A stretch of DNA of 37,672 nt from a virus. Below are positions 1-37,672 of this stretch, piece by piece. The stretch spans positions 1 through 37,672 of IMG/VR virus record IMGVR_UViG_3300032313_001367. One strand, 5' to 3'. The translations under genes and the position numbers were made by a program. The notes beneath the pieces are model-generated. The model searched no databases. It worked only from the letters and a program-made list of their open reading frames with translations, and was not told the origin of the DNA. Position 1 is the stretch's first letter. The number at the start of each line of letters is the position of its first letter.

Positions 1-399
1 GATGACGATGTAGGGTTTGACGAATCCAGCGAAGTGCTGTCTTTTAGTCATTTTGACCAAGGAGGCGACGCCGAAATATCACTGATTTTTGATCAAGAAA
101 TCATTTTAGATCAAACAGTTAAAGTTCGTACCGGTGATACATATACGCAGAGTACCTTGCAATATAGAACTCAACCGGGAGAAGCTGTGCCCAGATATTT
201 TGTGGCAGATTTTGCCACTGGACTAGAGCGTACCGCAGAAACTACATTTGATGGCGGTACCTGTATCATGCGCGAGGGCTATGTTGCTGGCAATAGCTTT
301 GCTGGTGGAACTACCTTTAGTAACAATCAAGATATTTGGATCATTCAGGAAACACTTGATAAATATATTAAATTCCCACAGATCGGAGTATTTGTATAA
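1..399 (+). CDS. C-terminal part of a phage virion-like protein (5' truncated)
   Basis: An open frame runs from the first base to a TAA at 397-399, so the gene starts outside the window and only its last 132 residues are visible. The visible part is rich in beta-prone, polar and glycine residues, with no cysteine cluster and no enzymatic motif I recognise. It ends one base before the next start codon. Its position immediately before a fibre-like gene suggests a tail, baseplate or other virion component, but this is inferred from context only. Confidence 0.6.
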   Translation, partial: DDDVGFDESSEVLSFSHFDQGGDAEISLIFDQEIILDQTVKVRTGDTYTQSTLQYRTQPGEAVPRYFVADFATGLERTAETTFDGGTCIMREGYVAGNSFAGGTTFSNNQDIWIIQETLDKYIKFPQIGVFV

Positions 400-1629
400 A
401 TGACAAGCCAAGTTAACCCAAATAATATTGACGGTACATATCCTGTAGCCGGTCAAGACAATGATAGTCAAGGTTTTAGAGACAATTTCACTAATATTCG
501 TAATAATTTTACTTTTACTAAAGCAGAAATTGAAGATCTACAAAATAAAGCGGTATTAAAAAGCGCCTTGCTGAATACTGTATTAAGTAACGATTTTGCA
601 GGCAATGCTATAGTAAATCCAGCACTTACCGGCTGGCGAGAAACATATAATAATATTGGTAGCGTAAGCGGTAGCGTTACAATCAATTTTATAAATGGTA
701 ACTTCCAAAAGATAACAATGTCAGGTGCCACAATCCTGAACTTTAGTTTTCCAATCAATACCAGCAATCAATATGCCAGTATCAAGCTATGGGTGAGTAA
801 TCCGAGCGCAGCTTATACATTAACATTTCCTAATTCACTGACGCTGGGCGATCCCGACACAGTGGCAGGATTCAGCGGTAATACTATAACATTCAGTTCT
901 GCTGATATTTCCAACACCACTGATTATTATTTTGAAATCTTTACAGTAGATGGTGGCACCACTTTAGGTATCCGAGATCTTATAAGAAATCGAGATTTTG
1001 ACGGTAACAGTATCAGTATCAGTGGAAATCTAAGTTTAACCAACGTTACCGCTAGCGGTAATGTAGTTACTACTAACGGCGTTTTCTGGGCAGGTAACGG
1101 ACTACCGTTTTCTTCCGCTGGTGGGTCAGGTGCATTTAGTACAGTAACAGCATCATCTACTATCATTGGATCTGGTAATATTGTTGCCAATGCAACTACA
1201 ACAAGCACTTCAGATACAACCGGAGCATTGGTTGTTAGAGGCGGAGTTGGTGTGGCAGGAAATGTATTTGTAAATGGTAATCTGATTATCAATAACGGCA
1301 TTATCAATCCCAATTATTTTATTGCAAATGTAGTAACAGATCAAAATCTTCGCGCAAATGTAAATTTTAATAGATTTATTGCCAATGCAAGTCCAACTGG
1401 CACAGTAGCCAATTTGTTTATTACATTACCTGATTCAGTAGAAGATGGTAGAGAACTTGATATTGTATCATTGACCCCAATCACCGGCTGCTTTATATCA
1501 AATATGACTCCAGGTGTAACTTCAGTTTATGGATTGGCTAACAATTGGTCAGCATCAGCAAGTTTAACCAATTCAGTATCAGTTAAACTGATATATAGCG
1601 CATCAGTTGCACGTTGGTTTAAAGTTTAA
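400..1629 (+). CDS. Repetitive phage structural protein, tail-fibre-like
   Basis: The 409-residue product opens with an N-P-N-N-I-D-G-T-Y-P-V-A-G-Q-D-N-D-S-Q-G-F-R-D-N-F block that I associate with structural proteins of marine T4-like phages, where it may act as an attachment domain. The body is rich in Asn, Ser, Thr, Gly and Val with repeated short beta-strand and turn patterns such as 'SGNL' and 'GNGLP', as in beta-helical or collagen-free fibres. No signal peptide or enzyme motif is visible. It follows the truncated gene directly and is followed by a strong hairpin terminator, so it probably ends a virion-gene transcript. Function as a fibre or decoration protein is inferred. Confidence 0.65.
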   Translation: MTSQVNPNNIDGTYPVAGQDNDSQGFRDNFTNIRNNFTFTKAEIEDLQNKAVLKSALLNTVLSNDFAGNAIVNPALTGWRETYNNIGSVSGSVTINFINGNFQKITMSGATILNFSFPINTSNQYASIKLWVSNPSAAYTLTFPNSLTLGDPDTVAGFSGNTITFSSADISNTTDYYFEIFTVDGGTTLGIRDLIRNRDFDGNSISISGNLSLTNVTASGNVVTTNGVFWAGNGLPFSSAGGSGAFSTVTASSTIIGSGNIVANATTTSTSDTTGALVVRGGVGVAGNVFVNGNLIINNGIINPNYFIANVVTDQNLRANVNFNRFIANASPTGTVANLFITLPDSVEDGRELDIVSLTPITGCFISNMTPGVTSVYGLANNWSASASLTNSVSVKLIYSASVARWFKV

Positions 1630-1645
1630 AAAATTTATAAAATCG

Positions 1646-1674
1646 TTGACTCCTAGCTTTGCATAGTTTATAAT
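1646..1674 (+). promoter_or_regulatory. Sigma70-like promoter for mazG
   Basis: TTGACT at 1646-1651 and a perfect TATAAT at 1669-1674 are separated by exactly 17 bp. Initiation about 7 nt downstream (near 1681) would give a leader of about 14 nt containing AGGAG at 1684-1688, six bases before the ATG at 1695. The promoter sits inside the stem-loop described in the next entry. Confidence 0.85.
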
Positions 1675-1694
1675 ATGCAAACTAGGAGTTTTTT
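1649..1694 (+). terminator. Hairpin plus T6 tract overlapping the mazG promoter and RBS
   Basis: The left arm ACTCCTAGcTTTGCAT (1649-1664) pairs with ATGCAAACTAGGAGT (1675-1689), with one bulged C and a 10-nt loop that contains the promoter -10 region. Six T residues (1689-1694) follow, the classic form of an intrinsic terminator for the upstream structural gene. The right arm contains the mazG Shine-Dalgarno sequence, so readthrough RNA would also hide that RBS. Confidence 0.8.
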
Positions 1695-2129
1695 ATGACT
1701 GTAGATTTAAATCGTTATTCTCAATTTGTAAACGCAGTAACCAGCATGCCGTCAAAAGATCTAACTACATTTATGAATAGATTAGATGAACTGGATGGTA
1801 ACTTTGACAGCGCAACCAATGCACATGGACCAGACATCAATGTTCCATTATTGCTAACGGCAGCATTGGGACTTGCAGCCGAAACAGGTGAGTTCTGCGA
1901 AATACCTAAAAAGATGTACTTCCAAGGAAAACCTTTGTCGGTAGAAAATATTTTCCATATGAAGCGTGAACTTGGGGACATCATGTGGTATTGGATCAAT
2001 GCTTGCCGTGCTCTGGGGCTAGATCCCAATGACGTCATTGAAGAAAACGTAAATAAGTTAAAAAGCCGCTATCCAGGTGGCGAATTTGATGTACATCACT
2101 CCGAAAATAGGAGAGAAGGAGATTTGTAA
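1695..2129 (+). CDS. mazG: MazG-like nucleotide pyrophosphohydrolase
   Basis: This 144-residue protein has the all-alpha MazG metal-binding pattern: E63-x2-E66-x2-E69 in an AAETGEFCEI helix, then E92-x2-D95 in RELGDIMWYW. These acidic residues bind Mg2+ and hydrolyse nucleoside triphosphates to monophosphates. A G-L-D-P-x-D-V-I-E-x-N-x-x-K-L-x-x-R-Y-P segment follows, as in phage and single-domain MazG proteins. Phage MazG is thought to alter host nucleotide pools or alarmone levels; that role is family knowledge, not visible here. AGGAG lies six bases before the ATG. Its stop codon shares a base with the next start. Confidence 0.88.
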   Translation: MTVDLNRYSQFVNAVTSMPSKDLTTFMNRLDELDGNFDSATNAHGPDINVPLLLTAALGLAAETGEFCEIPKKMYFQGKPLSVENIFHMKRELGDIMWYWINACRALGLDPNDVIEENVNKLKSRYPGGEFDVHHSENRREGDL

Positions 2130-2365
2130 TGCACCCATTGGTTTCAGATTTATCAGGATTGTCAACTGAAGAATTGCACAAAAAATACAACGAGCTAATG
2201 CAAAAGTACAATCAAGCTCATCGATTTGGTCCAGCCAGCATACTACCACAAATGAAAATGATACTAGAAAATTTTCGTTATGAAATGGATGCCCGTAATA
2301 GAAAAATTATGGCAGAAATGGAAGAAAAGAGCGACAAGTTTAAAGGTATAATTGATATCAAATGA
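2129..2365 (+). CDS. Small conserved phage protein, helical
   Basis: A 78-residue charged protein, mostly predicted helix, with an N-terminal L-S-x-L-S-T-E-E-L pattern and a long Met/Glu/Lys-rich C-terminal helix. I do not recognise a domain. It starts at the last base of the mazG stop region (TAATG) and ends four bases into the next gene, so it is probably translated coupled to mazG. Confidence 0.6.
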   Translation: MHPLVSDLSGLSTEELHKKYNELMQKYNQAHRFGPASILPQMKMILENFRYEMDARNRKIMAEMEEKSDKFKGIIDIK

Positions 2366-2880
2366 AGTACGATAAGTTTGGTCAAGCATATACGATCACC
2401 AATCAACTTTGCGAAATATTATATCAACAGCCCGACGTTGACATTGGTAAATTTTTTGTAGAAGATTGGGATCAGTACAACAGCGCAGTTCGTAGCACTT
2501 ATGCCGATCTTCCATTAGTTGGAGAATATCACCCTTGTCCGCCTGATTACAATGTTGATGTGTTTCATCAAACTCAACAAAGTTTGTGGCACATGCCCGA
2601 AGAATATTTGAGTTTAGATATTGCACAGTGGGTATTGGATCAATGCAAAACACAAGAAGAATTACAACGTGTGGGCCAAGAACTACTGTTGTACCAAGAA
2701 AGAAATTTATTTGACTTACTACGACAATTAAAATACGTAGTGGATACATGGCGTACCAATAATATTGTTTGGGGTGTAGGCCGTGGATCAAGCGTGGCGA
2801 GTTATGTGCTATACTTGATCGGAGTTCATCGAATTAACAGTATGTATTATGATTTAGACATTGAAGAATTTCTACGATAA
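2362..2880 (+). CDS. DnaE-like (family C polymerase alpha subunit) palm fragment, 172 aa
   Basis: The last 37 residues (136-172: V-W-G-V-G-R-G-S-S-V-A-S-Y ... Y-D-L-D-I-E-E-F-L-R) match the GRGS region at the start of the palm of bacterial DnaE/PolC, where the pattern is G-P-G-R-G-S-x-x-G-S-L-V-x-Y ... Y-D-L-x-F-E-R-F-L. In the polymerase this segment contacts the incoming nucleotide. The protein ends just after it, so the catalytic aspartates (P-D-x-D-x-D), fingers and thumb are absent, as is a PHP domain. It cannot be an active polymerase alone. The start ATGA overlaps the previous stop. A real family B polymerase lies at 28069, so this is an accessory or repurposed fragment. Confidence 0.7.
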   Translation: MKYDKFGQAYTITNQLCEILYQQPDVDIGKFFVEDWDQYNSAVRSTYADLPLVGEYHPCPPDYNVDVFHQTQQSLWHMPEEYLSLDIAQWVLDQCKTQEELQRVGQELLLYQERNLFDLLRQLKYVVDTWRTNNIVWGVGRGSSVASYVLYLIGVHRINSMYYDLDIEEFLR

Positions 2881-2883
2881 ATA
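2876..2883 (+). promoter_or_regulatory. T4-type late promoter GATAAATA
   Basis: GATAAATA closely matches the T4 late consensus TATAAATA. It overlaps the TAA stop codon (2878-2880) of the preceding gene and lies 21 nt before the ATG at 2905, which has its own AAGGAGA Shine-Dalgarno. Confidence 0.65.
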
Positions 2884-2904
2884 CCTGCACAAGGAGATCT
2901 ATAA

Positions 2905-3312
2905 ATGAGCAAAAGAGTTTACGCAACTGCAAATGGTAAAAGAATTAATATCGACGCCATTGTTGCACAAAATGAAGAATCAATTGCAGTAGGCAATATG
3001 AGGGTAAATGCCCGAGGTGATGAATTAGGTCCAGGTGGCAGAATTGAAAGAACCAGAGACAAGATCATGGCCGATTACTACAAATTAAATACTCCGGTGG
3101 CCACAGATCGTGTGCCTGTTCCTAGAGAAGCGCCAAAGAAAGATTTAGTCGACGACTGGGTCGAGCCTGCTGTGGTCAAGGAAGAAATAGAAAACAACAC
3201 CGACGACTCAATAGCTGTTAAACCATTGCGCGGCAGCCTAGCTAACTCAGTGGCAAAAACTCAACTACCAAAAGAAGAAGAGCCTAAAAAAACAGGCCCA
3301 TTAAGAATATAA
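2905..3312 (+). CDS. Hypothetical phage protein, Lys/Glu/Pro-rich C-terminus
   Basis: A 135-residue protein whose N-terminal half carries a conserved-looking block (M-R-V-N-A-R-G-D-E-L-G-P-G-G with a following T-R-D-K-I-M). The C-terminal half is low-complexity and charged with several prolines, so probably disordered. AAGGAGA precedes the ATG and a late-promoter octamer lies 21 nt upstream, suggesting a late, possibly virion-associated product. No enzymatic motif is seen and the function is unknown. Confidence 0.6.
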   Translation: MSKRVYATANGKRINIDAIVAQNEESIAVGNMRVNARGDELGPGGRIERTRDKIMADYYKLNTPVATDRVPVPREAPKKDLVDDWVEPAVVKEEIENNTDDSIAVKPLRGSLANSVAKTQLPKEEEPKKTGPLRI

Positions 3313-3323
3313 GAGAGGTATAA

Positions 3324-3746
3324 ATGGCAGTTACTAATCCGTTTGATCAAAAACGTGGATATCAATTTGGTATAGAAATAGAAGGCGAAATTAAACCATT
3401 GCGTGACAGTGTGATTGTCACTGACATGGACTTCAATGATCGCAAGTTGGCTAGTGGAATACTATTACTTGGCGATGATGGAAAGACGGATGGTATCCGT
3501 CCACGCTGGGCACGAGTATATGCTATAGGACCCGAACAGCAAGATGTCAGTGTAGGGCAATGGGTGCTCGTCGAGCACGGCCGATGGAGTCGAGGTCTCA
3601 AGATCGTTCAGGACGGAGAGGAAATTGTCATTCGTCGTGCAGATCCTCAAGCAATTATTTTCGCATCACAAGATAAACCAGATAACATAGATACACTTTC
3701 AACCGCAGTACACGCAGAACGCAAATCAAGAGAACAATACGAATGA
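3324..3746 (+). CDS. GroES-like co-chaperonin (T4 gp31-type)
   Basis: The 140-residue product follows the Cpn10 pattern: I-K-P-L-R-D-S-V-I-V near residue 22, a mobile-loop region S-G-I-L-L-L-G-D-D-G-K, W-A-R-V-Y-A-I-G-P-E, V-G-Q-W-V-L-V-E-H-G-R-W-S, and a closing I-R-R-A-D-P-Q-A-I-I. GroES caps the GroEL cage; T4 gp31 and RB49 CocO replace it so GroEL can fold the major capsid protein. That role is likely here but inferred. The protein is longer than GroES (97 aa) because of N- and C-terminal extensions. GAGAGG precedes the ATG, and the gene overlaps the next by four bases. Confidence 0.75.
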   Translation: MAVTNPFDQKRGYQFGIEIEGEIKPLRDSVIVTDMDFNDRKLASGILLLGDDGKTDGIRPRWARVYAIGPEQQDVSVGQWVLVEHGRWSRGLKIVQDGEEIVIRRADPQAIIFASQDKPDNIDTLSTAVHAERKSREQYE

Positions 3747-4543
3747 TAACAACATTACCTTTTAGAACAGGTCACCAGCTTGACCTGAGTGAATACGGCT
3801 GGCCCGAACAAAGTTGTTACTGGTTTGAAATGGATCACAAATTTGAACGAGTGCCCGACTTTAAAACTATTTTTGACTATTACATTGTAAAAAATCACTG
3901 GAGCCAATGGATCAAGCCCGGAATGACTTGCATTGACATTGGTGGTCATTCGGGTGATACTGCTATTCCAATGATGACTCAATGTCGTTCGACTGTGTTG
4001 ACTGTGGAGCCTAATCCTGTTATACTACCTTACTTAAAATTTAACTGTGGTGTTAACACTCACTTGGGTCGTTTTGTTATCGCAAGTGAAGCAGTTACTA
4101 ATAAAAATGCCGATGGACTTACATTCAAGGATCATCAAAATGCGATGTGTAACGGTGGACTAGTTGGTGAAACTTGGGATGCCGAAACCGTTACCAGAAT
4201 GCAGGGTATAAGCGGAGAGAGTATTACGGTAAGCGGTATGACATTAGAAACAATGTTAGACAAGTATCTAACTCCCGAGGAAATCGCAAAGATTGGATTT
4301 ATTAAAACTGATACCGAAGGACATGATATAGAAATCATTCGCAATATTAAAGATATTCTAGTAAAATATAAACCTGTGCTATTTACTGAGTGGTTTGCCC
4401 AATATAGTGCAGCAGACACAGCAGAACTATTTCGAGTAATTAACGAAGCAGGATATGTAGCATTCAACCCTGAAACAATGGAACTAGCAGACCCTAGTCG
4501 TCGCAGTGAGGACTTAGTTTGCTTACATCAAGATAATCTATGA
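3743..4543 (+). CDS. FkbM-family SAM-dependent methyltransferase
   Basis: This 266-residue protein carries the Rossmann methyltransferase motif I as C-I-D-I-G-G-H-S-G-D-T near residue 65, an acidic ribose-binding loop V-E-P-N-P near residue 90, and the FkbM signature I-K-T-D-T-E-G-H-D near residue 190. FkbM enzymes O-methylate sugars or polyketides; the substrate here is unknown. Glycan-related genes elsewhere in the window make a glycan target plausible. It starts and ends in ATGA overlaps between the GroES-like and clamp-loader genes. Confidence 0.82.
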   Translation: MITTLPFRTGHQLDLSEYGWPEQSCYWFEMDHKFERVPDFKTIFDYYIVKNHWSQWIKPGMTCIDIGGHSGDTAIPMMTQCRSTVLTVEPNPVILPYLKFNCGVNTHLGRFVIASEAVTNKNADGLTFKDHQNAMCNGGLVGETWDAETVTRMQGISGESITVSGMTLETMLDKYLTPEEIAKIGFIKTDTEGHDIEIIRNIKDILVKYKPVLFTEWFAQYSAADTAELFRVINEAGYVAFNPETMELADPSRRSEDLVCLHQDNL

Positions 4544-5463
4544 AACAACTTTGGACTGAAAAATATCGCCCATCAACAATAGACGGGTATGTGTTTACTG
4601 ATCCCGCACAACGGGAACAAATTGAATACTTTGTTAAAGAAAAAAGTGTTCCACATTTGTTACTAACTGGCCCGGCTGGTACAGGTAAAACTACTTTGGC
4701 TAAAATACTTGTTAACGAGTTAGATATTGACTCATATGATTTTCTGCAAGTTAATGCAAGTCGTGACAACGGAGTTGACTTCCTTAAAACCAAGATCGAA
4801 GGCTTTGTTAGCACATTACCGTTTGGTGATCTTAAAATTGTTTTATTAGACGAAGCTGACTATTTGAGCCACAATGCTCAGGCTATTCTACGTGGCTTAA
4901 TGGAAACGTATCAAAGTCAAGCAAGATTTATTTTAACAGCCAATCTAGCACATAAAATTATAAATCCTCTTAAGAGTCGTTGTACTCAAGTTGTTATTGA
5001 TAAAACAGATCAAACAGAGTTTACTGCCAGGTCTGCTACTGTATTGGTAACTGAGGGAGTGGAGTTTGATCTTGACACTTTGGACAGTTATGTCAAGGCA
5101 ACATATCCTGACTTGCGTAGCTGTTTAAAACTTCTACAGAGTAACAGTGTAAGCGGTACATTAACTATTTCCAAGAATGGCGGAGATGCTAGTACTACTG
5201 ATTATAAATTAGCAGCAATAGAATTATTTAAAAAAGGTGATGTTCGCGGTGCTCGTACACTACTATGTACCCATGCCACTGCCGACGATATGGAAGAAAT
5301 CTTTACCTGGATGCATAGAAATTTAGATCTTTGGTCCAGTACTCTTGAAGGTCAAGACGAAGCCATTAAAATTATACGCAAAGGTGCAGCGACCCATTCA
5401 TTGGTTGCAGACTTTGAAATCAATCTTTCAGCAACATTAGTAGAACTTAGTCAAATATCATGA
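4540..5463 (+). CDS. 44: Clamp-loader ATPase subunit (T4 gp44-like)
   Basis: A 307-residue AAA+ protein, close to T4 gp44 (319 aa). It opens with W-T-E-K-Y-R-P, the usual start of RFC/gp44 subunits. It has Walker A G-P-A-G-T-G-K-T at 44-51, Walker B L-L-D-E-A-D-Y-L near 102-109, sensor 1 T-A-N, and the S-R-C arginine-finger motif that acts across subunits. It loads the sliding clamp (31742-32464) onto primer-template DNA. No small subunit like gp62 is recognisable next to it. ATGA overlaps join it to both neighbours. Confidence 0.92.
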   Translation: MKQLWTEKYRPSTIDGYVFTDPAQREQIEYFVKEKSVPHLLLTGPAGTGKTTLAKILVNELDIDSYDFLQVNASRDNGVDFLKTKIEGFVSTLPFGDLKIVLLDEADYLSHNAQAILRGLMETYQSQARFILTANLAHKIINPLKSRCTQVVIDKTDQTEFTARSATVLVTEGVEFDLDTLDSYVKATYPDLRSCLKLLQSNSVSGTLTISKNGGDASTTDYKLAAIELFKKGDVRGARTLLCTHATADDMEEIFTWMHRNLDLWSSTLEGQDEAIKIIRKGAATHSLVADFEINLSATLVELSQIS

Positions 5464-5834
5464 GAAAACGATCAATTTATCTATTAGCAAATTATGTAAC
5501 ACGCCCTAAGGATCCAAAAAAAACACACATACCCGGATACATGAAGGATCCCGCCAATCATCAATACGACGAGCAAGTTTCTATTGTAACTGGATTAAGA
5601 CCAAAAGATCATAACTGTAAAGTTATCCTTAATTTGTCAGAGAAAAAAGTCGAACGCAATGGATTTAATAGCGGCAAATCATTTGACGAACTGTTCAAGT
5701 ATTTTTTCAAAGGATATCACAAGTATGTTACAGAAGTGATGGCTAAATTAGATCCAGAATATTTTAATCAAATGCTCAACGAATTGCAAGCAGAAATTGA
5801 CGACGAAAAGCATGAAGAAGTTCCGGCACTGTGA
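5460..5834 (+). CDS. Conserved hypothetical protein downstream of the clamp loader
   Basis: A 124-residue protein starting M-R-K-R-S-I-Y-L-L-A-N-Y-V-T-R-P with a short T-H-I-P-G-Y-M-K-D-P block, then a helical C-terminal half ending acidic. The position right after gp44 is where T4 has gp62, but length and sequence show none of the gp62 features I know, so I do not assign it. ATGA overlap upstream; its last 23 bases overlap the following cupin gene in another frame. Confidence 0.65.
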   Translation: MRKRSIYLLANYVTRPKDPKKTHIPGYMKDPANHQYDEQVSIVTGLRPKDHNCKVILNLSEKKVERNGFNSGKSFDELFKYFFKGYHKYVTEVMAKLDPEYFNQMLNELQAEIDDEKHEEVPAL

Positions 5835-6135
5835 AACAGGTGATCGCGGCTGGTTCATTGGAGACTTTGAGCAAGCCGTGGTGCGAACCAAAGACTTCGA
5901 AGTATGCTGGCAAGGCAATCCTGCAGGCGCCAAAGATACTCCGCATTTGCACAAAATAATCACCGAAGTGCAGTTAGTTACAAAAGGTCGTGTAATAATA
6001 AACGGAGTGGAGTTCGGCCCCGGAGACATATATGTGAGTGAACCTGGTGAAGAATATCGTGCTGAATACATTGAAGATACCCAAGTGGTAGCAATCAAGT
6101 TTCCTAGTGTACCCGGCGATAAATACTACATATGA
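5812..6135 (+). CDS. Small single-domain cupin protein
   Basis: The 107-residue product has the cupin barrel layout: P-H-L-H-K-I-I-T-E-V-Q-L-V-T-K-G-R-V-I-I-N-G covers motif 1 (two His and one Glu as metal ligands), and F-G-P-G-D-I-Y-V-S-E-P-G-E opens motif 2. The usual motif-2 His is not obvious. The ATG at 5812 is preferred to the in-frame TTG at 5797; neither has a good Shine-Dalgarno. Substrate cannot be inferred; sugar isomerisation or metal-dependent small-molecule binding are common for such cupins. Confidence 0.65.
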   Translation: MKKFRHCETGDRGWFIGDFEQAVVRTKDFEVCWQGNPAGAKDTPHLHKIITEVQLVTKGRVIINGVEFGPGDIYVSEPGEEYRAEYIEDTQVVAIKFPSVPGDKYYI

Positions 6136-6368
6136 ACAATATTTTCAAGGCAATGAAAGTGAAGAAGAAACGGGCAGTAAATCCTGATGCTCCTCCCCGC
6201 CCCAATCTCATGACTCATGATGTAAAAATTAGAGATCAACAAAACATAATGTCGCTGATGCAATCAGAAATCTATCAGCTAAAAGATACTGTAAGAAGTT
6301 TACAAAACAAGCTCAATAATCAAACTGCCTATTTACAAGCAGTTCATTCAAAACTTAAAAATCGATGA
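6132..6368 (+). CDS. Small coiled-coil hypothetical protein
   Basis: A 78-residue protein with a basic, proline-containing N-terminus (K-V-K-K-K-R-A-V-N-P) and a C-terminal heptad-like helix from about residue 33 (I-M-S-L-M-Q-S-E-I-Y-Q-L-K-D-T-V). It probably oligomerises. It begins in an ATGA overlap with the cupin gene and ends in one with the nucleotidase gene. No known family recognised. Confidence 0.6.
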   Translation: MNNIFKAMKVKKKRAVNPDAPPRPNLMTHDVKIRDQQNIMSLMQSEIYQLKDTVRSLQNKLNNQTAYLQAVHSKLKNR

Positions 6369-6847
6369 CAACACTTTATTTGGACATGGACGGAGTCGTA
6401 GCCGACTTCGACGAGTATGCCGCACGTACTTTAGGCGTTCCGCCAAGTGCAGGAATTTATCCTGACGAAGTTTGGTACAAATTAGCCAACAATCAAAGAC
6501 TATATAGAGACTTGATTAAAACTCCGTATGCCGATCAATTGGTAGACGAGTGTATAGATCTTGCAGCAACAAAAGAGTACGACTTGTTGTTTTTAACAGC
6601 GGTACCCAAAGGTAACGATGTCAAGTGGGCATTTTATGATAAAGTCCTATGGGCACAGAATTATTTCCCAGGTATTCCGGTTCATTTTGGGCCTTTCAGT
6701 AAAAACAAATGGCAACATTGTCAGCCCGGTGACATCTTAATTGACGATAGACTCAGCAATATTGAAGAATGGAAAGTAGCGGGTGGCATCGCAATACATC
6801 ATACCAATATTGAAGCCACCCTGTACCAATTGTCTCGACTGTATTAA
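6365..6847 (+). CDS. HAD-superfamily 5'(3')-deoxyribonucleotidase-like phosphatase
   Basis: A 160-residue protein with HAD motif I D7-M-D9-G-V-V-A-D, motif II in L-F-L-T-A-V-P, a Lys in S-K-N-K-W-Q-H, and motif III/IV D-I-L-I-D-D-R-L-S-N-I-E-E-W. This matches NT5C-type nucleotidases, which remove phosphate from deoxynucleoside monophosphates. With MazG it would reshape nucleotide pools. The ATGA start overlaps the previous gene. Its last four bases overlap the convergent phoH gene end. Confidence 0.78.
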   Translation: MTTLYLDMDGVVADFDEYAARTLGVPPSAGIYPDEVWYKLANNQRLYRDLIKTPYADQLVDECIDLAATKEYDLLFLTAVPKGNDVKWAFYDKVLWAQNYFPGIPVHFGPFSKNKWQHCQPGDILIDDRLSNIEEWKVAGGIAIHHTNIEATLYQLSRLY

Positions 6848-7596
6848 TCCTCCCCGTACAATTTAAGAACTTCTGCCACAGCCGGATGTCTACGAACATC
6901 CTTGACGGCAAATTCCACACCAGCAATGTATTGGCTGTTTTCAAAGTCGGCCATGAGCCGCTGAAAGTCTAGCAATCCGTTGTCCTTGGCCTTACGGTCG
7001 GCCTGCTGTGTGTCACCTGTTACAACCATCTTGGAGTTTTCGCCTAGGCGAGTAAGCAGCATCTTCATCTGACTTGGTGTCGCGTTTTGCATTTCGTCTG
7101 CAATAATCCACGAGTTTTTAAATGTCCGCCCTCGCATGTATGCTAGTGGAGCTATCTCAATATATTTTTCTTCTAGCAAACGTGCTACTTCCTGTGGTTT
7201 GTAATACTCTTCTATGATATCAAAGATGGGTCTAGTCCATGGTTCCATCTTTTGATTTAATGTGCCTGGTAAAAAGCCATGTTGTTCGTCGTCAACACCT
7301 ACTGCAGGCCGTGTAATAACAATCTTGGAGCATTCGCCGGCTCTAAATGCTTTTAATGCGGCCAACACAGCCAGCATAGTTTTACCTGTACCAGCCGGGC
7401 CGGTAGCAAAAACTATTAAGCGTTGTGGGTTTTCTAATAGATCTATGTATGCTTCTTGGTTACGACTCTTAGGGATTAATGCAATATTTTTTCGTTGTTT
7501 TTGATAGGAATCAATATTTACTACAGATAATTGTGCTGCTTCGCTTCTACGGCGTTTGCTCAAGACTGCCTCCTTTAAAAGTGGTGGATTTGTCAT
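6844..7596 (-). CDS. phoH: PhoH-family P-loop ATPase
   Basis: The 250-residue leftward product has Walker A G-P-A-G-T-G-K-T at 66-73, then I-T-R-P-A-V, Walker B region I-I-A-D-E-M-Q-N-A-T-P-S-Q-M-K, and V-V-T-G-D-x-x-Q, the standard PhoH core of RNA-helicase-like ATPases. phoH is widespread in marine phages; its phage role is not established. GAGGAG lies about eight bases before the ATG, supporting the start. It is one of two leftward genes in the window and converges on the nucleotidase gene with a 4-bp overlap. Confidence 0.92.
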   Translation of the reverse strand: MTNPPLLKEAVLSKRRRSEAAQLSVVNIDSYQKQRKNIALIPKSRNQEAYIDLLENPQRLIVFATGPAGTGKTMLAVLAALKAFRAGECSKIVITRPAVGVDDEQHGFLPGTLNQKMEPWTRPIFDIIEEYYKPQEVARLLEEKYIEIAPLAYMRGRTFKNSWIIADEMQNATPSQMKMLLTRLGENSKMVVTGDTQQADRKAKDNGLLDFQRLMADFENSQYIAGVEFAVKDVRRHPAVAEVLKLYGED

Positions 7597-7704
7597 TGCC
7601 CGAGCTCCTCTAATGGGCTTGGCATCTTCTTTATCAAGTCCACGTAGATATTTAAGGTATTAGATTTTTGTCTTAAACTGTGTGTTTATCTTTTAAAGAT
7701 CAGG

Positions 7705-8229
7705 CTAAGTATTAGACCGTGTCCACTCACAATAAAGTCTATTGTTGAGATCTTGTTTGATCTCAACTACTGTAAACCCAAACTCATCAGCATACTTGGT
7801 CAACAACTGAGGACTCCAAGGAAAGAAATCTATTGTTTGACACTCTTTGTTTCCATGATCCCGACGTCCAGGGTTAACACGCCAGTAAATTCTAGCGGTG
7901 GGATTAAGTAAATTAACTACACACTTAATCTGATTTTTAATTGTTTCTTCGTCGCCAAAGTTTATGCTGCCCAAACAGAGTGCAACATCAAATCGCTGAT
8001 CTGTTTCGAAGTCTTCTATTGTGGTTTGATGGTCTGCTTGCCCGAATGCAGGATCTATTCCCACCAAATTAGCAATCATTGGTTTAAAAAGATTTATACC
8101 GCAGCCTACATCTAGTACCCATTCATCTGACCTAATTTTTTTAGCAAGACTCAGTCCAGAATATTGGTAAAGATTAAGATGCCCGCGCCAGTGTTGGCTG
8201 AAATAATCATTGAGTAGTTGTTGATTCAT
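7705..8229 (-). CDS. Class I SAM-dependent methyltransferase
   Basis: The 174-residue protein carries V-L-D-V-G-C-G (SAM-binding motif I), a motif II acidic residue in V-G-I-D-P-A, F-D-V-A-L-C-L-G-S-I-N-F (motif IV) and R-I-Y-W-R-V-N-P after it. The substrate is not evident. I chose the ATG at 8229; an in-frame TTG eight codons upstream lacks a better RBS. It is read leftward like phoH, 108 bp upstream of it, and the pair may share a transcript. Confidence 0.75.
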   Translation of the reverse strand: MNQQLLNDYFSQHWRGHLNLYQYSGLSLAKKIRSDEWVLDVGCGINLFKPMIANLVGIDPAFGQADHQTTIEDFETDQRFDVALCLGSINFGDEETIKNQIKCVVNLLNPTARIYWRVNPGRRDHGNKECQTIDFFPWSPQLLTKYADEFGFTVVEIKQDLNNRLYCEWTRSNT

Positions 8230-8306
8230 ATAATTACTTATTATGCTACCCAAGAGAATATTTTTACTGTCGTTCCTGGATTCCAGAAGAGATCGAGCAA
8301 TTATTC

Positions 8307-8314
8307 GCTAAATA
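8307..8314 (+). promoter_or_regulatory. Late-promoter-like octamer GCTAAATA
   Basis: GCTAAATA lies 20 nt before the ATG at 8335, in the 105-bp divergent gap between the leftward methyltransferase and the rightward genes. The same variant occurs at 17805, 21 nt before another start, which supports it as a functional late promoter. Confidence 0.5.
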
Positions 8315-8334
8315 AGATATACTGGAATGATTGT

Positions 8335-8871
8335 ATGGCAAAAAATATAAACGACGTATTAGAAAATATCAAATCTATTTCTTTAACTGACAGTGCTATT
8401 AATACTCTGTTAAATTTTGAGCGAGTAATAGATGAATTGGATATCTACACCTTTGCTAATTGGAAAAAAGGCGAATTAGTCGAAGGACCCAAGTACGAAA
8501 AATACTTTATAACTTGTACATTTATGTGGCCTTACAAATTAATGCCTGATCCACGGGGCGGCGAGCGTCTATTAGAATACGGTTGTGAAATTTTCTACAA
8601 AAAAGATCAACTGGAATATCCTGTTAAAGTAAAAAGTCCAAATGATTACAAGGCCGGAACCAGATTCCCAAAAATGGCCAAAACTCCTGTTTGGTTGGTT
8701 GAAATTGTAATTCCAAAGAAACTGATGCAAGAAATCAATCAAGGCAGTTTAGAGCTCGAAGCCGGTAATGTAGATGCAGAAGATGTTGAACAAAGTTATG
8801 AGCAAGGGCTCGATGACAAAATGTATAAAACAGATTCCGCTGCTCCTGCTTCAGCAGCACAAGGATTATAA
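8335..8871 (+). CDS. Conserved T4-like phage protein of unknown function (178 aa)
   Basis: The product starts M-A-K-N-I-N-D-V-L-E and has a central block E-G-P-K-Y-E-K-Y-F-I-T-C-T-F-M-W-P-Y-K with P-D-P-R-G-G, and later T-P-V-W-L-V-E-I-V-I-P-K-K-L-M, that looks conserved among T4-like phages. The C-terminal 40 residues are acidic and then Ala/Ser-rich, likely disordered. The ATG at 8335 is chosen over a far-upstream in-frame start because it follows a late-promoter octamer and begins the conserved-looking region. Possibly virion- or replication-associated; not assigned. Confidence 0.65.
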   Translation: MAKNINDVLENIKSISLTDSAINTLLNFERVIDELDIYTFANWKKGELVEGPKYEKYFITCTFMWPYKLMPDPRGGERLLEYGCEIFYKKDQLEYPVKVKSPNDYKAGTRFPKMAKTPVWLVEIVIPKKLMQEINQGSLELEAGNVDAEDVEQSYEQGLDDKMYKTDSAAPASAAQGL

Positions 8872-8872
8872 C

Positions 8873-9421
8873 ATGCAAAATAACATTAACGAAGGACTAG
8901 AAGTCAATGACTTAAAACGATTAATTCATCCTGAATTGCACATTGATGAATACAAAAGTAAAATGGGCAAAGATGAGGATGTGATTGTATTAAGTTTCAA
9001 AGTTGCTGGCCGAGAACCAGCCGAGGATCTTGTCAATTTTATTGAAAAAGGATACAGTTGGGTTTTAGATGCAGACGTAAGTGCTGGCGAAATGGATGAC
9101 GGAGATTTCTTGGTATTTGTTGAATGCGATAGGGAACCTGCTGTTGCTGATAATGCTATAGAAATGATGCAGGATATCATGAATTTAACTGGACAGAAAA
9201 TGGACGAATGGAACGCACAATTTCGATCAAATCCCAACAAAGTTGAATTAACAGCCGATAACATCAAAAACAATGTTCCACTGACATCATCTAGTTATCT
9301 TCAAAAATATGGTAAAAAAGGACTGGATGAAATGCGTAATGCAGCAGGGATTCCTGTTACTACAAAAGCTCCAAAAAACGATCATACTCAATCTTTGCGT
9401 AGCTTAGCCGGCATTTTATAA
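8873..9421 (+). CDS. Conserved phage protein, possibly virion-associated (182 aa)
   Basis: The product begins M-Q-N-N-I-N-E-G and contains N-D-L-K-R-L-I-H-P-E-L-H-I-D-E-Y-K-S-K-M-G and an acidic W-V-L-D-A-D-V-S-A-G-E-M-D-D-G-D segment, then a basic, proline-containing tail. AAGGAT lies before the ATG at 8873, one base after the previous stop. I remember related proteins next to structural genes in T4-like phages but cannot give a function. Confidence 0.62.
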   Translation: MQNNINEGLEVNDLKRLIHPELHIDEYKSKMGKDEDVIVLSFKVAGREPAEDLVNFIEKGYSWVLDADVSAGEMDDGDFLVFVECDREPAVADNAIEMMQDIMNLTGQKMDEWNAQFRSNPNKVELTADNIKNNVPLTSSSYLQKYGKKGLDEMRNAAGIPVTTKAPKNDHTQSLRSLAGIL

Positions 9422-9430
9422 CCAAAATTT

Positions 9431-9438
9431 CATAAATA
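9431..9438 (+). promoter_or_regulatory. T4-type late promoter CATAAATA for the lysis genes
   Basis: CATAAATA ends 23 nt before the ATG at 9462. It is in the only intergenic gap before the lysis cluster, which suits late expression of lysis functions. It abuts an inverted repeat. Confidence 0.65.
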
Positions 9439-9458
9439 CTGTTATCAATTAACAGTAT
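9436..9458. repeat. 9-bp perfect inverted repeat at the lysis promoter
   Basis: ATACTGTTA (9436-9444) and TAACAGTAT (9450-9458) are exact reverse complements with a 5-nt loop. The left arm overlaps the last bases of the late-promoter octamer and the right arm ends three bases before the start codon. It could be an operator dyad or an mRNA hairpin limiting translation of the first lysis gene. Confidence 0.6.
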
Positions 9459-9461
9459 ATT

Positions 9462-9944
9462 ATGTGGCTATTACATCTATTACCTGAAAGTTTTATACTT
9501 TTTTTAACCTATTGCCTAATAGGCATAGGAACAGCCGGCTTGCTAATTAGCTGGTTTATCACTTTCGTTCCCTTTTTAAACATCTATAGAAAATGGATAC
9601 AGATTGCAAGTATCCTGTTACTAGTCAGCGGAATTTACTGGTATGGCGGATACAGTGTCGAAATGATGTGGCGCAACGAAGTGGCCAAGTTGGAAGAAAA
9701 AGTGCGAGAAGCTGAAGCCAAATCTGCTGTGGTCAACACAGAAATAGAAATTGTTTACAGAGATCGTGTAAAAGTTGTCAAACAAGATGTTGTTGTTATT
9801 CAAGAAAAAATTCGAGAAGTAGAAAAAGTTATTGATAAAGGATGTGTAATTGCACCCGAAGCAATATCTATTCTCAATGAAGCGGCTAAGCCTAAAAAAG
9901 GCACAGTAGAAGTTGGGCCGTTGAAAAAGGATGAGAAACAATGA
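9462..9944 (+). CDS. Membrane-anchored coiled-coil protein, Rz-like inner-membrane spanin candidate
   Basis: A 160-residue protein with two hydrophobic segments (about residues 8-30 and 42-62), then a long charged coiled coil (about 68-130, E-K-V-R-E-A-E-A-K ... I-R-E-V-E-K-V) and a C-terminal C-V-I-A-P-E-A-I-S-I-L-N-E-A-A. The coiled coil and the Cys-x-x-x-P ... L-N-x-A-A ending resemble i-spanins, which span the periplasm and fuse inner and outer membranes at lysis. Two TM segments rather than one is unusual. It overlaps a secreted protein and is followed by a lipoprotein that could be its partner. Confidence 0.65.
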   Translation: MWLLHLLPESFILFLTYCLIGIGTAGLLISWFITFVPFLNIYRKWIQIASILLLVSGIYWYGGYSVEMMWRNEVAKLEEKVREAEAKSAVVNTEIEIVYRDRVKVVKQDVVVIQEKIREVEKVIDKGCVIAPEAISILNEAAKPKKGTVEVGPLKKDEKQ

Positions 9945-10126
9945 AAAGTTTATTGCTTCTTATGCTTGTATCCACATTAGTTTACGCCGCCGAACCACGG
10001 AAGGTTTGTAAAATAGTAAATGTTCGCCCAATGACCAAAGAAGAATTAGCAAAAGCAGGAATTCCACAAATAAATTATGGTACTCAATACGTGCAACAAC
10101 TTGTATGTGAGGTGGTAGAGAAATGA
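9941..10126 (+). CDS. Small secreted protein with signal peptide
   Basis: The 61-residue product has a clear signal peptide (K-S-L-L-L-L-M-L-V-S-T-L-V-Y-A-A, likely cleaved after A-A near residue 17). The mature part has two cysteines (C-K-I-V ... L-V-C-E-V-V) that could form a disulfide in the periplasm. It lies in ATGA overlaps between the spanin-like and lipoprotein genes. Its role in lysis is inferred from position only. Confidence 0.65.
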   Translation: MKSLLLLMLVSTLVYAAEPRKVCKIVNVRPMTKEELAKAGIPQINYGTQYVQQLVCEVVEK

Positions 10127-10386
10127 AACGTTTATTAATCTTAACACTGTTACTTGCAGGATGTTCTACTAGTGTGCCAGTTAAACGAGCCTTTCCCGGT
10201 GTCCCCGAGGAACTGATGAAAGAGTGCCCAGATTTAAAACTGGTCGCAGGAGACACTACAAAATTAAGTGATGTTCTTACTGTGGTAAGTGAAAATTATG
10301 GATTATACAAAGAGTGCCAAATAAAAGTTGATTTGTGGCGCGACTGGTACGAAAAACAAAAAAAGATTTTTGATGAGGTAAAGTAG
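10123..10386 (+). CDS. Lipoprotein, Rz1-like outer-membrane spanin candidate
   Basis: The 87-residue product has a signal sequence ending in lipobox L-L-A-G-C at 11-15 followed by S-T-S, so Cys15 would be lipidated and the protein sent to the outer membrane. The mature part has F-P-G-V-P-E-E-L-M-K-E-C-P and a helical C-terminus. Position just before the endolysin and after an Rz-like gene supports an o-spanin role. It overlaps the previous gene (ATGA). Confidence 0.68.
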   Translation: MKRLLILTLLLAGCSTSVPVKRAFPGVPEELMKECPDLKLVAGDTTKLSDVLTVVSENYGLYKECQIKVDLWRDWYEKQKKIFDEVK

Positions 10387-10436
10387 TGCAAGAGCAAGAA
10401 GCTTGTCCAGTATGTGGCGGAAAACATAACAAATAA
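10386..10436 (+). CDS. Possible 16-residue peptide with a CxxCGG knuckle
   Basis: A GTG overlapping the previous stop (TAGTG) opens a 16-codon frame encoding V-Q-E-Q-E-A-C-P-V-C-G-G-K-H-N-K before a TAA. The C-P-V-C-G-G-K-H sequence looks like half of a zinc-binding site, unusual for random sequence. No clear Shine-Dalgarno; translation would rely on coupling. Without comparative data this stays a low-confidence gene. Confidence 0.3.
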   Translation: MQEQEACPVCGGKHNK

Positions 10437-10446
10437 AGGATCAAAC

Positions 10447-11064
10447 ATGGAATTAACTAAAGAACAACTCAAACAATTATTACCAAGAAATCAATACATT
10501 GATCATTGGCACAAGGCCTTGAGCCAATTGTTACCAGATTATGAGATAAACACTCCTCAGAGAATTGCAGCTTTCATTGCACAATGTGCTCATGAATCGG
10601 GTGGATTTGTTTTTCTAACAGAAAATCTAAATTACAAGGCAGAAAGTTTAATGAAAACTTTCCCAAAATACTTCACAGACATGGCCACAGCCAAGTCCTA
10701 TGAAAAGAAAGCCGAAAAAATTGCCAATAGAGTTTATGCAAATAGAATGGGCAACGGTGATGAAGCGTCAGGCGACGGTTTTAAATATCGTGGTCGCGGC
10801 CTAATTCAATTGACTGGTAAAACAAACTATACTTGGTTTGCGGCCAGTTTAGAGATCAGTCCCGAAGAAGCTGCTGAATATACTCAGACATTCGAAGGCG
10901 CAGCACAATCAGCATGTTGGTTCTGGGAAACAAATAAACTTAATAAAGAAGCAGATGCCGGCGATATTAAATTAATGACTCGTAAAATCAACGGCGGGTA
11001 CATTGGCTTAGATGATCGTATCAAGCATTACAATCATGCACTGCATGTGTTAGGAGTTCACTGA
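10447..11064 (+). CDS. Endolysin, glycoside hydrolase family 19 (chitinase-like)
   Basis: A 205-residue protein with the GH19 lysozyme-like fold: catalytic Glu in A-H-E-S-G-G-F, the substrate-binding G-D-G-F-K-Y-R-G-R-G-L-I-Q-L-T-G block, and the W-F-W and I-N-G-G-Y-I-G-L-D-D-R regions near the C-terminus. GH19 endolysins cut the glycan strands of peptidoglycan. No signal peptide, so a holin is needed for release. AAAGGA lies six bases before the ATG at 10447, chosen over an in-frame GTG upstream. It sits at the centre of the lysis cluster. Confidence 0.9.
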   Translation: MELTKEQLKQLLPRNQYIDHWHKALSQLLPDYEINTPQRIAAFIAQCAHESGGFVFLTENLNYKAESLMKTFPKYFTDMATAKSYEKKAEKIANRVYANRMGNGDEASGDGFKYRGRGLIQLTGKTNYTWFAASLEISPEEAAEYTQTFEGAAQSACWFWETNKLNKEADAGDIKLMTRKINGGYIGLDDRIKHYNHALHVLGVH

Positions 11065-11303
11065 TGCGATACCTAGCACTTCTAATATTACCATTATTAG
11101 CGGCTTGCTCGGAAAACTACCGTTATCCTTGTCAAGATCCTGATAACTGGGAAAAGAAAGAATGTAAAAAACCATACTGTAGTGCTAACGGAACTTGTCC
11201 GGAAGATTTAACACACTACGAAAAACAAAATGTAACAATTGATAAGAAAGGCAATGAAGTTTATGTGCCTACGCCTCAGCCAAAAAAAGGAGATTGTAAA
11301 TGA
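11064..11303 (+). CDS. Small Cys-rich lipoprotein
   Basis: The 79-residue product has a signal peptide with lipobox L-L-A-A-C (residues 11-15) and a mature part with several further cysteines (Y-P-C, K-E-C-K-K-P-Y-C, G-T-C-P and a C-terminal D-C-K), suggesting disulfides in the periplasm. It begins at TGATG over the endolysin stop and overlaps the next gene by four bases. It could be a second o-spanin candidate or an envelope-modifying lipoprotein. Confidence 0.65.
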   Translation: MRYLALLILPLLAACSENYRYPCQDPDNWEKKECKKPYCSANGTCPEDLTHYEKQNVTIDKKGNEVYVPTPQPKKGDCK

Positions 11304-11785
11304 TTAATGAACTATGGTCAGGAGAAAGATATACCACAGAAGAACTAAATGCTCGACTAAAATTCTTTATTGGTATTGTATTAGGTTGCACACTTTTTGG
11401 AATTGTATTTGTTGTACTGTACAGTCTAATCTTTGTTACTCAACCAATGAATGGTATGAGTCCAGTGGATAACAAGTTCTTTGAATTAATTATCCCAATT
11501 GCTACATTCTTAACCGGCACCTTGTCTGGGATTATGTTGGCCGGTGATGACAAGGATTTAAGAGCCAAGGCACTAGATGCAGCCAATAAACCTTATACAC
11601 CTCCACCGGCTCCTCCAACTGCACCTACTGGTGGCGGATTTGGTGCATCGGTATCATTCACAAGCGCGGCGCCAATGTCAACATTTGGCGGAATAGCAGA
11701 TGTAGCAGCGCCGTTTGCAGCATCTGTGGGCGCAGGATTTGGCGGTAAAGAAGCACCTTTTCAACCTGATCATCCGGAACGATAA
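11300..11785 (+). CDS. Two-TM membrane protein with Gly/Ala/Pro-rich tail
   Basis: A 161-residue protein with hydrophobic segments at about residues 21-47 and 64-82, an acidic A-G-D-D-K-D-L-R linker, and a C-terminal half that is low in complexity (P-P-P-A-P-P-T-A-P-T-G-G-G-F-G-A and later G-G/A-A repeats). The topology fits a holin or antiholin, but the long tail is atypical. It overlaps its upstream neighbour by four bases and shares a base with its downstream neighbour. Confidence 0.6.
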   Translation: MINELWSGERYTTEELNARLKFFIGIVLGCTLFGIVFVVLYSLIFVTQPMNGMSPVDNKFFELIIPIATFLTGTLSGIMLAGDDKDLRAKALDAANKPYTPPPAPPTAPTGGGFGASVSFTSAAPMSTFGGIADVAAPFAASVGAGFGGKEAPFQPDHPER

Positions 11786-12012
11786 TGGGATTTATGATCA
11801 AAATGCTTTGCGGCGAAAATGAAGCCAATCCTAGTAGCAAAAGGGTAATTACTTTTTTGGCTTTTATACTAGTGGCCATTGGCTTCATTGCCGAATTGTT
11901 TTTTGAAAAACGAGTTAGTCCTCAAACTTTTGATGCAATGATGTATATTGTATTAGGCGGTTTGGGATTCACTGCATCAGAAAAATTTACTAAAAAGGAT
12001 AATCCAAAATGA
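11785..12012 (+). CDS. Holin-like small membrane protein
   Basis: A 75-residue protein with two hydrophobic segments (about 20-39 and 49-65) and a charged, lysine-rich C-terminus ending K-F-T-K-K-D-N-P-K, the layout of class II holins. Located two genes after the GH19 endolysin. TAATG start overlap. Holins permeabilise the inner membrane; assignment rests on topology and position. Confidence 0.6.
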   Translation: MGFMIKMLCGENEANPSSKRVITFLAFILVAIGFIAELFFEKRVSPQTFDAMMYIVLGGLGFTASEKFTKKDNPK

Positions 12013-12203
12013 AATATATTTTAGCAGCCGTAATTAGCGTATTTGCACTCACTGGTGCTTATGCAGCTGAAGAAAAGAAAGTCTGTGTCAAAGAATTTGA
12101 CAACAAAACTAAAAAAGAAAAAGAAGTTTGCAAAACAATCAAGGTTCACAAGAAGCTAGAAGGAACCAAGATTGAAGGCGCAAAAAAAGACGCAAAGAAA
12201 TAA
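12009..12203 (+). CDS. Small secreted Lys-rich protein
   Basis: The 64-residue product has a signal peptide (K-Y-I-L-A-A-V-I-S-V-F-A-L-T-G-A-Y-A, cleaved near residue 19-20), then a highly charged mature part with two cysteines (K-V-C-V-K-E, E-V-C-K-T) spaced like those of the small secreted protein at 9941. It is the last gene before a terminator, so it closes the lysis operon. Function unknown. Confidence 0.6.
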   Translation: MKYILAAVISVFALTGAYAAEEKKVCVKEFDNKTKKEKEVCKTIKVHKKLEGTKIEGAKKDAKK

Positions 12204-12223
12204 ATTGTGTTGTGATTTGAAAT

Positions 12224-12248
12224 AAGAGCCCTTTAGTGGGCTCTTTTC
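12224..12248 (+). terminator. Intrinsic terminator after the lysis cluster
   Basis: AAGAGCCC (12224-12231) and GGGCTCTT (12238-12245) form a perfect 8-bp stem with a 6-nt loop, followed by a short T-rich tract. It separates the lysis genes from the dnaJ promoter a few bases downstream. Confidence 0.82.
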
Positions 12249-12255
12249 ATTTCCG

Positions 12256-12284
12256 TTGACTGTAACCTATAAAGGATATATAAT
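12256..12284 (+). promoter_or_regulatory. Sigma70-like promoter for dnaJ
   Basis: TTGACT (12256-12261), 17-bp spacer, perfect TATAAT (12279-12284). Only six bases separate the -10 from the ATG at 12291, so a start at the usual distance would give a leaderless transcript. Confidence 0.82.
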
Positions 12285-12290
12285 TATAGT

Positions 12291-13157
12291 ATGACACACT
12301 ACAATACCCTAGGAGTTTCAGAAAACGCCAATTCAGATGAAATCAAAAAGGCGTATAGAAAACTAGCAAATCAATATCATCCAGACAAAGGTGGAGACAC
12401 CAATCAATTCCAACAAATTCAAGCAGCTTATGATGCTATCGGAGACGAGCAAAAACGAGCTCAATACGATGCCGAACGCCGTGGAGGTGGATTTAGATTT
12501 ACGGTCAATGGGCAGGATATGAACAATGGCATGCCACCAGAAATGGAAGAGATGTTACGCAATTTTGGTTTTGCATTTGGTCAGGGGTTTGCCGGGTCAG
12601 GGAGCGATCCATTTGCTCATTTTAGACAACCAAGAAAAAATAAAGATCTTCAAATTGAAATAGTAATCAGTTTGGCAAGTACTCTTGATGAACAAACAAA
12701 AGTTATCAATGTTAGAACTACCAACGGTGATATCTATCCAGTTGAAGTTAAAATCCCAAGAGGAGTAAAGCCAAGTTCAACAATAAAATATCCCAATTTA
12801 GGTGATAACTTTTTTGCCTCTTTGCCCCGCGGCGATCTGTATATACGAGTACAAATAGAAACAAATACGGAATTTGGCATAGATAATTTGGATCTAATTA
12901 AACATATCGAAATAGACTGTGTGCGAGCAATGGTAGGAGATATTGCTGTTGTACACGGACTTGACGGTAAAAGATTTGAGTTAACAATACCAACAGGTAC
13001 ACAACCCAACACACGATTTAGAATTCCAGATCAAGGGTTATATGCAATGAATCAAAATGTTAGGGGATCAATGATAGTTAATGTTAAAATAAATGTGCCA
13101 ATAAATTTAACGGTTGAGCAAAAACAAACCCTTCGAGAATTATTCTTTATCCAATAA
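12291..13157 (+). CDS. dnaJ: DnaJ/CbpA-like Hsp40 co-chaperone
   Basis: The 288-residue protein has an N-terminal J domain with H30-P31-D32, the residues that stimulate DnaK ATPase, then a short Gly/Phe-rich stretch, and a C-terminal substrate-binding region (from about 120) with V-E-V-K-I-P-R-G and R-F-R-I-P-D-Q-G-L. The Cys-x-x-Cys-x-Gly zinc repeats of DnaJ are absent, so it is a class II (CbpA/DnaJB-like) protein. It would recruit host DnaK to phage or host proteins. It is followed after eight bases by a ClpA-like unfoldase, forming a protein-quality pair. Confidence 0.9.
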   Translation: MTHYNTLGVSENANSDEIKKAYRKLANQYHPDKGGDTNQFQQIQAAYDAIGDEQKRAQYDAERRGGGFRFTVNGQDMNNGMPPEMEEMLRNFGFAFGQGFAGSGSDPFAHFRQPRKNKDLQIEIVISLASTLDEQTKVINVRTTNGDIYPVEVKIPRGVKPSSTIKYPNLGDNFFASLPRGDLYIRVQIETNTEFGIDNLDLIKHIEIDCVRAMVGDIAVVHGLDGKRFELTIPTGTQPNTRFRIPDQGLYAMNQNVRGSMIVNVKINVPINLTVEQKQTLRELFFIQ

Positions 13158-13160
13158 ATA
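13153..13160 (+). promoter_or_regulatory. AATAAATA octamer before the clpA-like gene
   Basis: AATAAATA overlaps the dnaJ stop codon (13155-13157) but ends only five bases before the next ATG, unlike the 19-25 nt spacing of the other octamers. It might give a leaderless late transcript or be chance sequence in an AT-rich junction. Confidence 0.3.
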
Positions 13161-13165
13161 TTTTT

Positions 13166-15451
13166 ATGCTACATACAAATTCAGAAATTGATTACATTGT
13201 TGCTGACGCAACACAATTGGCCAAAGATCTCAGTCACGAATATGTTACATTGGAACATGTTTTTTTATCCATGGTACGATTTGATCCGTTCCGAGATTTA
13301 TTAATTCAGTTCGGAGCCGATACTGATGGACTTGATGCCGAGCTTGAAGCGTATCTATTACAAGCTACTAATTTGATAGTTGCCGAATCAGATCCCAAAA
13401 AAACACACAGCCTTGAAAGAGTATTCAATCGTGCGCTCACTCAAGTGTTGTTTAGTTCCAGAACCAAATTGGAATTGATGGATTTGTTTCTCAGCATTCA
13501 CTCTGAAAATAACAGCTATGCACATTATTTTATGACCAAATATGGTTTAGATCGTGCAAAATTAGTTGAGCTGTATCAAAAAACTTATAAACCCGAATCT
13601 GGCAAATCTATCGCAAGTTCGGACCGTGCTGATAAAGTCTTGGAACACTACTGTGATAATTTGAATACAATGGCCAAGGACGGCAAGATTGATCCGGTAA
13701 TTGGTCGCTCACAGGAAACTGGAGACATTATAGAAGTTTTGGCTCGTAGAAATAAAAGCAACGTGCTCATGGTTGGCGATCCGGGTGTGGGTAAAACTGC
13801 TATCGCCGAAGGATTGGCATTATCAATTGTTACAAAAACTGTTCCACAGTATCTTCAAGAATATACTGTTTATAATCTGGATATTGGTAGTCTATTGGCA
13901 GGTAGTAAATATCGTGGAGACTTTGAAGAAAAGATTCAAGAAATTATATCAGCATTAAATGTCAAAGGAAATGCTATTCTTTTCATTGACGAAGCACATC
14001 AAATGCGTGGCGCTGGTTCTGGCAGTCAGAGCAGTGTGGATTTTAGCAACATGATTAAGCCGGCATTGAGCAAGGGCAAAATCAAAGTTATTGCAAGTAC
14101 AACCTGGGAAGAATACACACAAAGTTTTGAAAAAGATCGCGCACTAATGCGTCGTTTCCAACGCATCACTATAGACGAACCCAGTGCAGAAGTTACCAAA
14201 GAAATTTTGTACGGTCTTAGATTCAACTTTGAAAAATTTCACGGTGGCAGCATCTCCGATGAAGCCATTGATGCAGCAATTGAACTATCTATTAGATATC
14301 AAACTGATAAGAAATTACCAGACAAGGCAATTGATCTGATTGATGCTTGCTGTGCAAAACACAAAATTAAAAATACCAGTTGGACTGTTACTAGATCTGA
14401 TATCATTGAGTCATTGAGTAGAATTACTAAAATTCCTGTTGATCAGATTGGTGTCAATCAGGCTTATAGCACAGATGGTGTTGATTCTTTAGAATCTAAA
14501 ATCAAAAACAAGTTGTACGGACAAGACACAGCAGTAGAAAATGTATTGGAAAAAATCTATGTAAGTAAAGCTGGTCTCAAATCAATAAACAAACCAGTGG
14601 GGAATTTTTTATTCCTTGGACCTACTGGTACAGGAAAAACAGAATTAGCAAAACTGTTATCAGAATATCTTGGCATGAAATTGCTCAGATACGACATGAG
14701 TGAATATCAAGAACGACACACTATTGCCAAGTTAATTGGTGCGCCGCCGGGATATGTGGGATACGACGATGGTAACTTGGGCGGCGGTTTGCTAATCAGT
14801 GATATCGAAAAGAATCCTAACTGTATTATACTGATGGATGAAATTGAAAAAGCTCACCCCGATGTAAGTAATATCTTGCTGTCAATGATGGACGAAGGCA
14901 CTGTTACCAGCAGCAACGGCAAAAAGGCCGATTGTAGAAATGCAATTATTATTCTGACCAGTAATCTTGGTGCTGCTGACAATGAGCGCAATACCATCGG
15001 ATTTGGCAATCTACAACGATCCGGTGAAGATGACAAGGCTGTTAAAGATTTTTTCCGCCCAGAGTTTAGAAATCGTTTGGATGGGGTTGTAAAATTCAAT
15101 CAACTTGACAAGTTGAGTATGCGTAAAATTGTCAATAAATTTGTTGCAGAACTAAACGATCTTCTACTAGAAAAACAGTTACGTGTAAGACTGACTGAAA
15201 AAGCAGTAGATGAACTTATTGCAAACGGATTTGATGCCAAATTGGGTGCAAGGCCACTGCAAAGAAAAATTAACAACAGTATTAAAGTTCCTTTAAGTAA
15301 AAAAATATTATTTGAAAATATCATTTCAGGTACAACAATTATTGTAGATTTTCTTAACGATAAATTTGAATTTCAAACAGCAGAAACATCAAACTTTCAA
15401 CATAGAATAGACGAAAATGGATACATTGTTCTGGAAGAACCTATCATCTAA
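13166..15451 (+). CDS. ClpA-like AAA+ protein unfoldase with ClpP-type loop
   Basis: At 761 residues it matches E. coli ClpA in length (758). It has a Clp N-domain (1-140), AAA1 with Walker A G-D-P-G-V-G-K-T (204-211) and Walker B I-L-F-I-D-E-A-H, then AAA2 with G-P-T-G-T-G-K-T (485-492), I-L-M-D-E-I-E-K-A-H and R-P-E-F-R-N-R-L-D. The long middle coiled coil of ClpB is missing, so it is ClpA-type. At 611-613 it has I-G-F, at the position of the ClpA I-G-L loop that docks on ClpP. It could feed proteins to host ClpP. No clear Shine-Dalgarno; probably coupled to dnaJ. Confidence 0.9.
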   Translation: MLHTNSEIDYIVADATQLAKDLSHEYVTLEHVFLSMVRFDPFRDLLIQFGADTDGLDAELEAYLLQATNLIVAESDPKKTHSLERVFNRALTQVLFSSRTKLELMDLFLSIHSENNSYAHYFMTKYGLDRAKLVELYQKTYKPESGKSIASSDRADKVLEHYCDNLNTMAKDGKIDPVIGRSQETGDIIEVLARRNKSNVLMVGDPGVGKTAIAEGLALSIVTKTVPQYLQEYTVYNLDIGSLLAGSKYRGDFEEKIQEIISALNVKGNAILFIDEAHQMRGAGSGSQSSVDFSNMIKPALSKGKIKVIASTTWEEYTQSFEKDRALMRRFQRITIDEPSAEVTKEILYGLRFNFEKFHGGSISDEAIDAAIELSIRYQTDKKLPDKAIDLIDACCAKHKIKNTSWTVTRSDIIESLSRITKIPVDQIGVNQAYSTDGVDSLESKIKNKLYGQDTAVENVLEKIYVSKAGLKSINKPVGNFLFLGPTGTGKTELAKLLSEYLGMKLLRYDMSEYQERHTIAKLIGAPPGYVGYDDGNLGGGLLISDIEKNPNCIILMDEIEKAHPDVSNILLSMMDEGTVTSSNGKKADCRNAIIILTSNLGAADNERNTIGFGNLQRSGEDDKAVKDFFRPEFRNRLDGVVKFNQLDKLSMRKIVNKFVAELNDLLLEKQLRVRLTEKAVDELIANGFDAKLGARPLQRKINNSIKVPLSKKILFENIISGTTIIVDFLNDKFEFQTAETSNFQHRIDENGYIVLEEPII

Positions 15452-16139
15452 TATCAAGATAGAATCTTCGATCAAACAATTTTATAATCAGTATTATTAT
15501 AGACTTGATATACATGCTCCCGGATGCAAAAGTATCAAATGCGACGACATAGCTCTTGACCTTGACAAACGTCAGAGTTGGGTACGGGATTACAAACGTC
15601 AAGGATCGTGGTATAATAAACAGTTATACAAGTATCTTAAAGAAGCAGATGTTGGATTTTTAACCAGTCTTAAAGATCTGTATTACGAATATCCTGATGT
15701 AAAAATACGTACAGAAGAACCAAAGATTTCTGTGTATGCCACCGACGAGCTCATGTTGCAATCAGTTGCCAAGTCCATTGACCCAGACTATAGAGACCGA
15801 TTGATTGGTGTTATTGGTCCAGAAAATGAAGATGTTAAAGCAATTCTTGACAAACATGTGGTACTGGTCAAAAAGCCCCCGAAGTACCAATATAGAATCT
15901 GGCTTAAAGAAAAGCAATTTAATTTTGAAACCAGAACACAAATACTTTCATATCTATTGAGTTTGGGGGATCTGGTTAAAATAACCGATCACACTCAAGC
16001 GAGCTTGAGCAAACCACACGATTGGATTTGGGGAGCATATTTCTATAGCAACGACAAACATGTGGCAACCTTTATTACTCTAATAAATCCGGATATTATC
16101 AGAGAAGTTTCTGAGCTGGTTTGCTTGACTAATAAATAG
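15417..16139 (+). CDS. Hypothetical protein overlapping the clpA-like gene (240 aa)
   Basis: The product begins M-D-T-L-F-W-K-N-L-S and is rich in Tyr, Lys and Asp, with no transmembrane segment or recognised catalytic motif. Its first 35 bases lie inside the clpA-like gene in another frame; no alternative ATG occurs until about residue 112, so the overlap is probably real. A W-I-W-G-A-Y-F-Y block near the C-terminus may mark a folded domain. Function unknown. Confidence 0.6.
   Translation: MDTLFWKNLSSNIKIESSIKQFYNQYYYRLDIHAPGCKSIKCDDIALDLDKRQSWVRDYKRQGSWYNKQLYKYLKEADVGFLTSLKDLYYEYPDVKIRTEEPKISVYATDELMLQSVAKSIDPDYRDRLIGVIGPENEDVKAILDKHVVLVKKPPKYQYRIWLKEKQFNFETRTQILSYLLSLGDLVKITDHTQASLSKPHDWIWGAYFYSNDKHVATFITLINPDIIREVSELVCLTNK
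16131..16138 (+). promoter_or_regulatory. T4-type late promoter AATAAATA
   Basis: AATAAATA overlaps the TAG stop (16137-16139) of the preceding gene and ends 25 nt before the ATG at 16164, which has AAGGAAG upstream. It opens the run of presumed late genes. Confidence 0.65.
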
Positions 16140-16163
16140 TATTATTATTCAAGGAAGCCCATT

Positions 16164-16334
16164 ATGGCAAAAATACATGAAGAGGTAATTGTTATTACCA
16201 TAAGCAAATTAGTAAAAGACTCTGATGCAGCAGATGCACCTGATCTTGCCAACAGCGAAATCATTGCAGCTTTAGGATCAGTAGCAGAAGAATTATTTGG
16301 CAACGGTGTTGTTGTCGAAGTAAACAAAGCTTAA
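16164..16334 (+). CDS. Small acidic hypothetical protein (56 aa)
   Basis: A 56-codon gene with AAGGAAG about eight bases before its ATG and a late-promoter octamer upstream. The product M-A-K-I-H-E-E-V-I-V-I-T ... N-G-V-V-V-E-V-N-K-A has beta ends around an acidic, alanine-rich helical middle, and reads like a compact folded protein rather than noise. The next gene follows after 25 bases, in the same presumed late transcript. No family recognised. Confidence 0.68.
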   Translation: MAKIHEEVIVITISKLVKDSDAADAPDLANSEIIAALGSVAEELFGNGVVVEVNKA

Positions 16335-16359
16335 TCAAATTTAACCAAGAGAGAAATCA

Positions 16360-17310
16360 ATGACCAAAAAAGTAATTGGCGACAACGCCTCTACGCAGGC
16401 AGACGCAGTAGCAGCAATCAAAGCAGCAGTGGCAATCAAACAACCTGCTGCATCTGAACCCAATGATGCAGTAGCAATGATCAAGGCTGCTGCTGCACAA
16501 CAGGCACAACAACGAGAACAGCAACAACAAGGTACACCGTTTGATTTCTCCAAGTGTCATTTGCACATTGGCATGCCCTGTTATGGCGGCAATGTAAGCG
16601 AACCCACAATGACATCATTGTTGCGCTTTATATTAATGGCTCAACAAGTTGGTTTAAATTGGAGTCTAGACACCATGGTCAATGAGAGCTTGGTTACCCG
16701 AGCTCGTAACAACCTAATGGCCAAGATGATGACAAACACATCAGCTACACATTTTATGTTTATTGATGCAGACATTCGTTTCCAACCAGAAAGTATTTTA
16801 CAAATGATGGCCTGTGACAAAGACGTCATTGGTGGCCTATATCCTAAAAAAGCCTTGCCAGTTAACTATGTGATTAACCTAAAGCGTGAAACCAAAGTAC
16901 AAGGTGATATCTTTACTGTAGACACCATGGGTACCGGATTCTTACTATTTAAAAAGCATGTGTATGTACAATTATGCGCTGCTCATCCAGAAACCAAGTA
17001 CGTGGATGATGTTGGACTAGGTAAACAGTATGAGCCCACAATGTATTCAATCTTTGATTGTGAAATTGACGAAAAAGGACACTATCTGTCGGAAGATTGG
17101 CTGTTCTGCAGACGCTGGAGTGCGTTAGGTGGCGAGATTTGGGCACACGGTAAAGTACTATTGAATCACATTGGACACTATGAGTTTGTTGGCGATCTAA
17201 GCAAGATGCCGCAATTTGCACAACCAGGTGGTACTGATCCCGGACTTGATGCCTCAACTCCAGCAGCACTGTCTGATGCGATCAAGATGGCACAGAAAGC
17301 TCCAGCATAA
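16360..17310 (+). CDS. GT-A-type glycosyltransferase-like protein
   Basis: A 316-residue protein. The first 65 residues are Ala/Gln-rich and low in complexity (A-A-A-A-Q-Q-A-Q-Q-R-E-Q-Q-Q-Q-Q), then a GT-A-like domain: L-H-I-G-M-P-C-Y-G-G, E-S-L-V-T-R-A-R-N-N-L, and F-M-F-I-D-A-D-I-R-F, whose D-A-D is a typical metal/nucleotide-sugar DxD motif. Later S-E-D-W-L-F-C-R-R-W fits the acceptor-side catalytic region. It would transfer a sugar to an unknown acceptor (virion protein, DNA or host glycan). GAGAGAAA precedes the ATG. Confidence 0.75.
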   Translation: MTKKVIGDNASTQADAVAAIKAAVAIKQPAASEPNDAVAMIKAAAAQQAQQREQQQQGTPFDFSKCHLHIGMPCYGGNVSEPTMTSLLRFILMAQQVGLNWSLDTMVNESLVTRARNNLMAKMMTNTSATHFMFIDADIRFQPESILQMMACDKDVIGGLYPKKALPVNYVINLKRETKVQGDIFTVDTMGTGFLLFKKHVYVQLCAAHPETKYVDDVGLGKQYEPTMYSIFDCEIDEKGHYLSEDWLFCRRWSALGGEIWAHGKVLLNHIGHYEFVGDLSKMPQFAQPGGTDPGLDASTPAALSDAIKMAQKAPA

Positions 17311-17321
17311 AAAGGAATATT

Positions 17322-17804
17322 ATGTCAGACAGCGAAACATTACATTTCAAAATAGGATTGAGTGGCTCATCCCAAGTCAAACATCCTAAATTTAAAATAT
17401 TAATCAATGACACAGAATTTGTCAACAGCGAACTCAAGGGTGGGGTAAACGAAACTGAATATTTTGAATTTGATGTTCCGATGACTGAAGGCGAAAACTC
17501 ATTGATCATTGAGTTTAATAACAAATCAGTACACGACACAATCATGGATTCTAATGGTGCCATAATTGAAGATCTATTACTCAATATTGATTCTGTAGAA
17601 ATTGACGAAATTGATCTTAATTCACTGTTATGGACAGCAAGCGAGTATCGACCAAATTATCCAGAAATGTATAAAATAAAAACAGCTCAATCAGGTCAAG
17701 AGTTGTCAGAATCTATTAGAAATTGTGTAAATCTTGGGTGGAACGGCAAGTGGGTTTTGCCGTTTACGAGTCCTTTCTACATTTGGTTACTAGAAAACAT
17801 TTAA
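17322..17804 (+). CDS. Beta-sandwich protein, possible carbohydrate-binding fold
   Basis: The 160-residue product has alternating strands (F-K-I-L-I-N-D-T-E-F, T-E-Y-F-E-F-D-V-P, N-S-L-I-I-E-F-N-N-K) and an acidic L-L-N-I-D-S-V-E-I-D-E-I-D segment, a pattern reminiscent of calcium-dependent carbohydrate-binding modules (CBM36/60 type). This is a fold-level resemblance only. It follows the glycosyltransferase gene by 11 bases, with AGGAAT before its ATG. It may be a virion surface protein. Confidence 0.55.
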   Translation: MSDSETLHFKIGLSGSSQVKHPKFKILINDTEFVNSELKGGVNETEYFEFDVPMTEGENSLIIEFNNKSVHDTIMDSNGAIIEDLLLNIDSVEIDEIDLNSLLWTASEYRPNYPEMYKIKTAQSGQELSESIRNCVNLGWNGKWVLPFTSPFYIWLLENI

Positions 17805-17812
17805 GCTAAATA
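17805..17812 (+). promoter_or_regulatory. Late-promoter-like octamer GCTAAATA
   Basis: Directly after the TAA stop of the previous gene and 21 nt before the ATG at 17834; identical to the octamer at 8307. It would drive the nucleotidyltransferase gene. Confidence 0.5.
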
Positions 17813-17833
17813 CAGCAATATAATGGAAAACCC

Positions 17834-18739
17834 ATGTTTATTGCTGATTTATTTGAAAGTTATATAGCTGAAGACGGCCTGCAATTGGTAGTATTATATC
17901 CAGGCCGTTTTCAACCTTTTCACCTCGGGCACGGAGAAGTATTCCGCAGTCTACAAAGCAAGTTTGGACGTGACAGCGTTTATATTGCAACCAGCAATAA
18001 AGTAGAGCCACCAAAAAGTCCGTTTAATTTTAGCGACAAAACAGTATTCATGAATGCGGCTGGTATCGCCAGTGATCGCATCATTGAAGTTGTTAATCCG
18101 TATAAACTTCCTGAACCACAGTTCAATCCCGCAAATACTATTTTTATAGCAGCAGTAGGAGCTCCTGATCGAGATCGTCTGCGTCCTGACAGCGTCAAAA
18201 AAGATGGCAACCCAGGATACTTCAAAACATTTGAAAGCCTTGATAAATGCACAACGGCCGATAAACACGGTTACGTGATCATTGCCAACGAGCGTCAAAA
18301 AGTTATAATTATCAATGGGCAACAGGTAGATGTAAGTCACGGAACTCCGGCACGAGCAGCATGGAATTCCGTAAGAGATAATCCAAAATTGCGTTCTGAA
18401 TATTTGCTGCAAATGTATGGTAGAGATGATGCTGAACTAGGACGTATACTAGATAAAATTCCTCAAACTGTAACTGAAGAAGCTGGGGGAGTAGGTGTTG
18501 TTGCCAACAAAAAGCAAGCACGAGATCCAAGGTACTCAATGAGTTTGACCAAGGATATACGCCCTGGAGAAGTAGGACGTCAACTTAAAAAGATGCACTT
18601 AGCCGACAGTGTACAAAAATTACAAGAACAAATTTCCACTTTAAAAGAAAAATGGAGTGCAAAATACAAGCGTTCAATAAATTGTAATAGTCCCCAAGGA
18701 TTCAGTCAGCGGGCGCATTGTCAGGGCAGGAAAAAATAA
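17834..18739 (+). CDS. Nucleotidyltransferase (HxGH) with capsid-targeting-like N-terminus
   Basis: The 301-residue protein begins M-F-I-A-D-L-F-E-S-Y-I-A-E-D-G, similar to T4 capsid-targeting peptides and with I-A-E as a possible prohead-protease site. Residues ~20-190 form a cytidylyltransferase-like domain: V-V-L-Y-P-G-R-F-Q-P-F-H-L-G-H-G (HxGH motif), as in NadR/NadM and pantetheine-phosphate adenylyltransferases; an I-S-x-T-x-x-R motif is not obvious. The substrate is unknown; NMN or a related nucleotide is plausible. The tail has N-C-N-S-P-Q-G-F-S-Q-R-A-H-C-Q-G-R-K-K, a basic Cys motif I recall from other marine phage proteins. Confidence 0.72.
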   Translation: MFIADLFESYIAEDGLQLVVLYPGRFQPFHLGHGEVFRSLQSKFGRDSVYIATSNKVEPPKSPFNFSDKTVFMNAAGIASDRIIEVVNPYKLPEPQFNPANTIFIAAVGAPDRDRLRPDSVKKDGNPGYFKTFESLDKCTTADKHGYVIIANERQKVIIINGQQVDVSHGTPARAAWNSVRDNPKLRSEYLLQMYGRDDAELGRILDKIPQTVTEEAGGVGVVANKKQARDPRYSMSLTKDIRPGEVGRQLKKMHLADSVQKLQEQISTLKEKWSAKYKRSINCNSPQGFSQRAHCQGRKK

Positions 18740-19218
18740 TGCATACCACGTTGGAAGTTGATGTACGTGCTCATTGGAGCGACGAGCCCCCAATTTATAG
18801 AATTTACGTAGACAACGAAATGTTGGTTGAAAGAACTTTTGGGTGGCCTAGTTATCAAAATTATATTACCGAACACATGTACTGTTTGCTGGACACCGGA
18901 GTACATACTCTAAGTTTAGAAAACTTAGATTCAAACAGTCGATTTGAACTAGATTATTTTATAGTAGATAAAAATCCTGTTAATAAAAATTTGTTAAAAA
19001 CCAATGGATCTAAAGTAGAGTGGCGATTCATTGTAGATCATATGTTGAATACTAGAGAACCAAGATCGCATAACTTGACAATTGATCTAGCACGAGTTTC
19101 TCAACCCACACCGTTGGCTCCACCGGTTGAACGACCTAGAAAAGTGGTACAGACAAAAAAGTACGATACCTACATTCCGTTGGTACAAAGAGCACGACAG
19201 TTGAATGCTAAAAAATAA
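18739..19218 (+). CDS. Beta-rich hypothetical protein, possible carbohydrate-binding fold
   Basis: A 159-residue protein starting at TAATG with AGGAAAAA upstream. Residues 1-90 look beta-rich (Y-R-I-Y-V-D-N-E-M-L-V-E-R-T-F, T-G-V-H-T-L-S-L-E-N, F-E-L-D-Y-F-I-V-D-K-N-P), with the same strand order as the protein at 17322, suggesting a related sandwich fold. The C-terminal third is Pro- and Lys-rich. Possibly a virion decoration or adhesion protein; inferred. Confidence 0.55.
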   Translation: MHTTLEVDVRAHWSDEPPIYRIYVDNEMLVERTFGWPSYQNYITEHMYCLLDTGVHTLSLENLDSNSRFELDYFIVDKNPVNKNLLKTNGSKVEWRFIVDHMLNTREPRSHNLTIDLARVSQPTPLAPPVERPRKVVQTKKYDTYIPLVQRARQLNAKK

Positions 19219-19221
19219 ATA
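19214..19221 (+). promoter_or_regulatory. T4-type late promoter AATAAATA
   Basis: Overlaps the preceding TAA stop (19216-19218) and ends 21 nt before the ATG at 19243, which has CAGGAAA upstream. It would drive the internal-protein-like genes that follow. Confidence 0.65.
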
Positions 19222-19242
19222 TATTATTACCAGGAAATTTTT

Positions 19243-20091
19243 ATGAAACCCACAGAATTTATAGTAGAAAACAGCATAATTGCACAAGAAGCAGATGACA
19301 TGCATAGAGACCACGAAGTACAAATGGCCCGCAGTCAAATGTACAGTGCAGCACAAGCAGCCATTGAAATCCATCGCTTGTTACGAGATATCAGCGAAAT
19401 GGAAGGACTTGAAGGTTGGGTACAAAGCAAATTGACTCTTGCTAGTCAATACCTAGAAAGTGTTAGAGATTACATGAAATACGAAGCTGTGAGTCAAGAA
19501 TCAGAAATGATGCCATTTGCTGAATCAGCTGCCGAATATGCTCTAGAATCGTTAATAGCCAAAGAAGGTGAAACTGGGGAAGAAAGAGACGCTAGTGCAA
19601 GAAGAGAAAATGAACGATACGACAATGCTCGTAATTATCAAGGAAGAAATGCCCGTGGTGATGTAATTAGGTCAGGCGGCGAAGTTGTAAAAGGTAATCC
19701 TAATCCTCCTTCATTGCTTCAAAGAGCAGCAGGTAAACTTGGTCTTCCTAATACTGCTACTGATGCTCTTGGAGGTCCAATGTACAAAAGCTCAACACCA
19801 AAATCAGGTAGTGGTAGTGGTAGTGGTAGTGGTCGTGGTGGTGGTGGTGGCGGTCGAGGCGGCATGTCCGGACATTTAGCCGATCCCAGTGCTGCGAAAT
19901 CTTTAATTCCAAACTTTGAAAGCAAAAACTCTGTTAGAGAAAGTGCTACTGGCGGTGGATCAAGTTCAGGCGGTATTGCCACATCCGTGGGCGGACCAGG
20001 ACACAAGCCAACATCGGGTGTACCAAAAAAAGTAGGTAATTCGTACAAATCAAAACGAGTCGCGGTAGGTAAAGGCGTCTACGACAAATGA
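19243..20091 (+). CDS. Virion-internal-like protein with targeting-like N-terminus and GS/G linker
   Basis: The 282-residue protein begins M-K-P-T-E-F-I-V-E-N-S, resembling T4 internal-protein leaders (M-K-T-Y-Q-E-F-I-A-E) with a possible cut after I-V-E. Residues ~22-90 form a helical domain (H-E-V-Q-M-A-R-S-Q-M-Y ... L-E-G-W-V-Q-S-K-L), which I recall as recurrent in phage virion proteins. A Gly/Ser linker then Gly/Arg runs follow (about 188-210), and a Gly/Pro/Lys-rich tail. It overlaps the next gene at ATGA. Likely a disordered, basic-tailed capsid-internal protein. Confidence 0.65.
   Translation: MKPTEFIVENSIIAQEADDMHRDHEVQMARSQMYSAAQAAIEIHRLLRDISEMEGLEGWVQSKLTLASQYLESVRDYMKYEAVSQESEMMPFAESAAEYALESLIAKEGETGEERDASARRENERYDNARNYQGRNARGDVIRSGGEVVKGNPNPPSLLQRAAGKLGLPNTATDALGGPMYKSSTPKSGSGSGSGSGRGGGGGGRGGMSGHLADPSAAKSLIPNFESKNSVRESATGGGSSSGGIATSVGGPGHKPTSGVPKKVGNSYKSKRVAVGKGVYDK
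19807..19860 (+). repeat. GGTAGT tandem repeat encoding a Gly/Ser linker
   Basis: Four exact GGTAGT units (19807-19830), then GGT/CGT/GGC-rich triplets to 19860, encoding (G-S)4 and a G/R run. A simple-sequence tract prone to slippage-length variation within the coding frame. Confidence 0.85.
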
Positions 20092-21047
20092 GTGATATAA
20101 AAAATCTGTTGGAAAAAATGGATGCCATGAGTGCAGCTGAACGTAAACCAACAGGTCCCAAATGGCCCGGATATTTGAAGGGCACGGATAGTGCAAAGAA
20201 AATTCGAAGCCGTATGGTGGGCGACGGCGGCACAGCCGAGAGCGTTGAAGAATCTGAAAACTTTCTTAAAGAACTAAACCAAATAATTAACGAAAATCCA
20301 GTACGACGAGATTTATTTCAAGAGTGGTCCGAATTTAAAGAAGGATTTGATGACACCGTCAAATCAGCAGCTGACAAAATTGTTGCAGCGGGTACTGCCA
20401 CAAGAGATGCACTTGGTAGTGTAGTAAATATTATTCCAAGACCTTTTGATGAAGTAGAAGTAGCTAAAGGCATTGAACAAAGAAAAACGTCACAGCCTGC
20501 ACCAAAAACAGATTGGCGCAACACTGGTAAAAAAGGACAAACTACAGGCAATAACGAAGGCAAGGAATCGCCAGCAGCTGACAACAAAGATCTTAAATCC
20601 AAAAAAAGTAATTCTAGTTCAGGAGTTACCACAGACAGTCCCAGTAAATATCCAACAAAAACTGATATACCAAAAAGAGAACTACCAAAAAATACGTCGG
20701 CAGTAATTGGTGAACAAGAGCTAGAAGAACAACAAGTTGTTGAGTTTGGTGCTCCGGGGTCGGGCATAGGCAACGACACTGCTACAAATCCTCAAGAAGT
20801 ATTTCAAAAAGGGCAACAAGAAAAAGCTACCAAAGATCAAACCAGAGGTCAAATCTCAGGACTGGTAGCGCAAATAGTAGGTTTGCGTAATCAGCTGGCA
20901 GATCTAAATCAACAATTTCCGCAAGGCGCCAACCCAGTTGAAAAAGCCATGAGCTTGCAACAAATGCAAGGGCAAAGAAATGGCATCAAAAGTCAAATTG
21001 TTGACTTGGCTAGACAAATATCAGAACTTAGACAACAGGTAAACTAA
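20088..21047 (+). CDS. Modular virion-internal-like protein, disordered and helical segments
   Basis: The 319-residue protein begins M-S-D-I-K-N-L-L-E-K-M, an (L-x-E)-bearing start like its neighbours. A G-P-K-W-P-G-Y-L-K-G-T-D-S-A block near 24-36 resembles a motif I recall from phage proteins. Residues 60-140 contain helices, ~150-220 a Lys/Ser/Asn-rich disordered linker, and 260-319 a coiled-coil-like helix (L-R-N-Q-L-A-D-L-N-Q-Q ... I-S-E-L-R-Q-Q-V-N). Starts in an ATGA overlap. Function unknown; grouping with capsid cargo is inferred. Confidence 0.6.
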   Translation: MSDIKNLLEKMDAMSAAERKPTGPKWPGYLKGTDSAKKIRSRMVGDGGTAESVEESENFLKELNQIINENPVRRDLFQEWSEFKEGFDDTVKSAADKIVAAGTATRDALGSVVNIIPRPFDEVEVAKGIEQRKTSQPAPKTDWRNTGKKGQTTGNNEGKESPAADNKDLKSKKSNSSSGVTTDSPSKYPTKTDIPKRELPKNTSAVIGEQELEEQQVVEFGAPGSGIGNDTATNPQEVFQKGQQEKATKDQTRGQISGLVAQIVGLRNQLADLNQQFPQGANPVEKAMSLQQMQGQRNGIKSQIVDLARQISELRQQVN

Positions 21048-21048
21048 A

Positions 21049-23118
21049 ATGTTCATTGGCGATTTATTTAATAAGAAAACTGTTACAGAAAGTCTCCGTC
21101 CTGGAGAACGTCATCATTTTGAAACTGACCCAAAAACAGGCAAGCGTGTGTACAAAGGTATACGTGGTGATCAACATGATACCCCCAAGCGTGATACTGC
21201 GGGCAATGCACAAGAACGCAGAGACCGCGATACCGATGCCATGCGTAAACATGATCGTAAGTTAACTGAATTCTCTCAAGATGGTGGATCAGATCCAAGT
21301 GACTATTTTAGAACACTAGCAAGTGCATGGTACAATGGCGTATTTGACACCGGTAGTGTTCAAAAAGGTATCAAGAGTCAACAAGACGTTGAACGACTGC
21401 TACGTCGTGGTGTTGTATGCCCCGACGGTATCACACGCAAGTTTGACATAGACTACAGTAGTAACTTTGATGGTGTAGTGATTGTCAGCGATGACTATGA
21501 TGAATATGGCGATGTAGACGATACCGATAGTCGTACAGGCAAACCATTTGGTCCATATGACTATATGGAGTTCAACGGCGACAACTTAAACGAAACCTAT
21601 GGTGTAGCAGAAGCCCGTAAAGGTGATACTAACTTTGGTTCTACTGTTACGCAAGGCTCATGGGTAGTGTATGATGGCGGCAAAGTAAAACGTTTTAAGT
21701 CCCGCGATGGTGCTAAAGCATACGCTGCGAAGACGGGCGGCAAAGTAGCAAGCAGTGAATTCTATGCTGACAATGTTCAAAAGCAAGGTGTGGCGGAAGG
21801 CTTAGATGATAACGGAATTAGTTTTCAGGTACAAAAAGGTAAAAACAAATTTGCAACTACTTTAAGTGTTGGTGGCGACCCAGTAGGAGTATACCAATAT
21901 GATGCAAATACAGGTCGTAGCATAGCCGAGATTTATCCAGAATTCAAAGGCAAAGGATTAGGTAAATTATTGGTTTTACATGCTATCTATACCGCGGCTA
22001 ATTTAGGATTAGATTTCCAAGAAGATGAATCAAGAACCTCAGAGTATGATAATGTATTAGATAGTTTGAGTAGTAACGGTTATATTGTAGATGACGATGG
22101 ATATTGGTATGTAACCGGTCAAGGTGAACAATATCTACAACAATCATTAAAACAAGATGTGGCGGAAGAAGAAACGCCAAACTATCCAGTATATCACGCA
22201 AAAGATTTACCAACACCCTCACTAGGTACCACAGTTAAGTCAAACTTGAAACAGATGGCTTACAATAACCCATATTTTGGAGTAGATGGTCCAATTCAGG
22301 ACGCTCGTAGAGAAGAACGTAGAACAGCTTATATAGACGCCGACGGTGTGGGCTATGATAGATTTGGTAATCCAAGATATACCAAAGACAATCCTTCTTT
22401 GTCAAGAAATGATAAAACAATCAAGGCAGTTAAAGGAGCATTAGGTATCGATGAAGGCTTGGCGGAAGAAAGTCCGTACATGGATAACAGACCTTCTTCT
22501 GTGACTGCCAAACAAGCCGATGAATTTGGTGGTGCAGCTAAACGTGCATTTAAGCCTGAATATTACGAACCAGACACAGAACCAGCACCAAAAAGACGAG
22601 ATTGGGACTACAGTGATCCAGACATTCAACCAATAGTTAAAGATTATCTTAACAAGAATGTTATGGATAAAAAACCAATGACTTACAAACAGGATGTGCC
22701 GGAAGGCTCTGTACAAGATAAACTGCACCGCCGTCATCAAGAACTACGTAAAAAACGTGGAGCACCCGATCCTGACTACTACAAAGAATTACGAGCAACA
22801 TACGATCTTCCCGACCAAGAGCGTTATGCAAAAGCAGCAGAACTAAAGAAGAAATATAAAGTTACCAACGAAGATCGTGAACGATATCTAGATGAAATTC
22901 GTCGCGCCGGTTATGACATCGTAACAGAACGAGCAACATTATGCCCGGAATGCGGTGGCGTTGCTTTCGAAGATCGCATGCTAGCCGAAAAACAAGATGC
23001 TTGCTATCATAAAGTAAAAAGTCGTTACAAAGTATGGCCCAGTGCATATGCATCAGGTGCATTAGTTCGCTGCCGTAAAAAAGGTGCTGCTAACTGGGGC
23101 AACAAGAGTAAAAAATAA
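21049..23118 (+). CDS. Large modular protein with GNAT domain and repeated VAE-type sites
   Basis: The 689-residue protein begins M-F-I-G-D-L-F-N-K-K-T-V-T-E-S, nearly the same first seven residues as the nucleotidyltransferase at 17834. Short sites G-V-A-E-A (185-189), K-Q-G-V-A-E-G (245-251), K-Q-D-V-A-E (368-373), E-G-L-A-E-E (469-474) and K-Q-D-V-P-E-G (547-553) divide it into modules. One (~252-367) has a GNAT acetyltransferase signature, Y-P-E-F-K-G-K-G-L-G-K-L-L. The C-terminus has C-P-E-C-G-G and a conserved-looking K-V-W-P-S-A-Y-A-S-G-A-L-V-R-C-R-K-K block. It may be a polyprotein cut in the prohead, or a mosaic of cargo domains. Confidence 0.7.
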   Translation: MFIGDLFNKKTVTESLRPGERHHFETDPKTGKRVYKGIRGDQHDTPKRDTAGNAQERRDRDTDAMRKHDRKLTEFSQDGGSDPSDYFRTLASAWYNGVFDTGSVQKGIKSQQDVERLLRRGVVCPDGITRKFDIDYSSNFDGVVIVSDDYDEYGDVDDTDSRTGKPFGPYDYMEFNGDNLNETYGVAEARKGDTNFGSTVTQGSWVVYDGGKVKRFKSRDGAKAYAAKTGGKVASSEFYADNVQKQGVAEGLDDNGISFQVQKGKNKFATTLSVGGDPVGVYQYDANTGRSIAEIYPEFKGKGLGKLLVLHAIYTAANLGLDFQEDESRTSEYDNVLDSLSSNGYIVDDDGYWYVTGQGEQYLQQSLKQDVAEEETPNYPVYHAKDLPTPSLGTTVKSNLKQMAYNNPYFGVDGPIQDARREERRTAYIDADGVGYDRFGNPRYTKDNPSLSRNDKTIKAVKGALGIDEGLAEESPYMDNRPSSVTAKQADEFGGAAKRAFKPEYYEPDTEPAPKRRDWDYSDPDIQPIVKDYLNKNVMDKKPMTYKQDVPEGSVQDKLHRRHQELRKKRGAPDPDYYKELRATYDLPDQERYAKAAELKKKYKVTNEDRERYLDEIRRAGYDIVTERATLCPECGGVAFEDRMLAEKQDACYHKVKSRYKVWPSAYASGALVRCRKKGAANWGNKSKK

Positions 23119-23135
23119 TTTTTAAAGGAAATAAA

Positions 23136-23747
23136 GTGGATCCAAAATTTTTCAGAAAATACGCAGATATAATAGACGAGGCCGGTCCGGTACCAGCACC
23201 AGCGGCAACTACTCCGACCAAGCCAGGAACAACACCACCAGCTGCTAAGCCAACACCAGCAGCACCAGCAGCACCAGTAGGCGCTACTCCAGCTAAGCCA
23301 ACACCAGCAGCTCCGGCAAGTATAGGTGGCTTTTCACAATCAGCTGACGCAAAAACAGGAGATGTAACTAAAAGTTTTAATGCCGGTGATGTTAGTGTAT
23401 CATCAACACAAACTCCTGGTGGATATGTAAAATCTCAAGAAACTTCCTATCAGATGGGTGACACTAATGTTGCTCAATCCAAAGTTGCACCCGATTATGC
23501 TCAAGGACAACTTGCTGCGCCCACTACAACTACTGCAACAACAGGCAGTGGACAACAGGGAACAGTAGTAAAAGGCGTAGGATTTGGTGGAGCCAGTGGT
23601 AGCACGGTTGGTCAAAACACAGTTACTTCAGGTGATCAAGACCTAGCCGGTATGGCAAAAACTATGACTCAAAATCAGCCCGTACAAGAAGATGATGAAG
23701 AAGCAGAATTCCAACGCCTTAAAGAATTTTTAAGTAAACCTTACTAA
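23136..23747 (+). CDS. Pro/Ala/Thr-rich low-complexity protein with targeting-like N-terminus
   Basis: The 203-residue product starts at GTG (AAAGGAA seven bases upstream). Its N-terminus M-D-P-K-F-F-R-K-Y-A-D-I-I-D-E-A-G contains I-D-E followed by A, a good match to the T4 prohead-protease pattern. Residues ~18-65 are a P-A-A-P/K-P-T-P-A linker from DNA repeats; the rest is Gly/Thr/Ser/Gln-rich, probably disordered, with an acidic then helical end. Likely an internal or scaffolding-like virion protein; function unknown. Confidence 0.6.
   Translation: MDPKFFRKYADIIDEAGPVPAPAATTPTKPGTTPPAAKPTPAAPAAPVGATPAKPTPAAPASIGGFSQSADAKTGDVTKSFNAGDVSVSSTQTPGGYVKSQETSYQMGDTNVAQSKVAPDYAQGQLAAPTTTTATTGSGQQGTVVKGVGFGGASGSTVGQNTVTSGDQDLAGMAKTMTQNQPVQEDDEEAEFQRLKEFLSKPY
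23244..23311 (+). repeat. 20-bp direct repeat in the Pro/Ala-rich gene
   Basis: GCTAAGCCAACACCAGCAGC occurs exactly at 23244-23263 and 23292-23311, 48 bp apart, each encoding A-K-P-T-P-A-A. The 48-bp period is a whole number of codons, so recombination between copies would keep the frame. Confidence 0.85.
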
Positions 23748-24323
23748 ATGAAATATAGAGAACTTCTAGAAGCTTGTTGGGACGGATATCAACAACGTGG
23801 TATGAAAAAGAAAGGCGGCCGACAGGTCCCTAACTGCGTCAAGATGAGCGAGCAAGAACTAGAAGAAGATCTCAAAAAATGGTTTAGAGAAAAATGGGTG
23901 CGCTTCGGCCCCGATGGCAAGATCCGCGGCGAGTGCGGAGGTAGGAATTCAAGTGAAGGTAAACCAAAATGCTTGCCAGCATCAAAAGCACATGCACTAG
24001 GCAAAAAAGGTCGTTCCAGTTCAGCAGCTAAAAAGCGTAGAGAAGACCCCAATCCTGAGCGTAGAGGTTCTGCACGAAACGTAGCAACCAAAACCCGTTC
24101 CATGCGAGAACAAGGCATTCCTGAATTGCAGCCTCCGGCAGATCAACAGCAAGAACCAAGCACATTACGTAAAGGTCTGGACGTACTAGGTAACATATTC
24201 ACTGCAAATAAACTTCTACAAGATCCTCGCGCACTAGCCGACCAAGAGATTAAAAATTATATAGAACCATCACGACAAAATCAAAGTTTGATTCGTCGTG
24301 TTTTTCCAGACAAAAAACAATGA
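23748..24323 (+). CDS. Basic Cys-containing phage protein with targeting-like N-terminus
   Basis: The 191-residue protein begins M-K-Y-R-E-L-L-E-A-C-W-D-G-Y, with L-L-E followed by A, an ideal T4-type prohead cleavage site. Next come G-M-K-K-K-G-G-R-Q-V-P-N-C and a lysine/cysteine-rich motif (K-W-V-R-F-G-P-D-G-K-I-R-G-E-C-G-G-R, then G-K-P-K-C-L-P-x-S-K-A-H-A), a pattern I recall repeated in marine phage proteins. The middle is highly basic, suiting DNA contact inside the capsid. It follows the previous stop directly and overlaps the next gene by ATGA. Confidence 0.65.
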   Translation: MKYRELLEACWDGYQQRGMKKKGGRQVPNCVKMSEQELEEDLKKWFREKWVRFGPDGKIRGECGGRNSSEGKPKCLPASKAHALGKKGRSSSAAKKRREDPNPERRGSARNVATKTRSMREQGIPELQPPADQQQEPSTLRKGLDVLGNIFTANKLLQDPRALADQEIKNYIEPSRQNQSLIRRVFPDKKQ

Positions 24324-24739
24324 GAAACTTAATAAGATTAGTTGAAGCTGCAGAAAAAGGTTGTCCTGTTGCCACACACGACTTAGATGTTAATTTAAAA
24401 AATAGACAGCGAGCCATAGATAACTATTATTACGGTCCGGCCAATCCTGACGAACCAGGTAGTTATTGGAAAGACGCTGCTCGACGTTGGAACATCACAG
24501 AAAAAACTGCCCGGACCATGAAGTGTGGTAATTGTGCGGCATTTGATGTGTCAGACAAAATGTGGGCCTGTATGGAAGCCGGTATCAAAGGCGATGAAAA
24601 AGCAGCAGATGCCTTGGCCACTATACACCGAGCAGACCTAGGGTATTGCAATTTTTTACATTTTAAATGTGCCGGCACACGTAGTTGCACAGCTTGGGTT
24701 ACAGGTGGCGCCATCGACAACAAGGATAGAACACAATGA
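24320..24739 (+). CDS. Cys-rich metal-binding-like protein with targeting-like N-terminus
   Basis: The 139-residue protein begins M-R-N-L-I-R-L-V-E-A-A-E (L-V-E then A). After residue ~65 it has M-K-C-G-N-C-A-A-F, W-A-C-M-E-A-G, A-D-L-G-Y-C-N-F-L-H-F-K-C, and R-S-C-T-A-W-V-T-G-G. Six cysteines in a regular pattern suggest a zinc or iron-sulfur site; the closing motif is reminiscent of high-potential iron-sulfur proteins, but that is only a resemblance. ATGA overlaps on both sides. Confidence 0.65.
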   Translation: MRNLIRLVEAAEKGCPVATHDLDVNLKNRQRAIDNYYYGPANPDEPGSYWKDAARRWNITEKTARTMKCGNCAAFDVSDKMWACMEAGIKGDEKAADALATIHRADLGYCNFLHFKCAGTRSCTAWVTGGAIDNKDRTQ

Positions 24740-25242
24740 AGCTGAATGAATTTGGTCCGTTGGACGAACGAAGAAGAAAAAAACAACGATCCAAATCTGC
24801 TCGCAGAGGCGGAGCACCGTATTACGGTTATTACTATGGTGGTAATAATACTGACTCTGGTGACAGCAGCGGAGTTGAAGAATCTCGTGGTGATGCCATA
24901 GAAGATTTTAAACCCGAAGATACAGCACTGGATGATTTAAAAAGTAGATTTTTACCAGACTGGGAAATGCTGGATCATCGCACATTACAGGCCAAGTATG
25001 TGGCGCCAGATCATAGACATGCATTAGAGTTTGTTGCATATGTAAACAGACTCAGCGAAAAGATGGATCACTTTGCCGAAGTCACCCAAGATGTTGCTGA
25101 AGTCACTGTGAAGACATCCACATTTGATGTCAAAGGACTAACTATTTTAGATTTTCAATTGGCCATGCATGTTGATAACTATGCCAAAAAGCACGACATA
25201 GAACAAGTACGCATGCAAGGCAACTTTGGTATGCATCCATAA
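24736..25242 (+). CDS. Pterin-4a-carbinolamine dehydratase-like protein with leader peptide
   Basis: The 168-residue protein begins M-K-L-N-E-F-G-P-L-D-E-R (targeting-like, L-D-E), then a basic and Gly/Tyr/Asp-rich linker to ~60. Residues 75-150 follow the PCD fold pattern: A-L-E-F-V-A-Y-V-N-R-L-S-E-K-M-D-H112, V-T-V-K-T-S-T-F, G-L-T-I-L-D-F-Q-L-A. Of the conserved PCD histidines only H112 is clearly kept; the adjacent one is Phe and the later one is replaced, so dehydratase activity may be lost. PCD-fold proteins also act in protein binding (DCoH). Start overlaps the previous gene (ATGA). Confidence 0.55.
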   Translation: MKLNEFGPLDERRRKKQRSKSARRGGAPYYGYYYGGNNTDSGDSSGVEESRGDAIEDFKPEDTALDDLKSRFLPDWEMLDHRTLQAKYVAPDHRHALEFVAYVNRLSEKMDHFAEVTQDVAEVTVKTSTFDVKGLTILDFQLAMHVDNYAKKHDIEQVRMQGNFGMHP

Positions 25243-25243
25243 C

Positions 25244-25861
25244 ATGTTATCTGTTCACGATTACAACATTTTAAAAGATCCAATTTGTACCAAACCCAAC
25301 TATAATATATTGGACGCCGAAGATTTTAGATACTACGACAAAGACGGATTTGAACTCAATCGTGCTGAAATTGGATTCTACAAGTCGTCAGGATACAAAT
25401 TAAACAACTCATTGAATCACTATTGTTTTCAACAAAATTGGATCAGTATCAATCATGCCAATTTGTATCTTGATCATTGTTTAATTTTACACAGATGCAG
25501 CTACGATCAGGAAGCATATGAACAACTACACAATTTACGTAGACGAATTCCTGCAGCAAGTTATATTATGAACACACGAGCAAAGTGGGGTTTTGATTTC
25601 GCACTAGACGCAGTAGATCCTGATTCTAACCTGTATGAGGTATTGCACATTGAATGTGATTATACCTCACATGACGAATTCTTACAAGAGCTTGACCGAA
25701 CACAAAAAAGAATTTTAGAAATTGACTGGCTTGATGCTGCTCAACGTGTGCTGGCCGTTCGCGATCAATGGACTAGTCTAAAAGGTTTTGAACAGAATCA
25801 TTGGAAAGCCAAATTCCTATTGGGATGGAGTAAATCTGAGTACACTGAAAAAACAATTTAA
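25244..25861 (+). CDS. Hypothetical phage protein (205 aa)
   Basis: The product starts M-L-S-V-H-D-Y-N-I-L-K-D-P and is rich in Tyr, Asn, Asp and His, with blocks such as N-A-N-L-Y-L-D-H-C-L-I-L-H-R-C and N-T-R-A-K-W-G-F-D-F-A-L-D suggesting a globular protein. No known motif. The ATG at 25244 lacks a good RBS; an in-frame TTG at 25226 with AAGG five bases upstream is a possible alternative start, adding six residues and overlapping the previous gene. Last gene of the long late run. Confidence 0.6.
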   Translation: MLSVHDYNILKDPICTKPNYNILDAEDFRYYDKDGFELNRAEIGFYKSSGYKLNNSLNHYCFQQNWISINHANLYLDHCLILHRCSYDQEAYEQLHNLRRRIPAASYIMNTRAKWGFDFALDAVDPDSNLYEVLHIECDYTSHDEFLQELDRTQKRILEIDWLDAAQRVLAVRDQWTSLKGFEQNHWKAKFLLGWSKSEYTEKTI

Positions 25862-25876
25862 TCAAGGAGAGTAAAA

Positions 25877-26017
25877 ATGGCAACAAAAAGCGGATCAAAT
25901 GGAAAAATTAATTCAGTATTCAAACGTACAAATCAAGGTGGCGGCAGGCCTAAAACCAGTTCCATGAACCAAAGTCAAAAACGCAATCATAAAGCATATC
26001 GCGGGCAAGGTAGATAA
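25877..26017 (+). CDS. Small very basic protein (46 aa)
   Basis: A strong AAGGAGAG lies seven bases before the ATG. The 46-residue product has about ten Lys/Arg, four Asn-Gln pairs and Gly runs (N-Q-G-G-G-R-P-K-T), and no acidic residue. It is probably disordered and nucleic-acid binding, e.g. a DNA-condensing virion peptide. Its stop codon overlaps a late-promoter octamer. Confidence 0.65.
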   Translation: MATKSGSNGKINSVFKRTNQGGGRPKTSSMNQSQKRNHKAYRGQGR

Positions 26018-26020
26018 ATA
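26013..26020 (+). promoter_or_regulatory. T4-type late promoter GATAAATA for dps
   Basis: GATAAATA overlaps the TAA stop (26015-26017) of the basic peptide gene and ends 19 nt before the ATG at 26040. AGGG lies about seven bases before that ATG. Confidence 0.65.
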
Positions 26021-26039
26021 CTCATATTAGGGTACAGTC

Positions 26040-26474
26040 ATGGACGCATTACAACAAGCACTCAAAATCGCTTTTGCTAGCGAATACGCTTTTTATCTAA
26101 AAGCACACTACTTTCATTGGAATGTAGAAGGGCCGTTGTTTACACAATTGCACGAACTTTTTGGTAACATATACGAAGAAGTATACAGCAGCATCGATCC
26201 ATTTGCCGAAAATATTCGTAAATTGGGTGCATACACACCTGGATCATTTGCACGTTTTAGTGTATTGAGTTTAGTTGATGATGAAACCGAAATCCTGTCG
26301 CCCGAAGAAATGCTGGTAGAACTGTTGCAAGACAGTGAAAAAATGAGTGAAATGCTTAAAATTGTGTTTCTTGCTTCCGAAGAACTTGGTGAGCACGGAT
26401 TAAGTGACTTCCTAGCCGGAAGACAAGATGCTCATGCAAAACATAGTTGGATGTTAAGAGCAACTCTTAAATAA
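26040..26474 (+). CDS. Dps-like ferritin-family protein
   Basis: A 144-residue four-helix protein. H26 (in F-H-W-N-V-E-G), H38, D53 and E57 (D-P-F-A-E-N-I-R-K-L-G) have exactly the spacing of Dps ferroxidase ligands (12, 15 and 4 residues apart). Dps dodecamers oxidise and store iron and can shield DNA from oxidative damage. The C-terminal helix has the usual E/D/H-rich end. A late promoter precedes it, so it may be made late and possibly carried in the virion, though nothing in the sequence proves packaging. Confidence 0.85.
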   Translation: MDALQQALKIAFASEYAFYLKAHYFHWNVEGPLFTQLHELFGNIYEEVYSSIDPFAENIRKLGAYTPGSFARFSVLSLVDDETEILSPEEMLVELLQDSEKMSEMLKIVFLASEELGEHGLSDFLAGRQDAHAKHSWMLRATLK

Positions 26475-26482
26475 AGTGTACC

Positions 26483-27064
26483 ATGTTTCTAGTTTATATT
26501 CACGGTGCCAGTGCTACTAGTGAAAGTTTCAATTACATACGTGAACATATAACAGGACACGAAGATCTAGTTGTCAATTACGACAGCCGTAATGGCTTCG
26601 AAAAGAACCTAGCTGACATGTTGCATCAGTTAAGTGACCGTCATAGTATATTTTTTATTTGTCACAGCCTGGGCGGTATATATGCTCTACACCTAGCCAA
26701 CGCAATGGCTGAACGTGTGGTAGGTGCAGTCACCTTGAGCACACCTTATGGTGGTGCTGAAATTGCAGATGTGGCCAAATACTTTATGCCATACAGTAGA
26801 TTGTTAAAAGACATTGGGCCAAGTTCCTGGGCCATGCGACAAGCAGATGCAATTGATATACATCATCCTTGGACCAATGTTGTTACAACGAAAGGTAATA
26901 GTCCTTGGGTACCAGCACCAAACGATGGTGTTGTTACAATATCAAGCCAAAGACATCATGACCAAGGAATGGAATTAATTGACTTAGACTACAATCACTA
27001 TGAAGTTGTATTAAGTGAACGTGTCATTGAAATTATCAAAGAAAGAATTGCACAATGTTTGTAG
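26483..27064 (+). CDS. Alpha/beta-hydrolase, lipase/esterase-like
   Basis: The 193-residue protein has a nucleophile elbow C60-H-S62-L-G-G (GxSxG-like with Cys at the first position), an oxyanion-side V-Y-I-H-G-A-S near the start, a candidate acid in A-P-N-D-G-V-V-T-I and a candidate His in Y-N-H-Y-E-V-V. This layout fits PGAP1/lipase-type hydrolases. No signal peptide. It follows dps by eight bases and overlaps the next gene by ten. Substrate unknown; a lipid or acyl ester is likely. Confidence 0.75.
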   Translation: MFLVYIHGASATSESFNYIREHITGHEDLVVNYDSRNGFEKNLADMLHQLSDRHSIFFICHSLGGIYALHLANAMAERVVGAVTLSTPYGGAEIADVAKYFMPYSRLLKDIGPSSWAMRQADAIDIHHPWTNVVTTKGNSPWVPAPNDGVVTISSQRHHDQGMELIDLDYNHYEVVLSERVIEIIKERIAQCL

Positions 27065-27258
27065 AAATGTTAACGTATGGATTTGTATCTGCCTTTGGTT
27101 GGTGGGGAGCGAATCATTTTGTTATCGAACCCATGTTCGAAAAACCTGCCAGTCTAGAAAGAGAAACGCAACAACAACGATGTACCGCTTGGGAAGAAGT
27201 CAAAAATCCAGACGGTACAGTAACAAGAACACGCACTTGCGAAAAGGCTTCACCTTAG
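27055..27258 (+). CDS. Small membrane protein with two-Cys tail
   Basis: A 67-residue product with one hydrophobic segment (about residues 5-22) and a soluble, polar C-terminus carrying Q-R-C-T-A-W-E-E and T-R-T-C-E-K. Its start lies inside the hydrolase gene, its stop just before the GC-rich hairpin. Function unknown. Confidence 0.55.
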   Translation: MFVEMLTYGFVSAFGWWGANHFVIEPMFEKPASLERETQQQRCTAWEEVKNPDGTVTRTRTCEKASP

Positions 27259-27310
27259 GACCGTGAGGGCGCGGCTGCTGCGCTACCCACGGGAGTCGTG
27301 CCCCAAGGGT
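27259..27310 (+). other. GC-rich structured element, unassigned
   Basis: This 52-bp stretch is about 70% G+C in an otherwise AT-rich sequence. CCGTG (27261-27265) pairs with CACGG (27288-27292), enclosing further pairs of G67-G68 with C86-C87 and GCGC with GCGC around a 7-nt loop, about 11 pairs in all. A CCCC/GGG pair of blocks follows to 27309. There is no T-run, so it is not a typical terminator. It may be a small RNA or a leader element, but I recognise no known RNA family. Confidence 0.45.
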
Positions 27311-27329
27311 TGAAGTGAGCAAAATATTC

Positions 27330-27358
27330 TTGCTATTCGTAAAACATTCATCTATAAT
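27330..27358 (+). promoter_or_regulatory. Sigma70-like promoter for dsbA
   Basis: TTGCTA (27330-27335), 17-bp spacer, perfect TATAAT (27353-27358). The ATG at 27384 follows with TAGGAG at about seven bases upstream. Confidence 0.75.
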
Positions 27359-27383
27359 ATAGTTTTTAACTTAGGAGATTACC

Positions 27384-27644
27384 ATGAGTTCCAGAATGTT
27401 CTCGTCTGAACAAAAAGCCAAACTAACACAAATTATCAACGAAGGCATGGCAGTCATGCAAGAAGTTGAAGATCTCAATGCAGGACTTAGTGATACCATT
27501 AAAGCTATTGCTGAAGAAATGGAAATCAAACCTGCCATTCTTAAAAAAGCAATTAAAATTGCACACAAAGCCAAACTTGGTGACGAAAACGCCGACAACG
27601 AAGAACTCAATACTATTCTACAAACTGTAGGCAAAACTCTTTGA
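27384..27644 (+). CDS. dsbA: DsbA-like double-stranded-DNA-binding protein (T4 dsbA-type)
   Basis: The 86-residue product has the pattern I recall for T4-like DsbA proteins in marine phages: I-I-N-E-G-M-A-V-M-Q-E-V-E-D-L-N-A-G-L then I-K-A-I-A-E-E-M-E-I-K-P-A-I-L-K-K-A-I-K-I-A-H-K-A, ending T-I-L-Q-T-V-G-K-T-L. T4 DsbA binds dsDNA and has been linked to late promoters. It would be made early from the sigma70-like promoter here and could help switch on late genes. Its stop overlaps the next start (TTGA). Confidence 0.72.
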   Translation: MSSRMFSSEQKAKLTQIINEGMAVMQEVEDLNAGLSDTIKAIAEEMEIKPAILKKAIKIAHKAKLGDENADNEELNTILQTVGKTL

Positions 27645-27928
27645 TTAACATTGTATCGAGTACTTTAAACTGGATCCGCGATGATTGGTCATCTAACCAT
27701 GTACGTTTTGTTATTGAGCTTTTTGCTTGGGCTATATCAATTGGATGTAGCATCACCATGGCGTTTACGGTACCTAATCCTCCACTTCTTGTTTTATATC
27801 CTATCTGGATTCTTGGTTGTGCTATGTATGCTTGGGCTTCTTGGACTAGGCAATCCTTTGGAATGTTGGCTAACTACATCTTGCTCACAACTATTGATAC
27901 GATTGGGTTGGTAAGGATGCTGTGGTGA
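27641..27928 (+). CDS. Small multi-pass membrane protein
   Basis: The 95-residue product starts at a TTG overlapping the dsbA stop (TTGA), consistent with coupled translation. Three hydrophobic segments (about 21-42, 48-67, 72-93) with R/K/W between them suggest an inner-membrane protein. The layout resembles the membrane protein at 36021. No transporter motif is certain. Its end overlaps the next small gene (GTGA). Confidence 0.6.
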   Translation: MINIVSSTLNWIRDDWSSNHVRFVIELFAWAISIGCSITMAFTVPNPPLLVLYPIWILGCAMYAWASWTRQSFGMLANYILLTTIDTIGLVRMLW

Positions 27929-28056
27929 CAGAAATCATGCTGACCATGTTTGGTTATTGGTTCATGCTTGGATCAATCATGGCAGTTATAATGATCTCAG
28001 GACTTTACTTTGCCCGTCTATGCGAGTTTCTAGTAGACTTTTTCTCTACAAAATAA
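27925..28056 (+). CDS. Single-TM micro-protein (43 aa)
   Basis: GTG start sharing GTGA with the preceding stop. The 43-residue product has a hydrophobic segment from about residue 8 to 30 and a short charged end. The overlap style matches the neighbouring genes, which supports it being expressed. Function unknown. Confidence 0.5.
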   Translation: MTEIMLTMFGYWFMLGSIMAVIMISGLYFARLCEFLVDFFSTK

Positions 28057-28062
28057 TAAAAT
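28034..28062 (+). promoter_or_regulatory. Candidate sigma70-like promoter for DNA polymerase
   Basis: TAGACT (28034-28039, 4/6 to consensus), 17-bp spacer, TAAAAT (28057-28062, 5/6). Six bases separate the -10 from the polymerase ATG at 28069, exactly the distance seen at dnaJ, and there is no Shine-Dalgarno. Confidence 0.5.
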
Positions 28063-28068
28063 ATACCT

Positions 28069-30732
28069 ATGAGCTATGTTGACGCACTTTATGATCGTAA
28101 CCAGGATCGTATCCACATTGTGGAACGTGTTGGTGGTGAACGTGTATACAAGGAGTACCCTGCCAACTATATCTTTTACTACGATGATCCTCGCGGTAAG
28201 TTCCGTACTGTCTACGGTACTCCTGTTAGCAGGTTTTCAAGTCGCTCGAATAAAGAGTTTCAAAAAGAACTACGTATTAACTCTAACAAGCGTCTTTGGG
28301 AATCAGATATTAATCCTGTATTCAGATGTTTAGAAGAGCACTACATTGGTGCTACTTCGCCTAAACTACAAACGGCATTTTTTGACATTGAGGTTGACTT
28401 TGATCCGGTAAAAGGTTTTAGTCGACCCGAAGATCCATTTAATCCAATAACTGCAATCAGTGTGTATCTTGACTGGATGGACAAGATGGTCACTCTTGTT
28501 GTCCCTCCTAAAAGTTATTCGTGGAAAACAGCTCAGGAAATCTGCGATCGGTATGATAACTGTTTCTTGTTCGAAAGAGAAGAAGATCTACTAAAAACTT
28601 TTCTTGATTTAATAGAAGATGCAGATATACTAAGTGGGTGGAACAGTGAAGGTTTTGATATTCCGTACATGATCATGCGTATAACCAGAGTACTAAACAA
28701 AGATGACACTAGACGTTTCTGCTTGTGGGGACAGTTACCCAAGCAACGTATGTTTGAACGTTTTGGTGCAGAAAACTTGACGTTTGACTTGATTGGTCGT
28801 GTACACCTTGACTATATGCAACTGTATCGCAAATACACATACGAAGAGCGTCATAGTTATAGCTTAGATGCTATTGGTGAATATGAATTAGAAGAACGCA
28901 AGACACAATACGAAGGTACATTAGACCAATTATACAACAAAGACTTTCCTAAGTTCATTGACTACAACAGGCAAGATACCATGCTTGTTGCTAAACTTGA
29001 CAAGAAACTTCGTTTCTTGGATTTGGCAAATGAACTAGCACATGATAATACTGTACTGCTTCCTACAACAATGGGAGCAGTAGCCGTAACTGAACAAGCG
29101 ATTATCAATGAAGCACATCAACGAGGTATGGTAGTACCTAACAGGAAAGGAAGAGATGATCAAGGTGACACACAAGCGGCAGGTGCCTATGTTGCTTTCC
29201 CCAAAAAAGGCATGCACGACTGGATCGGAGCAATCGACATCAACTCGCTCTATCCCTCGGCTATTAGAGCCCTTAACATGGCGCAAGAAAGTATTGTCGG
29301 ACAACTCAGACCCATAATGACTGACAGGTATATTCAAGAAAAGATGGCTGCAGGCAGCAGTTTTGCCGATGCCTGGGAAAACATGTTTGGTAGTCTTGAG
29401 TATACTGCTGTAATGAATGGCGAAGCAGGTACTGAAATTACTATAGACTGGGAAGCCGATGGTCGCAGTGATGTAATGAGTGCAGCTGATATATGGAGAT
29501 TAATCTTTGACTCAAATCGACCTTGGATGCTTAGTGCAAACGGCACGATTTTTAGCTATGAGCAAAAAGCCGTTGTACCCGGATTACTGGAACGTTGGTA
29601 CGCTGAACGAAAAGAACTCCAAGCAAAGAAAAAAGAAGCAGAAACAGACGACGATAAAGCCTTCTGGGACAAACGACAACTGGTCAAGAAAATTAATCTT
29701 AACAGCCTCTACGGGGCGATCCTTAACCCTGGATGTAGATTCTTCGACAAAAGGATTGGTCAAAGCACTACTCTTACTGGACGTATCATTGCTAGACACA
29801 TGGATGCATATATCAATGAGTGCATCATGGGGGAGTATGACCATGTGGGTGCAAGTATCATCTATGGAGACACTGATAGCTGTTATTTCACAGCTTGGCC
29901 GGCAATTAAAGACGATGTCGCCGCAGGCAGAATGGAATGGAACAAAGAAACCTGCATCCAGTTATACGATACCATCGCAGACCAAGTCAATGCCAGTTTC
30001 CCTGCGTTCATGGAACGAGCTTGTCACGTACCGAGGGCTAACGGGGATCTGATCAAAGGTGGACGTGAACTAGTTGCCAGCAAAGGCCTGTTTATCAAGA
30101 AGAAGCGTTATGCTGTTCTTATTATTGACTTAGAAAACAAACGACTGGATACACATGGCAAGCCTGGTAAGGTCAAGGCCATGGGTCTTGATCTAAAGCG
30201 TTCAGATACTCCCAAGGTTGTGCAGGACTTCTTAAGTGAACTATTAACTGCCGTTCTAACTGGTGCAGCACGAGAAGAAATATACGACCGTGTACGTGAC
30301 TTCAAGATTGCGTTCCAGGATAGACCTGCGTGGGAAAAAGGTACTCCCAAGCGTGTGAACAACTTGACCAAGTATGGCAAGGAAGAAGAACGACTGGGTC
30401 GTGCAAACATGCCGGGCCATGTACGTGCAGCATTGAATTGGAACAATCTACGTCGTATGCACGGTGATCAGTACAGTATGGCCATTGTTGACGGTATGAA
30501 AACTATTGTGTGTAAACTAAAAGACAATGCACTTGGTTATACGTCAGTTGGTTATCCCACAGATGAAAGCCATATTCCACAATGGTTCAAAGACTTACCA
30601 TTTGACGACAGTTTGATGGAAGCTACTATTGTGGATCAAAAAGTAGAAAATCTTTTGGGTGTACTAGATTGGGATATTCCCAGTCACACTGATATCAAGA
30701 CAACATTCGATAGCTTGTTTACGTTTAAATAA
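28069..30732 (+). CDS. 43: Family B DNA polymerase (T4 gp43-like)
   Basis: At 887 residues it is close to T4 gp43 (898). The 3'-5' exonuclease has ExoI F-F-D106-I-E108, ExoII N-S-E-G-F-D-I-P-Y-M and ExoIII Y-N-R-Q-D. The polymerase domain has motif A D390-I-N-S-L-Y-P-S, motif B around K-I-N-L-N545-S-L-Y-G, and motif C Y-G-D601-T-D603-S. All catalytic residues are present, so it should be an active, proofreading replicase, working with the clamp (31742) and clamp loader (4540). No intein or frameshift is seen. The gene lacks an obvious RBS. Confidence 0.97.
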   Translation: MSYVDALYDRNQDRIHIVERVGGERVYKEYPANYIFYYDDPRGKFRTVYGTPVSRFSSRSNKEFQKELRINSNKRLWESDINPVFRCLEEHYIGATSPKLQTAFFDIEVDFDPVKGFSRPEDPFNPITAISVYLDWMDKMVTLVVPPKSYSWKTAQEICDRYDNCFLFEREEDLLKTFLDLIEDADILSGWNSEGFDIPYMIMRITRVLNKDDTRRFCLWGQLPKQRMFERFGAENLTFDLIGRVHLDYMQLYRKYTYEERHSYSLDAIGEYELEERKTQYEGTLDQLYNKDFPKFIDYNRQDTMLVAKLDKKLRFLDLANELAHDNTVLLPTTMGAVAVTEQAIINEAHQRGMVVPNRKGRDDQGDTQAAGAYVAFPKKGMHDWIGAIDINSLYPSAIRALNMAQESIVGQLRPIMTDRYIQEKMAAGSSFADAWENMFGSLEYTAVMNGEAGTEITIDWEADGRSDVMSAADIWRLIFDSNRPWMLSANGTIFSYEQKAVVPGLLERWYAERKELQAKKKEAETDDDKAFWDKRQLVKKINLNSLYGAILNPGCRFFDKRIGQSTTLTGRIIARHMDAYINECIMGEYDHVGASIIYGDTDSCYFTAWPAIKDDVAAGRMEWNKETCIQLYDTIADQVNASFPAFMERACHVPRANGDLIKGGRELVASKGLFIKKKRYAVLIIDLENKRLDTHGKPGKVKAMGLDLKRSDTPKVVQDFLSELLTAVLTGAAREEIYDRVRDFKIAFQDRPAWEKGTPKRVNNLTKYGKEEERLGRANMPGHVRAALNWNNLRRMHGDQYSMAIVDGMKTIVCKLKDNALGYTSVGYPTDESHIPQWFKDLPFDDSLMEATIVDQKVENLLGVLDWDIPSHTDIKTTFDSLFTFK

Positions 30733-30735
30733 ATA
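30728..30735 (+). promoter_or_regulatory. T4-type late promoter AATAAATA
   Basis: Overlaps the polymerase TAA stop (30730-30732) and ends 24 nt before the ATG at 30760. It would separate late expression of the methyltransferase from early expression of the polymerase. Confidence 0.55.
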
Positions 30736-30759
30736 GACTGACATGTGCGGTGCATTTCA

Positions 30760-31692
30760 ATGAAACTAAACGAACTAGTAAGATTACGCAATCAATTAGC
30801 CAATGCTATAGAAGTCACTGCATTAAATGCCGAACTTGAAAAAAATTATTCAAGATTGCTTAATTTGTCCAACGACATTGACGAAGATTTGTCGTTTCAA
30901 ATAAAAGAAATTGCACACAATCACAAAGAGATCAACGAATTATTTCAACGAGACACTGATCATTTATACAGCTTGATAACCAAAATTCAAGACAAAATTA
31001 ATCAATTATCATTGAAATTTTTTGCTGAGAATTATCAATTTGAATTACAGTATATAGATCCAGCATCTATTAGAAATACTAGATCAATAAAAGCAGACGA
31101 ATCGTTTAATAATATATTAGCACAACGAATTAATTTATATAGTAACTGGCAGTATCCTGGATTAGAAATTGGATGTAGAGACGGTGAATGGACCAAGTTG
31201 TTGGTCGCTAGTGATCCTCTATATATCGCTGATGTATTTCCTGAGTTTTTATCAAGTGCAGTACAACAATTTCCGCCGCTGTATCAAGGACGGGTAAGAA
31301 AATACTTGATACATGATTTTTACAAAATTTCAAATTTACCAAAAAATCAATTTGGTTTAATTTTTAGTTATAATTTTTTTAATTATCTCAGTGTTGATAG
31401 CATTAAACAGTTTTTAATTCAAGCAATGGAATGGTTGCGTCCAGGCGGCACATTCATTTTTACTTATAATAATGCCGACTTACCGGCAGCAGCAGCCTAC
31501 GCTGAAAATTATTTCATGACTTATGTGCCAGAAAGTATTTTGGTTCCACTGGCAGAAAGCATAGGGTTCGAAACAGTATTCGTATACAATTGCGAACCAG
31601 CATACTCAATAATTGAATTAAGAAAACCAGGAGAACTACGATCAATCAAAGTTGGACAAACGGCTGGTAAAATAAAACAAATTATCAATTGA
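30760..31692 (+). CDS. SAM-dependent methyltransferase with N-terminal coiled coil
   Basis: The 310-residue protein has a long charged helical region (about 1-90) and a C-terminal Rossmann methyltransferase: G-L-E-I-G-C-R-D-G-E-W-T (motif I, unusual R-D after C), later F-S-Y-N-F-F-N-Y-L (motif IV-like) and W-L-R-P-G-G-T-F-I-F-T-Y-N-N-A-D-L-P. Target unknown. The ATG at 30760 is preferred; it begins M-K-L-N-E-L, faintly like the leaders at 17834-25242 but without a clear L-x-E site. Confidence 0.72.
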   Translation: MKLNELVRLRNQLANAIEVTALNAELEKNYSRLLNLSNDIDEDLSFQIKEIAHNHKEINELFQRDTDHLYSLITKIQDKINQLSLKFFAENYQFELQYIDPASIRNTRSIKADESFNNILAQRINLYSNWQYPGLEIGCRDGEWTKLLVASDPLYIADVFPEFLSSAVQQFPPLYQGRVRKYLIHDFYKISNLPKNQFGLIFSYNFFNYLSVDSIKQFLIQAMEWLRPGGTFIFTYNNADLPAAAAYAENYFMTYVPESILVPLAESIGFETVFVYNCEPAYSIIELRKPGELRSIKVGQTAGKIKQIIN

Positions 31693-31717
31693 CATCTGTT
31701 GTAAAAAATATTAAAAT
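31689..31717 (+). promoter_or_regulatory. Sigma70-like promoter for the sliding clamp
   Basis: Perfect TTGACA (31689-31694), 17-bp spacer, TAAAAT (31712-31717). CGGAGGA precedes the ATG at 31742. The -35 overlaps the stop codon of the preceding methyltransferase. Confidence 0.78.
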
Positions 31718-31741
31718 TTTAACATTATCGGAGGAACGTAC

Positions 31742-32464
31742 ATGAAAGATTATTTGCAAGATATAGTACAACACACACATAGCCTAGGCATCATTGATTT
31801 AGTAAAAATTGTTGGCAACGACAGCCAAACAATCATCGAGGCAGTTAGCGAAGAGCGAACGGTAATCGTGCAGGCACAATTCCACAACCCAGTTCCAGAA
31901 TTTATTGGAACATTTGGTATGCCTAGTTTAGGTAAATTGAATACTATTTTAAATATCCCTGAATACAAAGACGATGCCAAATTAACCATTACCAAGAAAG
32001 ATGAAATTTCTCCTAATGGAATTCATTTTGAAAACTCAGTCGGAGACTTTAAAAACGATTATCGTTTTATGAGTGCAGAGATTGTCAATGACAAACTTAA
32101 AACTGTAAAGTTCAAAGGTGTAAAATGGGGTGTGGAAATTGAACCAAGCGTGGCCAGTATTCAGCGACTAAAGTTTCAAGCACAAGCAAACAGCGAAGAA
32201 ACTACTTTTGTTGCCAAGGTTGAAAATGGCAATTTAGTATTTTACTTCGGCGATCATAGTAGTCATGCAGGCAATTTTGTATTTGCTCATGATGTTGCCG
32301 GATCATTGACTAAAGCATGGGCCTGGCCAATTAGTGCAGTTATAAGTATTCTGAGTCTAAGTGGCGATAAAATGATTAGATTCAGTGACGAAGGTGCTGC
32401 ACAAATCACTGTTGATTCTGGATTAGCTATTTACAATTACATTCTTCCTGCTCAACAGAAGTGA
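31742..32464 (+). CDS. 45: DNA polymerase sliding clamp (T4 gp45-like)
   Basis: The 240-residue product has the gp45 size (T4: 228 aa). It includes G-M-P-S-L-G-K-L-N-T-I-L-N-I-P-E-Y, the I-S-P-N-G-I-H-F-E-N-S region and A-W-P-I-S-A-V-I-S-I-L-S-L, which resemble T4-type clamps. The trimeric clamp tethers gp43 and, in T4, also activates late transcription with gp33 and gp55. It has its own promoter and a strong GGAGG Shine-Dalgarno. Its stop overlaps a sulfotransferase start. Confidence 0.82.
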   Translation: MKDYLQDIVQHTHSLGIIDLVKIVGNDSQTIIEAVSEERTVIVQAQFHNPVPEFIGTFGMPSLGKLNTILNIPEYKDDAKLTITKKDEISPNGIHFENSVGDFKNDYRFMSAEIVNDKLKTVKFKGVKWGVEIEPSVASIQRLKFQAQANSEETTFVAKVENGNLVFYFGDHSSHAGNFVFAHDVAGSLTKAWAWPISAVISILSLSGDKMIRFSDEGAAQITVDSGLAIYNYILPAQQK

Positions 32465-33084
32465 TCAAAGAGACAGGATATATCCCCGGCGAAGGAATGA
32501 TTTCACCAGCTAGGGATATATTTTATCTAAATATTCCCAAAAATGCTAGTACATATCTAAGTAATATCTTACTTGCTAATAATTGGGAACATTGGAATAT
32601 TATTACTGACATTACCACAGTGCAACACTCAATCGCATTTATCAGAGATCCTTTAGATCGATGGATTAGTGGATTCAGCACTTATATAGCATTACACATA
32701 TTAGGTAATGGGTATGGGAGTGATCATTTTGTTAAAGATTACAATGAATCAACTGAACGATTAATTTTTAATCAGATAATATTTGATGATCATACAGATT
32801 TACAATGCAATTTTATTAATCAAATAGCATTAAGTAGTCCAATATATTTCCGTTACAATAAACATCTAGTAGAACAAATTAATTTACTAACAGGATGCAA
32901 TCTAAATACCAATGTAATAGTTGATTCAAATCAAACAGATTCAAATTATGATACACAGAATATTTCAAAATTTATAAAAAATATACTAAATGAGAAACCG
33001 GATCTAAAAGCTAAAGTTATTAGAGCCTACAAAGATGACTACGACTTTATAAAAAATACAGAATTTTACCATGAGCCAAGATAA
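32461..33084 (+). CDS. Sulfotransferase-family protein
   Basis: The 207-residue product starts at GTG overlapping the clamp stop (GTGA). It has the PAPS 5'-phosphosulfate-binding loop P26-K-N-A-S-T31 after a beta strand (I-F-Y-L-N-I) and the 3'-phosphate-binding strand/helix A-F-I-R62-D-P-L-D-R67-W-I-S-G-F. These two motifs define sulfotransferases, which move sulfate from PAPS to a hydroxyl or amino group of a sugar, lipid or protein. The rest is Asn/Asp-rich and short compared with Golgi enzymes. Overlaps the next gene by 14 bases. Substrate unknown. Confidence 0.72.
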   Translation: MIKETGYIPGEGMISPARDIFYLNIPKNASTYLSNILLANNWEHWNIITDITTVQHSIAFIRDPLDRWISGFSTYIALHILGNGYGSDHFVKDYNESTERLIFNQIIFDDHTDLQCNFINQIALSSPIYFRYNKHLVEQINLLTGCNLNTNVIVDSNQTDSNYDTQNISKFIKNILNEKPDLKAKVIRAYKDDYDFIKNTEFYHEPR

Positions 33085-34627
33085 CTTAACATCAAAACAA
33101 TCAGATTATGCAGTGTTTTTACCTGCTATATCAGGCTTCTATGCAACTTTTATAGGAAAACAACGTGTTAACAATGATTATGTTGATCCTACTCGTATGC
33201 CTAAGGTATTACAGGATATGGAGCAATTCAATTGGCTCAACAGTCAACAAGCACTGTTTCCATACAAGTGGAGCCTATACTCAGGCGGACACGCAAACCT
33301 AGACCTCAACAAAGAAGATGCTAGTGAGGACATGGTGCGTAAGCGTGAGCCAGGTACATTTATGCTAGGAGATTCAGGTGGATTTCAGATTGCTAAAGGA
33401 CTATGGGAAGGCGATTGGAAGGCCAACTCAGGTTGTGCCAAAGCTGAAAAGAAACGTAGTTCTGTACTAAAATGGTTAGATGGCATTGCTGACTACGGAA
33501 TGATTCTTGATATTCCCACTTGGGTAATACATGACAAGAAAGCCAGTGATGCTTGCCAGATCAAAACACTGGATGAAGCAGTTGAGGCTACCAAGTTCAA
33601 CAACGAATACTTCATGCGGCATCGTCGAGGTAAGAACAATGGTGGTGCTCGGTTCTTGAATGTGTTGCAAGGTGATAATCATACCAGTGCCGAAGAATGG
33701 TATCAGACCATGAAAGAATATTGTGATCCTGTGAAATATCCTGACACGCACTTTGATGGTTGGTCAATGGGCGGACAGAATATGTGCGACATACATCTTG
33801 TGCTTAAACGATTGGTGGCATTGCGATATGATAATCTATTGCAAGAGGGCAAACATGATTGGATGCACTTCTTGGGCACAAGTAAACTAGAGTGGGCTTT
33901 GTTGTTAACAGATATTCAACGAGCAGTTAGAAAATATGTTAATCCCTCTTTTACTATTAGTTTTGATTGTGCCAGTCCTTTCTTGGCAACTGCTAATGGA
34001 CAATTGTATTATCAAATTGATATCGAACACGACAAAAAATGGTCGTACAAAATGAAGCCCGGTGCAGATGATAAAAAATATGCAACTGATACAAGATTAT
34101 TTAGAGATGCCTTGCTACAAGATGTAGATCTTGAATTTGATCATTTTGAAGACAGTCCAATTAGCCAGCACCTGATGATCAAAGATATTTGCATTTACAA
34201 ACCCGGTGATCTAAATAAAAATGGTAAAGAAGGCAAGACATCCTGGGATAGTTTTAGTTATGCACTAATGATGGGACACAATGTATGGATGCATATTGAA
34301 GCAGTACAAAGAGCAAATAGAAAATATGATCAGGGAGAACTTCCTGCCATGCTCTGGCATCGTAAAGGCGACCATAGTAAGTTTAGAGACATTGTTGAAG
34401 CCATATTCTCGGCTCCTGATAGATCTAGTGCCGAAGCAATTATCGAACATTACGATAGCTATTGGATGGACATCGTGGGCACTCGAGGTTTCAAGGGTAA
34501 AAAGACCAAGAACTCTAATACAATGTTTAATGCACTTTTTGAAACCGTGGAAACTGTCGAAGACGAAACAGACAGCATGTCCGAAGACGAAGCAGAAAAT
34601 ATTATGCAATCTTATTTGGAGGATTAA
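33071..34627 (+). CDS. tRNA-guanine transglycosylase-like protein, DpdA-type candidate
   Basis: The 518-residue product carries the TGT signature F-M-L-G-D101-S-G-G-F-Q (general acid Asp), N-V-L-Q-G-D-N (TGT V-Q-G-G region), G-W-S-M-G-G-Q-N (TGT G-G-L region) and S-F-D299-C-A-S-P, the position of the nucleophile Asp. TGTs exchange guanine for 7-deazaguanine bases. Phage DpdA homologues do this in DNA, protecting against restriction. No zinc-ligand Cys cluster of bacterial TGT and no PUA domain is obvious, which argues against a tRNA enzyme. It overlaps the sulfotransferase gene. DpdA is likely but not proven. Confidence 0.75.
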   Translation: MSQDNLTSKQSDYAVFLPAISGFYATFIGKQRVNNDYVDPTRMPKVLQDMEQFNWLNSQQALFPYKWSLYSGGHANLDLNKEDASEDMVRKREPGTFMLGDSGGFQIAKGLWEGDWKANSGCAKAEKKRSSVLKWLDGIADYGMILDIPTWVIHDKKASDACQIKTLDEAVEATKFNNEYFMRHRRGKNNGGARFLNVLQGDNHTSAEEWYQTMKEYCDPVKYPDTHFDGWSMGGQNMCDIHLVLKRLVALRYDNLLQEGKHDWMHFLGTSKLEWALLLTDIQRAVRKYVNPSFTISFDCASPFLATANGQLYYQIDIEHDKKWSYKMKPGADDKKYATDTRLFRDALLQDVDLEFDHFEDSPISQHLMIKDICIYKPGDLNKNGKEGKTSWDSFSYALMMGHNVWMHIEAVQRANRKYDQGELPAMLWHRKGDHSKFRDIVEAIFSAPDRSSAEAIIEHYDSYWMDIVGTRGFKGKKTKNSNTMFNALFETVETVEDETDSMSEDEAENIMQSYLED

Positions 34628-34628
34628 T

Positions 34629-34841
34629 ATGAGCTATAAAGCTAAAATTAAACATTTAGAAGAAATGCATCGAGTTCTAAATAAACAAATTGATGACATG
34701 GAACGTAATCATCCGCATGTGGAAGTTGAAAAACTCGCCAATCTTAAAAAACAAAAATTACAAATCAAAGATGAAATTGGTAGGCTTACTCGATTACAGT
34801 GGGAAGAAGAAAACGAACGAATAGGATATGGTGATGAATAG
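34629..34841 (+). CDS. Small YdcH/DUF465-like coiled-coil protein
   Basis: A 70-residue all-helical protein with the YdcH-type pattern: L-E-E-M-H-R-V-L-N-K-Q-I-D-D-M-E ... L-A-N-L-K-K-Q-K-L-Q-I-K-D-E-I-G-R-L. This forms a short antiparallel hairpin. It follows the DpdA-like gene by one base; GGAGG upstream. The next gene starts inside it. Function of this family is unknown. Confidence 0.65.
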   Translation: MSYKAKIKHLEEMHRVLNKQIDDMERNHPHVEVEKLANLKKQKLQIKDEIGRLTRLQWEEENERIGYGDE

Positions 34842-35349
34842 AACTGGGCACAATACCGCGCAATTGTTTGTAGGTACAGAAATAGAATATAGTCCTGCTC
34901 TTGGACAAAAAACACTGTTTGTGGTTGGAACACAGCCACAAGAATTAATTGAAGCTGCAATGATTGCACACAAATGTAGTCATATATATTTTGGTGCCAA
35001 TCAAAGTTTTCCCAAGCTTGACACCAATTCTCCGGTATGGACAGAATGGGAAAACATGATACATCCGTTTCTAGCTCGCGGTTATTGGTGTACCTTGGAC
35101 ATTGACATAAATCAAGTTGAAGGATTGTTAGAATCTGGACTAACTGAATATCACAAATTTATTCCCATGATATCGGTTAAATTGCCCTATTTACAACAAC
35201 TGGGATATAATGCTACAATTAAACTAGATGACAAAGATTTTGCAGCCACAAATCCTGGTGTATGGTGTCATAGTTTACATAGTTTAACACAACGACAAGG
35301 TATATTTACGGATTGGTCACAATATACCAAAGATGAGATTATTAAATGA
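34834..35349 (+). CDS. Conserved phage protein of unknown function (171 aa)
   Basis: The product contains V-G-T-E-I-E-Y-S-P-A-L-G-Q-K-T-L-F-V-V-G, H-I-Y-F-G-A-N-Q-S-F and A-A-T-N-P-G-V-W-C-H, blocks that look strongly conserved but match no domain I can name. An ATG at 34828 is also possible; ATG 34834 has AGGA at a better distance. It lies between the DpdA-like gene and a possible QueD-like gene, so a link to 7-deazaguanine chemistry is conceivable but not shown. Confidence 0.6.
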   Translation: MNRTGHNTAQLFVGTEIEYSPALGQKTLFVVGTQPQELIEAAMIAHKCSHIYFGANQSFPKLDTNSPVWTEWENMIHPFLARGYWCTLDIDINQVEGLLESGLTEYHKFIPMISVKLPYLQQLGYNATIKLDDKDFAATNPGVWCHSLHSLTQRQGIFTDWSQYTKDEIIK

Positions 35350-35795
35350 TCCAACAACAAAGAGAAACAGTAGAAAGAATCAAGGAACATGCACATCGCA
35401 TGATATGGGTTACCTTTCAACGGGAAGGTATTCATTGTTATCCAGCAGCAGCAACAGATCCATTATTGGCAACCGGAGACAAATATGATGTATCGTTCCT
35501 TGGCTATCCCCATCGCCACATTTTTCATTTCAGGGTGTGTATTGATGTCTACCACAACGACAGAGACATCGAATTCATCCAATTCAAACGCTGGCTTGAA
35601 GGATTGTATAGTGGCGACCAAAATAGTTTGCAGCTCGACTATAAGAGTTGCGAAATGATTGCAGATGACTTATATCTCCAAATCGCCAATCGATATCCTG
35701 ATCGTAATGTTATAATTGAAGTAAGCGAGGACGGCGAGAATGGCTGCTCTATCACCTACAATACACATCAACCATCTCTATCAATAAAAATTTAA
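35346..35795 (+). CDS. Conserved phage protein, possible QueD/T-fold resemblance
   Basis: The 149-residue product has H-R-H-I-F-H-F-R-V-C-I-D-V, then I-E-F-I-Q-F-K-R-W-L-E, and S-C-E-M-I-A-D-D-L ... V-I-I-E-V-S-E-D-G. This order mirrors 6-carboxytetrahydropterin synthase (QueD: H-x-H zinc ligands, G-x-x-x-D-F-x-x-L-K, and T/S-x-E-N-L-A). The match is partial: the catalytic Cys position and third zinc His are not certain. ATGA overlap with the previous gene. Position near a DpdA-like gene makes the link attractive, but it is inferred. Confidence 0.5.
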   Translation: MIQQQRETVERIKEHAHRMIWVTFQREGIHCYPAAATDPLLATGDKYDVSFLGYPHRHIFHFRVCIDVYHNDRDIEFIQFKRWLEGLYSGDQNSLQLDYKSCEMIADDLYLQIANRYPDRNVIIEVSEDGENGCSITYNTHQPSLSIKI

Positions 35796-35805
35796 GGAGA
35801 GTATT

Positions 35806-36024
35806 ATGGCCGCTAAGTGGCTCAAGAAGTATCTTGTAATGAAACCCGAAGTCAGTCAAATTTTTGACGAACTTGAAAAATACAAAGAGTTTTGTGTCAA
35901 GTACGGTTATCCGTATGATGAACGACATCTATACAACAATAATACCCCATGGGGAGAGTTTGATCGTGCTAGACGTGGGAAATGGCCCAAAATGAATTGG
36001 TATGCAAAGAAAGAGCGTACATGA
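35806..36024 (+). CDS. Small basic conserved phage protein (72 aa)
   Basis: AAGGAGAG lies before the ATG. The product begins M-A-A-K-W-L-K-K-Y-L-V-M-K-P-E-V and has Y-G-Y-P-Y-D-E-R-H-L-Y-N and a basic end. It resembles short proteins common in T4-like phages but has no known role. It overlaps the next gene by ATGA. Confidence 0.6.
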   Translation: MAAKWLKKYLVMKPEVSQIFDELEKYKEFCVKYGYPYDERHLYNNNTPWGEFDRARRGKWPKMNWYAKKERT

Positions 36025-36284
36025 CGTTAGTTCTTAACTTTATTAAAAATCATATCTCAGCATTTGAAATGCTGGGTGTGATTATGCGTATTATTAGTTT
36101 TAGTTTAGTATCGTGGTTAGGACCAGCAAGCCCATTTATGTTTGTTTGGATCTTTAATACTGTTGATGCTGTACTATTAACGTATTGTGCTATGTTAAAG
36201 AAAGATCAAGCATACACTTTACTTAACGGTTTTTGGATTATTGTTGGTATCATTGGCATTACTAGAGCAGGAGGTTGGATATAA
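36021..36284 (+). CDS. Small multi-pass membrane protein (87 aa)
   Basis: Three hydrophobic segments (about 14-32, 38-58, 68-82) with W, R and D between, similar in layout to the protein at 27641. The ATGA start overlaps the previous gene and TAATG joins it to the glycosyltransferase. Function unknown. Confidence 0.6.
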   Translation: MTLVLNFIKNHISAFEMLGVIMRIISFSLVSWLGPASPFMFVWIFNTVDAVLLTYCAMLKKDQAYTLLNGFWIIVGIIGITRAGGWI

Positions 36285-37480
36285 TGCGTAAATTATGGTA
36301 CATGGGCCTAGAGCCTTATAAAGCAAGATACACTCTGCAATTACAAGAGTGGAATCGTGCTGTGTTTGAACAGCGTGATATTGACTATCATATTGTGCCA
36401 GGACTTAATCTTGATAACAGCCAAAAGATCAGCGTAGGACAAGTGCTAGACGCACATGGTCGTACATACTTTGGCATGAGTCAAATGATGAATCTAGTTC
36501 GCATGATGCAACAAGGAGAAGTTACAAGTGAAGATGTGGTATTCTTTGAAGACATGTTTCAACCTGGTATCGAGAGCTTACCTTATATCATGCAGCAGTG
36601 CGATCCTGGTATGCGTCCTAGGATTGCCGTTCGTTGTCTTGCACAAACTATTGACCCTGACGACTTTGTTCATGTCTGGGGCATGCAAGAATGGATGGGT
36701 CACTATGAAAAGATGATAGACTCGTTTGCTGACATCATTCTTGCTACCAATGAAGAAATGGTCATGCACATGAAGGTAGCCGGTTGGCGAGGCGATATCT
36801 ATAACATCTCAGGACTGGCATTTGGTAAAGCAGAAGTACGCAGTAGAGTACCGGGTGAACTAAAGCCATTTAACGAACGTACCTATCGTGTGGGCTTTGC
36901 AGCACGTTGGGACCAAGAGAAGCAACCAGATTTTTACATGGACTTGATTGAAGAATATCATCGTGTACAAAGCATGGCTTATAGTGATTGGCCCCGGGTA
37001 GAGTTCTGTATCTTCAGTGGTGCAAAACTACGCAGTAATAACGATAGTTATATGAAACGTACTCGTGACTTACAGGAACGTGGACTATTAACAGTGTATG
37101 AGGATTTAGAAAAGAATGATTACTATGCTTTGCTTAACGATACTCGTGTGTTGTTTAATTGCGCCTTACAAGATTGGGTTTCCAACACAGTCAGCGAAGC
37201 AGATACTCTTGGGTGTAATGTTTTATACCCTGCTTATAGGTCTTTTCCTGAAACTTTTGCTAATGACAGTGACAGGCTTTACATTCCCTGGTCATTGACA
37301 GATGCACTCAGCAAGCTCAGTAAACTACTCGAGGTACCACATCACAATATGGGTAAGATTAGTGCATGGAATGATGGTACTATTGGTCGTACAATTGACA
37401 TCTTGGAAGGTAAAGGCAAACAGTGGTTGCGTATGAGTACCGACTATCGTAAGCATACACACGAAAGCAAATACAAGTGA
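36284..37480 (+). CDS. GT-B-like glycosyltransferase
   Basis: The 398-residue product begins M-R-K-L-W-Y-M-G-L-E and has two Rossmann-like halves: an N-terminal acceptor half, and a C-terminal half starting near V-G-F-A-A-R-W-D-Q-E-K-Q-P-D (as in GT4-type 'G-R-x-x-x-x-K' donor sites), then F-C-I-F-S-G-A, Y-Y-A-L-L-N-D-T-R-V-L-F-N and N-T-V-S-E-A-D-T-L-G-C-N (glycosyltransferase E-A-x-x-x-G motif). AGGAGG lies nine bases before the ATG. It may glycosylate phage DNA, virion or host surface; target unknown. A GalE-like gene follows, which could supply its sugar donor. Confidence 0.72.
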   Translation: MRKLWYMGLEPYKARYTLQLQEWNRAVFEQRDIDYHIVPGLNLDNSQKISVGQVLDAHGRTYFGMSQMMNLVRMMQQGEVTSEDVVFFEDMFQPGIESLPYIMQQCDPGMRPRIAVRCLAQTIDPDDFVHVWGMQEWMGHYEKMIDSFADIILATNEEMVMHMKVAGWRGDIYNISGLAFGKAEVRSRVPGELKPFNERTYRVGFAARWDQEKQPDFYMDLIEEYHRVQSMAYSDWPRVEFCIFSGAKLRSNNDSYMKRTRDLQERGLLTVYEDLEKNDYYALLNDTRVLFNCALQDWVSNTVSEADTLGCNVLYPAYRSFPETFANDSDRLYIPWSLTDALSKLSKLLEVPHHNMGKISAWNDGTIGRTIDILEGKGKQWLRMSTDYRKHTHESKYK

Positions 37481-37672
37481 AAATAGTCGTCACAGGAGGA
37501 TGCGGCTATATTGGTAGCCATATTGCTAGGGCACTTAAACAACATGATTCAAATAATCATGTTTATATAATTGATCGTGAGCGCAGAGATCACACACTAA
37601 AAAACGTTGATGGATTCCTACACTCTGACTATGCTGCTCGTGCCAGTTTAATGTGGATAACTGAGTTAGAAC
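37477..37672 (+). CDS. NAD-dependent sugar epimerase/dehydratase, GalE-like (3' truncated)
   Basis: A GTG at 37477 overlaps the previous stop (GTGA). The visible 65 residues start V-K-I-V-V-T-G-G-C-G-Y-I-G-S-H-I-A, the GxxGxxG NAD-binding loop of short-chain-dehydrogenase-type epimerases such as UDP-glucose 4-epimerase, followed by an acidic I-I-D-R at the expected ribose-binding position. The catalytic Y-x-x-x-K lies beyond the window. AGGAGG near 37496 is internal to the gene. Confidence 0.8.
   Translation, partial: MKIVVTGGCGYIGSHIARALKQHDSNNHVYIIDRERRDHTLKNVDGFLHSDYAARASLMWITELE

Follow-up and report, generated by a model that had tools for sequence, protein, structure and literature searches.

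DpdA and DpdA2 have established roles in phage DNA modification: 9g DpdA inserts dPreQ0/dG+ in DNA, and the DNA of nt-1 contains dPreQ0 (PMC6884629). A conserved DpdA histidine, His196, is said to be lacking in DpdA2 (PMC6884629). Deazaguanine systems have also been named in the jumbo phages Motura and PA5oct, for PA5oct as synthesis/incorporation (PMC7824862). Here, we describe a related gene in a viral contig from IMG/VR, analyzed as a single window of 37,672 nucleotides. Its product is very probably a DpdA-kind DNA-guanine transglycosylase whose base would be supplied by the phage itself, through a pathway with genes just past the right end of the window. The fold, the catalytic residues, the family relationship and the operon in relatives were computed here, and each is described below.

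The gene, its fold and its family

The gene under study is the following feature:

33071..34627, plus strand: predicted DpdA-like guanine transglycosylase, 518 aa, with a TGT fold, a profile match to DpdA2 and Tgt, and invariant catalytic residues

The ORF has an ATG start and shares 14 nt with the ORF before it. The first-pass annotation had placed it correctly, and it is a real and conserved gene: at least 80 IMG/VR loci encode a protein 74-87% identical to it, these being the best 80 of at least 599 confirmed candidate loci. Compared with its 12 nearest relatives, the gene shows a dN of 0.08-0.12 and a near-saturated dS of 1.3-2.8, a combination that identifies the product as a protein under strong purifying selection. 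Isolate phages annotate family members as ‘hypothetical protein’, isolate homologues used as queries recovered almost no IMG/VR loci, and no description of the family as such was found in the literature.

Single-sequence searches of Pfam, PHROGs, NCBIfam, PADLOC and the PDB returned no match for the transglycosylase, and the Pfam TGT model (PF01702) matched none of 19 family members at E 0.5, compared with 2.8e-168 for E. coli Tgt. Controls behaved similarly. The TGT model recognizes E. coli Tgt alone and misses nt-1 DpdA2, four DpdA2 relatives and 9g DpdA, and the last of these scores 13.9 bits against the NCBIfam DpdA model, whose cut-off is 200. Since the libraries miss known phage DpdAs or do not credibly name them, their silence is no evidence against a transglycosylase.

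Profile comparisons, based on an alignment of 57 diverse members with identity down to 20%, place the family among the transglycosylases. In hhalign, it matches the DpdA2 alignment with all motifs in register (P 97%, E 1.8e-11), and its closest relative outside the family is the transglycosylase of Achromobacter phage Motura (P 97%, E 3.6e-10). The match to E. coli Tgt (P 81%, E 1.2e-5) resembles that of the DpdA2 family to the same enzyme (P 82%, E 1e-5), and the controls, shuffled Tgt and QueA, remain at P<1% against the family. When whole phage genomes are scanned with the family HMM, DpdA2 is the sole match in nt-1 (E 0.007) and the transglycosylase is the sole match in Motura (E 7e-7). 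The HMM has no match in the Campylobacter phages NCTC12673 and CP220, and it also misses 9g and CAjan. A profile search of the PDB with the family returns TGTs only, but at E 0.4-0.9.

Structure prediction against TGT and DpdA, the check that the first-pass annotation had proposed, points the same way. The AlphaFold model has a mean pLDDT of 90 and a pTM of 0.87, with low confidence at residues 471-501. All 14 Foldseek matches in the PDB with E<1e-3 are TGTs, which also fill the top 50 rows after structural re-alignment (Z 18.8-20.2 over ~300 residues), and nt-1 DpdA2 is among the matches in viral structure models (E 5e-10).

Cui et al. reportedly added, in 2023, DpdA3, DpdA4, dCDG and dDG. 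On sequence grounds, the present family is best called a separate subfamily, nearest to Motura and DpdA2, although it may coincide with the published DpdA3 or DpdA4, the types of Campylobacter phages and archaeal viruses.

Homologues are also found outside recognized viral records. Four loci binned with Pacearchaeota, Neomarinimicrobiota, Euryarchaeota and Rhodobacteraceae MAGs (L176-L179) encode proteins 50-61% identical to that of the window, which probably reflects wrong binning of phage contigs and not genes of the cells themselves. Chromosomal homologues (L184-L218, from genome contigs of mostly Alpha- and Betaproteobacteria) share 24-38% identity and lack the neighbors seen in the phages. 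They lie near an uncharacterized protein of ~550 aa that falls into two clusters (11 and 7 loci), and a protein family of ~200 aa is nearby in 13 of 19 loci. In L206 this ~200 aa protein is a phage integrase, and genes for a reverse transcriptase and a DNA polymerase of family A come directly after. These chromosomal loci apparently represent an integrative element with a DpdA-like enzyme.

Active-site and zinc features

Across the 57-member alignment, the only invariant columns are P18, D101, S102, G104, Q106, P149, W210, H266 and D299. Three features of the gene encode the motifs discussed here:

33371..33388, plus strand: codons of D101-S-G-G-F-Q106; D101, S102, G104 and Q106 are present in 57/57 members, placed by hhalign register
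33866..33868, plus strand: codon of H266, present in 57/57 members, placed by motif comparison
33965..33967, plus strand: codon of D299, the predicted nucleophile, present in 57/57 members, placed by hhalign

Both the D-S-G-G-F-Q motif and the candidate nucleophile had been read as kept from the single sequence, and both are. D101 aligns with D89 of E. coli Tgt and D76 of DpdA2, while the segment ISFDCASP aligns with MFDCVMPT of Tgt, which puts D299 at the position of Tgt D264. H266 lies in an H-x-L-G motif common to nt-1 DpdA2 (H235) and Motura (H265). In 9g DpdA the counterpart is H196-G-F-G, and E. coli Tgt lacks the motif. H266 may thus be equivalent to His196 of 9g DpdA by motif order, not by significant alignment. 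Active-site geometry is likewise predicted from alignments.

The earlier reading that the zinc and PUA features of bacterial tRNA-TGT are not seen holds for the zinc cysteines and for the PUA domain, and fails for the zinc histidine. The CxCxxC zinc motif of E. coli Tgt was not found in the transglycosylase, where the sole nearby cysteine is C374, and no PUA-like C-terminal domain is apparent. The zinc-site histidine (H333 in E. coli) is nevertheless retained as H403 in 56 of 57 members.

These features bear on an alternative in which the product is a phage tRNA-guanine transglycosylase that raises queuosine-type tRNA modification during infection and is fed by phage FolE, QueD and QueE. The fold and catalytic residues are as in Tgt, and the retained zinc histidine is a tRNA-TGT feature that, like the absence of a significant alignment to 9g DpdA, counts against the DpdA-type reading. 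Against this, the Tgt cysteine ligands are lost, and the H-x-L/F-G histidine of DNA-acting DpdAs, absent from E. coli Tgt, is invariant in this family.

Gene neighborhood and base synthesis

The window contains the following neighbors of the transglycosylase gene, with frequencies given for 80 close and 80 intermediate relatives:

28069..30732, plus strand: family B DNA polymerase (Pfam DNA_pol_B 1.8e-32, phrog_262), near the transglycosylase in 78/80 close and 75/80 intermediate loci
31742..32464, plus strand: conserved uncharacterized protein just upstream, phrog_12062, on the same strand in 80/80 close and 78/80 intermediate loci
32461-33084: sulfotransferase-like gene directly upstream of the transglycosylase (Pfam Sulfotransfer_2 1.1e-6)
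34629..34841, plus strand: small charged ORF of ~70 aa, found by tblastn of the L010 homologue in 24/80 close and 7/80 intermediate loci
34828..35349, plus strand: p176, conserved uncharacterized protein of 173 aa, in 74/80 close and 73/80 intermediate loci, always on the same strand
35346..35795, plus strand: p149 (phrog_17812), conserved uncharacterized protein of 149 aa, with a 55-57% identical copy in PA5oct
36275..37480, plus strand: glycosyltransferase-like protein between the transglycosylase and FolE, in 59/80 close loci (Pfam Glyco_trans_1_2 at only E 0.1)
37477..37671, plus strand: first part of an NAD-dependent epimerase gene that runs past the end of the window (Pfam Epimerase 4.6e-7)

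The sulfotransferase-like gene is variable (28 of 80 close loci), and the small charged ORF is retained mostly in close relatives. By size and position, the phrog_12062 protein was considered as a sliding clamp, an identity that profile comparison does not support (P<1% against T4 gp45 and the 9g clamp).

In relatives, the gene order is DNA polymerase, (methyltransferase), phrog_12062 protein, (sulfotransferase), transglycosylase, p176, p149, glycosyltransferase-like protein, epimerase, (DegT), FolE, phosphoribosyltransferase, QueD and QueE, all on one strand. FolE, QueD, QueC, QueF and QueA are all absent from the window, which holds no gene of the pathway; the first-pass annotation had likewise seen no complete queuosine-precursor pathway there. 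The right edge of the window, at 37672, cuts the epimerase gene, and relatives have FolE 1-2 genes after it. Every one of the 29 close relatives whose downstream sequence spans at least 9.5 kb has FolE, and FolE, joined in the closest relatives by QueD and QueE, lies at most ~14 kb downstream of the transglycosylase on the same strand. Across 20 kb from each of 18 long relatives, FolE and QueE each occur in 15, QueD in 8, and p176 and p149 in all 18. Intermediate relatives have FolE within the available flank in 24 of 34 cases, the rest being without it. Matches above the Pfam cut-off occur for FolE in 20 of 27 records and for the QueD family in 18 of them. Pfam and NCBIfam together identify FolE, QueD, QueE and a xanthine/guanine-type phosphoribosyltransferase, although the NCBIfam scores fall below curated equivalog cut-offs. 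The suggestion that substrate may come from other phage genes is thus largely borne out in relatives with enough sequence, and the window’s own genome would carry the pathway genes just past its right edge.

Of the 18 long relatives, 11 have the phosphoribosyltransferase gene (19301-19849 in L010, and homologues) placed between FolE and QueD/QueE, and its product may salvage guanine released by base exchange.

Later pathway enzymes are scarcer, in contigs that may be incomplete and in which gene absences are therefore weak evidence. QueC exceeds the cut-off only in Vibrio phage 2.275.O, with a partial match in one IMG/VR contig, in records that may themselves be incomplete. QueF is found only in 2.275.O and is absent from 26 of 27 records, QueA occurs in 0 of 27, and the asparagine-synthase amidotransferase domain known from Motura is not above cut-off in the IMG/VR relatives. 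The near-absence of QueC implies a phage-encoded route that ends at 7-carboxy-7-deazaguanine. Vibrio phage 2.275.O has QueF, a YhhQ-type transporter, QueC, FolE and QueE within 8 kb of its homologue. The gene directly after its transglycosylase (L083, 13723-14835) is a borderline match to Pfam Amidoligase_2, with 21.9 bits against a cut-off of 22; a partner that forms amides would be compatible with a carboxylated base.

The conserved neighbor p176 is a candidate pathway component. Its model (pLDDT 81) has no significant PDB match; a weak QueE-like match (to E. coli QueE, Z 6.2 over 126 residues) belongs to a set of QueE rows at Z ~6 that are meaningless by themselves, and p176 has no conserved radical-SAM cysteine motif. 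In p149, H30, H56, H58, K100-S-C-E and E128-D are invariant. The three histidines raised the suspicion of a QueD-like tunneling-fold protein; its profile reaches only P 3% against QueD, and single members show weak Pfam PTPS and FolB matches. It could be a zinc-binding tunneling-fold enzyme. Between PA5oct and the window, p149 is more conserved (55-57% identity) than the transglycosylase (34-36%).

Probable substrate, candidate bases and comparison with known systems

The lost zinc cysteines, the DpdA-type histidine, the DNA polymerase neighborhood and the absence of QueA from 27/27 records favor DNA over tRNA, and the most likely substrate is the phage’s own DNA. A host queuosine pathway could also be fed by phage FolE, QueD and QueE, yet the QueA needed for tRNA queuosine is missing from every record, QueF is missing from nearly all, and a DNA polymerase lies near the gene in nearly all relatives, as with 9g dpdA. 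A tRNA-directed role is accordingly improbable. Still less credible is a protein with the TGT fold but no longer any base-exchange activity, serving instead as, for example, a DNA glycosylase or a nucleic-acid binder: its sequence is far from every characterized transglycosylase (no Pfam, NCBIfam or PHROG match), but both catalytic aspartates are invariant in 57 members down to 20% identity and genes for a replacement base are linked to it. A DpdA-like transglycosylase, as first proposed, is the reading on which TGT fold, catalytic residues, DpdA-type histidine and gene neighborhood agree.

By analogy with TGT, D299 of this DpdA-like enzyme would attack C1' of deoxyguanosine in phage DNA and displace guanine, with D101 as acid/base, and a free 7-deazaguanine would then occupy the place of guanine. 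FolE, QueD and QueE, encoded just beyond the window, would convert GTP to 7-carboxy-7-deazaguanine. With QueC missing in nearly all relatives, the inserted base may be this compound itself, yielding dCDG (possibly processed further), or host QueC may first convert it to preQ0; the two routes are about equally likely. Many restriction enzymes should fail to cut the modified DNA, and the modification would serve as camouflage against those of bacteria. It is conceivable, though we consider it unlikely, that the separate subfamily inserts 7-carboxy-7-deazaguanine directly and that the carboxylate is a handle for modification by p176, p149 and the glycosyltransferase-like gene. If true, such direct insertion would be a new route to DNA hypermodification without QueC.

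Hundreds of environmental viral contigs encode this transglycosylase, and because an enzyme so widespread is unrecognized by Pfam, PHROGs, NCBIfam and PADLOC, guanine-modified DNA in large phages is probably commoner than annotations suggest. A pathway without QueC would yield an unusual base, and the two conserved neighbors are candidates for new steps. Homologues in the cultured Pseudomonas phages PA5oct, Paride and Callisto, the first with the same QueC-less gene set, make the prediction testable.

Among known systems, nt-1 DpdA2 (YP_008125322) shares the TGT fold, the DSGG-Q motif, the H-x-L-G histidine, the IS[FY]D nucleophile motif and linkage to 7-deazaguanine synthesis genes. It differs in having QueC next door, whereas most of the present family lacks it. 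The present family’s isolates were not among the records listed for a tblastn search with nt-1 DpdA2 (10 of 70 records unlisted), and in the same comparison an A3 profile has no match in PA5oct, Vibrio 2.275.O or Phosso. The Motura transglycosylase likewise lies within a cluster of QueC, AsnB-like, QueE and FolE genes; unlike the present family, it keeps the CxCxxC motif and is accompanied by QueC and an amidotransferase-like gene. E. coli Tgt shares the fold, the catalytic aspartates and the zinc histidine, but has the zinc cysteines, lacks H266 and acts on tRNA.

9g DpdA, of the DpdA1 (9g/CAjan) type, has D-S-G, His196 and Asp215 motifs that follow one another as in the present family and adjoins DNA polymerase genes, but it is 317 rather than 518 aa long and 9g has Gat-QueC. 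The family gives no significant profile alignment to the single 9g DpdA sequence, an outcome shared by DpdA2. Within the family, PA5oct gp168 is a full-length member, and the genome of PA5oct, which was deposited as complete, encodes FolE, two QueD and QueE but lacks QueC. In PA5oct, however, FolE/QueD lie ~54 kb from the transglycosylase, and in its record the gene carries no label beyond hypothetical. In gene content, the family is marked by a mostly QueC-less set and by two conserved uncharacterized partners.
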